Source: Parolsenella massiliensis
GTDB taxonomy: Bacteria; Actinomycetota; Coriobacteriia; Coriobacteriales; Atopobiaceae
Length of the DNA: 64,000 nt
Assembly (NCBI RefSeq): GCF_900143685.1
Contig: NZ_LT671675.1
Span: 1,171,985-1,235,984, forward strand
Direction: 5' to 3'
In this document: positions 1 through 64,000 of the stretch, piece by piece
Numbering within the stretch: position 1 is the stretch's first letter
Layout of the letters: each line of letters begins with the position of its first letter
Position numbers and translations under genes: made by a program
The notes under the pieces: generated by a model
What the model was told of the DNA's origin: nothing
The model's database searches: none
Seen by the model: only the letters and a program-made list of their open reading frames with translations

Positions 1-603
1 GTGGTCGGCGATGGCCTGGGCGCGAGGCTCCCACTCGCCGAGCAGGCGCACGCAGTCCTCGTCGATGCTGCGGGCGCGGTCGCGGTCACGCATGGAGGCG
101 GTGTTCACGCACACGGTGAGGTTGGCGGCGTCGAGGGCGCCGCGGCACAGCATGGCGCCGCAGCCCACGTCGGACAGCAACAGGCGCGAGCAGGAGTGCG
201 AGAGTCCCTCGAGAAGCTCGATGGCGCGGGCACACGCCTGCATGATCTTGTAGGGAGGGCGCACGGCCTCATGCAGGGCCGCCTCGATGCGGGCTGGCCT
301 CTCGGGGTCGTCTCTCGGCAGCGCGTAGGCGGCCGAGACGAGCGCGTAGGCGGCCGCGTCCTCGTCGACGAGCGCGAGGAGGTCGGCGCGGATGGCGTCG
401 GCCTCGCGGATGGCGCGGGCAAGCTCGTCTGAGAGGACGGTAAGCGCCGGCTTGCCCTCGTCGAAGCGCGCGACCATGGCGCATAGCGCAGCCCCGAGCG
501 CACCCGCGTAGGCGGCAGCCCCGCCCCCGCCAGGCACAGGCTGCCGGGCGGCGAGCGCCTCGGCAAACTGGCGGCAGCTCCTGTCGATCATGGGGTCTTG
601 CAT
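1..603 (-). CDS. fchA: Methenyl-THF cyclohydrolase / formimino-THF cyclodeaminase family (3' end outside window)
   Basis: Cyclodeaminase/cyclohydrolase family protein that interconverts formimino-, methenyl- and formyl-tetrahydrofolate in the cytoplasm. The 201 codons visible have no stop; family members are about 205-210 residues, so only the last few codons are missing. The diagnostic glycine-rich segment PVPGGGGAAAYAGALGAAL lies at residues 22-40. The ATG at 603 is preceded by AGAGAGG (616-622). It reads in the same direction as fhs, which ends about 115 bases upstream of it. Together they can move one-carbon units between formate and methenyl-THF; FchA is typical of anaerobes using histidine, purines or glycine. 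Seen: motif, length and neighbour. The preferred substrate (formimino or methenyl) cannot be read from the sequence. Confidence 0.88.
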   Translation of the reverse strand, partial: MQDPMIDRSCRQFAEALAARQPVPGGGGAAAYAGALGAALCAMVARFDEGKPALTVLSDELARAIREADAIRADLLALVDEDAAAYALVSAAYALPRDDPERPARIEAALHEAVRPPYKIMQACARAIELLEGLSHSCSRLLLSDVGCGAMLCRGALDAANLTVCVNTASMRDRDRARSIDEDCVRLLGEWEPRAQAIADH

Positions 604-631
604 GTGGTTCTCGTACCTCTCTTGCTGAAGC

Positions 632-708
632 GTCCCAAAGGGGACGTAGCCCTTTGGGACGCATGACGCGCGAGGGTGCCCAAAGGGCTACGTCCCCTTT
701 GGGCACCC
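632..708. repeat. Double palindromic intergenic repeat (family C)
   Basis: Two hairpins lie side by side between fchA and fhs: GTCCCAAAGGG...CCCTTTGGGAC (632-660) and GGGTGCCCAAAGGG...CCCTTTGGGCACCC (674-708). The first is also the near-exact reverse complement of the second, so the whole unit can form one large cruciform. It belongs to a loose family of GGGAC/GTCCC-rich palindromes found at several intergenic sites in this window. It could modulate readthrough from fhs into fchA, but there is no T-run. Confidence 0.75.
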
Positions 709-716
709 GGGATTCG

Positions 717-2381
717 TTAGAACAGGCCGGTGATGCGGCCGTCGTCGGTGACGTCGATGTTCTCGGCGGCCGGGTGCTTGGGCAGGCCCGGCATCGTCAT
801 GATGTTGCCCGTGAGCGCCACGATGAAGCCGGCGCCGGCAGCGACATGTACGTTGCGCACCGTGATGCGGAAGTGCTCGGGTGCGCCGAGCCTCTTGGCG
901 TCGTCGGTGAAGGAGTACTGGGTCTTGGCCATGCAGACGGGCATGTTCGTGAAGCCCTGCTCCTCGAGCTGGGCCACCTGCTTGGCCGCGGCCGGCGTGA
1001 GGTCCACGCCGTCGGCGTGGTAGACGCGCCGTGCGATGGCCTCGATGGTCTCGCGAATGCCGCCAAGCTCGTAGGCGTAGGTGAACTCGCTGGGCTGCTC
1101 GCACAGACGCACGACCTCCTCGGCGAGCGCCAGGCCGCCCTCGCCACCCTTGGCCCACACCTCGGACAGCGCCACGTTCACACCCAGCTCGCGGCACTTG
1201 CGCTCGACGAGCTCAAGCTCGGCGACGGTGTCCGTGGGGAAGGCGTTGATGGCGACCACGACGGGCAGCCCGAAGACGCTGCGCATGTTCTCCACGTGGC
1301 GAAGCAGGTTGGGCATGCCGGCCTCGAGCGCCTCGAGGTTCTCCTCGCCAAGCGCGGCCTTGGGCACGCCACCGTTGTGCTTGAGCGCGCGCACGGTGGC
1401 CACGACCACGCACGCGTCGGGCGTGATGCCGGCCATGCGGCACTTGATGTCACAGAACTTCTCGGCACCGAGGTCCGCGCCAAAGCCCGCCTCGGTCACC
1501 ACGTAGTCGCCGAGCTTGGCAGCGACGTCGGTGGCCATGACGGAGTTGCAGCCGTGCGCGATGTTGGCGAACGGGCCGCCGTGAACGAAGGCGGGCGTGT
1601 GCTCGAGCGTCTGCACGAGGTTGGGCGAGATGGCGTCCTTGAGCAGCGCCGTCATGGCACCCTCGGCATGCAGGTCGTGCGCCGTGACGGGCGCGCGGTC
1701 AAAGGTGTAGCCCACCACGATGCGGCCCAGGCGCTCCTTGAGGTCGGCGATGGAGGTGGCCAGGCAGAAGCATGCCATGACCTCGGAGGCCACGGTGATG
1801 TCGAAGCCGTCCTCGCGCGGCATGCCGTTGGCCACCCCGCCCAGGCCGCAGACGATGCTGCGCAGCTGGCGGTCGTTCATGTCCACGACGCGCTTCCACG
1901 TGATGCGGCGCGGGTCGATGCCCAGGTCGTTGCCCTGCTTGATGTGGTTGTCGAGCATGGCGGCAAGCAGGTTGTTCGCCGCCCCGATGGCGTGAAAGTC
2001 GCCCGTGAAGTGCAGGTTGATGTTCTCCATGGGGACCACCTGGGCATATCCGCCACCCGCGGCGCCCCCCTTGATGCCAAACACGGGGCCCAGGCTCGGC
2101 TCACGCAGCGCCAGCACGCTCTTCTTGCCCATGCGGCGCAGGGCGTCGGCCAGGCCCACGGAAGTCGTAGTCTTGCCCTCGCCGGCCGGCGTGGGGTTGA
2201 TGGCGGTGACGAGCACCACCTTGGCCTTGCGCGGGCGTCCCGCAAGCTTCGTGACGTCGACCTTTGCCATGTGGCGGCCATAGGGGATGAGCTCGTCATC
2301 GGTGATGCCGAGGGTGTCGGCGACCTTGGCGATGGGCCAGAGCTCCGCCTGCTGTGCGATCTCGATGTCTGACATGGGCAT
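717..2381 (-). CDS. fhs: Formate--tetrahydrofolate ligase
   Basis: ATP-dependent ligation of formate to tetrahydrofolate, giving 10-formyl-THF; it can also run in reverse to make ATP during fermentation of purines or histidine. The protein is 554 residues, the usual length. The nucleotide-binding loop [10 protein letters not shown] is at about residues 64-73, and glycine-rich stretches such as [19 protein letters not shown] follow, as in other Fhs proteins. The ATG at 2381 is chosen because GGAG (2389-2392) sits 7 bases upstream; a second ATG at 2375 is possible but worse placed. It is probably expressed with fchA downstream and diverges from the PucR-type regulator. Confidence 0.97.
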
Positions 2382-2483
2382 GTGCCGTCTCCATTCGCTC
2401 GCGGCCCGGTCCTCGCCATTATCCGCCGCATGCGTGCGCGATGGCGCATCGATGCGGCAACTGAGACACTTTGCAGCTTCTGC

Positions 2484-2509
2484 GAAGCGCGTACCGTACG
2501 CGCGGCTTC
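2484..2509. promoter_or_regulatory. Inverted repeat between fhs and the PucR-type gene
   Basis: The core GCGCGTACCGTACGCGC (2488-2504) is a near-perfect palindrome, extended by GAAGC/GCTTC arms. It sits in the 291-base divergent spacer between fhs and the PucR-type regulator. A position like this suggests an operator for that regulator, but this is inference: no consensus for this regulator is known to me. Confidence 0.4.
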
Positions 2510-2672
2510 AGACAAAGGCGAGAAAATAAGGCCATCTATCTCAACGAAGTGAATTCTAGGAACCGATGTGTTCGAGAAGCACCTCAGAGCGCGGCAAATG
2601 TGCCACCATGATGGAACAGTTTGTATCACCTTGGGGGATGTGGCTGGCCGAGCGAGGGCGAAAGGCGGCACG

Positions 2673-3791
2673 ATGAGACTCAACCTTCAGATCCTGCGAG
2701 ACGAGCTCGCGCCGCTCGAGTTCTCGAGCCACCTTGCCCCCGGCGCGGCGACGCGCTCGTGCACGTTCGCCCTCCCCTACGTGCCGGGCGAGCCGCTCGA
2801 GGAGGGGCCCGTCTACGTGGCCCGAGCAGACGAGCTGCCGGAGCGCCCCCACGTGCGAGGCGTGGCCTCCGTCATGTGCGTGGGAGAGCCGCCCGCGGCC
2901 TGGCGCCACGGCAACCTCGACCTTCTGTGGTGCGACGAGCGCTCCATCGATGAGCGATCGCTTCTCGCTCGCGTCACGCGCTCGTTTGCCCGACACGACG
3001 AGTGGGAGCGCTCCGTGCGCGGCCAGCTTGCCGGCGAGGGACAGCCGCGCGAGCTCGAACTCGTGCTCGAGGGGCTTCTCGCCCACCAGCTGCTCGACGA
3101 GCGCCGCATCGAGGCGGCCGCGGCATCGTTTGGCTGGGACGTGCACGACCGCTACCTGTGCGTCTCGGTGGCGTCGGTGCAGCGCAGCCAGAGCCAGGAG
3201 CGCCTCGGCGCCACCGCCACGTCGCTCTCCCCGCTCGTGGGGCAGCTCGCGTGCGTGCTGCATGGCGAGCACCTCGTCGTCGTGTGCAACCTCACGCGCG
3301 CGCAGGAAAGCGAGGAGGGCATGCTGGCACGCCTGTCGGGCACCTTCGTCCCGAGGCTTCTGGCCGTGGGCGCAAGCTCTGCCTACGGGGACCTCAAGAA
3401 CACGTTCTACTACTACAACCAGACGCTCGCGGCGGCGCGTATCGGCGCGAGAAGGGCGCCCGACAAGGCATGCTGGCGCTACGAGGACTACCTGCTCGAC
3501 GACATGCTGCGCCGCGTGCACCTGCGCCAGGTCCCCGACGCGCTCACGCCCGCCGGCCTTCTCGCCCTCATGGACTACGACCGCGAGAACGGCACCGAGC
3601 TCACGCGCCTTCTGCGCGGCTACCTCGACCGCGACCGCAACGTGACACGTACGGCCCGCGACTTGTTCCTCACGAGGAGCACGTGCATCCGCCACCTGGA
3701 GCAAATCCGGCAGGTCAGCGGCCTTGACCTCAACGACGCCGACGTGAGGCTCGCCTGCTCCGTGGCGCTGCGCCTCCAGCATCGCGGCTAG
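2673..3791 (+). CDS. PucR-type (C-terminal HTH_30) transcriptional regulator
   Basis: A 372-residue cytoplasmic regulator. The last 60 residues (LLRGYLDRDRNVTRTARDLF through the C-terminus) match the PucR C-terminal helix-turn-helix, in which a long run of residues with a TR(S/N)T turn reads DNA. The larger N-terminal part resembles the sensor/GGDEF-like middle region of CdaR/PucR proteins but shows no recognisable ligand motif. The start at 2673 follows AAAGGCGG (2661-2668); the frame is open upstream to 2568, without a good ribosome site. It is divergent from fhs-fchA, so it probably controls them. Its stop overlaps the stop of the convergent cyclo-ligase gene by four bases (CTAG, 3788-3791). 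Confidence 0.8.
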   Translation: MRLNLQILRDELAPLEFSSHLAPGAATRSCTFALPYVPGEPLEEGPVYVARADELPERPHVRGVASVMCVGEPPAAWRHGNLDLLWCDERSIDERSLLARVTRSFARHDEWERSVRGQLAGEGQPRELELVLEGLLAHQLLDERRIEAAAASFGWDVHDRYLCVSVASVQRSQSQERLGATATSLSPLVGQLACVLHGEHLVVVCNLTRAQESEEGMLARLSGTFVPRLLAVGASSAYGDLKNTFYYYNQTLAAARIGARRAPDKACWRYEDYLLDDMLRRVHLRQVPDALTPAGLLALMDYDRENGTELTRLLRGYLDRDRNVTRTARDLFLTRSTCIRHLEQIRQVSGLDLNDADVRLACSVALRLQHRG

Positions 3792-4387
3792 CAGCGCAAT
3801 TCGATCGTCCGAGACTCGCTCACGACGAGGTCGACGGCGCGGTCGTGCGGCTCGAGGGCATCGAACGCACCCAGGCTGGGAACGAGCGTGGCCCGCCTCG
3901 CAAGCCCCACGGACACGCCGGGGAAGCGCGCGAGAAACGCGTCGTAGAAGCCGCCGCCATAGCCCAGCCGATAGCCCCGCTCGTCGAACGCGAGCGCAGG
4001 GACGAGGGCCAGCGCGGTTGGCGGAAGCTCCCCCACCTCGACGAGGCGGGCGTCGTTGGCCGGCGGTTCCTCGATGCCCATGCGGCTCATCTCGAGCGCG
4101 TCTCCCGGCTCCACGCGATACCACGCGAGCATGCGCGGGCCCGTGACGCGCGGCGCGGCCACGGCCTTGCCCGCATCCCACGCCGCCCGCACGAGCCCGC
4201 GCGTGTCGACCTCCTCACGCACGGACAGGTACGCAAGGACGATGGGCGCGACCTCCCACTCGGGAAGCGCAATCACGCGCGCGGCCGCCGCGGCGTCGAT
4301 TTCGGCGCGACAAACAGGACCCAGCCCCCGGCGCATGGCCTTGAGCTGGGTCCTCAGTGACTGCTTGGTTGTAAGTGCCGCAGGCAC
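3788..4387 (-). CDS. 5-formyltetrahydrofolate cyclo-ligase
   Basis: Converts 5-formyl-THF to 5,10-methenyl-THF using ATP, recovering a folate that otherwise inhibits folate enzymes. It is 199 residues, normal for the family. The signature LGYGGGFYD lies at residues 141-149, and an arginine/lysine-rich N-terminus (SLRTQLKAMRRGL) binds the nucleotide. The start is a GTG at 4387, eleven bases after the valS stop, so the two genes are probably co-transcribed. It adds a third one-carbon enzyme to the fchA-fhs neighbourhood. The gene ends tail-to-tail with the PucR-type regulator. Confidence 0.93.
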   Translation of the reverse strand: MPAALTTKQSLRTQLKAMRRGLGPVCRAEIDAAAAARVIALPEWEVAPIVLAYLSVREEVDTRGLVRAAWDAGKAVAAPRVTGPRMLAWYRVEPGDALEMSRMGIEEPPANDARLVEVGELPPTALALVPALAFDERGYRLGYGGGFYDAFLARFPGVSVGLARRATLVPSLGAFDALEPHDRAVDLVVSESRTIELRC

Positions 4388-4398
4388 GTTCCAGAGTC

Positions 4399-7137
4399 CT
4401 ACGCCAGGTCCGCGAGCTGGGCGCGAAGGCGCTCGACCGTGGCGGTGAGCTCGGCGGCGCGGTCGCGCTTGGAGGCGATGACCTCGGGCGTGGCCTTGGC
4501 GAGGAAGCCCTCGTTGGCGAGCGTGCGCTCCACGCCCGCAAGCTCCTTCTCGGCCTTGGCGAGGTCCTTCTCGAGCTTCTTGCCCTCGGCGGCGAAGTCC
4601 ACGAGGTCGCCCATGACGACGAACGCCTCGAAATCGGACTCGACGAGCGTGACGGAGGCGGCGGGCTTCTCGGCGCCCTCGGCCACCGTGAGCTCGCTCA
4701 CGCGGCCCACGCTCTTGACGAACTCGGCCTGGCTCGTGAGCTTGGCCACGGCGTCAGCGTCGGCGGAGACGACGACCTCGAGCTCCGTCTTGGGCGAGAG
4801 CTTGTAGCGGGCGCGCGCGGAGCGGACGCCGGCCACGAGGCGACGGGCGATGTCGAACGTGGACTCCGCCTCGTCGTCGATGAACGCGGCCAGGGCGTCG
4901 GGCTCGGGCCAGGAGGCCATCATGAGGAAGCGGCCGTCGTGGGCGTCATAGCCGCCCTCGGTGTTGACGTCGAGCTCGCTGGCGGGCATGGCGTCCCACA
5001 CGCGCTCCGTCACGAACGGCATGACGGGGTGCAGCATGCGCAGCGAGGCATCAAGCACGTAGACGAGGTTGCGCTGCACCTGCAGGCGCTCCTCGCCCTC
5101 ACCGTCGAGCAGGCGGCCCTTGCACAGCTCGATGTACCAGTCGCACACCTCGCCCCAGAAGAAGCTCTGCAGCTCGCGGGCGTAGTCGCCCAGCTCGTAA
5201 CCCTCGAGGCGGCTCGTGGAGTCCTTGACCATCTTGGCCAGGCGGGACAGCATCCAGGCGTCCTCGGGCGTGGCGGCCTTGGCGGGGCCGGGCGTGTAGC
5301 CGTCCATGTTCATGAGGACGAAGCGGCTCGCGTTCCAGATCTTCGTGACGAAGCTCTTGGCCTGCTCGGTGCGCGGGCTGTCGATGAGCTCCTTCGTCTT
5401 CTTGTCGATGTTGGCGTCGAACTTGACGTCCTGGTTGTTGGTGATGAGCGTCAGGAGGTTGAATCGCATGGCGTCAGCACCATACTTGGCGATGAGGTCC
5501 ATGGGGTTCACGCCGTTGCCCTTGGACTTGGACATGCGGCTGCCGTCCTTGGCCAGGATCGTGGCGTAGATCACAACGTCGTGGAACGGGATCTCCTTGG
5601 TGAAGTACAGCGAGCTCATGATCATGCGAGCGACCCACAGGGCGATGATGTCACGCGCGGTGACGAGCGCCTTCGTGGGGTGGTGGCCCTCCATCTGCTC
5701 GGGGTGCTCGGGCCAGCCCTGCGTGGCGAACGTCCACAGCTGGGAGCTGAACCAGGTGTCCAGCACGTTCTCGTCCTGGTGCACGTGGTGGCCATGGCAG
5801 TGCGGGCACTCGTGCACGTCGTCCATGCACGCGTCCTCCCAGCCGCAGTCCTCGCAGTAGAACACCGGGATGCGGTGGCCCCACCACAGCTGGCGCGAGA
5901 TGCACCAGTCCTTGAGGTTCTCCATCCAGGTGGTGTAGGTGTCAGTCCAGCGAGCCGGGTGGAACTTAATCTGGCCCGAGGTCACGGCCTCGAGCGCCGG
6001 CTGCTTGAGCTTGTCGACGGCCACGAACCACTGCTCGGACAGCCACGGCTCGAGCGCCGAGTCGCAGCGGTAGCAGTGCATGACGGAGTGGTCGAGCTCG
6101 TCGACGTGGTCGAGAAGGCCGTGCTCGTCGAACCACTTGACGACGGCCTCACGGCACTCGTCGCGGTTCATGCCGGAGAACTCGCCATAGCCGTCGACCA
6201 CCACGGCGTGCTCGTCAAAGATGTTGATCTGCGGCAGGTCGTGGGCCTGGCCCATGGCGTAGTCGTTGGGGTCGTGCGCGGGCGTGACCTTCACGAAGCC
6301 AGAGCCGAAGTCCTTGTCGACGTGGTAGTCGGAGAAGATGGGAATCTCGCGGTTCACGATGGGCAGCATGACCGTCTTGCCCACGAACGCCGCCTTCTCG
6401 GGGTCGGACGGGCTCACGGCCACGCCCGTGTCGCCGAGCATCGTCTCGGGGCGCGTCGTGGCGACGACGATGTAGTCCTGGCCATTCACCGGCTCGGTGA
6501 GCGGGTAGCGAAGGTGCCACAGGTGGCCCTTCTCGTCCTTGTACTCGGCCTCGTCGTCGGAGATGGCCGTGGTGCAGTTGGGGCACCAGTTCACGATGCG
6601 CTTGCCTCGGTAGATGAGGCCGTCGTGGTACCAGTCGCAGAAGACCTTGCGCACGGCGTGGGCGTACTCGGGGTCCATCGTGAAGCGCTCGTTGTCGAAG
6701 TCGACCGAGCAGCCCATGCGGCGGATCTGCTTGATGATGGTCCCGCCGTACTCGCGCCTCCAGTCCCAGCACGCGTCGACGAACTTCTCACGACCGATCT
6801 CGAGGCGAGAGATGCCCTCGCTCTTGAGCTTCTTGTCGACCTTGGTCTGGGTGGCGATGCCGGCGTGGTCCGTGCCCACGATCCAGCGCGTGGAGCGGCC
6901 GCGCATGCGGTTGTAGCGGATGATGCTGTCCTGGATGGTGTCGTCCATGGCGTGGCCCATATGCAGCACGCCCGTGACGTTGGGCGGGGGAATGACGACG
7001 GTGCAGTCGCCAACGCCCTTGCTGCGCTGGTAGCAGCCGGCATCGATCCACTCGTTGATGAGCTCGGGCTCGGTGGAAGCCGGGTCGTAGGTCTTGGGCA
7101 TGTCAGCGGCTGCGGCCGCGGGCGAGTTCTGCGCCAC
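4399..7137 (-). CDS. valS: Valyl-tRNA synthetase
   Basis: Charges tRNA-Val; class Ia synthetase. The HIGH-type motif appears as LHMGH near the N-terminus and the KMSKS loop as RMSKSKGN. CP1 editing sequences (ATTRPETMLGDT) and the C-terminal coiled coil that ends the protein (EKKLEKDLAKAEKELAG) are present. With the GTG start at 7137 the protein is 912 residues; GAGAGG (7148-7153) lies 10 bases upstream. An ATG at 7101 (MPKTYDP, 900 residues) is an alternative with a weaker ribosome site. No T-box leader is visible in the short upstream spacer. Confidence 0.96.
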   Translation of the reverse strand: MAQNSPAAAAADMPKTYDPASTEPELINEWIDAGCYQRSKGVGDCTVVIPPPNVTGVLHMGHAMDDTIQDSIIRYNRMRGRSTRWIVGTDHAGIATQTKVDKKLKSEGISRLEIGREKFVDACWDWRREYGGTIIKQIRRMGCSVDFDNERFTMDPEYAHAVRKVFCDWYHDGLIYRGKRIVNWCPNCTTAISDDEAEYKDEKGHLWHLRYPLTEPVNGQDYIVVATTRPETMLGDTGVAVSPSDPEKAAFVGKTVMLPIVNREIPIFSDYHVDKDFGSGFVKVTPAHDPNDYAMGQAHDLPQINIFDEHAVVVDGYGEFSGMNRDECREAVVKWFDEHGLLDHVDELDHSVMHCYRCDSALEPWLSEQWFVAVDKLKQPALEAVTSGQIKFHPARWTDTYTTWMENLKDWCISRQLWWGHRIPVFYCEDCGWEDACMDDVHECPHCHGHHVHQDENVLDTWFSSQLWTFATQGWPEHPEQMEGHHPTKALVTARDIIALWVARMIMSSLYFTKEIPFHDVVIYATILAKDGSRMSKSKGNGVNPMDLIAKYGADAMRFNLLTLITNNQDVKFDANIDKKTKELIDSPRTEQAKSFVTKIWNASRFVLMNMDGYTPGPAKAATPEDAWMLSRLAKMVKDSTSRLEGYELGDYARELQSFFWGEVCDWYIELCKGRLLDGEGEERLQVQRNLVYVLDASLRMLHPVMPFVTERVWDAMPASELDVNTEGGYDAHDGRFLMMASWPEPDALAAFIDDEAESTFDIARRLVAGVRSARARYKLSPKTELEVVVSADADAVAKLTSQAEFVKSVGRVSELTVAEGAEKPAASVTLVESDFEAFVVMGDLVDFAAEGKKLEKDLAKAEKELAGVERTLANEGFLAKATPEVIASKRDRAAELTATVERLRAQLADLA

Positions 7138-7272
7138 GTGTGACCATCCTCTCGAAGCATGCGGGCCGCGCGACCCCCAACAGGGCCCACGCACGACCCC
7201 TCGCGCGTACAACTAGCAGTTCAGAATAGCACGTCAGGACGGGTTGTTCCCAGGCACCGGCCGATTGAGGGG

Positions 7273-7302
7273 TTGTGCCGCCGGCAAGGTGCGCCGGATA
7301 AT
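7273..7302 (+). promoter_or_regulatory. Candidate sigma-70 promoter of mscL
   Basis: TTGTGC (7273-7278), an 18-base spacer and GATAAT (7297-7302) precede mscL by about 40 bases. The spacing suits a vegetative promoter. Predicted from sequence only. Confidence 0.5.
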
Positions 7303-7342
7303 CTGGGGGCCAGTATCTCGCGACACCATCCGGAGGGGCATC

Positions 7343-7825
7343 ATGGCTTCAGACGACAAGAAGAGGGGCATCATCGCCGAGTTCGCCGAGTTCATCAACA
7401 GGGGCAACGTGATGGACATGGCCGTTGGCGTCATCATCGGCGGCGCGTTCACCGCCGTGGTGAACGCCCTGGTGAGCAACGTCGTCCAGCCGCTCATCTC
7501 GTTCGTTACGGGAGGTGCCCCCGGCGTGCCGGGCCTTTCCATAGACCTGAACGGCTCGGTCATCGACTTCAGCGCGTTCATCTCGGCCGTCATCAACTTC
7601 CTCATCACCGCGGCGGCCGTGTTTGCCATCGTGAAGGGCCTGAACCAGGTGAACCGCCTGAAGGAGCTCGCCGCCGAGAAGGCAGGCCTTGCCAAGAAGG
7701 CCGAGGAGGAGGCAGCTCCTGCGCCGCGCGTCTGCCCCTTCTGCAAGCAGCAGATCGCCGACGACGCCACGCGCTGCCCCTACTGCACAAGCAAGCTCGA
7801 GGGCTATAAGAACAGCGCCGAGTAG
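7343..7825 (+). CDS. mscL: Large-conductance mechanosensitive channel with C-terminal zinc ribbon
   Basis: Osmotic safety-valve channel of the cytoplasmic membrane. Residues 8-110 match MscL: an amphipathic N-terminal helix, the TM1 pore helix (MAVGVIIGGAFTAVVNAL), an extracellular loop and TM2 (FINFLITAAAVFAIVKGL-like). Instead of the usual short C-terminal helix bundle the protein ends in a CPFC-x10-CPYC zinc ribbon (Cys131, 134, 145, 148), giving 160 residues. The ATG at 7343 has GGAGGG (7332-7337). It diverges from valS and ends before a strong hairpin. Confidence 0.93.
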   Translation: MASDDKKRGIIAEFAEFINRGNVMDMAVGVIIGGAFTAVVNALVSNVVQPLISFVTGGAPGVPGLSIDLNGSVIDFSAFISAVINFLITAAAVFAIVKGLNQVNRLKELAAEKAGLAKKAEEEAAPAPRVCPFCKQQIADDATRCPYCTSKLEGYKNSAE

Positions 7826-7865
7826 GCGGGTTACGGCGCACGAGAGCCAGACGGCGAGGTTTACC

Positions 7866-7926
7866 ACGCAGGTTTTGACTTCGGGGAGCCATTTTGGGGC
7901 CTCGCAAGTCAAAACCTGCGTCTTTT
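7866..7926 (+). terminator. Perfect 16-bp hairpin with T-run after mscL
   Basis: ACGCAGGTTTTGACTT (7866-7881) and its exact reverse complement (7906-7921) flank a 24-base loop and are followed by CTTTTT. It works as a rho-independent terminator for mscL. The very long perfect stem also recalls the palindromic repeats elsewhere in the window. The remaining bases to 8119 are comparatively AT-rich and hold nothing I can identify beyond a 15-codon open frame (7994-8041) without a ribosome site. Confidence 0.8.
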
Positions 7927-8119
7927 TATGCCGCGGACGGCACCTCGTTTTGTTGGCGGCTAGTACCCCGAGATGATGGTCATCTCAGGCGTGATGAGAC
8001 AGCTCGTGACCATGGGGAGAAAAAGTAAGCAACTAGCCTAATTGTACTCAGAATGGCCAGATTCTATACGTGGGTAAGAGCATGCGAGTCGAAGGCAGAA
8101 CCGGGAACGTTCAGACCCC

Positions 8120-8449
8120 CTACTCTCTGGCGTCCGTCACGAACAGGCCAACGAGCACCTGCTCCCAGGGCTTGTCCTCGGGGTTGACCTGCTGCACGCG
8201 GCACTCGATGACGCCAGCGTGCCCGAAGTGAAGGAGCACGGAGAGCAGGCCGTTCTCCGTTGCGGGAACAAACCCGAGCTTGACGCCCTTGTAGCGGATG
8301 GCGACGGCTTCGGGGTCAAATGGGTTGTCCGGCTCGGGATCGAGCGCAAGGACCATGCCCGGCGCGAGCTCCGAGAGCACGGTGGCGCCATCCCAGTGCT
8401 GGAAGCCGGCGATGTTGAACGATGTGACGTGACGAGACGGCTCGTACAT
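8120..8449 (-). CDS. HIRAN-domain protein
   Basis: A 109-residue protein consisting almost entirely of a HIRAN domain (FNIAGFQHWDG at about residue 12, then LDPEPDNPFDPEAVAI and a GFVPA segment). HIRAN domains bind DNA 3' ends in eukaryotic HLTF, and occur in bacteria alone or next to DNA-metabolism genes. The start at 8449 is fixed by AGGAGG (8455-8460); an in-frame extension to 8563 has no comparable site. It reads the same way as the downstream-encoded hydrolase but is separated by 138 bases. Its cellular role is unknown. Confidence 0.8.
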   Translation of the reverse strand: MYEPSRHVTSFNIAGFQHWDGATVLSELAPGMVLALDPEPDNPFDPEAVAIRYKGVKLGFVPATENGLLSVLLHFGHAGVIECRVQQVNPEDKPWEQVLVGLFVTDARE

Positions 8450-8587
8450 GGTTGCCTCCTTGGCGGTCTTGGGCGTGCCAGGCGAGGCGACGGCGGCCGG
8501 CCGAGTCACCGCGGCCGCCGCGCTCCCTCTTGGTGAGACCACCATAGGAGGCATTGCGGACAATAAGTTGCGTCCGCGCGAGGCGAG

Positions 8588-9532
8588 CTAGATGCCCTGG
8601 CGGGCAAGGAACTCCTCGACGTCATGCCAGACGGCTTCGTGGCAGGGCTCGTTCAGAATCTCGTGGCGAGCGCCCGGATAGATGCCCATCTCCACAAGAC
8701 GCACGCCCGCGTTTCTGTACTCGTCCACGGCACGCGCCACCCCGCGGCCGCAGTCGCCCACGGGGTCCTCGGCACCGGCGACGAACAGCAGCGGCAGGTC
8801 CTTAGGAACGCGACGCGCGAGACGGGCGTCCGTGGCGTCGGCGACGAGCGAGGCGAGCGTGGCGTAGGCGCCCACGGTGAAGGGCTGGCCGCACAGGGGG
8901 TCTGCGATGTACTCGTCCACGACGTCCGGGTCCGAGGAGATCCAGTCGACGTCCGTGCGCGCGTCCTTGATGGCGCGTCCATAGGCTCCCGCGCCCAGCG
9001 AGTCCACGAATCGGCTCACGTGGCGCTCTCCCCGGATCTGCGCGATGAGGCGCGTGATGACGCGGCCCGCGACCGTCTGGATGCGGGGCTGCTGGCCCGT
9101 CCCGCACAGGATGGCCGCCGACAGCCCGTCCGCATGGCGCGTAAGGTAGACGCGCGTGACGAAGCTGCCCATGGAGTGGCCAAACATCACGTGGCGCGCG
9201 TGCGGGTAGCGCTCGCAGACCTTCTCTCGCAGGGCATGGACGTCTTCCACGAGCACGTTGGCGCCATTTGCAAGCGGCATGTGCCCAAGGTCATGCTCGC
9301 CGGCCGTCTTGCCATGGCCCACGTGGTCGTTCGCGCACACCACGAAGCCGCGCCCCACGAGAAACTCCGCAAACGGCGCATAGCGCTCGACGTGCTCGGA
9401 CATGCCGTGGACGATCTGGACGACGGCGCGGGGCGAGAAGTCGGGACGGGCCGCGTCATCGGGCTCCCAGACAAGGGCACGGATGGTCGATGCGTTGTCA
9501 TGGCTTGGGTAGCTGATCGTGGTGGTCTGCAT
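8588..9532 (-). CDS. Alpha/beta hydrolase, monoacylglycerol lipase/lysophospholipase type
   Basis: Serine hydrolase of the Hydrolase_4 group, 314 residues. It shows the oxyanion HGMSEH, the nucleophile elbow GHSMG with Ser120, an acidic residue at GAEDPVGD (Asp256) and the catalytic histidine at GARHEI (His290). Members cleave monoacylglycerols or lysophospholipids in the cytoplasm; the exact substrate cannot be read. No signal peptide is present. The start at 9532 has GGGGAGG (9538-9544) just upstream, and a good promoter lies about 50 bases further up. Confidence 0.88.
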   Translation of the reverse strand: MQTTTISYPSHDNASTIRALVWEPDDAARPDFSPRAVVQIVHGMSEHVERYAPFAEFLVGRGFVVCANDHVGHGKTAGEHDLGHMPLANGANVLVEDVHALREKVCERYPHARHVMFGHSMGSFVTRVYLTRHADGLSAAILCGTGQQPRIQTVAGRVITRLIAQIRGERHVSRFVDSLGAGAYGRAIKDARTDVDWISSDPDVVDEYIADPLCGQPFTVGAYATLASLVADATDARLARRVPKDLPLLFVAGAEDPVGDCGRGVARAVDEYRNAGVRLVEMGIYPGARHEILNEPCHEAVWHDVEEFLARQGI

Positions 9533-9581
9533 GGAGGCCTCCCCATAACGTGCCCGGCGGGCGCAACGTGTTCGTGAGGGA

Positions 9582-9610
9582 TATATACCCAGGCTCATCC
9601 GAGGCGGCAA
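9582..9610 (-). promoter_or_regulatory. Sigma-70 promoter of the alpha/beta hydrolase gene
   Basis: On the minus strand TTGCCG (9605-9610) and TATATA (9582-9587) are separated by exactly 17 bases. This is the best canonical promoter in the first 12 kb, and it drives the hydrolase gene starting at 9532. Confidence 0.65.
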
Positions 9611-9631
9611 GTCTTCACGAGACCAGCGAAG

Positions 9632-10177
9632 TCACGCCTCAGAGACGTCGGACTCGGCAACCCAGCCGAGCTCGCAGGAGCCGTCTGCGCTCGAGAGCTC
9701 GTAGGCCGGCTCGCCGCACCTCTCGCCCACGGCCGCGATGATGCAGGGCACGCCGCTCGCCACGTCCGTCACGAGGTCGCCCACGGAAAAGCGCGGGGCA
9801 GGCCCCGCTGCGGCCGCGGCGCGGATTGCCTCGTCACGCAGGCGCTCGGTGGCCTCCCCGCCTGCCTCGCGGCCATAGCGCTGCTGGTCTGCCTGGTGCG
9901 TCAGGTGCCAGCCGCCGCAATACTCGCAGCGGTAGATGAACAGGGGCTCGCCGCTCTCCCGCTCGCGATGCCGAGCGACAGCGAGAGCCTGGTCATACGT
10001 CACGTACCTGCGCTTCTTTGCGCAGGCGCTCACGGCCTGCCACATGCCCTCGCGCTCAAGGCGCTCGCGGCGCGCCTCCCGCTCGCGACGCTCGGCGCGT
10101 TTCTCGCGCGTGACGCGCTGGTCTGGGCGCTCGGGAGAGAGGCCCTCCCCAGGCCTCCACGTCGATGTCTTGGTCAT
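9632..10177 (-). CDS. Unrecognised protein with basic coiled coil and CxxC-HxxH finger
   Basis: A 181-residue cytoplasmic protein without a family I can name. Residues 20-45 are a highly charged Arg/Glu helix. Next comes a putative zinc finger C-x2-C-x3-H-x2-H (RCEYCGGWHLTH, about residues 83-94), preceded by a tyrosine- and arginine-rich stretch. The C-terminal third (FSVGDLVTDVASGVPCIIAA) looks like a small beta-barrel of the type that starts with (S/K)VGD. Short proteins with a YxCxxCGxWHLT core occur in actinobacteria and phages. ATG at 10177 with GGGAGGG upstream. Confidence 0.6.
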   Translation of the reverse strand: MTKTSTWRPGEGLSPERPDQRVTREKRAERREREARRERLEREGMWQAVSACAKKRRYVTYDQALAVARHRERESGEPLFIYRCEYCGGWHLTHQADQQRYGREAGGEATERLRDEAIRAAAAAGPAPRFSVGDLVTDVASGVPCIIAAVGERCGEPAYELSSADGSCELGWVAESDVSEA

Positions 10178-10274
10178 AAGGCCCTCCCCTGCCGCTCGCC
10201 AACCGTCTGGACTTATTGTCCCAAATAGGGGCTACGCTACCCATAATGATAGCTGCCAGGGCAAGGAGGCCGGC

Positions 10275-10583
10275 ATGTTCGGAGTGAACGAGAACCACAA
10301 CGGGTTTGGCACGTTCTTTGGAACCGGCGGCTCGGGCACCGTGTTCGGCAGCGGCAACACGGCCTGGGTGAGCGGCTCGAACGGTCACGACGGCATGTAC
10401 ACCAGGTGCGGCAACACCGTCATCGGCCCCAACGGGGTCTCGACCGTCATGGGGTCAGGCTCCACGAAGACCATCATTGGGCCCGAGGGCGTGAGCACGG
10501 TCATGAGCAGCGGAAACATCCACACGGTCATGGGACCGGACGGCTCCACGAACACGTTCTTTGGCAACGGCCCCCTCTTCTAG
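10275..10583 (+). CDS. Small Gly/Asn/Thr-rich repeat protein, possibly beta-solenoid
   Basis: 102 residues, no recognised family. The second half is three tandem 18-residue units beginning T(V/I)(I/M)GP(N/E/D)G, as in TVIGPNGVSTVMGSGSTK, and the first half is a more degenerate version rich in FG, GSG and TxFG. It has one cysteine, no signal peptide and no membrane segment. Regular 18-residue periodicity with conserved glycines and alternating hydrophobics suggests a stacked beta structure. The start has AAGGAGG (10263-10269). It is transcribed alone, between a divergent hypothetical and a convergent aminopeptidase. Codon use and GC are like its neighbours. Confidence 0.7.
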   Translation: MFGVNENHNGFGTFFGTGGSGTVFGSGNTAWVSGSNGHDGMYTRCGNTVIGPNGVSTVMGSGSTKTIIGPEGVSTVMSSGNIHTVMGPDGSTNTFFGNGPLF

Positions 10584-10591
10584 ACGAGAAA

Positions 10592-10639
10592 GGGGTCAAG
10601 GAGGGCGAGGCGCCGTGGCACCCCTTCCCCCTTGGCCCC
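10592..10639. terminator. Imperfect hairpin between convergent genes
   Basis: GGGGTCAAGGAGGG (10592-10605) can pair with CCCCCTTGGCCCC (10627-10639). It lies between the convergent repeat-protein gene and the aminopeptidase gene and may terminate both. There is no clear T-run. Confidence 0.4.
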
Positions 10640-10649
10640 GCCACCGTGC

Positions 10650-12056
10650 CTACGGACGCTCGATGAACGCCTTGTAGCCGCGGTAGGCCTCGTAGATGTC
10701 AGCCTTGCTCGTAACCTCCCACAGCGAGTGCATGGACAGCACGGCAACGCCCGAGTCTATGACGTCCATGCCGTAGCGCGCCATGATGTAGGCGATGGTG
10801 CCGCCACCACCGGCGTTGACGCGGCCCAGTTCGCAGGTCTGGAAGCTCACGCCCGCCTCGTCCATTACGTCACGCACGTAGGCCATGTACTCGGCGTCCG
10901 CGTCGTTGCTGCCGCTCTTGCCACGGGCTCCCGTGTACTTGTTGAAGCACAGGCCGCGGCCGAGGTAGGCGCTGTTCTTCTCCTCGAACTGGCCGGCGTA
11001 GGCCGGGTCGAAGCCGGCGGACACGTCGCTCGACAGCATGCGGGAGTTGGCGAGCGCACGGCGCAGTGCAAGGTCGCCCTTCTCGCCCGCAAGCGCCATG
11101 ACCTCGGCCAGGGCGTTCTCGAAGTAGTGGGCCTGCATGCCCGTGGCACCCACCGAGCCAATCTCCTCCTTGTCCACAAGCAGGCACACGCTCGTGCGCT
11201 CCACGTCGGTGACCTCGAGCATGGCCTCGAGCGAGGTGTAGGCGCACACGCGGTCGTCCTGGCCGTAGCCCAGCACCATGGAGCGGTCCAGACCCATGTC
11301 GCGGGCGGGGCCGGCCGGAACGATCTCGAGCTCGGCGGACAGCAGGTCCTCCTCCTCGATGCCATAGCGCTCGGCAAGCAGGTCGAGCATGAGCTGCTTC
11401 ACCGGCTCCTTGGGCTCGTCGGCGTCGGCATCCTTGGCGCTACCGATCTGCACGGGCTTGCCGCCCACGATGACGTCGAGGCTCTCGGGGTCGACGGCCT
11501 CGGCGTGCGACTTCTTCATCTGCTCGCCGGCGAGGTGGATGAGGATGTCGGAGATGCAAAACACCGGGTCAGAGGCGTCCTCGCCCACGACGACGGGCAC
11601 GACCGTGCCATCCTTCTTGGCGACGACGCCGTGGATGGCGAGCGGCGTGGCCACCCACAGCGAGCTCTTGAGGCCGCCGTAGTAGTGCGTGTCGAGAAAC
11701 GCCAGGTCGGCCTTCTCGTAGGCGGGGTTCTGCTTGACGTCGAGGCGCGGCGAGTCCACGTGGGCGCCCAGGATGTTGAGGCCACGGGAAAGCGGCTCGC
11801 GGCCGATGTTGAACAGCGTGAGGGCCTTGCCGCGCGTGCTCACGTAGACCTTGTCGCCGGGCTTCAGAGTGGCTCCCGCCTCGATGAGCCCGTCAAGGCT
11901 CACGTAGCCGGCCGCCTCAGCCAGGGCCACGCCGGCGGCAACGCACTCGCGCTCCGTCTTGTTGTCGCTGATGAACGAGCGGTAGCGGCCGCTCAGGGCC
12001 TCGAGCTCATCGGCCTGCTCGCTCGTGTACTTCTTCCAGGCACTCGGACGCTCCAT
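10650..12056 (-). CDS. M18 family metallo-aminopeptidase
   Basis: Cytoplasmic zinc aminopeptidase of the M18 (aspartyl aminopeptidase, ApeA/ApeB) family, 468 residues. Visible signatures are AHVDSPRLDVK (first metal ligand), DKEEIGSVGATG (catalytic glutamates), and HSLWEV close to the C-terminus (last histidine ligand). It removes N-terminal, often acidic, residues from peptides. The ATG at 12056 has GGGGAGG immediately upstream. It is a single gene, in line with the peptide-use theme of the window. Confidence 0.92.
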   Translation of the reverse strand: MERPSAWKKYTSEQADELEALSGRYRSFISDNKTERECVAAGVALAEAAGYVSLDGLIEAGATLKPGDKVYVSTRGKALTLFNIGREPLSRGLNILGAHVDSPRLDVKQNPAYEKADLAFLDTHYYGGLKSSLWVATPLAIHGVVAKKDGTVVPVVVGEDASDPVFCISDILIHLAGEQMKKSHAEAVDPESLDVIVGGKPVQIGSAKDADADEPKEPVKQLMLDLLAERYGIEEEDLLSAELEIVPAGPARDMGLDRSMVLGYGQDDRVCAYTSLEAMLEVTDVERTSVCLLVDKEEIGSVGATGMQAHYFENALAEVMALAGEKGDLALRRALANSRMLSSDVSAGFDPAYAGQFEEKNSAYLGRGLCFNKYTGARGKSGSNDADAEYMAYVRDVMDEAGVSFQTCELGRVNAGGGGTIAYIMARYGMDVIDSGVAVLSMHSLWEVTSKADIYEAYRGYKAFIERP

Positions 12057-12171
12057 GGATCCTCCCCTCGGCCAGCGCTCCCGCCGGCCAACGCTTGCAA
12101 ACGTCCCAATTATAGAAGGGTGGACGCGGGACGACCGGGCCCCAACCCGCGCACCGCCCCAACTCAAAACG

Positions 12172-12252
12172 CCGAGAATGAAAGTTGGGACAAACGCGCC
12201 AACAAAACCCCAGTTGGCGCATGGCGAAATGTCCCAAAAATCATTCTCGGCG
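12172..12252. repeat. 81-bp palindromic repeat, family A copy 1
   Basis: The ends CCGAGAATGA and TCATTCTCGG (12170-12181 and 12241-12252 with flanks) are perfect inverted repeats. Inside, TTGGGACA pairs with TGTCCCAA and GCGCCAAC with GTTGGCGC, so the unit folds into one long interrupted hairpin. A second copy of exactly the same length (81 bp) and high similarity is at 23508-23588. It lies between the aminopeptidase start and the adhesin stop. No open reading frame is encoded. Confidence 0.85.
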
Positions 12253-12261
12253 AATGGGTGA

Positions 12262-15200
12262 CTAGCGGTGGCGACGGCGCACAAGGATGGCCGCGGCGAT
12301 GACGGCAAGGCCGGCAACGGCGAGGGTGGCCTCGACGGCGGTGTCTGCGAGCGGGTCTCCCGTCTGGGGGAGTTGCTTGTCGGCAGGCGTGTCGGGGCTT
12401 CCGCCCTCGTTGGCGGTCGGCTTGTTTCCGCCCGTGTTGCCGCCCGTGTTGCCGCCATGGTCCCCGGCGTCGTAGCGGTTCGTGAACACAAGCGAATCGT
12501 CCGAGGAAACCGTGGTCGTGAGGTTGCCCTCACGATCGTCGGTTACGGAGACCGTCACCGTATAGGTGCTGGCGTCATACGTCACGCCAGTCTGTCCGTC
12601 GTTTCTCTCGGAGAGCCGGTATGTGAACGTCTTGCCAGCGTCTGCAGCCGTGTAGGGCACCATGAACGTCACGGAGCCGTCATCGGCGTTCTTTGCCGCC
12701 TGGACCACCTCGCCCGTATCGGCATCGGTGAGCTCGAACGTGAACTGGCCGGCAGAGAGCGTGGCGCCCTCGAGTTGCTTCGTGGCGCTGATGCGCGCCG
12801 TGGTGTCGGCCGGAGCGTAGGAGTTGTGGAAGGCCGGGTTGCCGTTCGGATAGGTCACGGCCGTCTTGAGCACGCCCGCGCCGTCATCGGTCACGCTGAC
12901 GTGAACGCCAAACGCATGCGTGTCGTATGTGACGCCACGTGTCTCGCCAGGCACGACCTCGCGAACGGTGTAGGTGTGCTCGCCGGGTTTGTCGTAGCTC
13001 TCGTCAAACGAGAAGTTGCCCTGGGAGTCGTTCGTCGTCGTGGCGACGCGCTCACCCGTTGCGGCGTCAACAAGCTCGAAGGTAAACTCGCCAGCACGCA
13101 GGTCACGGCCACCAAGCGCCTTAGTTCCGCTGATAGTGACAGACGCAGACGTCACGGCATAGGCGTTCGTGAACGAGAACTTCGAGCCGGTCCCAAGGTC
13201 CTTGCCGTCTCTGTCCGCGACGTTTGCGGAGACCGTGCCGTCGCCGTTGTCACGGACGCTGACCTTCACGGTCTTCGTGGACTTATCGACCGAGACGACC
13301 GCCGGCGAGTCACTCGTCGTGGTCTCCGTCACCGTGTACACATACGTCTTACCGGCGTCGGCCATCATGTAGCCGATGGTGCCAAAGTCGACGTTGCCAC
13401 CCGCGTTGCGCACGACCTTCGTCTGGCCGTCCGAGCCCTGGGGCATGGGCGCGCCGTCGATGCCCTCGAGCGTGAACGCATACTTACCCTCGATGCTCGG
13501 GGCGTTGTAGCCCTCGCCCTCGGGCACGTCGTAGCACTTCTCGCCGTTCATGCTCACCGTCGCCTTGGCGCCGGCACCATACTCGTTCACGAACGTGAGG
13601 TGGTCGGCCCTGTCCGGGTAGGCGACGCTCGTGAAGAGCGTGCCATCGCCGTTGTCGGCCACCGTCACCGTGACGCCCAGCTGCCCCACGACACCCGTGA
13701 CGCCCTTGGGCATCTTGCCCGTCTCGGTCACGGTGTAGGCGTGCTGGCCCACGTCTGCCTGCGTGTAGGCGAGTGCGTGGTCAAACGTGATGGTGCCATC
13801 CGCCTCGTTCGTGCCGGTGGCGACGGGTTTGCCAGCCTCGTCGGTCACGGAGAAGTGGAACTCACCGGCCACCTGGTCACGGCCGCTCAGCACCTTCTCG
13901 GCCTGAATCTTGGCCGTGCCGGTTGCTGCGTAGGAGTTCGTGAGGCTCACCTTGGCTGCGTTGGCAACGTGGGCGTCACCCGTCTTGTAGACGTACTCGG
14001 CGCCATCGACCGTCGTCGTGGCCGTGAGCGTGCCATCGCCGTTGTCGGCCACAGAGATCGTGATGGCATGCGGCGCCGTGTCGTTCGTGTAGCCGGCGCC
14101 ACCAACCTTCGTCTCGGTGAGCTCGTAGGCATACGTCTTGCCGGCGTTGTCCTGCGTGAGCTCAAGGCCGTCGGGGATGAGGTTCACCGGGCCCGCCTCG
14201 CCCGCGTCCGCCGCGGGAGACGCGAAGACCTTGCCCTGCTCGGGGATGTCGAGAAGCGCGGCGGACTCGGACGCGCCCACGGCGCCGTCGGCGTCGACGG
14301 GCCTCAGCGTGAACTCGAACTGGCCGGCCTGCATGGCGTGACCCGTGAGCGTCTTTTCGAGCGTGAGGCCGCCCGCGGCGCCATAGTTGAGCGAGGAGCC
14401 ATACCTGTTCGTGAAGTTGGCGGTGGCGCCGCCAGCCGCAAGCGTGCCGCTCGCCTCGTTCGTGGCCGTGCCGTTGACGCAGGCCGTGTAGCCGGCCGTG
14501 CCCTCCTCGGTTACGCGGTAGCCCACGCCCGTGGCAAGGCGCGAGAGCTCGAGGCTCTGGCCGTCCTTGAGCGACACCTGGGCCCGGCCATGCTCGTCAA
14601 ACGTCACGTCAACGTCCTCGGCAGACGCATCAGTCTGGCCGCGCGTGAGGCGCGTGGCCGCGAGCGTTCCCGCAAACGGCGTGCCGTCGGCGTTCGTGAG
14701 TTCCACGTCAAACGTGAAGTCGCGGTTGGCGTCGCCGCCCTCGACCGTCTTTGAGATCGTGAGGCTCGCCTTGTTGACCTCGACGGAGACCGGGTTCGTG
14801 GAGACCGCCGGACGGTCGCCCACCTTGACCGTCGCCGTGTTGTCCACCCTCGCCGCGGCCTTCTCGCCCACCTTGGCCGAGAAGCTCACGGAGCCGGATG
14901 CGCCGGGCGCCACGTCTGCGATGGTCCACGTAAGCACCCAGTGCCCGTCCTGCTGCGAGACCTCCGCCCCCGAGACGCTGCCGGAGACGGGCTCGAGACC
15001 CGCGTCGAGCACGTCCGTCACCGTGACGTCCGCCTGCTCGTCGCCGTCGTTTCTGTAGCCGATGCCAAAGTCGAGGACGTCACCCACCGCCACGCCGTCG
15101 GAGGCGCTGGCGCCACCGGAGGCCGAGACACTCTTCCTGGGCGTCCAGACCGTCACGGTGTCCGTGTCATACGAGTTGTCGCCCACGGTGATGGTGCCGG

Positions 15201-18200
15201 TGTTGTCGATTCTGTCAACGCCCGCGGGGCCATCCTTGCCCATGACCCTCACGGTGAGCGTCACGCTGCCGCTCGTGTTCGCGGCCTTGGTGCCGAGGTC
15301 CCACGTGACCTTGCCGTTATCGCCCAGAGCTCCGCCATCGCTTGCAGAGACGAACTCGACGCCGTCGGGAAGCGTGTCCGTGACGCTCACGCTCGCGTCG
15401 CCATCCGTGTTGTTCACCCACGTGAGCTCGTAGGTGAGCTCCTCGCCGACGGAGACGAGCCGGCCGTCCAGGCTCACCTTGTCATCGTCGTTCGCCTGGT
15501 AGACCCGCTTGGACGTCTTGCGCACGTTCTCGAAGGAGAGAGGGTCGGAGCCGGGCGCAAGGCGCGCCGTGAGCGTGCCGTTGCCGTTGTCCTCCACGCT
15601 GACGCGCACGTGCTTGACGCTCGTGTCGTAGGCCGTGCTGGGCTTCGCGTTCACCCCGCGGCTCTCGGCGACGTCGAACGTGAACGTGCCGGCGACCTTG
15701 AAGGTGATGTCGCCAAACTCGGAGGCGTGGTTGGCCGCGTCACGGGAGATCTCAAGGCCGCGCGCGTTGCCCGGAAGGGTGATGAGACCCTCCTTGACCG
15801 CATCTGTCGTGGCTTCGTCGCCAGGCGCAAGCGTGAAGGTGAACGCATCGCCCTCGTCCCAGTCGCGCGCGCTGCCGTCCTCGTTCACGAGGCTCTTGGT
15901 GACCCTGAGGCTTGCGGAGCCGTCGAGCGAGCCGGTGGCCTCGTAGGCGTTCGTGAACGTCAGCCTGTTGTTCTGGGAGATGTCGCCGGAGCTGGTCGTC
16001 TCGACGATCTTGCCGGAGATGGCATCCCCCTCTCCCTGCTGCTCCTCGTTGCCCTTTTTTCTGCTCACGAGCGAGAAGCCGAGGTCCTCATGCTTGCCCG
16101 TCTCGGTCACGGTGAAGTCGCCGCCTGCGGCAAGGCCGTAGACGCGAATGGTCTCCCCCGCCTTGATGGAGTGCTTGTCGCCGTCCTTGAGCTTGAAGGA
16201 ATCGCCCACGGCGTCGCCCGAGGCGTCGAAGACCTGCGCGTCGTACTTCTGGGTGTTGTTGATGCCGCTTCCGAGCAGGCCGTTCGAGGGAAGCCTAAAC
16301 GTGTACTCGAAGGTGAGGTCATCGCCGTTGGCGTCTGTCGAAGGCACCGTCACGCCAGAATCAGACGTCACCTGCTTCGTGACCTCGAGTTGCGCGACGC
16401 GTTGGTCCGTGTACTGGACGCCCGTGGCGGAGGTGAAGAGTTGGTTGAGCCTCATGGTGCCGAGGTCGTCGCCCTTCTCGGGCTTGCCGTCCTGCTGGAT
16501 TCGCATGCGGTTGATGCCCGTGTCCGCATAGATGATGGGCAGGCTGCCGTCGGACGTGACGTACTTGAGGACATCGCCCGAGGAGGACACCTCTGGGCTG
16601 TAGCTCATCTTCATGGGGTTGGTGTTGACGTCTGCCGGGGTGATTCCCTGCGCCGTGCATTCGTCCCAGATGAGGCCGTCTTCGGTCTCCGTGGCGCTCT
16701 CGAGCGTACCGGCGACCTTCGCGAGCGTCTCGTCGACCGAGTCTCCGGAGCCATACTGGGACAGCGCGCTCAGAAGCGAACCGGCGCCGCTCATGCTGCG
16801 GACGCCATCTCCCTCGCTGCCAGCGTCGACGTAGACGCCCGAGTTGTCGACGATGACCTTCGTGACCGTGTCGTTGGCGTGATAGCCGTCCGGGGCACCG
16901 GTCTCCGCCAAGTAATAGGTGCCGTTCGTGAGCGCCCTCTTGTTCGTGGAGTCCAAGGGGAAGCTTGCGGCTCCCTCAAGGGAGTACGGGAAGGTCATCG
17001 AGCCGGTCGTGACGCTGTCGATGGGCTGCGCGCTGTCCTTTACCCTGTAGTTGCCGTTTCCGTCATCCTCGACCGATTCGGCCGCGTAGAGGGAGAAGGT
17101 GGCACCGGAGACGGGGTTTCCCTTCTCGTCCACCTTCTGGACGAAGAGACGGTTCTGGACGTTGGTGACGAGCAGCTTCGCGGCAAACTGGCGGGTAAAG
17201 TTGTCTGTGTCGACGCGGACGGTGTTGTCCTCCGTGGCTCCGTCGAGGGTGTTGGCGGTGGTGTAGTAGACGGCAACGGTGTACTTGGCGTTTGCCATCT
17301 GGTCGCTGGCCATCATGTAGGCGTAGTCGCGCGCGTCACCAGGCAGGTCGTTGAGCTCGACCTGGTACTGGCCGCTCGTCGTGAGCGCGAAGGTGGAGCC
17401 GCCCTGCTGCCGGACGGCCTTGATGGCACCGGCGAGGTCTCCGTTGCCGACGGTCTTGTAGCCGTTGGCGGCGTCTCCCGCGAGAGCCTTCCACGTACCG
17501 TCGTCGTCCTTCATGTAGACGACGGCGAACATGGTGCCGTTGCTGGTCGATGGCTTGATGGCACTCGAGTCGTCCGCGGCCCCGAGGTCGCTTGGCGCAG
17601 TGAGCGTCTCCTTCGAGGCGACGTAGCCGCCGTTGAGCCACCTGCGGTTGACCGTGAAGCCATCCTGCGTGTCTGTGGGGGACTGCAGCGTGCCGCCGCT
17701 GGTGCCACCCTCGCGCTGCGACCTGACGTACTCGAGGTGCATCGTTCCGTCATGCGACGTGACGCTCGAGTGGTAGCCGTCGGGCACGCCGATCTCCTTG
17801 AGCACGAAGTGGGTCGTGCCGGCGTCCGCCTCCTTGTCGAAGGAGATCACGGAGTGGTCGTTGACGTTCGTGAAGTAGAGCTGGCCGTTGGCGTCGGTCG
17901 TGCCCGTGGCGATGGGGTCGCCGGAGACGTTGTAGTTCTCGTCGGCCTTGTAGAGCTCGAACTTGGCGCCCTGGACGGGGTTGCCGTTCTGGTCGATCTT
18001 CAAGAGCTCGGAGACGGGCTGGGTCACGAGGTTGAACTTGAGGTGCATGTTGGAGGCGTAGGCCCCGCGCTCTAGGTAGTAGAACTTGAGCGTATGCTGG
18101 GAGTCGGCCGCGAAGGTGTTGCCAGAGAAGTTGCCGGTCGACACTCCCGCCGCCTCGAAGAGGCTCTTGAGCGTGCCCACGCTCTTGTCGTTGACCTTGA

Positions 18201-19104
18201 CGTCTCCGGTGTGGAAGTTGATGTTGAGCGCGGCGGATTCGTGGATGCCACCGAGGTCGCCCACGAGGACGTCGTCGATGTAGACCCAGACGTCGTCGTC
18301 TCCGGAGAATTCGAACTCCATGTCGCGGGGGCTGCCGTTGTAGTCGGTCTTTCCAGCGACGCCGTTTTCTGCCGGCTGGATGAACTGCGTGGACATCGAC
18401 AGGCCGAAGTGGTGGTTCAAGGTCGAGGAGTCCGCGTTGGTGTTGGCATCAACCTGGCTGGCGGAGTTGAACGGGAAGAACATGCCCTTGAAGTCGTTGA
18501 ACTTCACTGCAGCGCTGTCGTAGACCTTGAACGAGTTGGTCGCGGCGTCATAGGACGCGAAGTTAGCTTGGCTGTCGTACTCGTAATAGCCATCAATGGT
18601 CTGGAGCAGCCCCTTCACGCCGAGATGCGCCTCCTTGCCCGGCTGGGTGCTCCAGTCGAAGAGGTAGGCAAGGGACTCGGAGGTGTAGGGGCGGCGGCCG
18701 CTCCTGTCTGACCCATGCGTGCCTGCAGCGATCTGGGGATAGCCGTCGTCTGACAGCGTGCTCGAGACATAGCTGGTTGGGGCGCCACTGCCACTCCAGC
18801 CGTTTATGCCAGCGCCGCTTCCGTCATTGAACTGAAGCTGATGGCCCGAATTGATGCCGGAGTTGCCAGAGATGGAGTTGGACTGGGCATCCGTGACCCA
18901 GTAGTCGAACAGGTTGATCGTCGTGCCAGACGGCGAGACCGTCGAGACGGTGGTCTCGGAAATGGCAAGCGCCGGGGACGGCGCGCCGACAAGTCCGATG
19001 ATGGCGACGAATACTCCCGCCGCCAGGGCGACGCCAAAGTGGCGAACGCGGCCAAAGGCCCTGCGCACACCATACGAACTTCTCGCGATATGCCTGCTCA
19101 ACAT
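12262..19104 (-). CDS. Giant LPXTG-anchored surface adhesin (fibro-slime, SpaA, DUF11 and Spy0128-type domains)
   Basis: A 2,280-residue secreted, sortase-anchored protein. Residues 1-47 form a long basic signal peptide ending PSPALA. A fibro-slime type head (about 60-355) contains GDDDVWVYIDD and a final YYLERGAYASNMHLKF. SpaA/Cna_B prealbumin-like domains follow at about 360-460 and 650-760, then a DUF7601-like segment, a Spy0128-like domain near 1060-1195 and two DUF11 domains (about 1220-1430). Five Spy0128-type modules (about 1580-2210, each starting like KxLxGRDxxAGEF) end the stalk. A GGNTGG linker, LPQTG (2245-2249), a hydrophobic helix and RRRHR form the anchor. Isopeptide cross-links are expected. 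No sortase gene is in the window. ATG at 19104 with GGGGAGA; the frame is also open through a G11 tract to a GTG at 19182. Confidence 0.93.
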   Translation of the reverse strand: MLSRHIARSSYGVRRAFGRVRHFGVALAAGVFVAIIGLVGAPSPALAISETTVSTVSPSGTTINLFDYWVTDAQSNSISGNSGINSGHQLQFNDGSGAGINGWSGSGAPTSYVSSTLSDDGYPQIAAGTHGSDRSGRRPYTSESLAYLFDWSTQPGKEAHLGVKGLLQTIDGYYEYDSQANFASYDAATNSFKVYDSAAVKFNDFKGMFFPFNSASQVDANTNADSSTLNHHFGLSMSTQFIQPAENGVAGKTDYNGSPRDMEFEFSGDDDVWVYIDDVLVGDLGGIHESAALNINFHTGDVKVNDKSVGTLKSLFEAAGVSTGNFSGNTFAADSQHTLKFYYLERGAYASNMHLKFNLVTQPVSELLKIDQNGNPVQGAKFELYKADENYNVSGDPIATGTTDANGQLYFTNVNDHSVISFDKEADAGTTHFVLKEIGVPDGYHSSVTSHDGTMHLEYVRSQREGGTSGGTLQSPTDTQDGFTVNRRWLNGGYVASKETLTAPSDLGAADDSSAIKPSTSNGTMFAVVYMKDDDGTWKALAGDAANGYKTVGNGDLAGAIKAVRQQGGSTFALTTSGQYQVELNDLPGDARDYAYMMASDQMANAKYTVAVYYTTANTLDGATEDNTVRVDTDNFTRQFAAKLLVTNVQNRLFVQKVDEKGNPVSGATFSLYAAESVEDDGNGNYRVKDSAQPIDSVTTGSMTFPYSLEGAASFPLDSTNKRALTNGTYYLAETGAPDGYHANDTVTKVIVDNSGVYVDAGSEGDGVRSMSGAGSLLSALSQYGSGDSVDETLAKVAGTLESATETEDGLIWDECTAQGITPADVNTNPMKMSYSPEVSSSGDVLKYVTSDGSLPIIYADTGINRMRIQQDGKPEKGDDLGTMRLNQLFTSATGVQYTDQRVAQLEVTKQVTSDSGVTVPSTDANGDDLTFEYTFRLPSNGLLGSGINNTQKYDAQVFDASGDAVGDSFKLKDGDKHSIKAGETIRVYGLAAGGDFTVTETGKHEDLGFSLVSRKKGNEEQQGEGDAISGKIVETTSSGDISQNNRLTFTNAYEATGSLDGSASLRVTKSLVNEDGSARDWDEGDAFTFTLAPGDEATTDAVKEGLITLPGNARGLEISRDAANHASEFGDITFKVAGTFTFDVAESRGVNAKPSTAYDTSVKHVRVSVEDNGNGTLTARLAPGSDPLSFENVRKTSKRVYQANDDDKVSLDGRLVSVGEELTYELTWVNNTDGDASVSVTDTLPDGVEFVSASDGGALGDNGKVTWDLGTKAANTSGSVTLTVRVMGKDGPAGVDRIDNTGTITVGDNSYDTDTVTVWTPRKSVSASGGASASDGVAVGDVLDFGIGYRNDGDEQADVTVTDVLDAGLEPVSGSVSGAEVSQQDGHWVLTWTIADVAPGASGSVSFSAKVGEKAAARVDNTATVKVGDRPAVSTNPVSVEVNKASLTISKTVEGGDANRDFTFDVELTNADGTPFAGTLAATRLTRGQTDASAEDVDVTFDEHGRAQVSLKDGQSLELSRLATGVGYRVTEEGTAGYTACVNGTATNEASGTLAAGGATANFTNRYGSSLNYGAAGGLTLEKTLTGHAMQAGQFEFTLRPVDADGAVGASESAALLDIPEQGKVFASPAADAGEAGPVNLIPDGLELTQDNAGKTYAYELTETKVGGAGYTNDTAPHAITISVADNGDGTLTATTTVDGAEYVYKTGDAHVANAAKVSLTNSYAATGTAKIQAEKVLSGRDQVAGEFHFSVTDEAGKPVATGTNEADGTITFDHALAYTQADVGQHAYTVTETGKMPKGVTGVVGQLGVTVTVADNGDGTLFTSVAYPDRADHLTFVNEYGAGAKATVSMNGEKCYDVPEGEGYNAPSIEGKYAFTLEGIDGAPMPQGSDGQTKVVRNAGGNVDFGTIGYMMADAGKTYVYTVTETTTSDSPAVVSVDKSTKTVKVSVRDNGDGTVSANVADRDGKDLGTGSKFSFTNAYAVTSASVTISGTKALGGRDLRAGEFTFELVDAATGERVATTTNDSQGNFSFDESYDKPGEHTYTVREVVPGETRGVTYDTHAFGVHVSVTDDGAGVLKTAVTYPNGNPAFHNSYAPADTTARISATKQLEGATLSAGQFTFELTDADTGEVVQAAKNADDGSVTFMVPYTAADAGKTFTYRLSERNDGQTGVTYDASTYTVTVSVTDDREGNLTTTVSSDDSLVFTNRYDAGDHGGNTGGNTGGNKPTANEGGSPDTPADKQLPQTGDPLADTAVEATLAVAGLAVIAAAILVRRRHR

Positions 19105-19148
19105 GGTAATTCTCCCCACTTCAAGTGAGGCTGGGAGAGCGCCTCTCA

Positions 19149-19217
19149 CCCCCCCCCCCGCGTCTCGCCTCATCAATAGCACTACGTAAAATATTACTAC
19201 TGGGGGGGGTTATGAAA
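19149..19217 (-). promoter_or_regulatory. Candidate phase-variable promoter/leader of the adhesin (G11 and C8 tracts)
   Basis: On the minus strand a G11 tract (19149-19159) lies 45 bases upstream of the adhesin start. Further upstream a C8 tract (19202-19209) falls between TTTCAT (19212-19217) and either TATTTT (19188-19193, 18-base spacer) or TAATAT (19191-19196, 15-base spacer). Tract-length changes could therefore alter promoter spacing, or leader structure and reading frame. The AT-rich block contrasts with the GC-rich surroundings. Promoter boxes are predictions. Confidence 0.55.
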
Positions 19218-19288
19218 TAGACCTGAACAGGGGGGATTGAACTATCGGTGAGTTTTGCGGAGGGTGGCTGGGGACCGGCACACGGTCC

Positions 19289-20218
19289 CTACTCCCCGTG
19301 CACGACGACCTCGAGGCCGGCAGACTCGACGAGCGAGACGATGCGTCCGACGTCCGCCTCGGCAAGCGGGGGCACGCCGCTCATCTCGTAGTCGAGTCCC
19401 ACGGAGGAGTACTTGCCCTCCCCCAGCTGGTGGAATGGCAACACGTCCGCACGGCGTATGCCAAGGCTTGCGGCACGATGGGCATTCGCGAGCACGCAGG
19501 CGTCCGCGTCGGTGTAGCCGGGGATGATGGGCATGCGAGCCACGACGTGCCCGCCCGCCTCGATGACGCGCGCGAGGTTGGCGTCGCGCACGGCGGGGTC
19601 GATGCCCGTGACGGCAAGGCTCCGCTTGCGATCGGCGACCTTGAAGTCCACGAGAAAGGCGTCGCACGCCGCCACGAGGCGCTCGGGCTCCACGGCAAGC
19701 GGCGTGGCGAGCGTCGTCTCGAGCGCGGTGGACGCCCCGCCCGCATGGCAGAGCTCGAGCAGCGCCAGAACGGCGCGCTGGCGGGCGGCGCCGGCCAGGC
19801 ACTCGCCGCCGCTCACGGTGACGCCACCTCCGCTCTCCTCGTAAAACGGCAGATCGCGGAGGAGCTCGGCGGCCAGCTCGTCCACGGCGCGCCACTGGCC
19901 GAGAAGCTCCTTGGCAGCCGCCGGGCAGCGCTCGGGCGGCGTGTCGCAGGGGGCGCCGTTTGCGTCGCGACGCCCGTCCGCGCGCACCGAGCAGCCCAGG
20001 CAGAGCCTCTCGTGCCAGCTGACCTCAGGCTCAAACGACAGGTTCTCGGGGTTGCAGCACCACGGACAGCGAAACGGGCAGCCCTTGGTGAATGCCACGG
20101 AGCGAATCCCGCCGCCGTCGTGGAGCGAGAAGCGCTGGACGTTCGTGACGCACAGCCTGAGGGCGCCGTCCGCCGCGCCGCCCGCAGCGGTCGCTCGCCC
20201 GTCCGCGCTACAGCACAT
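19289..20218 (-). CDS. Glycyl radical enzyme activating enzyme (radical SAM)
   Basis: Radical SAM protein (309 residues) that installs the glycyl radical on the enzyme encoded just upstream. The cluster-binding CxxxCxxC is seen as GCPFRCPWC near residue 45; the preceding DGGGIRSVAFTKG is the usual activase lead-in. A cysteine-rich insert after it (CLGCSVR...CDTPPERCP) looks like a shortened version of the extra ferredoxin-like cluster region. GGVTVSGGE follows as in PflA. The ATG at 20218 overlaps the end of the enzyme gene by 11 bases, with AGGA upstream, so translation is coupled. Confidence 0.93.
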   Translation of the reverse strand: MCCSADGRATAAGGAADGALRLCVTNVQRFSLHDGGGIRSVAFTKGCPFRCPWCCNPENLSFEPEVSWHERLCLGCSVRADGRRDANGAPCDTPPERCPAAAKELLGQWRAVDELAAELLRDLPFYEESGGGVTVSGGECLAGAARQRAVLALLELCHAGGASTALETTLATPLAVEPERLVAACDAFLVDFKVADRKRSLAVTGIDPAVRDANLARVIEAGGHVVARMPIIPGYTDADACVLANAHRAASLGIRRADVLPFHQLGEGKYSSVGLDYEMSGVPPLAEADVGRIVSLVESAGLEVVVHGE

Positions 20219-22526
20219 GCTCGGTCCTGTTGATGATGTCGTCCTGCAGCGTGCGCGACAGTTCCACGAACAGGGCGCTGTAGCCCGCCACGCGCACCAC
20301 GAGGTCGCGGTGGCGCTCGGGGTGCTCCTGGGCGTCGACGAGCGTGGCGCGGTCCACGACGTTGAACTGGATGTGTTGGATGCCCAGGCGCGAGAAGGCC
20401 CTGACGTAGGCCGCGAGCTTGGCCAGGCCCGCCTCGCCCTCAAGCGTCGAGGGCGAGAACTTCACGTTGAGCAGGCTTCCGTTGCTCTCGAGCGCGTTGT
20501 TGAGCTTGCTCACGCTCATGAGGCTCGCCGTGGGACCGTGGGCGTCGCGCCCGCACATGGGAGACAGGCCGCCGTCGGCGAGCTGCTCGTGGGCGTGGCG
20601 GCCGTCGGGCGTGGCGCCGCAGGCAGCCCCCAGCGGCACGTGCGCCGAGACTGTGTAGCTGCCGGGTTGGAAGTGCCCTCCTCGCACGTTGGCATAGCGC
20701 TCGACCTCATGGGCGTAGAACTCGAGGAAGTGCCTCCCGAGAAGGTCCACCTCGTCCACGTCGTTTCCGTACTTGGGCATGCGGCTCAGGATCGTCTGGC
20801 GCAAGAGCTCGTCGCCCTCGCCTGCCCAGTCGCACCCCATGGCGGCCGTGAGCTCGGCATAGGTCGTGATGGGCTCCACGTGGCCACCCTGGCCGTCCTC
20901 GCCCAGCACGCCGCGGCGCAGGGTCACGAGCGAGTCGGCAAGGTTGGCCGTGCCCACGCCCTGTACGCCCGAGGGGTTGTAGCGCGCCCCTCCCCCCGTG
21001 ACGTCCTTGCCCTGCGCGAGGCAGTCGGCAACGAGGCACGACAGCAACGGCGTGGGCGAGGTCACGCGATGCGCGAGGTCACACGTGTCGCAGCCGCGCA
21101 CCATGAGCGAGACGTAGCGGGATATCGTGGCCTCCACCGCACGCTCGAGCTCGGCGTAGTTCGCAAAGCCCTGTGGGTGGGCGGCCAGCGCAAGCTCGAG
21201 GCAACGGAGCATGTTGAACATCGAGATGTCGTGCAGGCCATACATGCGCCCCGGGATGGACAGCTCCACGCAGCCCACGACGGCGTAGTCGCGCGCGTCG
21301 GCCTCGGACACGCCGCGGTTCATGAACGCGCGGACGTTGACCTCGTCGTTGAACAGCTGCGGCAGGCCGTCTCCCAGGCGGATGATCTCGCAGGCCTCGC
21401 GGAGCAGCACGTCCGGCGTGCCGGCATGCACGCGCATGGACAGGTTGGGCTGCGGCAGGCGCGTGTCTCGCTGGACGTCGAGCAGAAGTTGGCTCAGCTC
21501 GTTGGAGGCGTCATGCCCCCTCTCGTCCACGCCACCCACGACGAGGTTGAAGCCGATGGGAAAGCCGGCAAAGAAGCGGGCACTCTCCGTGGAGCGAATG
21601 GCCACGATCGTGTTGAGCTTGAGGTAGAAGCACTGGATGAGCTCGCGGATGTCCTCGGTCGCGGCGCCGGCGGCAAGGCTTGCCTCGTAGTAGGGCCACA
21701 GGTACTGGTCAGCGCGGCCCAGCGACAGCGACGAGGCGTTGCTCTCGTGCATGAGGGCCACCTCGGTGAGCCACACGAGCTGGATGGCATCCGTGAGGTC
21801 ACGCGCCGGTTCGGTGGCGACGTGGGCGAGCACCTCGGCGATGCGCTCGAGCTCGGAAGCGCGGGCCGGCTCAGCCTGCGGGATAAGCTCGCGAACGGCG
21901 CGCTCGTAGCGGCCGATGTAGGCAATCATGGCCTCGAGCGAGATGACGGCCGCGCGCAGGAAGGCGTTGTCGGGCTCTGCGGCGGCACGTGCGCGGGCGC
22001 GCTCGAGGATGGCGCCGTAGCCGCAGGCGAGCACGAGCGGGAAGTCACAGATGATGTGTCCCTGGCCCTTGTCGGTCTGCGCCACGGAGAAGACCTTGTC
22101 GGCCTCGGCCGCCGCAACGTCGGCGTCCATGTGGGCGCGGTACCAGTCGTTGAGCGAGCGGCCGCTCCAGTACGGGAGGAGTTCCTCGCGGTACTCGTTC
22201 TTGTCGGCCTCAGAGATCTCGAAGCGGTCCTGCGGGCGCGTGGGGAACTCGTCCAGCTCGTCTGCGATCCAGTAGGGGCTCATCTCGGGAGAGACGACGC
22301 CCGCACGCGGCGTGGCGCTGCGGTTTCCCACGATGAGGTCGGCGTTGCCGATCACGATCTCGTGCTTGGCCAGGACGTTTGCCACGGCAAGCGCCCGGCG
22401 CACGACGACGGGCTCCCCTTCCGTCTGCCGCCAGCTCTCCGTGTAGAGGCGGGCGCGCTCGAGCGAGACGACGCGCGGGGTGGAGAAGATCTCGTCCTTC
22501 ATGGCCTGCATGCGGGGCGTGAGCAT
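20208..22526 (-). CDS. Glycyl radical enzyme of the PflD/YbiW (dehydratase-like) group
   Basis: 772-residue oxygen-sensitive enzyme. The thiyl cysteine is in VVGCVELSIPG (Cys419) with the GCVE glutamate (Glu421), typical of dehydratase/eliminase members, not the CC pair of pyruvate formate-lyase. The radical glycine is in RVAGYSA (Gly748), 24 residues from the C-terminus. The start at 22526 is chosen for GGGAG upstream; an ATG at 22538 lacks a site. Partnered with an activase and divergent from a DeoR-type (sugar-phosphate-sensing) regulator, which suggests a polyol or sugar-phosphate substrate. I recall a sugar-derivative role being reported for E. coli YbiW, but the substrate here is undetermined. 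Confidence 0.9.
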   Translation of the reverse strand: MLTPRMQAMKDEIFSTPRVVSLERARLYTESWRQTEGEPVVVRRALAVANVLAKHEIVIGNADLIVGNRSATPRAGVVSPEMSPYWIADELDEFPTRPQDRFEISEADKNEYREELLPYWSGRSLNDWYRAHMDADVAAAEADKVFSVAQTDKGQGHIICDFPLVLACGYGAILERARARAAAEPDNAFLRAAVISLEAMIAYIGRYERAVRELIPQAEPARASELERIAEVLAHVATEPARDLTDAIQLVWLTEVALMHESNASSLSLGRADQYLWPYYEASLAAGAATEDIRELIQCFYLKLNTIVAIRSTESARFFAGFPIGFNLVVGGVDERGHDASNELSQLLLDVQRDTRLPQPNLSMRVHAGTPDVLLREACEIIRLGDGLPQLFNDEVNVRAFMNRGVSEADARDYAVVGCVELSIPGRMYGLHDISMFNMLRCLELALAAHPQGFANYAELERAVEATISRYVSLMVRGCDTCDLAHRVTSPTPLLSCLVADCLAQGKDVTGGGARYNPSGVQGVGTANLADSLVTLRRGVLGEDGQGGHVEPITTYAELTAAMGCDWAGEGDELLRQTILSRMPKYGNDVDEVDLLGRHFLEFYAHEVERYANVRGGHFQPGSYTVSAHVPLGAACGATPDGRHAHEQLADGGLSPMCGRDAHGPTASLMSVSKLNNALESNGSLLNVKFSPSTLEGEAGLAKLAAYVRAFSRLGIQHIQFNVVDRATLVDAQEHPERHRDLVVRVAGYSALFVELSRTLQDDIINRTEHVL

Positions 22527-22550
22527 GAGCTCTCCCATCAGACGTGGTTG

Positions 22551-22637
22551 TGGGGCTGAGTTGGCGTGGCACCTTCCCGGTTGGCGCGGCGCCCTCCCAA
22601 TTAGCCCCAAAGTAGTCTGTTTTCTCCTAGTTTGCAA
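22551..22637 (-). promoter_or_regulatory. Promoter and leader inverted repeat of the glycyl radical operon
   Basis: Minus-strand TTGCAA (22632-22637), a 17-base spacer and TACTTT (22609-22614) form a good promoter for the glycyl radical enzyme. Directly downstream an inverted repeat TGGGGCTGAGTTGG (22551-22564) / CCAATTAGCCCCA (22597-22609) overlaps the start-site region. It could be the DeoR operator or a leader hairpin. On the plus strand TGGTATACT (22685-22693) is an extended -10 for the DeoR gene. Confidence 0.5.
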
Positions 22638-22725
22638 GCCGTTAGGCGCGATTCTCGGCGTAATTATGCGTATTTATCCCCAATTGGTATACTTACGGAC
22701 AAGGAGCGACCGCCAAGGAGGAGCG

Positions 22726-23481
22726 ATGTTTCCAGAGGAGCGCCGCGCGCAGGTTGCGCGCATCATCGACGAGACGGGCCGCGTCACCGTCTCGGAGCTC
22801 GCGAGGCGCTTCGGCGTCACGGAGGACCTCATGCGCCGCGACCTCAAGCAGCTTGCCGAGGAGGGCCGTTGCCAGAAGGTCTACGGCGGGGCCACGCGCG
22901 TGGAGAACGTGCGCGAGCGGCCCATGAGCGCCCGCATCGACCAGCACGCTCCCGAGAAGCTCGCCATCGCGCGCAAGGCGCTGCCGCTCGTGGGGCCCGG
23001 CCAGACCGTCTACCTCGACATGTCGAGCACGTGCGTCCAGCTCGCCCGCCTTATCGCCAGCTCGGGCGTGGAGTGCACGGTCGTGACGCCCATGGTCGAC
23101 GTGCTCGCGGCGCTGGCCGGAGCGCCGGGCGTCACCACGCTGTGCTGCGGCGGCACGATGCGGGCCGACCTCTCGGGCCTCACGGGCTCGATCGCGCTCG
23201 ACGTGGTGGGGCGCTTCCGCTTTGACGCCGCGTTCATGGGCGCGTACGGCATGGACGCCGAGACGGGCGAGGTCAGTACGTTCGACGCCGACGACGGCGC
23301 GCTCAAGGCCGCCGCCATGGCGAGGGCGAGCCAGGCGTACCTCCTATGCGAGTCCGCCAAGTTCAGCGCGTTCGGCACGTACCGCTTCGCGAGCCTCGCG
23401 GACTTCGACGCGCTCGTCTGTGACGCCGAGACGGGCACCGGCGTCGACCGCGTCCGCTCGCTGGGCGTGGACGTCCTGTAG
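22726..23481 (+). CDS. DeoR-family transcriptional regulator
   Basis: 251 residues. The N-terminal DeoR helix-turn-helix (RRAQVARIIDETGRVTVSEL, then DLMRRDLKQLAEEGRCQKVYGG) is followed by the ISOCOT-fold effector domain with DMSSTCVQLA and the GG-x-MR segment. DeoR proteins usually repress and respond to phosphorylated sugars. Divergent from the glycyl radical enzyme and activase, it almost certainly controls them. The ATG at 22726 has AAGGAGGAG just upstream. Confidence 0.93.
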   Translation: MFPEERRAQVARIIDETGRVTVSELARRFGVTEDLMRRDLKQLAEEGRCQKVYGGATRVENVRERPMSARIDQHAPEKLAIARKALPLVGPGQTVYLDMSSTCVQLARLIASSGVECTVVTPMVDVLAALAGAPGVTTLCCGGTMRADLSGLTGSIALDVVGRFRFDAAFMGAYGMDAETGEVSTFDADDGALKAAAMARASQAYLLCESAKFSAFGTYRFASLADFDALVCDAETGTGVDRVRSLGVDVL

Positions 23482-23507
23482 CGGAGAGTCACCCGCCGTC
23501 GTCCTCT

Positions 23508-23588
23508 CCGAGAATGAAAATCGGGACAAACCAAGCAGCAAAACCGCAGTTGGCGATTGCGCCCATGTCCCAATATTCATTCTCGGCG
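23508..23588. repeat. 81-bp palindromic repeat, family A copy 2
   Basis: CCGAGAATGAA (23508-23518) and TTCATTCTCGG (23576-23586) are perfect inverted repeats. The inside keeps GGGACA/TGTCCC pairing and a shared CAGTTGGCG. Same length and layout as the copy at 12172-12252, with differences concentrated in the loop and inner stem. It fills the spacer between the convergent DeoR and rmuC genes. Confidence 0.85.
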
Positions 23589-23596
23589 GGGCGGGG

Positions 23597-24859
23597 CTAC
23601 TCCCCGTCCAGGGCGGGGGTCTCGTCCTCGTTGAGGGAGATGTCCTTGAGCTTGCGCTCCATGACGTTCGTGCGTGTCGTGATGATGCCGTCGACCGTGC
23701 GGCCGGCGAGGTCGATCTGCTGCTTGGCGCGGCGCAGCTCGGCCTGGTACTTGGGCAGCTCCGCCTTCACGGCCTGCAGCACGCGCAGCACCTCGTCGGT
23801 GCGGCGCTGCAGATTGAACGTCTGGTAGGCCATCTCGAGGCTGCTGAGCAGCGCGGCCATGGTGGAGGGGCCTGCCACGTTCACGTGCCAGTCACGCTGG
23901 AGGGACTCGATGAGCCCGGGCATGTTCACGACCTCGGCATACAGTCCCTCGAACGGCAGGAACATGATGCCGAAGTTGGTCGTGGCCGGCACGCTCACGT
24001 ACTTGGTGGAGATGTCTCTGGCCTCAGTCTTGATGCGCGTCTCGAGCTGCTTTCTCGCCGCCGCGATGGCATCGCGGTCGCCGTCATCGAGCGCGTCTCT
24101 CAGCTGGGCGTAGAGGTCGCCGGGGAACTTGGCGTCGATGGGCAGCCACACGGGCTCGCCCTCCTCCACCGGAAGCTTCACGGCAAACTCGACGCGCTCG
24201 GTGCTGCCGGGCTTCGTCGCGACGTTCTCAGCGTACTGGGTGGGCGCGAGCACCTCGGACAGGATGGCGCCCAGCTGGACCTCGCCCAGGATGCCGCGCG
24301 TCTTGACGTTCGAGAGCGTCTTCTTGAGGTCTCCCACGCCAGCGGCGAGCGCCTTCATGTCGCCGAGACCCCTGTACACGGCCTCGAGGTTGTCGCTGAT
24401 CTGCCTGAACGAGGCGGTCAGGCGGTCGTTGAGCGTCTTGGAAAGGCGCTCGTCCACCATGGTGCGAATCTCGTCGAGCTGCCTTTGCGTGTCCTGGCGG
24501 ATGAGGCGCAGCTGCTCGGCCGTGTTTTGGCTCACGCCCTGGAGCTGCTGCGTCGTGGCCTGGACGTTCGAGGCGAGCTGCTGGGTGACGTCACGGCGCA
24601 TGCCGTCCACCCGATTGCCCGCCTGCTCGATGCCGCGCGTGGCCGCGTCAAGCGAGGCCCTCGTGGCGGCGGCGTCGGACGCCTGCTGCGTCTTGAGCGA
24701 GGAGATCTGCGCGTTCGTGTGCTCGAGGTAGGCGGCGAGCGTCTGCTCGTCCACGCCGGCGGGGCCAGACGACCCCTTGCCCGCACGCATGACGGCAACG
24801 GCCGCCACGACGACCGCCGCGGCGGCAACGAAGACCGAGAACAGCTCTATGGGACTCAT
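23597..24859 (-). CDS. rmuC: RmuC-type DNA recombination protein
   Basis: 420 residues. One N-terminal membrane helix (LFSVFVAAAAVVVAAVAV) is followed by a long coiled coil rich in Gln, Thr and Arg (about 40-170). The conserved RmuC nuclease-like domain is marked by TRGILGEVQLGAIL, LPIDAKFPGDLY and TTNFGIMFLPFEGLYAEV. RmuC limits inversions and rearrangements between short repeats, notable in a genome so rich in palindromes. The start at 24859 is better spaced from AAGGAGAG than the ATG at 24865. It follows addA in the same direction. Confidence 0.92.
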   Translation of the reverse strand: MSPIELFSVFVAAAAVVVAAVAVMRAGKGSSGPAGVDEQTLAAYLEHTNAQISSLKTQQASDAAATRASLDAATRGIEQAGNRVDGMRRDVTQQLASNVQATTQQLQGVSQNTAEQLRLIRQDTQRQLDEIRTMVDERLSKTLNDRLTASFRQISDNLEAVYRGLGDMKALAAGVGDLKKTLSNVKTRGILGEVQLGAILSEVLAPTQYAENVATKPGSTERVEFAVKLPVEEGEPVWLPIDAKFPGDLYAQLRDALDDGDRDAIAAARKQLETRIKTEARDISTKYVSVPATTNFGIMFLPFEGLYAEVVNMPGLIESLQRDWHVNVAGPSTMAALLSSLEMAYQTFNLQRRTDEVLRVLQAVKAELPKYQAELRRAKQQIDLAGRTVDGIITTRTNVMERKLKDISLNEDETPALDGE

Positions 24860-24882
24860 GGACATCTCTCCTTACGCTGGAG

Positions 24883-24911
24883 CCTGCAAAAGGGACAGTC
24901 CCTTTTGCAGG
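24883..24911. repeat. Perfect 14-bp palindrome between addA and rmuC (family C-like)
   Basis: CCTGCAAAAGGGAC, one central base, and GTCCCTTTTGCAGG. It directly abuts the addA stop codon (24912-24914). It could end part of the addBA transcript before rmuC, and it shares the GGGAC/GTCCC core of the family C repeats. Confidence 0.75.
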
Positions 24912-27900
24912 TCATTCGAAGTCGTAGCGGGTGACGACGGGCTGGCCGGACTCGTCGGCGAGCTCGACGCAGACGAAGGCGCAGGTGACGCGGCTCCATC
25001 CCTGACGGCGCAGGACGTAGGCGTAGAAGCGAGCCTGCATCTCGTGGCGCTCGCGGATCTGGCCGAGCGTGAGGCCGTGGTCGCCGGTCTTGTAGTCCAC
25101 GAGAAGCGCGGCCGCCCCCGCCCGTGGCAACGGCGCGTCGGTGGCGAGCAGGTCGATGGCGCCCTCGAGGTCATGTCCCAGCGGAGAGTCGACCCCGCAG
25201 AAGAACGGGACCTCGGCCCTCACGCACGCGTGCGACAGGGCCTCGGCGCGAATGTCACTGCCCTCCCAGCGCGCAAGCGCGGCGTCCAGGCGCGCGCGGT
25301 CGCGGCGCGTGACGCCGTAGGCCTTGGCCACGAGCGAGACGCAGGCGTCGTCCGGCGCGTGGCCCGTCTCGACCATATAGCGGGCGAGCTCGTGAAACGC
25401 GCTGCCCAGACAGGTGGCGCGGTCTGCGTCGTCGGCGTCGGCGGGCTCCCCGTCGTCGTCCTCGAGAATGACCGGCGCACGGCGCGGGCTCGGGGCGATG
25501 GGCTCCTCGCCCGCAGGCACGAGGCCCAGACGGGCGCGGTCTGCCTCTGGGAGCGGCAGGCACTCGGGCAGCTCGAGCATCTCGTCAAGCGACGAGGGTC
25601 CCTCCTCGGAAGCCAGGACGGCGTGGGCGCTCGAGTAGCTGAAGACGCCCTGGCGCGGGCGCCAGTTTCCAAGCGGCGCGTGCGTCTCGGCGTCGATGTC
25701 ATAGACGAGAAACGGCTCGCGGGCCGCCTCTCCCCCATCGCCCGCAGGTTCCGCGTCCGAGGAGGTCCCGAGCGTGCCGCCCGCGTCGACCTCGACCGAC
25801 CCGTCTGTCAGAAGCGTGGCGTCGACGCAGCGAACGAGGCCCGCGGCCCGCCCGCCGTACTCGAACGCGCCCTCGCCGGCGACGGGTCGCTCGCCAAACA
25901 CGGTAGCCGCGATCTGCTGCGTCATGGCCGGCGACAGCTCGCCGCCCTTCTTCTCGGTGGCGGAGAGGCAGCAGATGACGCACTCCCTCGCGCGCGTGAG
26001 CGCCACGTAGAGCAGGCGTCCGTCCTCGCGGGCCTCGGCCTCGGTGCGGGTCGTCTCCATGAGCGAGCGCCACTCGAGCGCGGTGTCGCAGTCCGCAGGG
26101 CCCGTGGGCGCGTCCTCGCCAAGATCTGGCACCTTGAGCCCGGCAGGGGCGAGCGACAGCAGCTCGCGCGAGCCGTCGCGCATGGACAGCAGGCGAGGCA
26201 CGGGATGGCTGACCTCCGAGCCGCAGCAGCCCACGACGGCCACGACGTCGAACTCCAGGCCCTTCGAGGCGTGGGCCGTCATGAGGCTCACGGCGTCGAG
26301 GCCCTCGCCGGACAGCGACGCCGGCCCCTCCTTGACGGCCTCGAGCCAGCGCGAGAACTCGTCGGCGGCGAGAATGGCATCGAGCGCGTGGGGCTCGGCG
26401 AGCTCGCGGACGTGGCGAACGGCGGCGAGCACGTTGGCGGCTACGGCGCGGCCGGAGACGCCCTGGCGCTCGAGGCGCGCGAGCCAGCCGGACTCGCGGA
26501 TGGCCATGAGCAGGACGTCTGCCACGGGCAGCTTGCCCACACGGTTCCAGGCACGCGTGATCACGCGGCGGGCGTGGAGCAGGCGCTCGGAGGGAGCGGC
26601 CGTCCCAAAGTCTGGGGCGTCCTCGCGGATGCCAACGTTGATGCGGCGCTTCGCCGGGGCGTCGAACACGTCCTGCGGACGGGTGGCGAGCATGAGCATG
26701 TCGTTGCCGTCGAGCTCGAACATCCCGCCCTCGAGCACGCCGAACAGGCCGCTCTTGGTGTCCTGCGGGCACGCCAGGCAGCGTAGCAGCGCCTCGACGA
26801 CGCGCACCTCTGCCGCCTGCGCGAACGTGGAGCCGCCCACGACGACACTCTCCAGCCCGCGCTCGCGCAGGGCCTCGATGTAGGCGGGCGCCTGCGTGAG
26901 GCTGCGCATGAGCACGGCCATGCGCCTGGGCTCAACTTCTGCGTCCTCGCGGATGCACGCGAGGCGGTCTGCCAGCTGCTCGGCCGCAAGCGCCGTGCGC
27001 GCCTCCTTGGGCACGGCGCGGGCGCCCAGCTTGTGGGCGCGCGTGAGCTCCACGACGACACGCGGGCAGCGCTGCTCGGGCCAGTCGCTCTTGCGGGCGG
27101 GGTCTGGGCGCAGGTCCATGAAGCGCGGCACGATGCCGGAGTCCCCGCAGGCACGGGCCACGAAGCGCAGGATGGCGTCGTCGCTCCTGAAGTTGTAGGC
27201 GAGCTCCACCGTGGCGGCTCTGCCCTGCTCGGCGGCGGCGCGCACCTCCTCTCCGCGGTCCTCGAACACGCTCACGTCGGCCCCGCGGAAGCCGTAGATG
27301 GCCTGTTGGGCGTCGCCCACGGTCGTGAGGTGGCACGCGCCCTCGCCCGAGAGGCTCTTGACCATGCCCACCTGCTGGGCGTTCGTGTCCTGGAACTCGT
27401 CGACCATGACGAGGCGGAACTTGTGGGAGTACTCCTCGGCGATGTCGGCATGCTCGCGGAAGGCTCGTCCCGTGAGCTGGAGCAAATCGTCGTTGTCGAG
27501 CACGCCCCGCTCGAGCTTGGCGGCCGAGTAGATCTCATCGATGCGTCGAGCGAGCTCCATGAGCGGGGCCGCCAGCGGCATGGCGCAGGCAAGCGCCACC
27601 TCGCCGCGAGCCTGCTCGAGGGCGGCCTTGGTCTCGGCCCAGAAGTCCTTCACGGCCTTGGCACGCCACTTCTTGCCGTCTGGCCCCTTGAGCCCATCAA
27701 GCAGCTCGCGGGCGGCATCGGCCGTGCGCTGGCCAGGCGGCAGCTGGGAGAACGCCTCGAGGCGCGCGAGCTCGCCGCGGCAGCGCGCAAGCTCGTCCTC
27801 ATGCTTGAGCTCGCAGGCGCACAGCGACTCGTAGGCACGCGTGAGCGCGGCCATGGGCGCCGAGACGTCAGCGCTCGCCTCCACGAAGGACAGCGAGTCG

Positions 27901-28535
27901 AGGCCCCGCTCGGCGGCGCCCGCCTTCGAGACGAGCGTGGCGAGAAGGCCGGGCACGCCATCGCGCCCCGATCCGTTGCCCGTGCCGTACTCGGCGTACA
28001 GGGCGTCAAGGCCAGCCGAGCCCTGCTGCTCGAGCAGGGCCTGCTCGGTGGCCTGTGCGCGCAGAAGCTGGGCCTCCTGCTCGCCGATCATCGAGAACTC
28101 CGGGTCAAGGCCCAGGTCGAGCGCATGGGCGCGCAGGATGCGGGCGCACATGTGGTGGATCGTGCTCACCCAGGCGGAGTCCACCTTGAGGGCCTCGTCC
28201 ACAAGCCCGGCCTGGCGAAGCGCGCCGCGCACGCGCTCCTTGATCTCGCCGGCGGCCTTCTCGGTGAACGTGATGACGAGCGCCTGGTCCAGGCTGTCGA
28301 GGAAGGGCCTGCCATCCTGCCCCGAGCCCGGGCACAGCGCCCACACGATGCGACGCGTGAGCGTGAACGTCTTGCCCGATCCGGCGCCGGCCGCCACGAA
28401 CACGGGACGGTCGAGCGTCGTCACGATGCGGCGCTGCTCGGGAAGCAGCCCCTTGAGCAGGGCCCCGACCTCGGGGGGCACCGAACCCTCGATTTCCTCG
28501 CGGCCAGCCGCCGCGTCCATCCTCGTCTCGCTCAT
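24912..28535 (-). CDS. addA: ATP-dependent helicase/nuclease, AddA type
   Basis: UvrD-type helicase fused to a nuclease, 1,207 residues; with AddB it resects DNA double-strand ends for RecA. Helicase motifs in order: AAGAGSGKTFT (Walker A), VDEFQDTN (Walker B), GDAQQAIYGFRG (III), YNFRSD (IV), TAHASKGLEFD (V) and VALTRARE (VI). The C-terminal RecB-like nuclease is intact: GAIDLLATD followed by LLVDYKTG. The ATG at 28535 overlaps the addB stop as ATGA (28532-28535), so the two are translationally coupled. Confidence 0.93.
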   Translation of the reverse strand: MSETRMDAAAGREEIEGSVPPEVGALLKGLLPEQRRIVTTLDRPVFVAAGAGSGKTFTLTRRIVWALCPGSGQDGRPFLDSLDQALVITFTEKAAGEIKERVRGALRQAGLVDEALKVDSAWVSTIHHMCARILRAHALDLGLDPEFSMIGEQEAQLLRAQATEQALLEQQGSAGLDALYAEYGTGNGSGRDGVPGLLATLVSKAGAAERGLDSLSFVEASADVSAPMAALTRAYESLCACELKHEDELARCRGELARLEAFSQLPPGQRTADAARELLDGLKGPDGKKWRAKAVKDFWAETKAALEQARGEVALACAMPLAAPLMELARRIDEIYSAAKLERGVLDNDDLLQLTGRAFREHADIAEEYSHKFRLVMVDEFQDTNAQQVGMVKSLSGEGACHLTTVGDAQQAIYGFRGADVSVFEDRGEEVRAAAEQGRAATVELAYNFRSDDAILRFVARACGDSGIVPRFMDLRPDPARKSDWPEQRCPRVVVELTRAHKLGARAVPKEARTALAAEQLADRLACIREDAEVEPRRMAVLMRSLTQAPAYIEALRERGLESVVVGGSTFAQAAEVRVVEALLRCLACPQDTKSGLFGVLEGGMFELDGNDMLMLATRPQDVFDAPAKRRINVGIREDAPDFGTAAPSERLLHARRVITRAWNRVGKLPVADVLLMAIRESGWLARLERQGVSGRAVAANVLAAVRHVRELAEPHALDAILAADEFSRWLEAVKEGPASLSGEGLDAVSLMTAHASKGLEFDVVAVVGCCGSEVSHPVPRLLSMRDGSRELLSLAPAGLKVPDLGEDAPTGPADCDTALEWRSLMETTRTEAEAREDGRLLYVALTRARECVICCLSATEKKGGELSPAMTQQIAATVFGERPVAGEGAFEYGGRAAGLVRCVDATLLTDGSVEVDAGGTLGTSSDAEPAGDGGEAAREPFLVYDIDAETHAPLGNWRPRQGVFSYSSAHAVLASEEGPSSLDEMLELPECLPLPEADRARLGLVPAGEEPIAPSPRRAPVILEDDDGEPADADDADRATCLGSAFHELARYMVETGHAPDDACVSLVAKAYGVTRRDRARLDAALARWEGSDIRAEALSHACVRAEVPFFCGVDSPLGHDLEGAIDLLATDAPLPRAGAAALLVDYKTGDHGLTLGQIRERHEMQARFYAYVLRRQGWSRVTCAFVCVELADESGQPVVTRYDFE

Positions 28536-31500
28536 GACTGCCTCCTCTCGCAATTGAGCACCGGACACCACGCACACGCCTTGGGCGAGGAGGGCCTTGC
28601 GTCCACCTCGCCGGCGAGCATGCGCTCGATGACGCCGGAGATTGCCTCCTCCGTGCGGTCGAGCAGCTCGTCGAACGTGCGCGCACCCGGCACGGGCACG
28701 CATACGCGCTCGATGCGCTTCTCGGACGCATCGGACCCGAGCACCGCGGAGGCGTCACGGGCCGTGAGGGCGCCCGCGATCTCGTGCACGCCCTTCGTGC
28801 CCAGGTAGACGGCACCCACGAGCTCCACGCCTGTGTCTCTCAGCAGCTCGCGCGCGATGCTCGCGTAGATGAGCGTCTGGACGCGACCGGGCAGCGCAAA
28901 GCCGGCCTCCCAGTCTGCCCCGTCACGCCCCAGCAGGGCGTACTCGTCGAACAGGCGGCTCTTGTGCTTGTAGTCGATGACGAGCGCGCGGCCCTCGGCG
29001 TCCACGTCGATGCGGTCGATGGTGCCCACGAAATCCGCGCCGGCATAGCTCGCGGGAAGCCCCGTGGAGCCGCCGAAGCGCCCCTCGAAAAGCCGCGGCT
29101 CAAAGCCGGTAAAGCGGCCCACCTCGTACTCGAGGGCCGTCTCGATGTCATGCTCCACCTCGGACAGGCGCCGGCGCTCGGAAGGGGTGTGCGGCACGAG
29201 CGCCTGCTTGTTGCGCGTGCTGCCCTCGAGCCGCTGGTGCGCGAGGTGCTCGGCGAAGCGCTCGTGCATGAGCTTCTTGGCACGCTCGAGCGTCTGCTCG
29301 TCCACGCGGGAGCCGGCAACGCGAATGGCCGGGTCGAACCAGAAGAGTCCCCCTTCCGGCGACTCGCCGCACTCCTGCCCCACGAGGCCCTGCTCGCGGG
29401 CCGCATCCAGGAACAGGTCTCGGTGCGTGAGCTCGAGCACGCGGTGGACGAAGGTCCCCACCTGCATGTTCGAGAACTCGGCGTCGCAGTCGTCGAGCCC
29501 CAGGCGGCGAAGCGTGAGCCACTTGTAGGGGCACTCGAGGTACGTCTCGACCTGCGAGGCGGACAACGACGGGCGCCTGTGGGGAAGCTCCTGCTGGCCG
29601 TCGCGAGGGACCACGACGAGCCTGCGCAGCGCAGGGTCAAGCTGACCCGCAGGCGCCGCAGCCGCCACGGCGCAAGGCTGCGGCGCCACGCCGGTAGCGG
29701 AGAGGTTCTCCTCGATGCGTCCCTCGTCCACGCGAGACTCCGGGAGCGAGACAAGCAGCGGCTTGCCGTCCTCACCGCACGCATAGCACGAGACGAGCTC
29801 CGAGAGCATGACAGCGGGAAACGTCTCGCTCGCGCTGGCGTCATGGCTAGGACGAACGAGCGAGAGGTGCTCGCGCGCCGCGGCGACGACCGAGGCAAAC
29901 GAGGCGCGAGCACGCGCCAGACCGTCTGCAGGCGCATCGATGCCGCAGTGCTCGAGCAGGCGGTCGAGCGCGGAGTCGGGCTCGGGAATGGATGAGGTGG
30001 CCGAATCCAGCCCGAGGTAGACCACCGCGTCTGCCGAGGCGGGCGCAAGAGAGGCCGCCGCGGAGGGCGCCATGATCTCCACGGTGCACGCCGAGCCTTC
30101 GCACACAAGCTCGGGACGGCACGTGACGCGAATGTGCTCGAGCGCCGTGCCGGCGAGCTTCACGAGCTCCTCGAGCGTGGCGCCCTCATCGGCCGAGACG
30201 CCGCAGGCACGAAGCGTGCGGCCGGCCTCGGCAAGCGCGCGCAGGGCGGCCTCGTCGAGCCGTGCGGCAAGGCACTCCTCGGCACTTGGCACTGGAGGCA
30301 TCGGCGCTTCCGCGCCGTCCGCGGCAGCCTTGGCCTCGGGCACGGGAACGGTGGCAAGGCGCGTGGCCGCAGCGGCGAAGTGGCCGCGCAGCAGCTCGCG
30401 CACGGCACCCGCCACCTGCGGAGACGTTGCCGAGTGGTTCTGCAGGACCCTCAGCACCTCGGCAGGCGTGAGGATGCGGTTGCCGCGCCAGGCAACGTCG
30501 CGGCGCCAGGCGCGCTCGGCACCCACGCCCGAGACGTCACGCAGCAGAAAGTCGGAGACCTCGCGTGGGGGCCACCAGGTCATGTCCGGCAACTCGGCGC
30601 CCGCCTCGGCCGGCCAGCTGGCAGCGAGGCGGTCGAGCGCGGCCACGCTCGAGGCAAGCCCCATGAAGCCGGCACCGGCGCGCGTCTCGCTCGCAGGACA
30701 GGTGAGCTGGGCGCGAACGGTGAGACCGTGCGCACGCAGCTTGGGCGCAAGATCGCGCCAGGCTGCCGCCACGTCTTGCGCCACCACGACGACGCGGCTC
30801 GCGCCACCACGGGCAAGCTCGCAGACGTGGCCGCAGACGGACTCGGCCACGGCGAGCGGGCCGGCGGGCTCGAGCAGGCTCACGGCACCAGCGGGCACAA
30901 GGCCCTCCTCGCCCGCGTCAAACAGGCTCGAGAGCAGCCCCTCGAGCTCGGGTGCACGCCCGAGCGGCGCAGCGACGTCCTCGAGAGTCATCTCAACCGG
31001 AATGTCGCGGGAGTCAGCCTCGCCCCCAAGGAGCTCGACCGCCGCGCGAGCGACGTCGCCGGCAGGCCCCTCAGGCGCTTGGCAGAAGAGCGCGCACTCC
31101 CCCGCCGTGGCATAGGCAAGCGCGAACTCGCGCGTGGCACGGGGCAGCTCTCCAAATCCGATGAGCACGCAGGGCGGCAGTGCCACGCCCTCCTCGGCCA
31201 TGAGGGCGGGCAGCTTGGCGGCCGCCTCGGCCGGCTCCACGAGCCCATGGCGCTCGAGCACGCGGGCGTAGCGCTCGAGCAGCTCGACCGCGCGCGACTC
31301 GCCGGCCGTGAGCACATCAGTGGCATGCTTGGGCATCCACGGAAGGCCCCTCTGCGCGGCCTCGCACAGCAGCTGCACCATGCCCGCGCCGGCATCGAGC
31401 GGAGCCAGCGTACCCTCGCGCGAGGCCTGCGCGAGCACGAGCTCCATGAGCACGGCACGCATCGGGTGCTTCACGAGTGTGCGGCCGTCCCCATAGAGCG

Positions 31501-31723
31501 CCCAGCGCAGCTCACACCAGGTGTTGATCGTGGCGCAGTCCACGCCCATCGACAGACCGCCTGCCTGATCAAGGGCGCGCTGCACCTCGAGCGACACGGA
31601 TAGGCTCGGCGCCAGCACGAGCGCGTTGGAGCCCTTGGCACGCACGAGCTCCTCGCGAAGCAGCTGCTCCACGCCCGCACCAACGCGCCGCTCGTCGCTC
31701 GTATGAAAGACGGTGAGTCCCAT
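28532..31723 (-). CDS. addB: PD-(D/E)XK nuclease, AddB type
   Basis: 1,063 residues, first gene of the addBA pair. The C-terminal RecB-like nuclease has SQVETYLECPYKW, a FVGTIDRIDVD stretch and LVIDYKHKS. The iron-sulfur cysteines are the early CPYKW cysteine plus three at the end, CAWCPVLNC. The N-terminal half is an inactivated UvrD-like scaffold; I see no GxxGxGKT Walker A where Firmicutes AddB has one. The start at 31723 is preceded by GGAGGAAC. Confidence 0.85.
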   Translation of the reverse strand: MGLTVFHTSDERRVGAGVEQLLREELVRAKGSNALVLAPSLSVSLEVQRALDQAGGLSMGVDCATINTWCELRWALYGDGRTLVKHPMRAVLMELVLAQASREGTLAPLDAGAGMVQLLCEAAQRGLPWMPKHATDVLTAGESRAVELLERYARVLERHGLVEPAEAAAKLPALMAEEGVALPPCVLIGFGELPRATREFALAYATAGECALFCQAPEGPAGDVARAAVELLGGEADSRDIPVEMTLEDVAAPLGRAPELEGLLSSLFDAGEEGLVPAGAVSLLEPAGPLAVAESVCGHVCELARGGASRVVVVAQDVAAAWRDLAPKLRAHGLTVRAQLTCPASETRAGAGFMGLASSVAALDRLAASWPAEAGAELPDMTWWPPREVSDFLLRDVSGVGAERAWRRDVAWRGNRILTPAEVLRVLQNHSATSPQVAGAVRELLRGHFAAAATRLATVPVPEAKAAADGAEAPMPPVPSAEECLAARLDEAALRALAEAGRTLRACGVSADEGATLEELVKLAGTALEHIRVTCRPELVCEGSACTVEIMAPSAAASLAPASADAVVYLGLDSATSSIPEPDSALDRLLEHCGIDAPADGLARARASFASVVAAAREHLSLVRPSHDASASETFPAVMLSELVSCYACGEDGKPLLVSLPESRVDEGRIEENLSATGVAPQPCAVAAAAPAGQLDPALRRLVVVPRDGQQELPHRRPSLSASQVETYLECPYKWLTLRRLGLDDCDAEFSNMQVGTFVHRVLELTHRDLFLDAAREQGLVGQECGESPEGGLFWFDPAIRVAGSRVDEQTLERAKKLMHERFAEHLAHQRLEGSTRNKQALVPHTPSERRRLSEVEHDIETALEYEVGRFTGFEPRLFEGRFGGSTGLPASYAGADFVGTIDRIDVDAEGRALVIDYKHKSRLFDEYALLGRDGADWEAGFALPGRVQTLIYASIARELLRDTGVELVGAVYLGTKGVHEIAGALTARDASAVLGSDASEKRIERVCVPVPGARTFDELLDRTEEAISGVIERMLAGEVDARPSSPKACAWCPVLNCERRQS

Positions 31724-31774
31724 GTTCCTCCACGGTCGAATTCAACTGCACCAATCCTACCGCGCCTTGCGGAC

Positions 31775-31813
31775 AAAAAGGGACCCGGCCACCCACGTGG
31801 GCGGTCGGGTCCC
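31775..31813 (-). terminator. Rho-independent terminator after the aldolase gene
   Basis: Read on the minus strand, GGGACCCGACCGCCC pairs with GGGTGGCCGGGTCCC around a tiny loop, followed by TTTTT (31775-31779). It separates the fucose island from addB. Confidence 0.85.
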
Positions 31814-31839
31814 AGCAAAGACCAGATGCGTTAGGTTCG

Positions 31840-32721
31840 CTACTCCGCGAGCAGCTCCGCGATGGCGGCCTCGTCGGCCTCGGTGGCCTGGACGGCCGGC
31901 TCGAAGATCTTCGTGGAGATGGGCAGGCCCTTGACCTTCACGGCAGCCTTGATGGCCGAGATGAACAGGTCGCAGACGTCATAGACGGCCATGAGCTTGG
32001 AGATACGCTCGGCGCACGCCACGGCGGTCGCGAAGTCGCCCTCCTCGTAGGCCGCGTGCATCTTGACAAACGTCTCGGGCTCCACGTTCGTGAGGCCGCA
32101 CAGCACGCCGTTGCCGCCGCTCACGCGGTTGACCAGGTAGTACTCGTCAAAGCCGGAGAACACGGTGAAGTCGGGGTTCACGGCACGTGCGGCGCGGATG
32201 ACCTTGCGCGTGTGGCTGATCGTGTCCACGGTATCCTTGATGCCGCAGATGTTGGGGTGCTTGGCGGCGAGGGAGGCCACGAGCTCGGGCGTGAGGTCGG
32301 TGCCGGTGCGCGCCGGGAAGTTGTAAAGGATCACGGGCAGCTTCGTGGCCTCGGCGATGCCGCCGAAGTAGTGCTCGGCCGTAGGCGCGCTCGGGCCAAA
32401 GTAGTACGGGGACACCGCGAGGACCGCGTCGGCGCCGGCATTCTCGGCGAATTTCGTGAACTCGATGACGTTGGCGTACGTCGTGTCGCCCACGCCGGCA
32501 AACACCTTCATGCGCTCACCAACGCGTTTGACGGCAAACTCGAGCGCGGCCTCCTTGTCGGCAAGCGAGACGCTGTAGAACTCGCCGATGCTGCCGAACA
32601 GCAAAACGCCGTTCACGCCGGCGTCGGCAAGGTGGTCGAGGTGCTTGCCCCAGAGGTCGTAGTCGATTTTGCCCTCATCGTCCGTAATGGTGATGGACGG
32701 GCAGAAGATGCCCTTGAACAT
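31840..32721 (-). CDS. DapA-family aldolase, probably 2-keto-3-deoxy-L-fuconate aldolase
   Basis: 293-residue TIM barrel of the dihydrodipicolinate synthase/N-acetylneuraminate lyase family. The Schiff-base lysine is in GIKDT and the catalytic tyrosine in ILYNFPA; SPYYFGPS is the usual preceding loop. Located at the end of an L-fucose cluster that otherwise lacks a cleavage enzyme, it most likely splits 2-keto-3-deoxy-L-fuconate into pyruvate and L-lactaldehyde, as proposed for the Campylobacter jejuni DapA homologue. The start at 32721 has only a weak AGAAAG site. A hairpin separates it from fucU, so its expression level may differ. Confidence 0.85.
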   Translation of the reverse strand: MFKGIFCPSITITDDEGKIDYDLWGKHLDHLADAGVNGVLLFGSIGEFYSVSLADKEAALEFAVKRVGERMKVFAGVGDTTYANVIEFTKFAENAGADAVLAVSPYYFGPSAPTAEHYFGGIAEATKLPVILYNFPARTGTDLTPELVASLAAKHPNICGIKDTVDTISHTRKVIRAARAVNPDFTVFSGFDEYYLVNRVSGGNGVLCGLTNVEPETFVKMHAAYEEGDFATAVACAERISKLMAVYDVCDLFISAIKAAVKVKGLPISTKIFEPAVQATEADEAAIAELLAE

Positions 32722-32787
32722 GACTTTCTCGCTTTCTGGGGACGGCCAGCTACAGGCTGTCCCCCATTTGTTTCCCTTTGACGCAAC

Positions 32788-32819
32788 ATGGGACCGGCCG
32801 CAAGCGCGCCGGTCCCATG
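32788..32819. promoter_or_regulatory. 12-bp hairpin between fucU and the aldolase gene
   Basis: CATGGGACCGGC (32788-32799) pairs exactly with GCCGGTCCCATG (32808-32819). No T-run follows on the minus strand, so it may stabilise or attenuate the transcript rather than end it. A related GGGGACgGcC...GGCTGTCCCC repeat lies just beyond (around 32736-32765). Confidence 0.6.
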
Positions 32820-32835
32820 GGCAATGCGAACGAAG

Positions 32836-33291
32836 CTAGTCGATCTGCTCGTTCTCGTATACGACGCCCTTCTGCAGGATGACGTTAGCATACTGGGCGC
32901 GCTCGCTCGTGGCGATCACGACGTAGGCCTTCTTGGCCTCGTCGTAGAACGGGAAGCGGTCGATGGTACCGATGACGTCGGCGCCGCGGTCGTCCACCTC
33001 GGAGACGAGCTGCTTGTACGTGTCCCAGATCGGGGTCTCGCAGTCGTCCCCCGGCACGACGTCCATGAGCGTGACGGGCTTCTCGACGTACTGGTCGAGC
33101 GGGACGAGCTTGAGGATGGCCTTGAGGATCTCGGGCACGCCGTGGCCGTCGCAGCGGACGAGCCTGCAGTCCTTGGCGATGGAGGCCGCCGGGAAGTTGC
33201 CGTCGGCGATAACGAGCGTGTCGCCGTGGCCCATCTCGCACAGAATCGAGAGGAGCTCGGGCGGAAGCACCGGAGAGATACCCTTGAGCAT
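32836..33291 (-). CDS. fucU: L-fucose mutarotase (RbsD/FucU family)
   Basis: 151 residues. The N-terminus MLKGISPVLPPELLSILCEM with GHGD and ADGNFPA is the FucU signature, distinguishing it from RbsD by length. It interconverts alpha and beta L-fucose so that the dehydrogenase receives its preferred anomer. The ATG at 33291 has AAGGGAG upstream; the frame extends further but without a site. It lies in the operon between the lactonase and aldolase genes. Confidence 0.92.
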   Translation of the reverse strand: MLKGISPVLPPELLSILCEMGHGDTLVIADGNFPAASIAKDCRLVRCDGHGVPEILKAILKLVPLDQYVEKPVTLMDVVPGDDCETPIWDTYKQLVSEVDDRGADVIGTIDRFPFYDEAKKAYVVIATSERAQYANVILQKGVVYENEQID

Positions 33292-33366
33292 GATGCACTC
33301 CCTTAATTTGATGGGACCGATGGAGCGGCCCGCGCGCCGCCTGGACGCGCGGGACAACTTCAGACG

Positions 33367-34164
33367 TTAGAGCGTAAGGCCATACGCGCGGACGGCGTTG
33401 TTCATGAAGAAATCCTCGTCGTCGCCAAAGGCGTCGCGCAGCGTCTGGAAGTGCTCGTCGAAGGAGCTGTAGAGCTTCACGACGGGCCAGTTGGACGCGT
33501 ACAGGAGCTTCTTGGGGTCGAACGTGTCGCGCGTGAACTTGAGCAGCTCGGAGACGAACTGCTTGTCGGCCGTCGGGAAGCCCGAGACCTTCACGTACAG
33601 GTTCGGCAGGGTCGCGAACTTCTTCATGACCGCACACCACTCCGGAGTAAGCGCCTCGACGTTGCCGAGGTGGTTCAGGATCACGGTCTCCTCGGGAGCC
33701 TGGGCGAACGCCTCGTAGGCGTCCTCGAGCTCGTTCACGCGGTTGCAGGACTCGAAGGGCAGGCCCTTCTTGGCCAGCGTGTGAAGGCCCTCGATGAAGC
33801 TCGGCTCAAGGCAACGTCCCTTGGGCTCGGAGTCGATGTGGAGCGGCTCACGGATGCCGGCGGCAAACGCGGGGACGCGCATCCACGGAGAGACGTCGCT
33901 GCGAAGCATGCAGGCGAGCATCTTGGAGTGAGCGGCCTTGAGGTCGTAGGCGATCTTGTCCTCGGACTCGTGGTCGGCGCAGTCAACCTCGACGTACACG
34001 CCGCCAACGAACTCGACGCCGGCCTGGCGGGCGTACTCGGCCTCGAGGTCCTCCACCTTGTAAGTGTGCGTGATGGTGCCGTCGGTGCCGTCGAGCCAGG
34101 GAAGGCTCTGCGTATCGAGGTTCCACACGTGGAAGTGAGAATCGACAACCTTGAGATCAGACAT
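33367..34164 (-). CDS. Amidohydrolase_2 family, probable L-fuconolactonase
   Basis: 265-residue COG3618-type metal hydrolase: DSHFHVWN at the N-terminus (HxH), a central ILNHLGN histidine and a C-terminal YASNWPV. In many relatives the last motif is GSDWPV with a catalytic Asp; here it is Asn. By context it opens L-fucono-lactone to L-fuconate, as shown for related enzymes in Burkholderia. The ATG at 34164 lies five bases after the fucP stop, with GGAGGAG inside the end of fucP, so translation is coupled. Confidence 0.85.
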   Translation of the reverse strand: MSDLKVVDSHFHVWNLDTQSLPWLDGTDGTITHTYKVEDLEAEYARQAGVEFVGGVYVEVDCADHESEDKIAYDLKAAHSKMLACMLRSDVSPWMRVPAFAAGIREPLHIDSEPKGRCLEPSFIEGLHTLAKKGLPFESCNRVNELEDAYEAFAQAPEETVILNHLGNVEALTPEWCAVMKKFATLPNLYVKVSGFPTADKQFVSELLKFTRDTFDPKKLLYASNWPVVKLYSSFDEHFQTLRDAFGDDEDFFMNNAVRAYGLTL

Positions 34165-34169
34165 GGTGG

Positions 34170-35426
34170 TTACTCCTCCCCAAAGCCAATCTTGGAGCCG
34201 GCGAAGCCGTACCAGGCGCAGAAGGCCAGGCAGGGAACGGCGACGAGCATGGCGACGGACAGGCCGCAGGCATCGCCGATGGCGCTCACGACGACCGGGA
34301 TGATGGCGCCGCCCACGATCGACATCGTGATGATGGACGAGCCGGTCTTGGTCTCGTCGCCGCTCATGCCGCGCAGCGACAGCGAGAAGATCGTCGGGTA
34401 GCCGATGGACATGAACAGGTAGGCTACGACGAACGCGGCGACCGAAACCACGCCAAGGTTCAGAAAGACGAGGAAGAAGCAGACGGCGGCACCCGTCATG
34501 TAGATGCCGAGCAGCTTGCCCGGGTCCTTCTTGGCCAGAAGCGGCGTGGACGCAAAGCGGCCGATGGTGAACAGCAGCGACAGGGCGCTCACGAGGCCCG
34601 TGGCGAGGCTCATCTCAAGGCCGGCAACCTTAGTCGCATACGTGGCGAACAGGGAGAAGCCAACCGTCTGGATGCCCACATAGAAGAACTCGGCAACGAC
34701 GCCAAGCTTGAAGTAGGACTTCTTGAGGGCACCGCCCTTGGCGGACTTCTCGGAGCCGGTCTCCTCGACGTCGTTCGGCGGCGTGGGGAGCTTCACGAAG
34801 ACGAACACAGCGAGCATGATGGCGAGCACGATGGCGATCACGATGTAGATGCCACGGGTGCTGCCCAGGAAGGCCGTCTTGGCCTCGGCGAAACCGGGCT
34901 GGCCGGCGGCGACCGTCGTGCTCAGGATCTGGGCCATGATGAGCGGGCCCACGATGGAACCGACGCCGTTGAACGACTGGGCGAGGTTGAGTCGCATGGA
35001 CTCGTGCTTCTCGTCACCGAGCTTGGTGATGTAGGGGTTGCAGTTGGCCTCGAGCGTGGTGGCGCCAGCGGCAACGACGAACGTGGAGACCAGGAACAGG
35101 GCGAACGAGGCGGCGTTCGTGGCGGGCACCGTGATGATGGAGCCGATCACGAACAGGGCGAGACCGGCGATGACGCCACCCTTGTAGCCGAACTTCTTGG
35201 CGATGGCGCCGGCCGGGATGGCCATGACGAAGTAGGCGCCGTAATAGGCTACCTGCATGAGCGACGTCTGGGTGGTCGTCAGCTCAAGGTAGTTGGCAAT
35301 CGGGGCGTTCAGCGAGCTGACCAGGTTCATGGCCAGGCCCCAGACGAAGAACAGCGAGGTCACGAGAACGATGGCAATGGTTGCCGCAGCGCCCTTGGTG
35401 CTCGCCTTCTTGGCAGAATCAGACAT
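34170..35426 (-). CDS. fucP: L-fucose:H+ symporter-type MFS permease
   Basis: 418-residue, 12-helix major facilitator of the FucP family: FFVWGLAMNL in TM1, QVAYYGAYF, RLNLAQSFNGVGSIVGP and SIGYPTIFSLSLRG near TM10 match E. coli FucP closely. Glu135 of E. coli FucP is conserved in LEANCNP, but the position of Asp46 (NNLNDIL) is serine (MNLVSSL). ATG at 35426 with AGAGGA. It supplies the sugar for the surrounding catabolic genes. A closely related hexose as substrate cannot be excluded. Confidence 0.9.
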   Translation of the reverse strand: MSDSAKKASTKGAAATIAIVLVTSLFFVWGLAMNLVSSLNAPIANYLELTTTQTSLMQVAYYGAYFVMAIPAGAIAKKFGYKGGVIAGLALFVIGSIITVPATNAASFALFLVSTFVVAAGATTLEANCNPYITKLGDEKHESMRLNLAQSFNGVGSIVGPLIMAQILSTTVAAGQPGFAEAKTAFLGSTRGIYIVIAIVLAIMLAVFVFVKLPTPPNDVEETGSEKSAKGGALKKSYFKLGVVAEFFYVGIQTVGFSLFATYATKVAGLEMSLATGLVSALSLLFTIGRFASTPLLAKKDPGKLLGIYMTGAAVCFFLVFLNLGVVSVAAFVVAYLFMSIGYPTIFSLSLRGMSGDETKTGSSIITMSIVGGAIIPVVVSAIGDACGLSVAMLVAVPCLAFCAWYGFAGSKIGFGEE

Positions 35427-35453
35427 GCGTTAAATCCTCTTTCCAAGCCAGAG

Positions 35454-36245
35454 CTAGTCAAGCGCGCGGTCGAGGTTGACGTAGCCGCCGTCGACGTTGC
35501 ACCACTGGCCGGTGGTGTGGCTGGAGCGGTCGGAGAGCAGGAAGCACGTGGTATCGGCGATCTCCTCGGTGGAAGTCATACGGTGCTCCAGCGGGATGCG
35601 GTCCGTGATGAGGGAGAGGCGCTTCTGCTGGGCCTCCTCGTCACCGAAGGTCTTGATCCAGTTGGCGTACAGCGGCGTCCAAGCCTCGGCGACGACGATG
35701 GCGTTGACACGCACGGAGTCGTGGACGAGGGCAGCAGCCCACTCACGGGTGAGGCCGAGGATGGCGCCCTTGGCGGCGGCGTAGGCCGTCGTCTTGCCCT
35801 GGCCGGTGAGGGCGACCTTGGAGGCGATGTTCACGATGGAGCCCTTGGACTCCTTGAGGTACGGGCAGGTCTCGTGGACGAGCTCGAAGTAGTGCGTGAG
35901 GTTGCCGTGCAGGGACTTCTCGAAGTCCTGCCAGCTCGTGGTCTCGAGCTCGAGGTTGTCGTTGCGGCCAGCGTTGTTCACGACGCCGTCGATGTGGCCG
36001 TACTTCTTATAGACCTCCTCGACGATGGGCTTGATGGCGTCGGTGTCGTTGAGGTCGATGTAGTACATCTCGAACGTCTTGGTGATCTCGGAGATCTCGG
36101 CGCGGAACTCGTCCTCGACACCGTCCTTGCGGTTCAGGACCACGGGGATAGCGCCCTCGCGAGCGAGCTGCAGAGCGATGCCCTTGCCGATGCCCTTGAA
36201 GCCACCAGTGACGAAAACGACCTTGCCCTCGAGATGAAGATCCAT
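35454..36245 (-). CDS. SDR-family dehydrogenase, probable L-fucose dehydrogenase
   Basis: 263-residue classical short-chain dehydrogenase. Cofactor loop TGGFKGIGKGIA (residues 15-26), NNAG, and the catalytic YAAAK with the serine of NIASK are intact; the C-terminal CNVDGGYVNLD is standard. In this cluster it should oxidise L-fucose to L-fucono-lactone, the role of the C. jejuni SDR at the matching position. The ATG at 36245 has AAGGAG. About 220 bases separate it from the dehydratase gene upstream; this spacer holds a CCCGGG...CCCGGG hairpin (about 36268-36287). Confidence 0.88.
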   Translation of the reverse strand: MDLHLEGKVVFVTGGFKGIGKGIALQLAREGAIPVVLNRKDGVEDEFRAEISEITKTFEMYYIDLNDTDAIKPIVEEVYKKYGHIDGVVNNAGRNDNLELETTSWQDFEKSLHGNLTHYFELVHETCPYLKESKGSIVNIASKVALTGQGKTTAYAAAKGAILGLTREWAAALVHDSVRVNAIVVAEAWTPLYANWIKTFGDEEAQQKRLSLITDRIPLEHRMTSTEEIADTTCFLLSDRSSHTTGQWCNVDGGYVNLDRALD

Positions 36246-36466
36246 GATGCACTCCTTCTTGATTGGCCCGGGTGTCCCTTCCCGGGGTTTGCCTTTGGCG
36301 CAGTTGGGGGTCCGCGCCGTATGTATCACGCGGGTTGCCCGCGATGATGCCTTGCTTGGTGCCTGTGCCCAAAGGTGTCAAAGCCCTTTGAGCCGCTCCT
36401 GGAGAGGTTGGTGTGGCTCGGTCCCCTGGAAGGGGTTGGAGGCCGGGCCCCATGGACGCGACGCGA

Positions 36467-37981
36467 CTACATGTAGTTACACAGGTGCGGCAGCGCCGTC
36501 TCGGTGTAGCCGAGCGCCTCGGCGCACGTGGGCTCGCCGTTGCACACGGCGATGATCTGGTCGATGAGACGGTCACGCATCTCCTCCATGGACTGCGGCC
36601 CATAAATCGTGGCCTGCGCGTCGAAGTCGATGTTGTCAGCCATGGTCTTTGCCGTGCGGCCGTTGGCGGTGATACGAAGCACCGGCGCGATGGCGTTGCC
36701 CGTGGGCGTGCCAAGGCCCGTCGAGAAGATCACGAGCTGGCAGCCGCCGGCGATGATGCCGCCCACGCTGGACGGGTCGTTTCCCGGGGTGTCCATGATG
36801 ACGAGGCCCTCGTGGCTCTTGAGGGGCGCGGCGTAGGGGTAGACGGCGTTGATGGGGCTGTGGCCGGCCTTGTGGATGCAGCCGAGCGACTTCTCCTCGA
36901 GCGTCGTGAGGCCGCCGGCCATGTTGCCGGGGCTGGGGTTGCCCTCGCGCATCTCGGCGCCGAACATCTGCACGTACTTCTCGTAGTCGCGCACAATCTT
37001 GAGCACCTGCTCGCCCACCTCGGGCGTTGCGGCACGACGGGCCAGGATGTGCTCGCCGCCGAACAGCTCGGGCGTCTCGCACAGCACGGTCGTGGCGCCC
37101 TGAGAGACCATCCAGTCGGACACCTCGCCGATGAGCGGGTTGGAGCCCAGGCCGCTCGAGGTGTCCGAGCCACCGCAGTTCGTGCCAAAGATGAGCTCGG
37201 AGACGGGCACGTCCTCGCGCTCGCAGGCGCTGGCGGCACGCACGAGCTCGCGGGCGATGCGCGTGCCCTCCTCGACGGCCTTGATGGAGCCGCCGACCCT
37301 CTGGATGACGAGCGAGCGGATGGGCTTGTCGCAGCGCTTGCGGATGGCGTCGACCACCAGGTCGTTCTGACAGCCCTCGCAGCCGAGAGACACGGCCAGG
37401 ACGGCGTAGACGTTGGGGTTGGCGGCAAGGCCGGCCAGCGTGTCGAGCGTGAGCTGCTGGTCGACGTTCACCTGGCTGCAGCCATTCTGGTTGTGGAACG
37501 TCACGCAGCCGGAGACGGCGCGGGCGATGCGCTCGGTGGTGTCGGAGGCACAGATGCTCGTGGGGAGCACGAGCACGTGGTTGCGGATGCCCACCTGGCC
37601 GTCGGCGCGACGGTAGCCGCGGAAGGTGCGCGTGGACTTGGGCGCGACGGCGGGGGCCACGACGTCGGAGGCGGCGCTTGCCACGTCGTTGGCGTCGGCG
37701 TCCTTGAGGTCATCGGAGCTCGCGCAGTTGTGCGTATGGACGTGCTCACCCGCGGCGATGTCTGCCGTGGCGACGCCGATGAACTCGCCGTACTTGATGA
37801 CCTTCTCGCCACGCTTGATGTCGGTACGGGCGATCTTGTGGAACAGCGGGATGTGCTCGCGGGTCACGACATGGCCCTCGCCGCCACCCGGGAGCGGGTA
37901 GGCGACGTCCACGCCGGCCTCGAGCTCGTGAATGGCAACGACGACGTTGTCCAACTCGTCGATGATGACGCCGTTTCTCAT
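36467..37981 (-). CDS. UxaA/altronate dehydratase family, probable L-fuconate dehydratase
   Basis: 504 residues with the two parts of UxaA-type enzymes: an N-terminal SAF domain (about 1-95, ending EHVHTHNC) and the large C-terminal hydro-lyase domain with GCSQ, SLGCEGCQ, GTNCGGSD and MDTPGND motifs; cysteines probably bind iron. It dehydrates a sugar acid, here presumably L-fuconate to 2-keto-3-deoxy-L-fuconate. The start at 37981 follows GGAGG. It is the first gene after the divergent IclR gene, behind a promoter with an embedded operator. In C. jejuni the equivalent is split into two genes; here it is one. Confidence 0.87.
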   Translation of the reverse strand: MRNGVIIDELDNVVVAIHELEAGVDVAYPLPGGGEGHVVTREHIPLFHKIARTDIKRGEKVIKYGEFIGVATADIAAGEHVHTHNCASSDDLKDADANDVASAASDVVAPAVAPKSTRTFRGYRRADGQVGIRNHVLVLPTSICASDTTERIARAVSGCVTFHNQNGCSQVNVDQQLTLDTLAGLAANPNVYAVLAVSLGCEGCQNDLVVDAIRKRCDKPIRSLVIQRVGGSIKAVEEGTRIARELVRAASACEREDVPVSELIFGTNCGGSDTSSGLGSNPLIGEVSDWMVSQGATTVLCETPELFGGEHILARRAATPEVGEQVLKIVRDYEKYVQMFGAEMREGNPSPGNMAGGLTTLEEKSLGCIHKAGHSPINAVYPYAAPLKSHEGLVIMDTPGNDPSSVGGIIAGGCQLVIFSTGLGTPTGNAIAPVLRITANGRTAKTMADNIDFDAQATIYGPQSMEEMRDRLIDQIIAVCNGEPTCAEALGYTETALPHLCNYM

Positions 37982-38075
37982 GGGCAGTCCTCCCTCGGTA
38001 TGGGACGGGCCGCACTCCATCCGAGCCAGACGCGAGGCCAACGTGGCACTCGCTGGGGTTGCCTGGATCTCGTTT

Positions 38076-38109
38076 GTTCGGATATGCGAACCTCGTTCCC
38101 AAATTGCAA
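38076..38109 (-). promoter_or_regulatory. Promoter of the fucose operon with embedded GTTCG-N6-CGAAC operator
   Basis: Minus-strand TTGCAA (38104-38109), 17 bases and CATATC (38081-38086) form the promoter of the dehydratase gene. The palindrome GTTCGGATATGCGAAC (38076-38091) has its six-base core exactly on the -10. A bound repressor would block RNA polymerase. Confidence 0.65.
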
Positions 38110-38174
38110 CTGTACGTTAAAGCCTACGATGGCCGTGTGGTTTCGCGACCCAGCCGGCATCCGTGGACGGTAGG

Positions 38175-38208
38175 TTATTCTCTGCGAACGGTGTTCGTAT
38201 TTGCGAAC
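38175..38208 (+). promoter_or_regulatory. Promoter of the IclR gene with the same operator
   Basis: TTATTC (38175-38180), 17 bases and TATTTG (38198-38203) point toward the IclR gene. GTTCGTATTTGCGAAC (38193-38208) again centres on the -10, and an outward copy CGAACGGTGTTCG (38185-38197) abuts it. The symmetry with the site at 38076 suggests one regulator, most simply the IclR protein, controlling both directions. The other bases of this 348-base spacer show no gene. Confidence 0.6.
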
Positions 38209-38329
38209 ATCTACCGTCAGTGGTAAGAATAGGTTCGGAACTTGATGCGGTCAAGTCGCCACATGGGGCGCACACGTATGATCGCAAGGCACATGAGCTG
38301 GGAGTTTGTCCCAAGGGAGCACAGAAGAG

Positions 38330-39091
38330 ATGGCAACAGCTACAGAAAAGCCCCAGCACCGCTCGACGATGCGCGTCCTCGACATCCTCGAGACGCTCGC
38401 GAACGCCTCTGGCGGCCTCACGATGGCGGAGATCTGCCGCGAGGTGGGGGCGCCAAAGGGCAGCCTCTCCCCCATCCTCCACACGATGGCGGACACCAGC
38501 TACGTCGCCTACGACGACGCCACAAAGCGCTACTCCATCGGCCTCAAGACCTATCTGCTTGGCAAGTCGTTCGACCGCGAGAGTACCTCGATGAGCCTGT
38601 TCATGGCCGCGATGCGAGGCGTCACGAACGCCTGCGGCGAGACCTGCCAGCTCGGCGTCCTCGACCACGGGCGCGTGCTCTACATCGCCAAGGTCGACTC
38701 GCCCCAGCCCGTGCGGCTCACCTCGAGCATCGGCAAGACGCTGCCGGTCCACTACACGGCCATCGGCAAGGTGCTCGTGAGCGAGCTTGACGACGACGAG
38801 GTGCGCGTCATGCTCCCCGAGCCTCTCGAGCGTCCCACGGCGGCGACCGTGGACAGCGTCGACGAGTTTCTCGCACAGCTTGCCGAGGTGAGACGCGAGG
38901 GGTTTGCGTATGACCGCGAGGAGGCCACGGAGGCCGTCCAGTGCATCGGCGTGGGCGTGCGCAGGCACGGTGTCATCAAGTACGGGCTGTCCGTGACGAC
39001 GCCCTCCTACCGCCTCACGGACGAGAAGTGCGCCCGCATCAAGGAGGCGCTCGCCCGCGCCAAGTGTCACCTGGAGCGCGCGCTGGCATAG
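38330..39091 (+). CDS. IclR-family transcriptional regulator of the fucose cluster
   Basis: 253 residues: N-terminal winged helix (RVLDILETLANASGGLTMAEI, then GAPKGSLSPILHTM) and the C-terminal IclR effector domain (SSIGKTLPVHYTAIGKVL, then EAVQCIGVGVR). It is divergent from the dehydratase gene, as Cj0480c is in Campylobacter. ATG at 38330; the ribosome site is weak (AGAAGAG), and a TTG at 38306 with GGGAG is an alternative start. It probably represses the operon and itself until L-fucose or a pathway intermediate is present. Confidence 0.92.
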   Translation: MATATEKPQHRSTMRVLDILETLANASGGLTMAEICREVGAPKGSLSPILHTMADTSYVAYDDATKRYSIGLKTYLLGKSFDRESTSMSLFMAAMRGVTNACGETCQLGVLDHGRVLYIAKVDSPQPVRLTSSIGKTLPVHYTAIGKVLVSELDDDEVRVMLPEPLERPTAATVDSVDEFLAQLAEVRREGFAYDREEATEAVQCIGVGVRRHGVIKYGLSVTTPSYRLTDEKCARIKEALARAKCHLERALA

Positions 39092-39142
39092 ACGGTGCGG
39101 GGCCGGCACACCTGGGAATCATCCGCGGGAATCGCCTGTGGC

Positions 39143-39212
39143 GCAAACTACGCAGCTTTTGCCTTGTTGGCCGCCTTTTCGGCCGAATCCAGGCTAATGC
39201 TGCGTAGTTTGT
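39143..39212. repeat. 70-bp palindromic repeat, family B copy 1
   Basis: GCAAACTACGCAGCTTTTGCCT (split here as 39143-39164) pairs with 39191-39212 with three mismatches, around a GGCC-rich centre. A second 70-bp copy is at 47717-47786. It lies between convergent IclR and YerC genes. Confidence 0.8.
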
Positions 39213-39233
39213 TGCGAGTGGGACGGGGAGCGG

Positions 39234-39536
39234 CTACCTCTCGCCGGCCGCCAGGTTGTCGAGCACGGCGCGATAGCCGCCAGCGGCGCCATTCAGGCAC
39301 TTGGAGACACGGCTGACCGTGGTGGACGAGGCGCCCGTCTGCTCCTGGACTGACAGGTAGGACTCCCCCGCGTCGAGCAGACGCGCCACCTCAAGGCGCT
39401 GGGAGAGGTCCTCTATCTCGCGAGGGGTGCACAGGTCCATGAGGAACGCCTCGATCTGCCCGGGGTTGTCCAGTCCGTCGATGGCCCTCACGAGCATCCT
39501 CGCGGGCTCCGTGTCCAAGACCTCCCGAGCGTCCAT
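39234..39536 (-). CDS. YerC/YecD-type TrpR-related DNA-binding protein
   Basis: 100 residues of the TrpR-like superfamily: FLMDLCTPREIEDLSQRLEV and YLSVQEQTGASSTTVSRVSK form the helix-turn-helix that matches the YerC/YecD subfamily. These are small regulators of uncertain target, often in Firmicutes and Coriobacteriia. The ATG at 39536 has AAGGAGG. A perfect palindrome 60 bases upstream may be its own operator. Confidence 0.88.
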   Translation of the reverse strand: MDAREVLDTEPARMLVRAIDGLDNPGQIEAFLMDLCTPREIEDLSQRLEVARLLDAGESYLSVQEQTGASSTTVSRVSKCLNGAAGGYRAVLDNLAAGER

Positions 39537-39595
39537 GTGCCCCTCCTTGCGCGGCGTGCCGACGCGCAGCCCATGCCACGCATCATCGATGCACT

Positions 39596-39615
39596 CACTT
39601 TAGCGCATTAAAGTG
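39596..39615. promoter_or_regulatory. Perfect 7-bp inverted repeat upstream of the YerC gene
   Basis: CACTTTA-N6-TAAAGTG (39596-39615) lies in the spacer between the holin-like gene and the YerC-type gene. TrpR relatives bind short palindromes of this size, so autoregulation is plausible, but it is only a positional inference. Confidence 0.45.
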
Positions 39616-39644
39616 CCACGCGCAGGGACGGGCGCGCGCAGGCG

Positions 39645-40001
39645 CTACTTGATGACGCCGCCCAGCAGCATCGTGACGAGAGACACGATGAGCGCGCCGA
39701 GAAACGCCGCACCAAAGCCATCGACGAGGATGCCCGCATGCGTGATGTTCCTCGAGAGGTAGCCGGCGAGCTCGAGCATGAACGCGTTGATGACGAGCGA
39801 GAAAAGCCCCAGCGAGATGATGGTGAGGGGAAATCCCAGCACCTTGAGCACCGGCTTCACGAGCGCGTTCACGATGGCAAGAAACAGCGCCGTGAAGATG
39901 GGCGCGGCATACGTGCCGCCCACGACCTCGATGCCCGGGACGAGCCAGATGGCCACGCCCACGGCGATGGACCCCACAAGCCACTTTGCGATGAATCCCA
40001 T
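39645..40001 (-). CDS. Phage holin family 4 / YvlD-type small membrane protein
   Basis: 118 residues with four predicted membrane helices and the conserved NALVKPVLKVLGFPLTIISLG core of PF04020. Despite the name most chromosomal members are not phage genes; YvlD relatives belong to envelope-stress operons. The ATG at 40001 has AAGGAG. No phage gene is nearby, so a membrane/envelope role is more likely than lysis. Confidence 0.88.
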   Translation of the reverse strand: MGFIAKWLVGSIAVGVAIWLVPGIEVVGGTYAAPIFTALFLAIVNALVKPVLKVLGFPLTIISLGLFSLVINAFMLELAGYLSRNITHAGILVDGFGAAFLGALIVSLVTMLLGGVIK

Positions 40002-40069
40002 GGTTCTCCTTATGCTCCGGCGGGCAGCAGACAGGCGCCCACAGAAGGCAGGCGCCGCCCGCGACTCCC

Positions 40070-42334
40070 CTATTTCTTCCTCGGCTTGTACCTGCGGCGC
40101 GTTGCGTGGGCGCTGCCCTTGCGGGCACCGGCCTTGAGGCGGGCCATGACCTCGTCCTCCGTGGTGCCCTCGACGCGGCTGCGAAGCTCCACGAGCTGGT
40201 CGCGCAGCTCGGCGGCGCGCTCGAAGTCCATGGCCTCGCTCGAGGCGGCCATGTCTGCCTCGAGCGTCTCCATGAGCCTCGTGAGCTCCTCGCGCGGCAG
40301 CTTTCTCGCAAGCTCGTTTGCCACGGAGCGCGCCGTGACCTCGCTCTTGGCGCGCGCGTCGCTCTCCACGCCGGCCAGGCTCTCGAACGCGCCGTGGCTG
40401 CCCGTACCATGGCGGTCGCGCGTCTTGTCGCCAAGCGTCTCGTCGGCCTCCTCGATGAAGCTAGAGATGTCGGCGATGGACTTGCTCACCGTCTTGGGCA
40501 CGATGCCGTGCTCGGCGTTGTAGGCCTCCTGCAGCTCGCGGCGGCGCCTCGTCTCGTCGATGGCGACGCGCATGGAGTCGGTCACGCGGTCTGCGTACAT
40601 GACCACCTCGCCGTGGGCGTTACGCGCCGCGCGGCCCATCGTCTGGATGAGCGAGCGTCGGTTGCGCAGGAATCCCTCCTTGTCCGCGTCCAGGATTGCC
40701 ACGAGCGACACCTCGGGGATGTCGAGGCCCTCACGCAGCAGGTTGATGCCCACAAGCACGTCGATCTTTCCCGTGCGCAGATCTCGGATGATGTCCACGC
40801 GGTCGAGCGTGGCAGTGTCGGAGTGCATGTAGTTGACCTTGAAGCCCTCGTCGAGCAGGTGGTCGGTGAGGTCCTCAGCCATGCGCTTGGTGAGCGTGGT
40901 CACGAGCACGCGCTCGTGCTTGGCCACGCGCGCACGAATCTCCTCGGTGAGGTCGTCTATCTGGCCGCGAATGGGTCGCACGTCGATCTTTGGGTCGAGA
41001 AGGCCCGTGGGGCGGATGATCTGCTCCACCGTCTGCCGGCTCACCTGCTCCTCGTAGTCACCCGGCGTGGCCGAGACGTAGAGGAACTGCGGCACGCGCG
41101 CCTCGAACTCGTCGAACCGAAGCGGGCGATTGTCGAGCGCGCTCGGCAGACGAAAGCCATGCTCCACGAGCGTGATCTTGCGTGAGCGGTCCCCCTCGTG
41201 CATACCGCGGATCTGCGGCACCGTCACGTGGGACTCGTCGATGATGCAGAGCATGTCCTTGGGGAAGTAGTCGATGAGCGTGTAGGGAGGCTCGCCGGGC
41301 TTGCGGCCGTCCAGGTGGCGCGAGTAGTTCTCGATGCCGTTGCAGAAGCCCATCGTCTCGAGCATCTCGAGGTCATAGGCCGTGCGCTCGCGCAGGCGCT
41401 GCGCCTCGAGCAGCTTATCGGAGGCCTTGAGCTGGGCCAGGCGCTCCGTGAGCTCGGCGTTGATCGTGTCGAGCGCGTGGTTGATCTTGGGGCGTTCGGT
41501 GACGTAGTGGCTCGCCGGCCAGATGGGAATGGCGTCGTACTCGCGGATGAGCTCGCCGGTGACCTCGTCGATCTCTGCGATGAGCTCCACCTCGTCGCCA
41601 AAGAACTCGATGCGCAGGGGGTGCTCGGCATAGGGCGGGAACACGTCCACGCGTTCGCCGCGCACGCGGAAGCACCCACGCGCGAGGTCCACGTCATTGC
41701 GGTCGTACTGGATGTCGATGAGGGCATGGATCAGGTCGTCGCGCTCGAGCGGCTCGTCCTTGGAGACGTTGGGGGCAAGGCCCGCGTAGTCCTCGGGGCT
41801 GCCGATGCCGTAGATGCAGCTCACCGAGGCCACGCAGATGACGTCACGGCGCGAGAGCAGGCTTGCCGTGGCCTGGTGGCGCAGCTTCTCGACCTCCTCG
41901 TTGATGGAGGAGTCCTTCTCGATGTAGGTGTCTGACTGCGGGACGTAGGCCTCGGGCTGGTAGTAGTCGTAGTAAGAGACGAAGTAGACCACGGCGTTGT
42001 TGGGGAACAGCTCGCGCATCTCGCTGGCCACCTGGGCGGCAAGCGTCTTGTTGGGCTCGAGGATGAGCGTGGGCTTGTTCACGGCCTCGATGGTCTTGGC
42101 CATGGTGAACGTCTTGCCCGAGCCCGTGACGCCCATAAGCGTCTGGTAGCGCATGCCCTCCTCGATGCCCTGCGCCAGCTTCTCTATGGCCTGGGGCTGG
42201 TCGCCCGCCGGCTCAAAGCGCGAGACCACCTTGAGCGGGGTTCCCTCGCCCTGGACGCCAAATCGACGAAGCTCGGCATCCACATGGCCCGTGACCTGGG
42301 GCGCATTGGTGTCCGCGGTTTTACTTGCAGTCAT
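40070..42334 (-). CDS. uvrB: Excinuclease ABC subunit B
   Basis: Damage-verifying helicase of nucleotide excision repair, 754 residues. Walker A GVTGSGKT (68-75), the beta-hairpin [19 protein letters not shown] (Walker B), [15 protein letters not shown] and QTMGRAARN are all present, followed by a C-terminal UVR domain ([14 protein letters not shown]) and a short basic tail RRRYKPRKK. It is somewhat longer than most UvrB because of N-terminal and tail extensions. Its ATG (42334) overlaps the coaE stop by 14 bases with GGGGAG upstream, so it is coupled to coaE. Confidence 0.97.
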
Positions 42335-42941
42335 GGCCACTCCCCATGACGGTCTGCCACCATGCGTCGACCGCGCGCGCGAGCGCCTCCTCGTCCCCGT
42401 CGTTCTCGATGACGTGGGTGGCGTGCGCGCGCAGGTAGTCGTCCGTGGCCTGGCGTGCCACGCGGGCGTCGAAGTCCTCGCCGTCCATGCCGCGGCCACA
42501 GGCGCGCTCGCGGCGAAGCGAAAGCGGGGCGCAGACCACCAGGACGTCATCGGCCAGGGGCAGCAGGTCCTCCACGCGGTCGAGCAACGGGACCTCCACG
42601 ACCGCAAGCGCGGGCTTGGTTGCCGCACAGCACGAGTTGGTAAGGATCTGCGCCAGGCGCTCGCGGATGGCCGGCATCTCGATGGCCTCGAGGCGCTCCG
42701 TGGCTTCTGCCGAGGCAAACGCACGCACGGCAAGGCCCAGGCGGTCGAGCTCGCCCGACTCTGGGTCAATGAGGTCATCGCCGAACTCGGCGGCCACCTG
42801 CGCAAGTACGGGGCTGCCACTCTCGAGCACCTCTCGAGACACCTGGTCCAGATCACACAGCCAGGCGCCGCGCTCGTGGAGCATGCGCGCCACGGTCGAC
42901 TTGCCCGAGGCGATGCCGCCCGCAAGAAACGTCGTATGCAT
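42321..42941 (-). CDS. coaE: Dephospho-CoA kinase
   Basis: Last step of coenzyme A synthesis, 206 residues. P-loop GGIASGKST (8-16), [12 protein letters not shown], and VVEVPLL are the CoaE signatures. The start at 42941 is four bases after the stop of the upstream zinc ribbon gene, inside the same operon as uvrB. A longer open frame exists but has no better start. Confidence 0.95.
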
Positions 42942-42945
42942 GGGC

Positions 42946-43377
42946 TCACGCCTTTCCGTCAAAGCGGGCGTGGCACCTGGGGCACGTGATGCGCACCTTG
43001 CCCTTGCCGCGTGGGATGCGGACGCGCTGGCCACAGGAGGGGCAGATCAGGTGCACGTAGGCGCGGGTCTCGCGCATGGTGCCCACAGGATTGGCAAGAA
43101 ACGGGATCACCGGTCCCGTTGCCTTGATGACCCGGGCGTTCTCGAGGCCACGCGCGCCCACGTTCTTGGACGTGATGCGGAACCACGAGCAGCCAAGGAG
43201 CACGAGCGCCAGCACCGACAGCCACGTGGTGTGCACGAACAGATCGATGATGACGAGAAGCACGGCGACGTTGGTGCAGGCGCCCGACAGCTCGTCGGCG
43301 CCGTTGCGGCCCCTCGCCCACTCGAGCATCTGCCTCTGCGACGCCTCCATGCGCCTCTTGAAGTCTCCCCTTGCCAT
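42946..43377 (-). CDS. Membrane protein with C-terminal zinc ribbon, unknown function
   Basis: 143 residues. A basic N-terminus ([16 protein letters not shown]) is followed by a hydrophobic hairpin of two membrane helices (about 38-72) and a C-terminal CPSC-x13-CPRC ribbon. I do not recognise a function. It sits in the rpsA-coaE-uvrB neighbourhood, immediately upstream of coaE, with GGGGGAG as ribosome site. Such ribbon-on-membrane proteins are common housekeeping hypotheticals of Coriobacteriia. Confidence 0.75.
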
Positions 43378-43496
43378 GTCTCCCCCAGTACGAACGAGTG
43401 TGCTGATTCTTAATTCTACCCAGTGCGGACGGAGCCGCTTCGTTACCCGTCCGTATGACACCAAGACGTGACACGATGTTCGCCCCCATGCGAGAC

Positions 43497-43528
43497 AAAA
43501 AACGGGGCCGCCCGATTGGGCGACCCCG
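43497..43528 (-). terminator. Terminator of rpsA
   Basis: Minus-strand CGGGGTCGCCC...GGGCGGCCCCG followed by TTTTTT (43497-43502), 25 bases after the rpsA stop. Confidence 0.88.
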
Positions 43529-43552
43529 CAGTCAAGCTATGGAGCCTAAGGG

Positions 43553-44716
43553 CTACTCGGCGTCAGCGGCCTCGTCCTCGGGCTTGTCCATCGGCGTGAC
43601 CTCGACCTCAAAACCGAGGGTCTCGGCGGCAGCCTTCATGGACAGGGAGATGCGACGACGGTCGAGGTCGATCTCCATGACCTTGACCTGCACCTTGTCG
43701 CCAACCTTGCAGACCTGCGCGGGGGCGTCGACGTGCTGCTTGGCCATCTCGGAGATGTGGACCAGGCCCTCGATGCCGTCACCAAGGTCGACGAAGGCGC
43801 CGAACGGCACGAGCTTCGTGACGGTACCCTCGACGATGGCGTCGACCGGGTACTTCTTGACGAGGGAGCGCCAGGGATCCTCGGTGGTCTGCTTGAGACC
43901 CAGGGAGATGCGCTCGCGGTTCAGGTCGACGTCGAGCACCTGGACCTCGACCTCCTGGCCGACCTTGACGACCTCGGAGGGGTGGTTGACGTGGTTCCAG
44001 GAGAGCTCGGAGATGTGAATCAGGCCGTCGATGCCGCCGAGGTCGACGAAGGCGCCGAAGTCGACGATCGAGGAGACCGTGCCCTTGAGGCGCATGCCCG
44101 GCTGGAGCTTCGAGAGGATCTCGGAGCGCTCGGCCTTGCGAGCCTCCTCGAGGACGACGCGACGGGAGAGGACGACGTTGTTGCGGTTGCGGTCCATCTC
44201 GATGACGCGGGCCTCGATGCGGGTGCCGAGGTAGGCGTTGAGGTCCTTGACGCGACGGAGGTCGACGAGGGAGGCGGGCAGGAAGCCGCGCAGGCCGATG
44301 TCGAGGATGAGACCGCCCTTGACGACCTCGATGACCTCGCCCTCGACGTTCTCGCCGGCGTTGAACTTCTCCTCGATGCGGTTCCACGCACGCTCGTACT
44401 CGGCGCGCTTCTTGGACAGGACGAGACGGCCGTCCTTGTCCTCCTTCTGGAGCACGAGGGCCTCGATGGTGTCGCCAAGGCTCACGATGTCGGCGGGGTT
44501 GGCATCCTTGCGGATGGAAAGCTCGCGGACGGGGATAACGCCCTCGGACTTGAAGCCGATGTCAAGCAGGACCTCATCGCGCTCGATCTTGACAACGGTG
44601 CCCGTGACAAGATCGCCCTCGTCGAAATCGGTGATGGTGCCGTCGATGAGGTTGTTCATCTCCTCGTTGGACACATCGTCTAGCGAGAAAACGGACGAGT
44701 TCTGAATCTCACTCAA
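43553..44716 (-). CDS. rpsA: 30S ribosomal protein S1
   Basis: 387 residues with four S1 RNA-binding domains (about 31-100, 118-184, 205-273, 290-359), the short form typical of high-GC Gram-positives. The third and fourth are the best conserved (SSIVDFGAFVDLGGIDGLIH and VPFGAFVDLGDGIEGLVH). The first codon is TTG at 44716, with AAAGGGG eight bases upstream, unusual for a very highly expressed ribosomal gene; an ATG 19 codons downstream is the alternative. S1 binds mRNA leaders during initiation. Confidence 0.95.
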   Translation of the reverse strand: MSEIQNSSVFSLDDVSNEEMNNLIDGTITDFDEGDLVTGTVVKIERDEVLLDIGFKSEGVIPVRELSIRKDANPADIVSLGDTIEALVLQKEDKDGRLVLSKKRAEYERAWNRIEEKFNAGENVEGEVIEVVKGGLILDIGLRGFLPASLVDLRRVKDLNAYLGTRIEARVIEMDRNRNNVVLSRRVVLEEARKAERSEILSKLQPGMRLKGTVSSIVDFGAFVDLGGIDGLIHISELSWNHVNHPSEVVKVGQEVEVQVLDVDLNRERISLGLKQTTEDPWRSLVKKYPVDAIVEGTVTKLVPFGAFVDLGDGIEGLVHISEMAKQHVDAPAQVCKVGDKVQVKVMEIDLDRRRISLSMKAAAETLGFEVEVTPMDKPEDEAADAE

Positions 44717-44840
44717 AGGTGGACCCCTTTCGAAAACGGGGCCCCGATGCTCATGCGCATCGCCTGCAGCAGCTCCGGGCCAGATGCTCGCCCACAGCCA
44801 CCGGCTTGGATTTACATCGCTCGGGGGCCGACAGATATGG

Positions 44841-44901
44841 CGTGTGAGCGTCCGAACTCACACGTTTTGATAGGATACCTGCCCCACCTACCACATTTCA
44901 A
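44841..44901 (-). promoter_or_regulatory. rpsA promoter and leader hairpin
   Basis: Minus-strand TTGAAA (44896-44901), an 18-base spacer and TATCCT (44872-44877). A hairpin CGTGTGAG/CTCACACG (44841-44864) follows at or just after the start of transcription, leaving a leader of about 150 bases before rpsA. S1 autoregulates its own mRNA in other bacteria; whether this hairpin takes part is unknown. Confidence 0.55.
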
Positions 44902-44975
44902 GGCATTTTGCAGCATTCGACGGCTTTTTTCATAGCCGTAACAAGGCGCGACGGCGCCGAGGCTGCCCGGCTGCG

Positions 44976-45710
44976 TCAGCCGACGACGTTGAGACGGTCG
45001 ACAAGGGCCGGCAGGGCGTCTGCGAGCTCGCTCATGGGCCCGCTCCAGGCGGCGCGGCCGGGGCGCGCGTGGCCCACGTAGGCCGTGGGCATGCCGATGT
45101 CGGGGCGCGGGAAGTCGCGCTTGGCGTCGTTGCCCACCATGAGGCACTCCTCGGGGGCAAGGCCGAGCGAGGAGACGAACTCCTCGTAGTAGCGGGCGCG
45201 GGGCTTGAGGCGCGTCGAGTTGCCCATGTGGCTCACGCGGGCAAACGGCATGTCGGAGATGTGCGCCCAGCCCATGCGCGTGCGGATGCAGACTTCCGAG
45301 AAGCTCGGGTTCGTGGCGAGCGCCACGGCAAGGCCCATGGAGCGTGCACACTCGATGGCCGCGATGCCGCCCTCCTTGGGGCGCGCCGAGACGATGCCGC
45401 CGCGGCGGCGGGGCAGGACGTTTTGCTCGTAGTAGGAGATGGCGTCCGTGATGGCAGGGTCTGCCATGGGCACGCCCGTGAGCCGCTCGATGGTGGCCGA
45501 GAACAGCTCCAGGTTCGTGAGGCCGTCCGTGCGGGCGTCGCTCGCAATCGCGAGGTAGGCGCGCGCCCAGGCCCCGCCAAAGGCGAGCGCGGACGTACCG
45601 GAGATCTGCGACAGGATGCGCGAGACGTCGGCGATGTAGGCGGTCATGAAGGCCGTGAGGTTGATGTCGAGCAGCGTGTCGTCCATGTCGAACAGAACGG
45701 CCTTGATCAT
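44976..45710 (-). CDS. HAD-superfamily hydrolase
   Basis: 244-residue phosphatase-type HAD: motif I DMDDTLLD (Asp8/Asp10), motif II ATNPS, a lysine/arginine segment and motif IV GNDAKRDFP. A helical cap follows motif I. Substrate unknown; small phosphorylated metabolites are typical. The ribosome binding site is a run of ten G (45715-45724), four bases from the ATG, so tract length directly sets Shine-Dalgarno spacing. Confidence 0.85.
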   Translation of the reverse strand: MIKAVLFDMDDTLLDINLTAFMTAYIADVSRILSQISGTSALAFGGAWARAYLAIASDARTDGLTNLELFSATIERLTGVPMADPAITDAISYYEQNVLPRRRGGIVSARPKEGGIAAIECARSMGLAVALATNPSFSEVCIRTRMGWAHISDMPFARVSHMGNSTRLKPRARYYEEFVSSLGLAPEECLMVGNDAKRDFPRPDIGMPTAYVGHARPGRAAWSGPMSELADALPALVDRLNVVG

Positions 45711-45714
45711 GTGA

Positions 45715-45724
45715 CCCCCCCCCC
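45715..45724 (-). promoter_or_regulatory. G10 homopolymer acting as ribosome binding site
   Basis: On the minus strand AAAGGGGGGGGGGTCAC leads straight into the HAD start codon. Homopolymers of this length slip during replication, so translation efficiency of the gene may vary between cells. Spacing of four bases from the tract end to ATG still suits initiation. Confidence 0.6.
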
Positions 45725-45803
45725 TTTAAGTGTCCGAGGTCCCATTCTACCCACGGCGCGCCCAAGCAGTCGCGAGGCTGGGCGTCCGGGCGGGTGCGCT
45801 CCC

Positions 45804-46286
45804 CTATCCCTCGAAGCCCTCGTCGACGAGCAGCGTGGAACGTGGGGCAGTTGCGGCGGCCACGGCGAGCTCGTCGCAGCGCTCGTTGAGCGCAGCGCCA
45901 TTGTGGCCGCGGACCCAGACGAAGCTCACGTCGTGCGGCTCCATGGCGGCAAGCAGGCGCATCCACAGGTCGGGGTTCTTCACGGGCTCCTTCTTGGCGT
46001 TCTTCCAGCCGCGACGGCGCCAGCCATCCACCCAGTGCTTGTTGAAGGCGTTCACCACGTACTGCGAGTCGCTGTGGACCTCCACCTCGCAGGGCCGCTT
46101 GAGCGCCTCGAGTCCGGCGACGACGCCCATAATCTCCATGCGGTTGTTCGTCGTCCTCGCGTAACCGGCCGAGAGCTCGCGCTCGTGCAGCGCGCCCGCC
46201 GGGTCCGTGTACCGAAGCACCGCGCCGTAGCCGCCCGGCCCGGGGTTTCCTCGGCTCGAACCGTCCGTGTAGAGAATGACCTTCAT
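45804..46286 (-). CDS. rnhA: Ribonuclease HI
   Basis: Degrades RNA in RNA:DNA hybrids; 160 residues, the usual length. The catalytic acids appear in YTDGSSRGNPG (Asp8), NNRMEI (Glu) and HSDSQYV (Asp), and WVRGHNG carries the loop histidine. The basic-protrusion stretch GWRRRGWKNAKKEPV is present, as in E. coli RNase HI. ATG at 46286; the ribosome site is weak. Confidence 0.95.
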   Translation of the reverse strand: MKVILYTDGSSRGNPGPGGYGAVLRYTDPAGALHERELSAGYARTTNNRMEIMGVVAGLEALKRPCEVEVHSDSQYVVNAFNKHWVDGWRRRGWKNAKKEPVKNPDLWMRLLAAMEPHDVSFVWVRGHNGAALNERCDELAVAAATAPRSTLLVDEGFEG

Positions 46287-46317
46287 GTACGTCCAATCCC
46301 GCGCCCGCGCGCATGAC

Positions 46318-46354
46318 AAAGGGACCCGTCCCCAATGGCAGTTCCCAATGGCAC
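46318..46354. repeat. Degenerate family C palindrome
   Basis: GGGACCCGTCCC is palindromic and is followed by two copies of CCCAATGGCA. It shares words with the perfect element at 55379-55436 (ACCCGTCCCCAATGGCA) and lies between rnhA and mntH. Confidence 0.6.
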
Positions 46355-46388
46355 CCGAGTCTAGCGCAGGCGGCACGCAAACCCTATA

Positions 46389-46404
46389 GTTAGCCTTAGC
46401 TAAC
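46389..46404 (+). promoter_or_regulatory. Candidate DtxR/MntR-type operator of mntH
   Basis: GTTAGC-CTTA-GCTAAC is a perfect inverted repeat 19 bases before the mntH start and overlaps TATAGT (46385-46390), a possible -10. Its TTAGc...gCTAA arms resemble the operators of DtxR-family metal regulators. Metal-dependent repression of manganese uptake is the natural reading. Confidence 0.6.
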
Positions 46405-46422
46405 ACTTTGTAGGGAGGCACC

Positions 46423-47682
46423 ATGCTTGCGCACATGAGAGAGAAGATCTGGGGCGAGAACCACAGCGGCCACAAGGGCGGCCTGGAAATCCTACGCTGG
46501 GTGGGCCCGGGGCTTCTCGTGACCGTGGGGTTCATCGACCCGGGCAACTGGGCCACGAACATGGCCGCGGGCTCCACGTACGGCTACGGCCTGCTGTGGG
46601 TCGTGACGGCATCGACCCTCATGCTCATCATGCTGCAGCACAACGCCGCGCACCTGGGCATCGTCACCGGCGAGTGCCTGGCGGAGAGCTGCGCGCACCA
46701 CCTGCCCCGGCCCCTCGCCCGCCTTGTGCTCGCGAGCGCCTGGCTCGCGTGCGTGGCCACGATGATGGCCGAGGTGCTCGGTGGCGGCATCGCCCTGCAG
46801 ATGCTGCTGGGGCTTCCCGTGCGCCTCGGTGCCGCCATCGTGGCGGCGGCGTCGGCCGCGCTTCTGCTCACGAACTCCTATCGCAGGGTCGAGCGCTGGA
46901 TCATCGGGTTCGTGTCGCTCATCGGCATCTCGTTTCTCGCAGAGATCGCGATGGTGCGCGTGGACTGGCCGACCGCAGCCGTGGGATGGGTGGCACCGAG
47001 CATGCCGGCGGGATCTGCGGCCATCGTCGTCTCCGTGCTGGGGGCCGTCGTGATGCCGCACAACCTGTTCCTACACTCGGAGGTCATCCAGAGCCAGCAC
47101 TTCGAGGGGCAGGGCGAGAAGGTCATCCGCGAGCGGCTCGACCACGAGTTCGTGGACACGCTGCTGTCCATGGGCATCGGCTGGGCGATAAACAGCGCCA
47201 TGGTGGTGCTCGCCGCCTCGACGTTCTTCTCGGCGGGCGTGCAGGTGGACGACCTGGCGCAGGCGGCAGCCACGCTCGAGCCCATGCTGGGGCCGGCCGC
47301 ACGGATCATCTTTGCGCTCGCGCTGCTGTTTGCGGGCCTCGCGAGCTCGGTCACGGCCGGCATGGCGGCGGGCACGGTGTCTGCGGGCATAGCAGGCGAG
47401 CCCTATGACATCCACGACCGCCACAGCTCTCTGGGCGTCGTGGGATGCTTCGCGGGTGCGCTCGTGGCCCTTCTGCTCGTGGACGACCCGTTCGACGGCC
47501 TGCTGTGGAGCCAGGCGCTGCTGTCCCTGCAGCTGCCCATCACGGTGTTCGCGCAGATATGGCTCACGAGCAGCCCTCGCGTCATGGGACGCTATGCGAA
47601 CGGGCTTGTGCTCAAGGCCATGCTCGCGCTCATCGGCCTCGTGGTGACGGCGCTGAACGCCGTGCTGCTCGCAGGGGCGTAG
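46423..47682 (+). CDS. mntH: Nramp-family divalent metal (Mn2+/Fe2+) transporter
   Basis: 419-residue membrane protein with about eleven helices. The metal-site motifs are DPGN (residues 39-42) in TM1 and MPHN (211-214) in TM6. Proton-coupled uptake of manganese or iron is the family function. The ATG at 46423 has AGGGAGG (46412-46418). Its upstream palindrome suggests control by a metalloregulator. The manganese exporter mntP lies 10 kb away, so both directions of Mn transport are in the window. Confidence 0.95.
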   Translation: MLAHMREKIWGENHSGHKGGLEILRWVGPGLLVTVGFIDPGNWATNMAAGSTYGYGLLWVVTASTLMLIMLQHNAAHLGIVTGECLAESCAHHLPRPLARLVLASAWLACVATMMAEVLGGGIALQMLLGLPVRLGAAIVAAASAALLLTNSYRRVERWIIGFVSLIGISFLAEIAMVRVDWPTAAVGWVAPSMPAGSAAIVVSVLGAVVMPHNLFLHSEVIQSQHFEGQGEKVIRERLDHEFVDTLLSMGIGWAINSAMVVLAASTFFSAGVQVDDLAQAAATLEPMLGPAARIIFALALLFAGLASSVTAGMAAGTVSAGIAGEPYDIHDRHSSLGVVGCFAGALVALLLVDDPFDGLLWSQALLSLQLPITVFAQIWLTSSPRVMGRYANGLVLKAMLALIGLVVTALNAVLLAGA

Positions 47683-47716
47683 GCGGGCAGCCGCGAGAGG
47701 CTCCCGCCCGCCGGCT

Positions 47717-47786
47717 GCAAACTGCGCAGGATTAGCCTCGGGAGGGGCCGATTTCGCCCAGCCAAGGCTAAAGCTGCGTAGTTTGC
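47717..47786. repeat. 70-bp palindromic repeat, family B copy 2
   Basis: Arms 47717-47738 and 47765-47786 pair with four mismatches and share GCAAACT(A/G)CGCAG and TAGCCT with the copy at 39143-39212. The length is identical. It lies between convergent mntH and polA. Confidence 0.8.
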
Positions 47787-47814
47787 GCGGCCGGCAGCAA
47801 GCGGTGGCGCTCCC

Positions 47815-50553
47815 CTACTTCGCGGCGGCCCAGTCGGCGCCGTAGGAGACCTCGGCCACGAGCGGAACCCGCAGCTTCACGACGCCCTCCATCGTCTCCT
47901 TAACGAGGCTGCTCATGGCCTCGAGCTCGCCTTCGGGCACCTCGAAGTCCAGCTCGTCGTGGATCTGCAGGATGAGCTTGCTCTTGAGGCCCTCGGCGCG
48001 CATGCGCTCGTCCACGGCGATCATGGCGAGCTTGATGATGTCGGCCGCGCTGCCCTGCATGGGGTGGTTCATGGCCGTGCGCTCGCCAAAGCTGCGCATG
48101 TTGGCGTTGCGCGCGAGAATGTCGGGCACGTGGCGCTTGCGGCCATACATCGTCTGCACCCAGACGTTTCGCTTGGCCATCTCGACCGTGCCGTCGAGGT
48201 AGGTGCGCACGCGTGGGTAGGCGGCGAAATAGCGGTCGATCATCTCCTGGGCCTCGCGGCGGCTGATCCCCAGCGACGTGGAGAGGCCGTAGGCCTGCTG
48301 GCCGTAGACGATGCCGAAGTTCACGGCCTTGGCGCGGCTGCGCATCTCGGGCGTGACCTCGCTAACCGGCACGCCGAACACGCGCGCGGCCGTCTCGGCG
48401 TGGAAGTCTTCGCCCTCGCAGAAGGCCGCGACGAGGTGCTCGTCGCCCGAGAGGTGCGCAAGCAGGCGCAGCTCGATCTGGGAGTAGTCGCACGCGAGAA
48501 ACACGCTGCCCGGCGCCACGGTGAACGCCGTACGCACGCGATGCCCCAGCTCGGAGCGGGTGGGGATGTTCTGCAGGTTGGGGTTGGAGCTCGAGAGGCG
48601 ACCCGTGGCGGCCACGGTCTGGTTGAGGCTCGTGTGGATGCGGCCGTCCGCCTTGATGAGCGCGGGCAGCGCGTCCAGGTAGGTCGAGCGGATCTTGGCC
48701 TTCTCGCGGTAGCTCAGCACCTCGGCCACGACGGGGCTCGTGCGCGCGAGCTCGTCGAGGACCTTGGCGTTCGTGGAGTAGTAGCCGCGCTGCGTCTTCT
48801 TGAGACCGGCCGTGGGAAGGCCCAGGTCGTCGAAGAGCACGCCGGAGAGCTGCATGGGGCTGTCGATGTTGAACTCGCGGCCCGCGGCCTCGAAGATGCG
48901 CTGGCGGCTCGCCTCGATGTCGACGCCGAGCTCGGCGGACTGGGTGGCGAGCACGGCGGGGTCCACGTGCATGCCCGTGCGCTCCATGCGCGCGAGCACG
49001 CCTACGAGCGGCATCTCGATGTCTGCCATGAGCGAGGCCGAGCCGTCCTTCTCGAGGGCGCCGATGAGCACGGGCACGAGCAGACGCGCGGCCTGGGCCG
49101 TGACGGCGGCCATGGGCTCACCATCTGCGGGGGCGGGCAGCTCGCCGGTGAGGTAGCACTCGGCGACGTCGGCGACGGCGTAGGCGCCCTTCGAGGAGTC
49201 GAGCAGATAGGCGGCGATACCGACGTCGAACAGGTGCGCGGGGTCGCAGTGGGCGGGATCAAAGGGCTCGCCGTCCTCGTTTGCCACGGGAGGCTCGGAC
49301 GAGTCCACGGGATAGACGGCGTGCATGAGGGCCTTGACGTCGCCAGACGCGACGCGCCAGCACTCGAGCGCGTGGACGATGAGGGAGCGGGCGTCCTGGC
49401 CCTCGAGAAGCCCGGCGCCGGCCGCGCACGACGCCCAGACGGCGAGCTCGGGCTCAAAGAGGGTGCCCTGCTCAGAGGCATCGACGAGGGAGAGGCCCAG
49501 CCACTCGCCTGCCTCGCCGGCGTCCCACAGTGCCTCGGCAAGGGCGGGTGCGTCCAGGCGCTCGTCGGGCTCGAAGGCCGCAGCAGAGGCGGGGGCGGCG
49601 CCGGAGCCGGCCAGGGCCAGCACGCGGCCCGTCATGCCCGTGAAGCCCAGGCTCGCGAAGGCAGAGCGGACCGTCTCGGGGTCGAACGTGGGGAACTTGG
49701 CCGAAGCCAGGTCGCAGTCGATGGGGGCATCCGTGCGGATGATGGCGACCTTGCGGGAGAGCAGCGCGTCGTCGATGTGGGCGCGCAGGTTCTCGCCCAT
49801 CTTGCCCTTGACCTCGTCCGCGTGGGCGATGACCTCGTCGAGCGAGCCATACTGGCAGATGAGGGCGCTCGCCTTCTTGGGGCCGATGCCCGGGACGCCG
49901 GGGATGTTGTCGGAGGAGTCGCCCTTGAGACCGTAGAAGTCGGGGACGAGGGCGGGCGTGATGCCGTGGTAGAGGTCGTCGACGCTCTCCGGCGTCATGA
50001 TCGAGACGTCCGAGACGCCCTTGCGCGTGGAGACGACGTTGACGTGGTCGGTGACGAGCTGGTACATGTCACGGTCGCCGGTGACGAGGTACATGTCGTA
50101 GCCGGCCGCCTCGCCTCGGCGGGCGAGCGTGCCGAGAATGTCGTCGCCCTCCCAGCCCTCGAGCTCGCAGACGGGGACGTCCATGGCGCGCAGCAGGTCC
50201 TTCACCATGGGGAACTGCTCGTGAAGCACGGGGTCCATGGGCGGGCGCTGCGCCTTGTACTGGGGCAGCATCTCCATGCGCACGCGGGGCTTGCCCTTGT
50301 CGAACGCGCAGATGACGCCGTCGGGGCGAAACGTCTCCACAAGCTTCACGAACATGGAGACGAAGCCGAAGATGGCGTTCGTGTGCCGGCCGTCCGGCGC
50401 GGTCATCGTGGGCGGGATGGCATGGAACGCGCGGTGCATGAGCGAGTTGCCGTCCACGACGGCGATCGTGCGGCGCGGGACCTGGTCAGTCGTCGCGGGC
50501 GCCGCCGGCGCCTCCGTTGCCTCTAGCTGCAAGTCGTTGCTCTCGTCTGTCAT
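47815..50553 (-). CDS. polA: DNA polymerase I
   Basis: 912 residues in three parts: N-terminal 5'-3' flap nuclease (about 30-310; DGNSLMHRAFH, GWEGDDILGT, TGDRDMYQLV, GIGPKKAS), a middle domain (about 340-530) and the C-terminal polymerase (motif A ACDYSQIELRLLAHLS, motif B RSRAKAVNFGIVYG, motif C QIHDELDFE). The middle domain lacks the Asp-x-Glu exonuclease motif, so proofreading is probably absent, as in many Gram-positive Pol I proteins. The ATG at 50553 has GAGGAGG. Confidence 0.97.
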   Translation of the reverse strand: MTDESNDLQLEATEAPAAPATTDQVPRRTIAVVDGNSLMHRAFHAIPPTMTAPDGRHTNAIFGFVSMFVKLVETFRPDGVICAFDKGKPRVRMEMLPQYKAQRPPMDPVLHEQFPMVKDLLRAMDVPVCELEGWEGDDILGTLARRGEAAGYDMYLVTGDRDMYQLVTDHVNVVSTRKGVSDVSIMTPESVDDLYHGITPALVPDFYGLKGDSSDNIPGVPGIGPKKASALICQYGSLDEVIAHADEVKGKMGENLRAHIDDALLSRKVAIIRTDAPIDCDLASAKFPTFDPETVRSAFASLGFTGMTGRVLALAGSGAAPASAAAFEPDERLDAPALAEALWDAGEAGEWLGLSLVDASEQGTLFEPELAVWASCAAGAGLLEGQDARSLIVHALECWRVASGDVKALMHAVYPVDSSEPPVANEDGEPFDPAHCDPAHLFDVGIAAYLLDSSKGAYAVADVAECYLTGELPAPADGEPMAAVTAQAARLLVPVLIGALEKDGSASLMADIEMPLVGVLARMERTGMHVDPAVLATQSAELGVDIEASRQRIFEAAGREFNIDSPMQLSGVLFDDLGLPTAGLKKTQRGYYSTNAKVLDELARTSPVVAEVLSYREKAKIRSTYLDALPALIKADGRIHTSLNQTVAATGRLSSSNPNLQNIPTRSELGHRVRTAFTVAPGSVFLACDYSQIELRLLAHLSGDEHLVAAFCEGEDFHAETAARVFGVPVSEVTPEMRSRAKAVNFGIVYGQQAYGLSTSLGISRREAQEMIDRYFAAYPRVRTYLDGTVEMAKRNVWVQTMYGRKRHVPDILARNANMRSFGERTAMNHPMQGSAADIIKLAMIAVDERMRAEGLKSKLILQIHDELDFEVPEGELEAMSSLVKETMEGVVKLRVPLVAEVSYGADWAAAK

Positions 50554-50699
50554 GTGGGTGCCTCCTCGTCGCATGTGTCGGCATCCATTGTACGTGCCAA
50601 GCCGGACACGCGAGCAGGCGGGGCGAGGACCCACAGGCCCTCTCCAACTCCCTCTGAGACAACTTGGCGCCCCACCCGCAGCCGGCCGCCGGTCCTTCG

Positions 50700-51359
50700 C
50701 TACTTCCCCGCGCCTGGGCACAGGTCGACCATGGGGCACTCGCCGCAGCGCGGCGCCTTGGCGCCGCACACCTCGCGCCCAAAGCGGATCCACTGGTGGT
50801 TCACGTCTCGCCAGTACTCGCGCGGCAAGATCTTCAGCAGGTCCTGCTCGGTCTTGAGCGGCTCCTTCTCGTGCGTCTTGGGGCTCAGCGCCAGCCTGTG
50901 GGCGATGCGGTTCACGTGCGTGTCCACCGCGATGCCCTCCACGATGCCAAAGCTCACGTTGAGCACGATGTTGGCGGTCTTTCTCCCCACGCCCGGCAGC
51001 CTCGTGAGCTCGTCCATCGTGTGGGGCACCTCGCCGCCAAACTCGCTCACGATCATCTGCGCCGCCTCGACAGCGTGCCTCGCCTTGCTCTTGTAGAACC
51101 CCAGGCTGCGAATGACGCCCGCGACCTCCTCGGGCGAGGCGGCGGCGAGCGCCTCGGGCGTGGGCCAGCGATCGAACAGCGCCGGCGTCACCTTGTTCAC
51201 CTGGGCATCGGTCGTCTGTGCGGAGAGCAGCACGGAGATGGCGAGCCGATAGGGGCTCCCATGGTCCAGGAAGCACTCCACGGGCCCATACATCGCGTTC
51301 AGCCTCTCGCAGAACTCGACGGCCCTCTCCCGCTTCGCGGCGTTCGTCTCGCGCGGCAT
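50700..51359 (-). CDS. nth: Endonuclease III (DNA glycosylase/AP lyase)
   Basis: 219 residues. The helix-hairpin-helix LPGVGRKTANIVL with the catalytic lysine, the aspartate in AVDTHVNR, and the C-terminal iron-sulfur cluster C-x6-C-x2-C-x5-C (CGAKAPRCGECPMVDLC) are all present. It excises oxidised pyrimidines. The start at 51359 follows GAGGGGAG. Not directly coupled to polA, whose start is about 145 bases away, but it reads the same way and shares the repair theme. Confidence 0.96.
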   Translation of the reverse strand: MPRETNAAKRERAVEFCERLNAMYGPVECFLDHGSPYRLAISVLLSAQTTDAQVNKVTPALFDRWPTPEALAAASPEEVAGVIRSLGFYKSKARHAVEAAQMIVSEFGGEVPHTMDELTRLPGVGRKTANIVLNVSFGIVEGIAVDTHVNRIAHRLALSPKTHEKEPLKTEQDLLKILPREYWRDVNHQWIRFGREVCGAKAPRCGECPMVDLCPGAGK

Positions 51360-51377
51360 CTCGCGCTCCCCTCTCCA

Positions 51378-51420
51378 AATAAAAGCCCCGGGCGCGGCGG
51401 CAGACCTCACCGCGCCCGGG
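51378..51420 (-). terminator. Terminator after the polysaccharide deacetylase gene
   Basis: Minus-strand CCCGGGCGCGG...CCGCGCCCGGG hairpin (51387-51420) followed by a TTTTATTT run. It separates the deacetylase gene from nth. Confidence 0.85.
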
Positions 51421-51434
51421 ACTCTCTCCAAAAG

Positions 51435-52952
51435 CTAGTTGGAGCTCGACGGACCGTACGTGCTCAGCATCTCGTCAATCGTCAGGAACTTGTAGCCCTG
51501 CTCCCTGAGCTTGGGCAGGGCGATCTTGAGCGCCTCGACCGTCTGGGAGCGGTCGCCGCCGCCGTCATGCATGAGCACGACGTTGCCCGGCTGGGCGCTC
51601 ATGATCGCCTCGGCGATCTTGTCGGCTCCCGGACGCCTCCAGTCCTCGGTGTCGATGTTCCAGCCCACCTCGGCCGTGCAGTGGCCCTTGAGCGTCTCCA
51701 CGAGGCTGCCGTAGTAGTTGCCGCCCGGCGCGCGCAGCACGTGCGTCACGCTCGTGCCCAGGACGTCCTCGATGGCCTTGAAGCCCTTGTCGACCTCGCC
51801 CACCTGCTCGTCGGCGGTCATGAACGTGAGGTTGACGCCCTGTCCCGAGCCGCTCGCGTGGTCCCACGTGTGCGAGCCGATCTGGTTGCCCTCGGCCACG
51901 ATGCGCTCGACCACGTCGGCGTTCTCGGCAACCTGGTTGCCGATCTCGAAGAACGTCGCATGGGCGTCGTTCTCCTTGAGCACGTCGAGGACCTCGGAGG
52001 TCGTCGTGGGCCACGGGCCGTCGTCGAACGTGAGGGCAATGACCTTGTCGCCGTTCGTGTTGACGTTGAAGACGGAGAAGCCGGCGTCAACGGGCTGCTT
52101 GGTGACCTCGGTCACGGACTTGCCGGAGACCTTGCCGGTCCTGGTGACCTGCTCGCCGTCCTCGCCGTCGGAGTAGACGTGGAACGGCGCCACGTAGTAG
52201 GACGAGGGGGAGCTCGTGTCCTGGCCGCCCTGGCCGTGGGCGATGGTCTCGGTCGTCTCGGTGTAGTCCTCGTCCACGTCGTTGCCGTCGGAGAACTCAA
52301 CCGTGGAGTGGCGCGGCACCACGGTCATGGGGTCGCTCGTCACCGTTCCGTTGAGGTTGGCCTCGAACTGGTCGCCGCCGCCCTCCTGCGCCACGGAGCC
52401 GTCCACGGCGATGAGGTTGCCGGCCTTAGGCGTGGCCCAGCCCTCCTTCACGAGGTCGGCGAGCGTGGAGCCGGCGTGCACCATGTGCTCCACGCCGTCG
52501 ACGCTCACGCGATAGATGGGCGGGTTGAGGTAGAGGAACGCCCCTCCGCCCACGAGCACCACCAGCGCGACGAGGATCACCACGACCACCGGCACGCGGC
52601 GGCGACGCTTCTTGGGAGCGCCCGGCACGCCCTGGCCCGAGCCGGCACGTCCCGCGTGCGCGGACCCCACGCGCTCGGGCGTCATACCCACGGCGCCATG
52701 GGCCGCGCCGCCCACGTAGGGGTTGTCCTCTACGGGCGCATAGGACGCGGGCTCGGGATCGCCGGGCGTCCCGTAGGGCGCGGGCTCGAAGCCGTCGTCC
52801 GCATAGGGGTTACCCTCGACGGGCGGGACGTAGGCCCCCGCCTGGGGCGCACGCTGCGTCGCAGGCTCGCCAGCCGCCTGGCCGCCCGCAACGCCCGTAT
52901 CAAAGCGGCTGCCTTGCTGCAGCTCGCCATCCTTCTTGAAGTGTCTGGCCAC
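51435..52952 (-). CDS. Membrane-anchored polysaccharide deacetylase (NodB domain)
   Basis: 505 residues. A long Pro/Gly/Ala-rich cytoplasmic N-terminus with NPY repeats (1-115) and KKRRRR stop-transfer leads into one membrane helix (120-143). A surface linker domain follows, then the NodB domain: TFDDGP (308-313), SHTWDH (His361, His365 metal ligands), RAPGG, DTEDW and LMHDGG. It removes acetyl groups from peptidoglycan or another wall polymer, often giving lysozyme resistance. The start is a GTG at 52952 with AGGAGG. The metal site is complete. Confidence 0.92.
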   Translation of the reverse strand: MARHFKKDGELQQGSRFDTGVAGGQAAGEPATQRAPQAGAYVPPVEGNPYADDGFEPAPYGTPGDPEPASYAPVEDNPYVGGAAHGAVGMTPERVGSAHAGRAGSGQGVPGAPKKRRRRVPVVVVILVALVVLVGGGAFLYLNPPIYRVSVDGVEHMVHAGSTLADLVKEGWATPKAGNLIAVDGSVAQEGGGDQFEANLNGTVTSDPMTVVPRHSTVEFSDGNDVDEDYTETTETIAHGQGGQDTSSPSSYYVAPFHVYSDGEDGEQVTRTGKVSGKSVTEVTKQPVDAGFSVFNVNTNGDKVIALTFDDGPWPTTTSEVLDVLKENDAHATFFEIGNQVAENADVVERIVAEGNQIGSHTWDHASGSGQGVNLTFMTADEQVGEVDKGFKAIEDVLGTSVTHVLRAPGGNYYGSLVETLKGHCTAEVGWNIDTEDWRRPGADKIAEAIMSAQPGNVVLMHDGGGDRSQTVEALKIALPKLREQGYKFLTIDEMLSTYGPSSSN

Positions 52953-53219
52953 GATGGCCCTCCTCGCTCAACTCACTCCATATGTGCTCATCATCGTAGC
53001 AGCCGAGCAACCTATGGGCTCCACCCGTTTTTCTCGAAATGCCCCGCGCGATGCCCCGGCCGCCCGCAAGCCGTTCTCGCAAATGCCTCACGCTCGAATC
53101 TGTTTGGCCGCACGCGAGAATCCCCCGCGTATCAAAGGGTTAATTCCGCCGTAATATTGCCTCGCTAGAGTATTGCGACGTCAGGGATCCAAGTTCTCAC
53201 GAAGAGAAAGCGAGTCCAC

Positions 53220-55307
53220 ATGGCTTCTAAGGTCACCGAGGAGTACGGCAGCCTGGTGTTCAGCGACTCCGTCATGCGCGAGCGCCTGCCCAAGCCCACC
53301 TACAAGGAGCTCTCCCGAGTCATCAAGGAGGGCAAGGCTCTCAACCTCGACATCGCCAACGAGGTTGCCCACGCCATGAAGGAGTGGGCGCTCGAGAAGG
53401 GCGCCACCCACTACACCCACTGGTTCCAGCCGCTCACGGGCATCACGTCCGAGAAGCACGACGCGTTCATGGAGCCCACGGGAGACGGCCGCGCGCTCGA
53501 GACCTTCGCGGGCAAGGCGCTCATCCAGGGCGAGCCCGACGCCTCGAGCTTCCCCTCCGGCGGCCTGCGCGCCACGTTCGAGGCCCGCGGCTACACGGCC
53601 TGGGACCCCACCTCCCCCGCCTTCATCAAGGATGAGGTCCTCTGCGTCCCCACGGCGTTCATCTCCTACACCGGCCAGGCGCTCGACAAGAAGACCCCGC
53701 TGCTACGTTCCTGCGTGGCGCTCGACGGCCAGGCCAAGCGCGTGCTGAAGCTCTTTGGCAAGGACGTCAAGAGCGTCACCACCACCGTGGGCCCCGAGCA
53801 GGAGTACTTCCTCATCAAGGAGGAGGACTACGCGGCCCGTCCCGACCTCATCATGTGCGGCCGCACGCTGTTCGGCTGCGAGCCGGTCAAGGGCCAGGAG
53901 CTCGAGGAGCACTACTTCGGCGCCATCCGCCCCACGGTCAACGAGTTCATGAAGGAGCTCGATGACGAGCTGTGGAAGCTCGCCGTGCCCGCCAAGACCA
54001 AGCACAACGAGGTGGCCCCCTGCCAGCACGAGCTCGCCCCCATCTTCGAGACGAGCTCCAAGGCCATCGACCACAACCTGGTCACGATGGAGAAGATGAA
54101 GATCATCGCCTCCCACCACGGCCTCACCTGCCTGCAGCACGAGAAGCCCTTCGACTACGTCAACGGCTCGGGCAAGCACAACAACTGGTCCATCTCCGCA
54201 GACGGTAAGAACCTGCTCGACCCGTCTGACACGCCCGAGGACAACCTGCAGTTCCTCGTCTTCCTCTCCAGCGTCATCGCCGCGGTTGACGACTACCAGG
54301 ACCTCATGCGCGCAAGCGTGGCCTCGGCCGGCAACGACCACCGTCTGGGTGCCAACGAGGCGCCTCCCGCGATCGTCTCCATCTTCCTGGGCGATGACCT
54401 GGCCGCCGTCGTGGACGCGCTCATCAACGACAAGCCCTACTCGAGCCACCCGCGCGAGAAGATGGACCTGGGCGTTCCGCAGCTCGCCGACCTCACGAAG
54501 GACAGCACGGACCGCAACCGCACCTCCCCGTTCGCGTTCACGGGCAACAAGTTCGAGTTCCGCATGTGCGGCTCGCAGCAGAACCTGTCCGACCCGAATA
54601 TGGTGCTGAACACCGCCGTGGCCGAGCAGCTCGACCGCTTCGCCACCGACATGGCCGACGTCGCCGAGTGCGACTTCATCGTCGCCGCCCTCGCCTGGGT
54701 CAAGAAGACGCTCACCGACCACCAGCGCATCATCTTCAACGGCAACGGCTACTCCGACGAGTGGCCCGCGGAGGCCGAGAAGCGCGGTCTGCTCAACATG
54801 CGCACCACGCCCGACGCCCTGCCCTGCCTCGTCGCCGAGAAGAACCTCAGGCTGTTCGAGAAGTACCACGTGGCCTCCTCCGACGAGATGCACGCCCGCT
54901 ACGTCTCCAAGGCCGAGCAGTACGCCAAGCTCCTGAACATCGAGGCCAACACGATGGTGTACATGACCAAGCACATGTACCTGCCGGCCCTGTTCGACTA
55001 CTCCGGCGACATCGCCACGACCGTTGCCACGAAGGCCGAGCTTGGCATCGCCGCCAAGGCCGAGAAGACGCTCGTTCAGACGCTCACCGACGGCATCGAC
55101 AAGATCACTGAGCTCGTCGCTGACCTGGAGAAGAAGAACGCCGCCGCCCAGGCCCTCGAGGACTGCACGGAGCAGGACAACGCCTACCGCGACTCCGTGA
55201 TTCCTGCCATGGACGCCCTGCGCGCCGACGTCGATGCCATGGAGAAGGTCTGCGGCCACGACTACTGGCCAGTGCCCAGCTACAACAAGATCCTGTTCTA
55301 CGTGTAA
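53220..55307 (+). CDS. glnN: Glutamine synthetase type III
   Basis: Makes glutamine from glutamate and ammonia with ATP. 695 residues, the large GSIII form found in Bacteroidetes, Firmicutes and Coriobacteriia. [33 protein letters not shown] and [14 protein letters not shown] are GSIII signatures. The ATG at 53220 has a weak AGAGAAAG site. The 267-base upstream spacer is AT-richer around 53140-53180 (GGTTAATTCC, TAATATTG) and may hold the promoter, but I see no known nitrogen operator. Confidence 0.96.
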
Positions 55308-55342
55308 CGGCGCACCGAAAGCCCGCTCGCCACGCATCCCCA

Positions 55343-55376
55343 GGAGGCCTCGCCCAACGGCGGGGCCTCCTTCTTT
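55343..55376 (+). terminator. Terminator of glnN
   Basis: GGAGGCCTCGCC-CAAC-GGCGGGGCCTCC with one mismatch, followed by TTCTTT, 35 bases after the glnN stop. Confidence 0.82.
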
Positions 55377-55378
55377 GG

Positions 55379-55436
55379 CATGCCATTGGGGACGGGTTCC
55401 GATGGCATGCCAGCGGAACCCGTCCCCAATGGCATG
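55379..55436. repeat. Perfect 23-bp inverted repeat (family C)
   Basis: Arms 55379-55401 and 55414-55436 are exact reverse complements (CATGCCATTGGGGACGGG... and ...CCCGTCCCCAATGGCATG) around a 12-base loop. The GGGGACGGGTTCC word recurs at several intergenic sites. It sits between glnN and the serB fusion gene. Confidence 0.88.
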
Positions 55437-55474
55437 CCGTGCTAGAGTGGGGACCACAGCCGAGAGGAGAGGCC

Positions 55475-56647
55475 ATGAGCGCAACGATGAGAGCCGTGAG
55501 GACCGAGGCAGACCAGGAGGAGCTCGCCGAGCTTGCCGCCCAGATCTGGGACGAGTACTGGCCCGCGCTCATCGGCGAGGCGCAGACGCGCTACATGGTC
55601 GAGCAGTTCCAGAGCCTGGGCGCGATTCGCCGTGACATGGCCGAGCACGCCTACGAGTACTGGTTCGTCATGGACGACGAGGGCCGCACGTGCGGCTACA
55701 CCGGCGGCCACGTGGAGAGCGAGACCAATCGCTTCTTCATCTCGAAGATCTACCTCAAGGCAAGCGAGCGGGGACGCCACCTGGCGAGCGACGTCATCGC
55801 CTTCTACGTGGGGCTGTGCCGCGAGCGTGGTCTGCGAGCCATGTACCTCACGGTGAACAAGCACAACGAGCTGGGCATCCGCTGCTATCGCGGAAAGAGC
55901 TTCGACGTGATCGACGCCGTGGAGACGAGCATCGGCGAGGGCTTCGTCATGGACGACTACATCATGGAGAAGCGCGTGCCCGCCGCAGGCGCCGACATGC
56001 GCCTCATCGTCATGGACATCGACTCCACGCTCATAAACGAGGAGGTCATCGACCTGCTTGGTGACGAGGCGGGCGCGGGCGAGCGCATTGCGGGCATCAC
56101 GGTGCGTGCCATGCGAGGAGAGCTCGACTTTGCCCAAGCGCTCAAGGAACGCGTGGGGCTGCTCGCAGGTCTTGACGAGGGCGTGTTCGACCGCGCCTAC
56201 GCACGCGTGACGTTCACACCGGGCGCCCGAGAGCTCGTGGTCGAGGCACACCGCCGCGGCTGGAAGGTCGGCGTGGTGTCCGGCGGCTTTCACGAGGTGG
56301 CAGACCGCATTGTGGCCGCTGCGGGCATCGACTACTGCCTGGCGAACCGCCTGGAGGTTGCGGACGGGTACCTCACGGGCAGGCTCGCGAGCGGAATCGT
56401 CACGAAGCAGCGCAAGCTCGAGGCCCTCGAGCAATGGGCGGCAGAGCTCGGCATTCCTCTCTCGCAGACCATTGCCATGGGAGACGGCGCAAACGACATC
56501 CCCATGATCTTGGCGGCGGGCACAGGCATCGCCTTCTGCGCCAAGCCCAAGGTGCGCGCCGCGGCGCCGCACGCCATCGACGAGCGCAACCTCATGCGCG
56601 CGTTCGACATCATCGATAGCTCGGATCGAACGGCTCGCAACTCCTAG
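55475..56647 (+). CDS. serB: GNAT acetyltransferase fused to phosphoserine phosphatase
   Basis: 390 residues. Residues 1-165 form a GNAT N-acetyltransferase (FFISKIYLKASERGRHLAS is the acetyl-CoA strand and loop). Residues 174-390 form a SerB-type HAD phosphatase: MDIDSTLINEE (Asp181, Asp183), VVSGGF, and GDGANDIPM. No ACT domain is seen, which many longer SerB proteins carry. The phosphatase completes serine synthesis from phosphoserine; what the acetyltransferase adds is unknown. The ATG at 55475 has GAGAGGAGAGG. No frameshift: the two domains are in one continuous frame. Confidence 0.87.
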   Translation: MSATMRAVRTEADQEELAELAAQIWDEYWPALIGEAQTRYMVEQFQSLGAIRRDMAEHAYEYWFVMDDEGRTCGYTGGHVESETNRFFISKIYLKASERGRHLASDVIAFYVGLCRERGLRAMYLTVNKHNELGIRCYRGKSFDVIDAVETSIGEGFVMDDYIMEKRVPAAGADMRLIVMDIDSTLINEEVIDLLGDEAGAGERIAGITVRAMRGELDFAQALKERVGLLAGLDEGVFDRAYARVTFTPGARELVVEAHRRGWKVGVVSGGFHEVADRIVAAAGIDYCLANRLEVADGYLTGRLASGIVTKQRKLEALEQWAAELGIPLSQTIAMGDGANDIPMILAAGTGIAFCAKPKVRAAAPHAIDERNLMRAFDIIDSSDRTARNS

Positions 56648-56677
56648 CGGGGGCACGCAAGAACCCCCTCTCGCCCC

Positions 56678-57220
56678 CTAGGGCAGCTCCCGCATCGACA
56701 CGCCGGCGATGATCTCCGTGATGCCGTCGAACACAAGCGCGAGACCCGCGACGAGCATCACGAGCTCGGCCATCGCAAACGGCGAGGCAACCACGGCCGC
56801 ACCAGCAAGCAGCGTGACCACGCCAATGACCATGCGCCACACCCAGCCCACGCCAAGCGCACGGCGAATGACGTTTGCCTCGATGACGTCGTTCACGCCC
56901 GTCACAAGCACGATGATGCCGATGAGCACGTAGACCACGGCCACGAACGCATCGGGCCACATGATGAGGCAGACGCCCGGAATGGCCTCCAGAAGGCCCA
57001 TGAACAGGTCTGCCTGGCGCAGCCCCTCGGACGAGTGGCGCCAGCAGTTGGCAAGCGTCACGGCGCCCACGATGGCCAGCGTCCACCCAACGACCCGCAC
57101 AATGAGCAGCGTGGCCCCAATGGGGCTCACGAACATCGCCACGCCCAGCACGAGCAGCGCCACCCCCATGAGGATGACCGTTGCCTTCGTGCGCTTGAAC
57201 AGCCTCTCGAACATATCCAT
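56678..57220 (-). CDS. DUF308 (HdeD-like) membrane protein
   Basis: 180 residues, six membrane helices in three hairpins, each with the DUF308 pattern (GVALLVLGVAMFVSP, IGIIVLVTGVNDVIEA, GLALVFDGITEIIAG). Homologues include HdeD of acid resistance in E. coli, but most have no known role. The ATG at 57220 has AAGGAGG. It is convergent with the serB fusion gene and 88 bases from mntP on the same strand. Confidence 0.88.
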   Translation of the reverse strand: MDMFERLFKRTKATVILMGVALLVLGVAMFVSPIGATLLIVRVVGWTLAIVGAVTLANCWRHSSEGLRQADLFMGLLEAIPGVCLIMWPDAFVAVVYVLIGIIVLVTGVNDVIEANVIRRALGVGWVWRMVIGVVTLLAGAAVVASPFAMAELVMLVAGLALVFDGITEIIAGVSMRELP

Positions 57221-57308
57221 AGTTGCCTCCTTGTCAGGCTTATACCCAACAAGGCGGCAATGGTGCCAGGGTCAGCTGTCGCCGCCAGCGCCAGCGGCGG
57301 CCCCTCCC

Positions 57309-57896
57309 CTACGCGAGAAACGCCTTGAGGCCGATGATCACGAGCACGATGCCGCCCACGACCTGCGCGCGGTCTCCCAGCACCTCGCCGAGCTTGCGGC
57401 CCAGCACGAGCGACACCACGCAGCACAGAAACGTCGTGAGCGCGATGATCGGGGAGGCAACCCCGACGTTCACGGCCTGCGCGCGCAGGCTCACGCCCAC
57501 GGCGAACGCATCGATGGCCGTGGCGATGGCCTGGGCAAGCACCGTGACGAACGTAAGGCGCTTCGCCACAGGGCCCGCGCCGCTCTCCTCGGGCTCGCCG
57601 TCCGCATCGCCCTTGCCCGTCAGGGCGCTCACGCCCTCACGAATCATGTTGCCGCCAACAAAGCCCAGAATGACGAGGGTAATGATGCCGGCGTAGGCCT
57701 CGATGACCTCGGCGGCCAGCCCTCCCAGCAGATACCCCGCCACCGGCATGATGCCCTGGAACAGCCCGAACATGATGGGCATGAGCATGAGCCTCGCACG
57801 CGACTCCGTTGCGTACACGAACGTGTTCGAGATGGTCACGGCAAACGCATCGGCAGAGAGCGCCACGCCCAACACGATGATCTCAACGAGGGTCAA
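57309..57896 (-). CDS. mntP: Manganese efflux pump MntP
   Basis: 195 residues, six helices in two DUF204 repeats. Each carries the ADAFAV-type acidic motif (LSADAFAVTISN and TAIDAFAVGVSL), which binds manganese. Start is TTG at 57896 with GGAGG eight bases upstream. No yybP-ykoY-type manganese riboswitch is visible in the 120-base upstream spacer. Confidence 0.92.
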   Translation of the reverse strand: MTLVEIIVLGVALSADAFAVTISNTFVYATESRARLMLMPIMFGLFQGIMPVAGYLLGGLAAEVIEAYAGIITLVILGFVGGNMIREGVSALTGKGDADGEPEESGAGPVAKRLTFVTVLAQAIATAIDAFAVGVSLRAQAVNVGVASPIIALTTFLCCVVSLVLGRKLGEVLGDRAQVVGGIVLVIIGLKAFLA

Positions 57897-57990
57897 AGCC
57901 TCATCCTCCAGGGACGCACAGCGGGCAAAACGTCGCTATGATACCCCGTCGGCACACAGTAAGCGCAGGTAAACTGCAGCGTCGAGGACG

Positions 57991-58021
57991 GTGACAGTTT
58001 GACCCCGTCCCCAAGTGTCAC
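57991..58021. repeat. Family C hairpin at the MFS stop codon
   Basis: GTGACA (57991-57996) pairs with TGTCAC (58016-58021), with GACCCCGTCCCC between; the right arm contains the stop codon of the MFS gene (58018-58020). It looks like another GGGGACGGGGTC-type element. Confidence 0.5.
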
Positions 58022-59277
58022 GCGCGCTCGCCGCGGGCGTCGGGCAGCGTCAGCAGCATGACGAGGCCCACCACGAGCAGGATGCCGATGGACAGCACAC
58101 CGAGGTTGGCGCTGCCCGTGGCCGCGGTGATGACGCTCACGAGGAAGGTGCCCATGACGCTGGCGTAGCGGCCAAAGATGTCAAAGAAGCCGTAGTACTC
58201 GTTGCTGCGCTCCTTGGGCACGAGCTTGCCGAAGTAGCTGCGCGAGAGCGCCTGGATGCCGCCCTGGAACAGGCCCACGAGGATGGCGAGGATCCAGAAC
58301 TCCGTGGCCGTCTGCAGCGCGAACGCCGCAAACAGGACGATGCCGCAGTACGCCACCACCGCAGCGATGATCATGCGCAGCGTGCCGAACTTGCCCGCGA
58401 GCTTGCCGTAGGCGATGGCCGAGGGAAACGCCACGAACTGCGTCACGAGAAGCGCCAGCACGAGCTGCGTGGAGTCGATACCCAGTGCCGCCCCGTAGCT
58501 CGTCGCCATGGAGATGACGGTGTGCACACCGTCGATGTAGAAGAAGAACGCCACCATGTAGACGATGAGCGTGCGGTCCTGCGCGATGGAGTGCATCGTC
58601 TTGGCAAGCCCGCGGAACGTGTCGGCGCAGATCTTGCCGAGCGTCTCGCCCTCCTCGCGCTCCTTGCCGTAGCGCTGTTTGTACGTGCGGATGAGCGGCA
58701 GCGTGAACGCGAGCCACCACAGGCCCGTGATCACGAACGACATCCTCGTGCACAGCATGGTGTCGAGCCTCAGGGCAGGACCGCCAAAGATGAGCGCCAG
58801 GCACACGATGAACGGCACCGTGGAGCCCACGTAGCCCCAGGCGTAGCCCGAGCTCGAGACCATGTCCATGCGCTCGTCGGTCGTGACGTCGGTGAGCATG
58901 GCATCGTAGAAGGTCATGGACGAGTTGAGGCCCACCGTGCACACCACGTAGGCCACGAGAAACGGCAACGCCCCCATGGGGATGGCCTGCGCAAAGCACA
59001 GCACGAGGCCCGTGAGAAAGAATCCGATGAAGAACTTGATCTTGTTGCCCGCGTAGTCTGCGAGAGACCCCAGCACGGGCATGAGCAGCGCCACGACGAG
59101 CGAGGCGATGGTCTGGGCGTTGGCCCAGGCGCTCACGAGCTCGGCCGCCGAGGCGCCCGTGTTGATGGCGTTGAAGTAGATGGGGACGATCGAGGTGTTG
59201 AGCAGCACGAGCGCGGAGTTACCCACGTCGTACATCACCCAGTTGCGCTCGAGCTTGGTGTACTTCGTCTTTGCCAT
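58018..59277 (-). CDS. UMF1/Atg22-like MFS transporter
   Basis: 419 residues, about twelve helices. The N-terminus WVMYDVGNSALVLLNTSIVPIYF and LMPVLGSLADYAGNK identify the UMF1 family (PF11700), related to yeast Atg22 amino-acid effluxers. Function in bacteria is not established. The ATG at 59277 has GGGAG; the frame is open further upstream but without a site. Confidence 0.88.
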   Translation of the reverse strand: MAKTKYTKLERNWVMYDVGNSALVLLNTSIVPIYFNAINTGASAAELVSAWANAQTIASLVVALLMPVLGSLADYAGNKIKFFIGFFLTGLVLCFAQAIPMGALPFLVAYVVCTVGLNSSMTFYDAMLTDVTTDERMDMVSSSGYAWGYVGSTVPFIVCLALIFGGPALRLDTMLCTRMSFVITGLWWLAFTLPLIRTYKQRYGKEREEGETLGKICADTFRGLAKTMHSIAQDRTLIVYMVAFFFYIDGVHTVISMATSYGAALGIDSTQLVLALLVTQFVAFPSAIAYGKLAGKFGTLRMIIAAVVAYCGIVLFAAFALQTATEFWILAILVGLFQGGIQALSRSYFGKLVPKERSNEYYGFFDIFGRYASVMGTFLVSVITAATGSANLGVLSIGILLVVGLVMLLTLPDARGERA

Positions 59278-59453
59278 GGGTTTCTCCCGTGCTCGCAGGG
59301 TCGCGCCGAGCGGCGCGCGTATAGACCATGGTAACGGTTGGCGAGCACACCGAACGTAAGCCTCCCGTAAACCGGCACCGCGCGCTGCCCAGTGGATACG
59401 AGCGCCGTGCGAGGGGGCATAATGGAGACAGTCACTCGGATGAAAGGACGACC

Positions 59454-60380
59454 ATGCCCGCACTCATCACCCACCACCTGTTCGGAGAGCGCTCCGCCTC
59501 CCTGCTGCCGCAGGGCCTCATCACGAGCGAGGAGGAGCTTCTCGCGTTTCTTCTTGGCAACCAGGGGCCAGACCCCTTCTTCTTCCGCGTGCTCACCATG
59601 CCCGAGCGCGGCCAGAACGCCCGCCAGCTCGCCCACGAGATGCACGATGGGCGCATGACGCGCGCGTTCACGGCGCTGCGCGACGGGGTGGGCCACCTTC
59701 CCGAGGCAGACGCCGGCATCGGGCGCGCGTTCGCGCTCGGCATGCTGTCGCACTACGCGCTCGACCGCGCGGCGCACCCGTTCGTCTACGCCGAGCAGTA
59801 CGCGCTCATCGACGCGGCCGATGACCTCTACGACGCGGACAGCGAGGTGCACGCCGTCATCGAGAGCGACCTGGACACGTGGATGCTGTGGAGCCTGCGC
59901 CACGCCACGGTGCACGACTGCCCGCCTGCCACCGAGCTCGCGCGCACCGAGCGCATCTGCCGCGTGGCCGGCGCGCTCATGAGCCAGGTTGCCTGGGCCA
60001 CCTTTGGCATCGAGCTTCCCGCCACCGAGTACGCGGGCGCCGTGGCAGACATGGAGCTGTGCTACCGCGCCATCGAGCCGCACGGCTCGCTCAAGGCCGG
60101 CACCGTGGGGGGCCTGGAGCGCCTCGTGCGCTCCCACTCGTTGCTCGAGGCCCTCTCCCACCGCGTCTCCACGTCAGACGACTGCCCCGCGGCCAACCTG
60201 GAGCACCGCGAGTGGAAGAATCCCTTCACGGGCGAGACGAGCACCGAGTCGTTCCCCGACCGCTTCGACGCGGCGCTGCGCGGCTGGCCCGCGCTCGCGC
60301 TGGCGTTCACGCACGGCGGCGACGAGCTCCACGAGGCCGTGGCCGGCCTCAACTACTCCGGCACGCCGGACAGCGAGTAA
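59454..60380 (+). CDS. Zinc-dependent phospholipase C-like protein
   Basis: 308 residues. The opening PALITHHLFGERSA and the central LSHYALDRAAHPFVY match the Zn_dep_PLPC family; the histidines and aspartate of that segment would bind zinc. No signal peptide is seen, so unlike secreted phospholipase C it is probably cytoplasmic. Phospholipid or phosphoester hydrolysis is the family expectation; substrate unknown. The ATG at 59454 has GAAAGGA. Confidence 0.82.
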   Translation: MPALITHHLFGERSASLLPQGLITSEEELLAFLLGNQGPDPFFFRVLTMPERGQNARQLAHEMHDGRMTRAFTALRDGVGHLPEADAGIGRAFALGMLSHYALDRAAHPFVYAEQYALIDAADDLYDADSEVHAVIESDLDTWMLWSLRHATVHDCPPATELARTERICRVAGALMSQVAWATFGIELPATEYAGAVADMELCYRAIEPHGSLKAGTVGGLERLVRSHSLLEALSHRVSTSDDCPAANLEHREWKNPFTGETSTESFPDRFDAALRGWPALALAFTHGGDELHEAVAGLNYSGTPDSE

Positions 60381-60386
60381 CAACGA

Positions 60387-60429
60387 GGGGCTCCCAAAAG
60401 CGTCGACACCTTTTGGGAGCCCCTTTTTT
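60387..60429 (+). terminator. Strong terminator after the PLC-like gene
   Basis: GGGGCTCCCAAAAG (60387-60400) and CTTTTGGGAGCCCC (60410-60423) are exact complements, followed by TTTTTT. Confidence 0.92.
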
Positions 60430-60440
60430 GACGCGCCAAC

Positions 60441-60483
60441 GTGCCAACGGAACCCGTCCCCTTTGGCACGTCCCCCTTGGCAC
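60441..60483. repeat. Family C repeat remnant
   Basis: GTGCCAA...TTGGCAC (60441-60469) encloses CGGAACCCGTCCCC, the same word as the perfect element at 55414-55436. A further TTGGCAC touches the stop codon of the prolyl aminopeptidase gene. Confidence 0.65.
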
Positions 60484-61376
60484 TACTCGTGGCGCTCCAT
60501 GAAGTCCTCGACCGTGGCGTTGTACTGCTCGACGTGCTCGAGGTGGACGCAGTGCGTGCCCTCGAGAAGCGCCCACTCCGCCCCGGGGATGCCGTCGGCG
60601 ATCTGCTTGGCAATGAGCGGGGTGCACTCGTCGGCCGTGCCGCTCGTCACGAGCGTGGGGATGCAGATGTCGCCGAGTTTGTCGACCACGCTCCAGTGGC
60701 TGAGCTTGCCCGTCACCACGAACTCGCTCATGCCCTGCATCGTGTGGTAGACCTCGTCGCCCACCGGGTCGGCGAAGGGCTTGCGCCACGCCACGGGACG
60801 CTCGTTCTCGGGCACGGCGGCCACGTGGCGGCGGTAGTACTCGGCGCTCGCGGCCTTGACCTCGGGGCGGTCGTAGTCTCCGTCCACGTCTGCCTGCGCC
60901 AGGGCCTGCTCCATCTCCTTGGGCAGGTAGGAGCGAAGGCGGATCGCCTCGGCAAGCCACAGGTCCATGTCGGCCGGCGAGCTCGCCACCGTCATGGACG
61001 CCACGCCGCTCGGGCGGTGCGTGGCGTACTGCAGCTCCAGCATGCCACCCCAGCTCTGGCCAAGCAGGTGCACGTGATCGAGCCCCAGGTGGCGGCGCAG
61101 CTCGTGGAGCTCCTCCTCGAACAGCTCGGCGCTCCACATGTCGGGGTTGCTCGGCGCCTTGGAGTAGCCGCAGCCGATCTGGTCGTAGTAGATGACCTGG
61201 CGGTGGTACTTGCGGGCAAGCTCGTCGAGGCTTCGCAGGTACCAGTGCGTGTTGCCGGGACCACCGTGAATGGTGAGCAGCGGCAGGCGGCCCAGGTCGT
61301 TCTCGCCCACGATCCTGTACCACGTCTTGTAGCCCTTGAAGGGCATGTAGCCCTCGACGACCTTGAGCTCCTCCAT
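60483..61376 (-). CDS. pip: Proline iminopeptidase-type alpha/beta hydrolase
   Basis: 297-residue S33-family serine peptidase that releases N-terminal proline from peptides. HGGPG (37-41) forms the oxyanion hole, GQSWGG carries Ser108, the acid is in SGTADECTP and the histidine in EGTHCVHLE. Residues of the cap match bacterial prolyl aminopeptidases. ATG at 61376 with GAGGGGAG. No signal peptide. It stands next to a peptide-binding lipoprotein, consistent with peptide use. Confidence 0.88.
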   Translation of the reverse strand: MEELKVVEGYMPFKGYKTWYRIVGENDLGRLPLLTIHGGPGNTHWYLRSLDELARKYHRQVIYYDQIGCGYSKAPSNPDMWSAELFEEELHELRRHLGLDHVHLLGQSWGGMLELQYATHRPSGVASMTVASSPADMDLWLAEAIRLRSYLPKEMEQALAQADVDGDYDRPEVKAASAEYYRRHVAAVPENERPVAWRKPFADPVGDEVYHTMQGMSEFVVTGKLSHWSVVDKLGDICIPTLVTSGTADECTPLIAKQIADGIPGAEWALLEGTHCVHLEHVEQYNATVEDFMERHE

Positions 61377-61644
61377 ACGCCTCTCCCCTCGTTCGTCTCC
61401 TCGCAACAGGCACGTAACCACGCCCGTCCAACGCGGACCTATACTAGCCGCGAGAATTGCGGGCGCGCGCCAGGCCCGGGCCCATGTAACGATGCGATTA
61501 CAGAAGCCGGACAGGAAGTGCGCCCTTCTCGCGTAAACCTATATTCATACTAGGCAAGTAGGAAATAGTTGCAACGCTCCCCCGAACGGGCGAGCGCCCC
61601 AGCGTGGCAGGCTCGCTTGCCATGCGCGACAGAAAGGATCGATC

Positions 61645-63327
61645 ATGGACGCAAAGACCGTGCTCGACGCACCCATCAGCCGCCGCGCCATGCTCGTCGG
61701 CAGCGCCATCGCAGGGGCCGCCACGCTCGCGGGCTGCAAGAAGAGCGACTCGGACGGATCTGCCGCCTCCACAGGTGGCTCGAGCGACGCCGTGCTCTCC
61801 TACCACATCGAGAACCCCACGGGCATCGAGCCCTACACGCTCGAGGACGAGAACGCCGTTGCCGTGGCGTTCAACCTGTTCGACGCGCTCACCTACTACA
61901 ACTACAAGACCAGCGAGCTCGAGGACCTCGTGGCCGAGAGCCACACCCACAACGACGACGACACGGTCTGGACGTTCAAGGTCCGCAAGGGCACGAAGTT
62001 CCACGACGGCAGCGAGGTCACGGCCAAGTCGTTCGCCTACGCCTGGAACCGCCTGTGCAGCCCCACCACGTCCGACCAGCCCTCGAACGTCTCCTACCAC
62101 CTTGCCATGGTGAAGGGCTACGAGGACGTCACGGCCGGCACCGCCACCGAACTCGCGGGCGTCACCTGCCCCGACGACTACACGCTGCAGGTCGAGCTCT
62201 CCCAGCCTTACGCCGACTTCGACTACGTGTGTGCCGCCCCCGTGCTCTCGCCCATCCCGGAGGACGCCGGCGCCGGTGATGAGTACACCGCCTTTGCCCA
62301 CTCCCCCATCGGCAACGGCCCGTTCAAGATGAAGGGCGACTGGGTTGACGGCCAGTACGTCGAGACCGAGGCGTTCGAGGACTACACCAACGGCGATGCG
62401 CCCAAGGTGGCCGGCGCTCGCTTCAACATCTACCGCGACTCGAACACCGCCTACAAGGAGCTCGACGCCGGCAGCCTGGACTGCTCGCTCGTGCCCATCA
62501 CGGCCACGAAGAACGCCAAGGACTCCTACGGTGAGTCCGAGGACGGCTACACGGCCACGCCCGGCCACCAGTTCCTGGGCGGCACGATGCTCTACACGCA
62601 GTTCCTCGCCTTCAACGTGAACGACCCGCTCATGAGCGACGTCCGCGTGCGCCAGGCGCTGTCGCTTGCCATCAACCGCCAGGCCATCTGCGACGCCATC
62701 TACGAGGGCTCGGCCAAGCCCGCAGACGACATCATCCCCGAGGCCATCGACGGCTACCGCGAGGGCGCCTGGGCCTACGCCGCCTACGACCCCGACAAGG
62801 CCGCCCAGCTGCTCGACGAGGCGGGCTACCCCGCAGACGCAGATGGCAAGCGCAACATCTCGTTCAAGTTCATGACGAACGCTGCCAACACGCAGGACGA
62901 GTACCAGTCCATGCAGGCCGACTGGCAGAAGCTCGGCCTGGACGTGGAGATCGACAAGGTGGAGTACGCGGCCATGTACCAGTCCTACCTCGACGGCACC
63001 TACTCGGTGGGCGCCCGCGCGTGGTACGCGGACTACCCCATCGCCGACAACTACCTCTACCCGCTGTTCCACACGGGCAACGGCGACAACGTGAGCCACT
63101 TTGCCGACGACAAGTTCGAGAAGCTCATCGACGCCGCCCGTGCCACGGCCGACCACGACGGGCGCGTGGCCGCCATGCAGGCCGCCGACGACTACGTGGC
63201 AGACCTCGTGCCCTACGCGCCGCTCAACTACCGCTCGCTCGCCCGCTGCACGGACAAGCGCGTGGCCTCGCTCACGGTGACGCCGCAGATCCTGCCGCTT
63301 CTCTCCGAGGCAAGCATCTCCGAGTAA
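61645..63327 (+). CDS. ABC transporter substrate-binding lipoprotein (oligopeptide type)
   Basis: 560 residues, SBP_bac_5 family. The signal SRRAMLVGSAIAGAATLAGC ends in a lipobox with Cys31; the twin arginines suggest Tat export. Mature domain features: FKVRKGTKFHDGSEVTAKSF and the VRQALSLAINRQAI helix. It captures peptides at the outer face of the membrane. No permease or ATPase gene is adjacent within the window, so it is an orphan binding protein or shares a remote transporter. The ATG at 61645 has AAAGGA. Confidence 0.92.
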   Translation: MDAKTVLDAPISRRAMLVGSAIAGAATLAGCKKSDSDGSAASTGGSSDAVLSYHIENPTGIEPYTLEDENAVAVAFNLFDALTYYNYKTSELEDLVAESHTHNDDDTVWTFKVRKGTKFHDGSEVTAKSFAYAWNRLCSPTTSDQPSNVSYHLAMVKGYEDVTAGTATELAGVTCPDDYTLQVELSQPYADFDYVCAAPVLSPIPEDAGAGDEYTAFAHSPIGNGPFKMKGDWVDGQYVETEAFEDYTNGDAPKVAGARFNIYRDSNTAYKELDAGSLDCSLVPITATKNAKDSYGESEDGYTATPGHQFLGGTMLYTQFLAFNVNDPLMSDVRVRQALSLAINRQAICDAIYEGSAKPADDIIPEAIDGYREGAWAYAAYDPDKAAQLLDEAGYPADADGKRNISFKFMTNAANTQDEYQSMQADWQKLGLDVEIDKVEYAAMYQSYLDGTYSVGARAWYADYPIADNYLYPLFHTGNGDNVSHFADDKFEKLIDAARATADHDGRVAAMQAADDYVADLVPYAPLNYRSLARCTDKRVASLTVTPQILPLLSEASISE

Positions 63328-63353
63328 CGCCCCAGGCATCCGCAAGCCAGCAA

Positions 63354-63397
63354 GGGTCCCGTCGTCGCCTCCGCGCGGCGTCGGGACCCCTTCTTTT
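63354..63397 (+). terminator. Terminator after the binding protein gene
   Basis: GGGTCCCG-T-CG...CGGGACCC hairpin (63354-63389) with further pairing inside and a TTCTTTT tail. Confidence 0.82.
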
Positions 63398-63436
63398 CGC
63401 GCGTGGCCGTTCTCGGCCACGTTTTACGTGCGCAAT

Positions 63437-63530
63437 CCATTCTCGGCCGTGTTTTACGCGTTTTTCGGCCGTTTGACGCGTAATTCGCGGCCTTCAACGC
63501 CTCGGACGCGTAATTCGTGGCCGAGAATGG
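63437..63530. repeat. 94-bp inverted-repeat element with CCATTCTCGG ends
   Basis: CCATTCTCGGCC...TTACGCGT (63437-63461) and the reverse complement (63506-63530) match except in the middle. A partial inner copy (ACGCGTAATTCGCGGCC, 63476-63492) and an outer one (GTTCTCGGCCACGTTTTACG) make it a nested element. The word is the inverse of the CCGAGAATG ends of family A. Between the binding protein gene and the isoaspartyl peptidase. Confidence 0.75.
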
Positions 63531-63544
63531 CCAGCGATCGAGTC

Positions 63545-64000
63545 CTACTCGTGCGTCACACGCGTGTCGCCGTGGGCCCAGCCGTAGTTCATCTGCGCGC
63601 CGTCCGTGAAGCCAACGACGCCGGCCCCACTCGCGGGCACCACGATGACGCCGCCGTTGCCGCCACGGGCGTCCACGCCCGCAAGCATCGCCGCGGCGGC
63701 GTCCGACAGTGCCTCGCCGGCCATCGAGACGCGCGCATGCACCTGGTAGGCGGCCACCTCCCGGATGAACGTCTCGCCCGTGCCCGTGCAGCTCACGGCC
63801 ACCGTCTGCCCGTTGGCGTAGGTGCCAGCACCGCAGAGGGGCGAGTCACCCACGCGGCCGGGCTGCTGGCCCGTGATGCCACCCGTCGACGTGCCGGCGG
63901 CGATGTGGCCGCGCACGTCTCGGGCAACCGCGCCCACGGTGCCATGGCGCGTCTCGGGATGGTCGTCGCCTGTCTCGTGCAGGGCCTTCCACTCCTCGAG
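63545..64000 (-). CDS. Isoaspartyl peptidase / L-asparaginase family (N-terminus outside window)
   Basis: The visible 151 residues are the C-terminal part of a Ntn-hydrolase of the T2 family. HGTVGAVARD contains the threonine that becomes the nucleophile after autocleavage, and AAGTSTGGITGQQPGRVGDSP follows as in plant-type asparaginases and IaaA. The enzyme cleaves isoaspartyl dipeptides or asparagine. The first half lies beyond base 64000. It runs opposite to the upstream peptide-binding protein gene. Confidence 0.88.
   Translation of the reverse strand, partial: LEEWKALHETGDDHPETRHGTVGAVARDVRGHIAAGTSTGGITGQQPGRVGDSPLCGAGTYANGQTVAVSCTGTGETFIREVAAYQVHARVSMAGEALSDAAAAMLAGVDARGGNGGVIVVPASGAGVVGFTDGAQMNYGWAHGDTRVTHE

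What the first reader, a model, noticed from the sequence alone, without database searches (positions are those of the whole stretch)
19105..19235. Homopolymer tracts in the promoter and leader of the giant adhesin: candidate phase variation
On the minus strand a C8 tract (19202-19209) lies between TTTCAT and TATTTT/TAATAT, giving an 18- or 15-base spacer, and a G11 tract (19149-19159) lies 45 bases before the adhesin start. Poly-C/G tracts between -35 and -10 are an established mechanism of phase variation of surface proteins (e.g. Bordetella fim, Neisseria porA). The reading frame is also open through the G11 tract to GTG 19182 and ATG 19173, so slippage could fuse or break an N-terminal extension. 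By composition alone a G10-G11 run is not vanishingly rare in a GC-rich genome, but two runs beside one surface gene are suggestive.
Basis: partly seen in the sequence, partly recalled or inferred. Interest (0 to 1): 0.8.

Follow-up and report, generated by a model that had tools for sequence, protein, structure and literature searches.

The report
Poly-G slippage switch at adhesin promoter
A gut- or mouth-type actinobacterium carries two unstable runs of identical bases (C8 in the likely promoter, G11 in the untranslated leader) just before the gene for a giant cell-wall adhesin, and its relatives carry such G-runs at the front of the same gene family, so the adhesin is very probably switched up and down at random by copying slips, as already shown for pili of bifidobacteria.

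Summary
The tracts are real: C8 (19202-19209) and G11 (19149-19159), read on the minus strand, in the 184-nt gap between pflA and a 2280-aa LPXTG adhesin (fibro-slime, SpaA, FctA domains). They are not chance. G/C runs of 8 or more are strongly over-represented in this genome (22 seen, about 2 expected; of 10 or more: 9 seen, about 0.03 expected). Of 33 other Coriobacteriia homologs with a readable 5' end, 8 have a run of at least 9 there (0.04 expected). In relatives the run is G on the coding strand; most sit in signal-peptide codons, some intact genes being out of frame as assembled, the classic ON/OFF mark. C8 lies in the spacer of the best predicted promoter (TTCATA-17-TATTTT). G11 is not in a promoter: it lies in the leader, about +24 to +34, upstream of a good SD and ATG 19104. 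The N-terminal-extension idea is weak (leader GC3 0.62 against 0.87 in the gene). Most likely a slipped-strand contingency locus, a member of a known kind (nearest: Bifidobacterium breve pili), here with 5'-noncoding tracts. Length variation itself could not be tested. It is part of a wider poly-G phasome in Atopobiaceae for which I found no report in the paper library.

The parts
12262..19104 (-). Giant LPXTG adhesin/pilin-like surface protein, 2280 aa from ATG 19104: signal peptide, fibro-slime region, SpaA, DUF11, DUF7601 and FctA (streptococcal pilin isopeptide) repeats, LPQTG anchor
   Evidence: Pfam; NCBIfam; Fibro_Slime 43.9 bits, just under its 45 cut-off
19102..19104 (-). Most likely start codon ATG
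   Evidence: SD GGGGAG 7 nt upstream, followed by a normal signal peptide; same layout in homologs
19112..19117 (-). Shine-Dalgarno GGGGAG, inside a predicted hairpin (19130-19124 with 19120-19114)
19149..19159 (-). G11 homopolymer tract in the 5' leader, about +24 to +34 from a predicted start at about 19182
19188..19193 (-). Predicted -10 TATTTT (overlaps alternative TAATAT 19196-19191)
19202..19209 (-). C8 homopolymer tract inside the 17-nt spacer of the predicted promoter
19211..19216 (-). Predicted -35 TTCATA
19105..19182 (-). In-frame open leader (GTG 19182 / ATG 19173 to ATG 19104); not coding-like (GC3 0.62)
19230..19235 (-). C6 run, below the usual slippage length; no role assigned
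19271..19289 (-). Stem-loop GGGACCG-TGTGC-CGGTCCC right after the pflA stop, separating the adhesin from pfl-pflA (no T run)
12121..19347 (.). Accessory cassette: the same-genus genome G001 has about 120 bp here between pflA and an M18 aminopeptidase

Best explanation
The 5' region of the adhesin is a slipped-strand (simple-sequence) contingency locus. During replication the G11 tract, and less often the C8 tract, gain or lose a base, so that sister cells differ in how much adhesin they make. C8 sits in the spacer of the sigma-70-type promoter, which at C8 has the optimal 17-nt spacing, so a change would weaken transcription (inferred). G11 lies in the transcribed leader upstream of the SD hairpin; it probably tunes promoter escape, leader structure or leader translation, by a route not resolved here. 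Shown: the tracts, their rarity, their placement, the accessory nature of the gene, and tracts at the 5' end of homologs, some in frame and some out of frame. Inferred: slippage, the promoter, and the effect on expression.
For: Excess of long G/C runs genome-wide. Two runs of 8 or more in one 184-nt gap: about 0.003 such gaps expected per genome. 8 of 33 other Coriobacteriia homologs have a run of 9 or more within 250 nt of the 5' end of the open frame, expected 0.04, p about 4e-17, in all of them G on the coding strand. Tracts lie in signal-peptide codons in Collinsella sp. An2, Olsenella porci, an uncultured Collinsella (L094), G036, G139 and G162, two of them out of frame as assembled with a long intact frame behind; in 5' noncoding DNA in C. 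massiliensis, and in C. aerofaciens plus an 85%-identical relative where the G10 and its flanks are almost invariant while DNA further upstream has diverged. Other long tracts of this genome adjoin surface or polysaccharide genes: a BspA/LRR protein with C10 in its signal peptide, a second SpaA protein, a Flg_new protein, an EPS operon. In B. breve a G11 tract of a sortase pilus gene slips strongly (37% G11, 59% G12 in one culture; PMC9187656); in Gardnerella most G/C tracts lie upstream of ORFs and one was shown to vary (PMC11287997).
Against: No read data or second strain, so no length variation was seen. The promoter is only predicted. C8 is near the lower limit for frequent slippage. Leader folding predicts little effect of G11 length. 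About half of the genome's long tracts are not next to surface genes. The assembly contains adapter-like junk elsewhere, so exact tract lengths may be off by one.
Confidence: 0.62

Rival explanations
1. Leader-peptide coupling: a ribosome starting on the leader (possibly leaderless at GTG 19182, where the predicted transcript begins) reads through G11; the tract length sets whether it stops just after the tract, in the SD hairpin, or runs into the adhesin frame, thereby opening or not opening the SD hairpin. This would work like the pil1 leader switch of Streptococcus gallolyticus.
For: Predicted +1 (about 19182) coincides with GTG 19182; open frame through the tract; SD lies in a hairpin; precedent PMC3894217.
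Against: No SD for a leader ORF, leader GC3 is not coding-like, no terminator with a T run; the SD hairpin is only modestly better than shuffles.
Confidence: 0.17
2. The tracts are neutral: once a G/C run passes about 8 bases it expands by mutation alone, and nothing depends on its length.
For: About half of the long runs of this genome are not at surface genes (priA gap, HAD genes, zinc-ribbon proteins); some lie in hairpin loops.
Against: Concentration at the 5' end of homologous adhesins in separate genera, uniform G orientation, near-invariant tract and flanks in the C. aerofaciens pair, and in G018 (45% GC) almost all of 12 runs at secreted surface proteins with a single 7-run in the genome.
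Confidence: 0.13
3. G11 is coding: the protein starts at ATG 19173 or GTG 19182 and slippage fuses or breaks an N-terminal extension.
For: Open frame; homologs do have coding tracts near the start.
Against: Good SD and complete signal peptide at ATG 19104; extension would put the tract about 45 codons before the hydrophobic core, against 3-16 in homologs; GC3 0.62; loss of the extension would leave ATG 19104 usable.
Confidence: 0.06
4. The runs are binding or structure elements (regulator site, G-quadruplex) whose length is fixed rather than switched.
For: The C. aerofaciens pair keeps exactly G10 with fixed flanks.
Against: Different tract positions and lengths (9-11) among homologs and out-of-frame coding tracts argue for switching.
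Confidence: 0.05

Closest known systems
Bifidobacterium breve UCC2003 sortase-pilus G-tract switches bbr_0113 (G11) and bbr_1889 (G10), Penno et al. 2022 (PMC9187656)
   Same: G9-G12 tract at the 5' end of a large LPXTG surface gene in a commensal actinobacterium; several relatives of the window adhesin have the same layout
   Different: In B. breve the tract is inside the coding sequence and switches the frame; in the window both tracts lie before the start codon, and no pilus sortase gene was seen next to it
Promoter-spacer homopolymer switches (Neisseria porA, Bordetella fim; from general knowledge, not tested from a paper)
   Same: C8 lies in the spacer of the predicted -35/-10 pair, with optimal spacing
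   Different: Short tract, predicted promoter only; the longer tract G11 is outside the promoter
Gardnerella homopolymer-tract phase variation (PMC11287997)
   Same: Many G/C tracts upstream of or in surface genes of an actinobacterium, length variation shown for one
   Different: A different class of Actinomycetota; effect of single upstream tracts not resolved there either
Streptococcus gallolyticus pil1 leader-peptide phase variation (PMC3894217)
   Same: Repeat in the transcribed leader of a sortase-anchored adhesin/pilus gene, followed by a stem-loop
   Different: GCAGA repeats in a leader ORF with RBS and a true terminator; neither is seen here
Helicobacter pylori sabA T-tract rheostat (PMC4081817)
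   Same: Homopolymer in 5' noncoding DNA of an adhesin gene tuning expression by length
   Different: T-tract upstream of -35, changing DNA geometry at the promoter

Membership tests
Simple-sequence (slipped-strand) contingency locus | Pure repeat tract long enough to slip (8-9 or more), beyond chance | tested here: met
   G11 and C8; genome-wide excess
Simple-sequence (slipped-strand) contingency locus | Tract placed where a length change can alter expression of a surface gene | tested here: met
   Predicted promoter spacer and leader of an LPXTG adhesin
Simple-sequence (slipped-strand) contingency locus | Tract length varies within clones or between strains | not testable with these tools
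   One genome per species held; no reads. Indirect only: in-frame and out-of-frame homologs
Simple-sequence (slipped-strand) contingency locus | Tract length changes expression | not testable with these tools
   Needs a reporter or immunodetection
Intragenic frame-switch type (B. breve pilus type) | Tract lies between the start codon and the rest of the coding sequence | tested here: not met
   Tract is 44 nt before ATG 19104, which has its own SD; leader not coding-like
Promoter-spacer type (porA/fim-like) | Tract lies between -35 and -10 of the active promoter | tested here: inconclusive
   C8: predicted promoter, p = 0.02 uncorrected among 64 placements; G11: no
Leader-peptide attenuation type (S. 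gallolyticus pil1) | Leader ORF with RBS running through the repeat, followed by a terminator | tested here: not met
   No SD before GTG 19182 / ATG 19173; no terminator found
Sortase-anchored fibro-slime/pilin-like adhesin | Signal peptide, isopeptide/SpaA-type domains and LPXTG anchor | tested here: met
   Pfam FctA, SpaA, Gram_pos_anchor; TIGR03786 six repeats

The most novel reading that the evidence does not exclude
Coriobacteriia have a broad poly-G/C phasome of surface proteins in which homologous adhesins carry the hypermutable tract at different regulatory levels (signal-peptide codons, leader, promoter), and the window adhesin has two independent tracts, giving a graded two-input switch (promoter spacing by C8, leader effect by G11).
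Probability: 0.3. Interest if true: 0.65.

Novelty: new member of a known kind. Interest (0 to 1): 0.5.

Why it matters
Phase variation by base runs is a textbook trait of Neisseria, Campylobacter and Helicobacter, and has lately been shown in bifidobacteria and Gardnerella. Finding it at adhesins and capsule-type genes across Atopobiaceae and Collinsella would mean that abundant, little-studied commensals hedge their surface in the same way. A single genome sequence or a bulk culture then misstates which adhesins a strain displays, and strain-level adhesion or immune studies of Collinsella and Olsenella would need tract-length typing.

Tried and rejected
G11 as a promoter spacer: rejected, best score -6.7. 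G11 acting by SD occlusion: predicted SD openness 0.39-0.53 for lengths 8-14, little effect. N-terminal extension: weak. Close orthologs of the leader: none; the only family hit below E 0.02 (G022, E 8.5e-4) lies in a stretch without a tract inside or against a coding region. Repeats or inverted repeats around the tracts: none. The p-value for homologs used 11 of 35; the correct count is 9 of 34 (8 of 33 without the window), redone. Papers on phase variation in Collinsella, Olsenella or Atopobium: none found in the held library.

Full report
1. What is there. The window lies at 1171985-1235984 of a 2.009-Mb single-contig genome. On the minus strand pfl and pflA are followed, after a 184-nt gap (19105-19288), by a 2280-aa surface protein (12262-19104) with signal peptide, fibro-slime, SpaA, DUF11, FctA/streptococcal-pilin isopeptide repeats and an LPQTG anchor. 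A 7-bp stem-loop follows the pflA stop, so the adhesin probably has its own promoter.

2. Is it more than chance? Yes. Exact G/C run counts in the genome are 131 (length 6), 15 (length 7), then 9, 4, 6, 2, 1 for lengths 8 to 12, leaving out a junk stretch at 1500675-1500899. Extrapolating the 6-to-7 decay gives about 1.9 runs of 8 or more, 0.22 of 9 or more and 0.025 of 10 or more, against 22, 13 and 9. About 0.003 intergenic gaps of this size with two runs of 8 or more are expected in the genome.

3. Promoter and leader. The best sigma-70-like pair in the 300 nt before the gene is TTCATA-17-TATTTT with C8 in the spacer, score 8.3; the best score in random 300-nt pieces of the window exceeds 7.2 in about 3%, and the tract-in-spacer test gives p = 0.02 without correction for 64 placements. 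The same test finds TTGACA-18(with G9)-TAGTGT at another locus of this genome (L041, p = 0.005). G11 cannot be in a spacer; with a start near 19182 it is at +24 to +34. The SD GGGGAG (19117-19112) lies in a small hairpin, and the predicted accessibility barely changes with tract length. The open frame through G11 is not coding-like (GC3 0.62 against 0.87) and has no SD, although its GTG coincides with the predicted transcript start, so leaderless translation is not excluded.

4. Relatives. The same-genus genome G001 has no adhesin: pflA is followed by an M18 aminopeptidase, so the adhesin is an accessory cassette. Of 34 distinct Coriobacteriia homologs with a readable 5' end (window included), 9 have a run of 9 or more within 250 nt of the start of the open frame (Olsenella porci adds a tenth just outside that limit); leaving the window out, 8 of 33 against 0.04 expected (p about 4e-17; 3e-10 even with the densest genome's rate). 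In the homologs the run is always G on the coding strand. In Collinsella sp. An2, an uncultured Collinsella, O. porci, G036, G139 and G162 it lies in the signal-peptide codons; An2 and G036 are out of frame as assembled although more than a thousand codons behind stay open. In C. massiliensis and in C. aerofaciens MCC370 the G10 is in 5' noncoding DNA; an 85%-identical relative of the latter keeps G10 and about 60 nt around it nearly unchanged. Bifidobacterium vansinderenii and B. oedipodis homologs have G9 and G11 after the start codon; the Bacillota homologs have no run of 8 or more near the start of the gene.

5. A wider phasome. In the window's genome other long tracts adjoin a BspA/LRR surface protein (C10 in the signal peptide, out of frame as assembled), a second SpaA protein (G12), a Flg_new surface protein, a NusG-like/WecG polysaccharide operon, and polysaccharide acyl- and glycosyltransferases. 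In G018, a 45%-GC family member, there are 12 runs of 9 or more but a single 7-run, nearly all at secreted surface proteins (aRib, GA, FIVAR, Flg_new domains).

6. Mechanism. Best supported: replication slippage at G11 (and C8) varies adhesin expression between cells. A G11 tract slips strongly in B. breve (PMC9187656). C8 would act through promoter spacing; the step by which G11 acts is unresolved (promoter escape, RNA structure, or leader translation as in S. gallolyticus pil1, PMC3894217). Nothing here shows that the lengths vary.

7. Known or new. The kind is known. The nearest precedent is B. breve; the window differs in having both tracts before the start codon, so it fails the intragenic-switch test while probably working to the same end. 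I found no paper on such switches in Collinsella, Olsenella or Atopobium in the held library, which lacks most subscription journals.

Noticed in passing
G000:C1:1500675-1500899 (L042 4001-4225): C10-A-C24-G-C22-A-C8-A-C15 followed by an A18 run and a sequence close to the Nextera Read 1 adapter (recognised from memory): assembly junk at a join, so homopolymer lengths in this assembly deserve caution.
   Followed up: partly
window 45715-45724: G10 (minus strand) ending 4 nt before the ATG of a HAD-type hydrolase (44976-45710), where the Shine-Dalgarno should be; the same layout at another HAD-type gene (L045) and at a DJ-1-like gene in G001 (L232). Tract length would change SD-ATG spacing.
   Followed up: partly
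G000:C1:1319000-1319008 (L041 3001-3009): G9 inside the spacer of a strong predicted promoter, TTGACA-18-TAGTGT (p = 0.005), before a small ORF next to a cysteine desulfurase-family gene.
   Followed up: partly
G000:C1:753775-753784 (L038): C10 in the signal-peptide codons of a BspA/PARCEL-repeat surface protein, out of frame as assembled: the plainest coding phase-variation candidate in this genome.
   Followed up: partly
G000:C1:583457-583468 (L233): G12 at the 5' end of a second giant SpaA/isopeptide LPXTG-type protein; a signal-peptide-like stretch and the mature part are in different frames as assembled.
   Followed up: no
G000:C1:359860-376602 (L032, L033, L034): Four tracts (G9, G11, G8, G8) in one polysaccharide locus: before a NusG-like/WecG operon, at the end of an acyltransferase, in a GT4-GT2 fusion frame, and before an HTH gene next to a chain-length-type gene.
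   Followed up: partly
G018 (L244-L252): 45%-GC Atopobiaceae genome with 12 G/C runs of 9 or more (nearly all exactly 9) but one 7-run, almost all at secreted surface proteins: a compact phasome worth its own study.
   Followed up: partly
G000:C1:1581032-1581083 (L044): A second pair of close tracts (C10 and C8 within 52 bp) near a zinc-ribbon/proline-rich protein gene.
   Followed up: no
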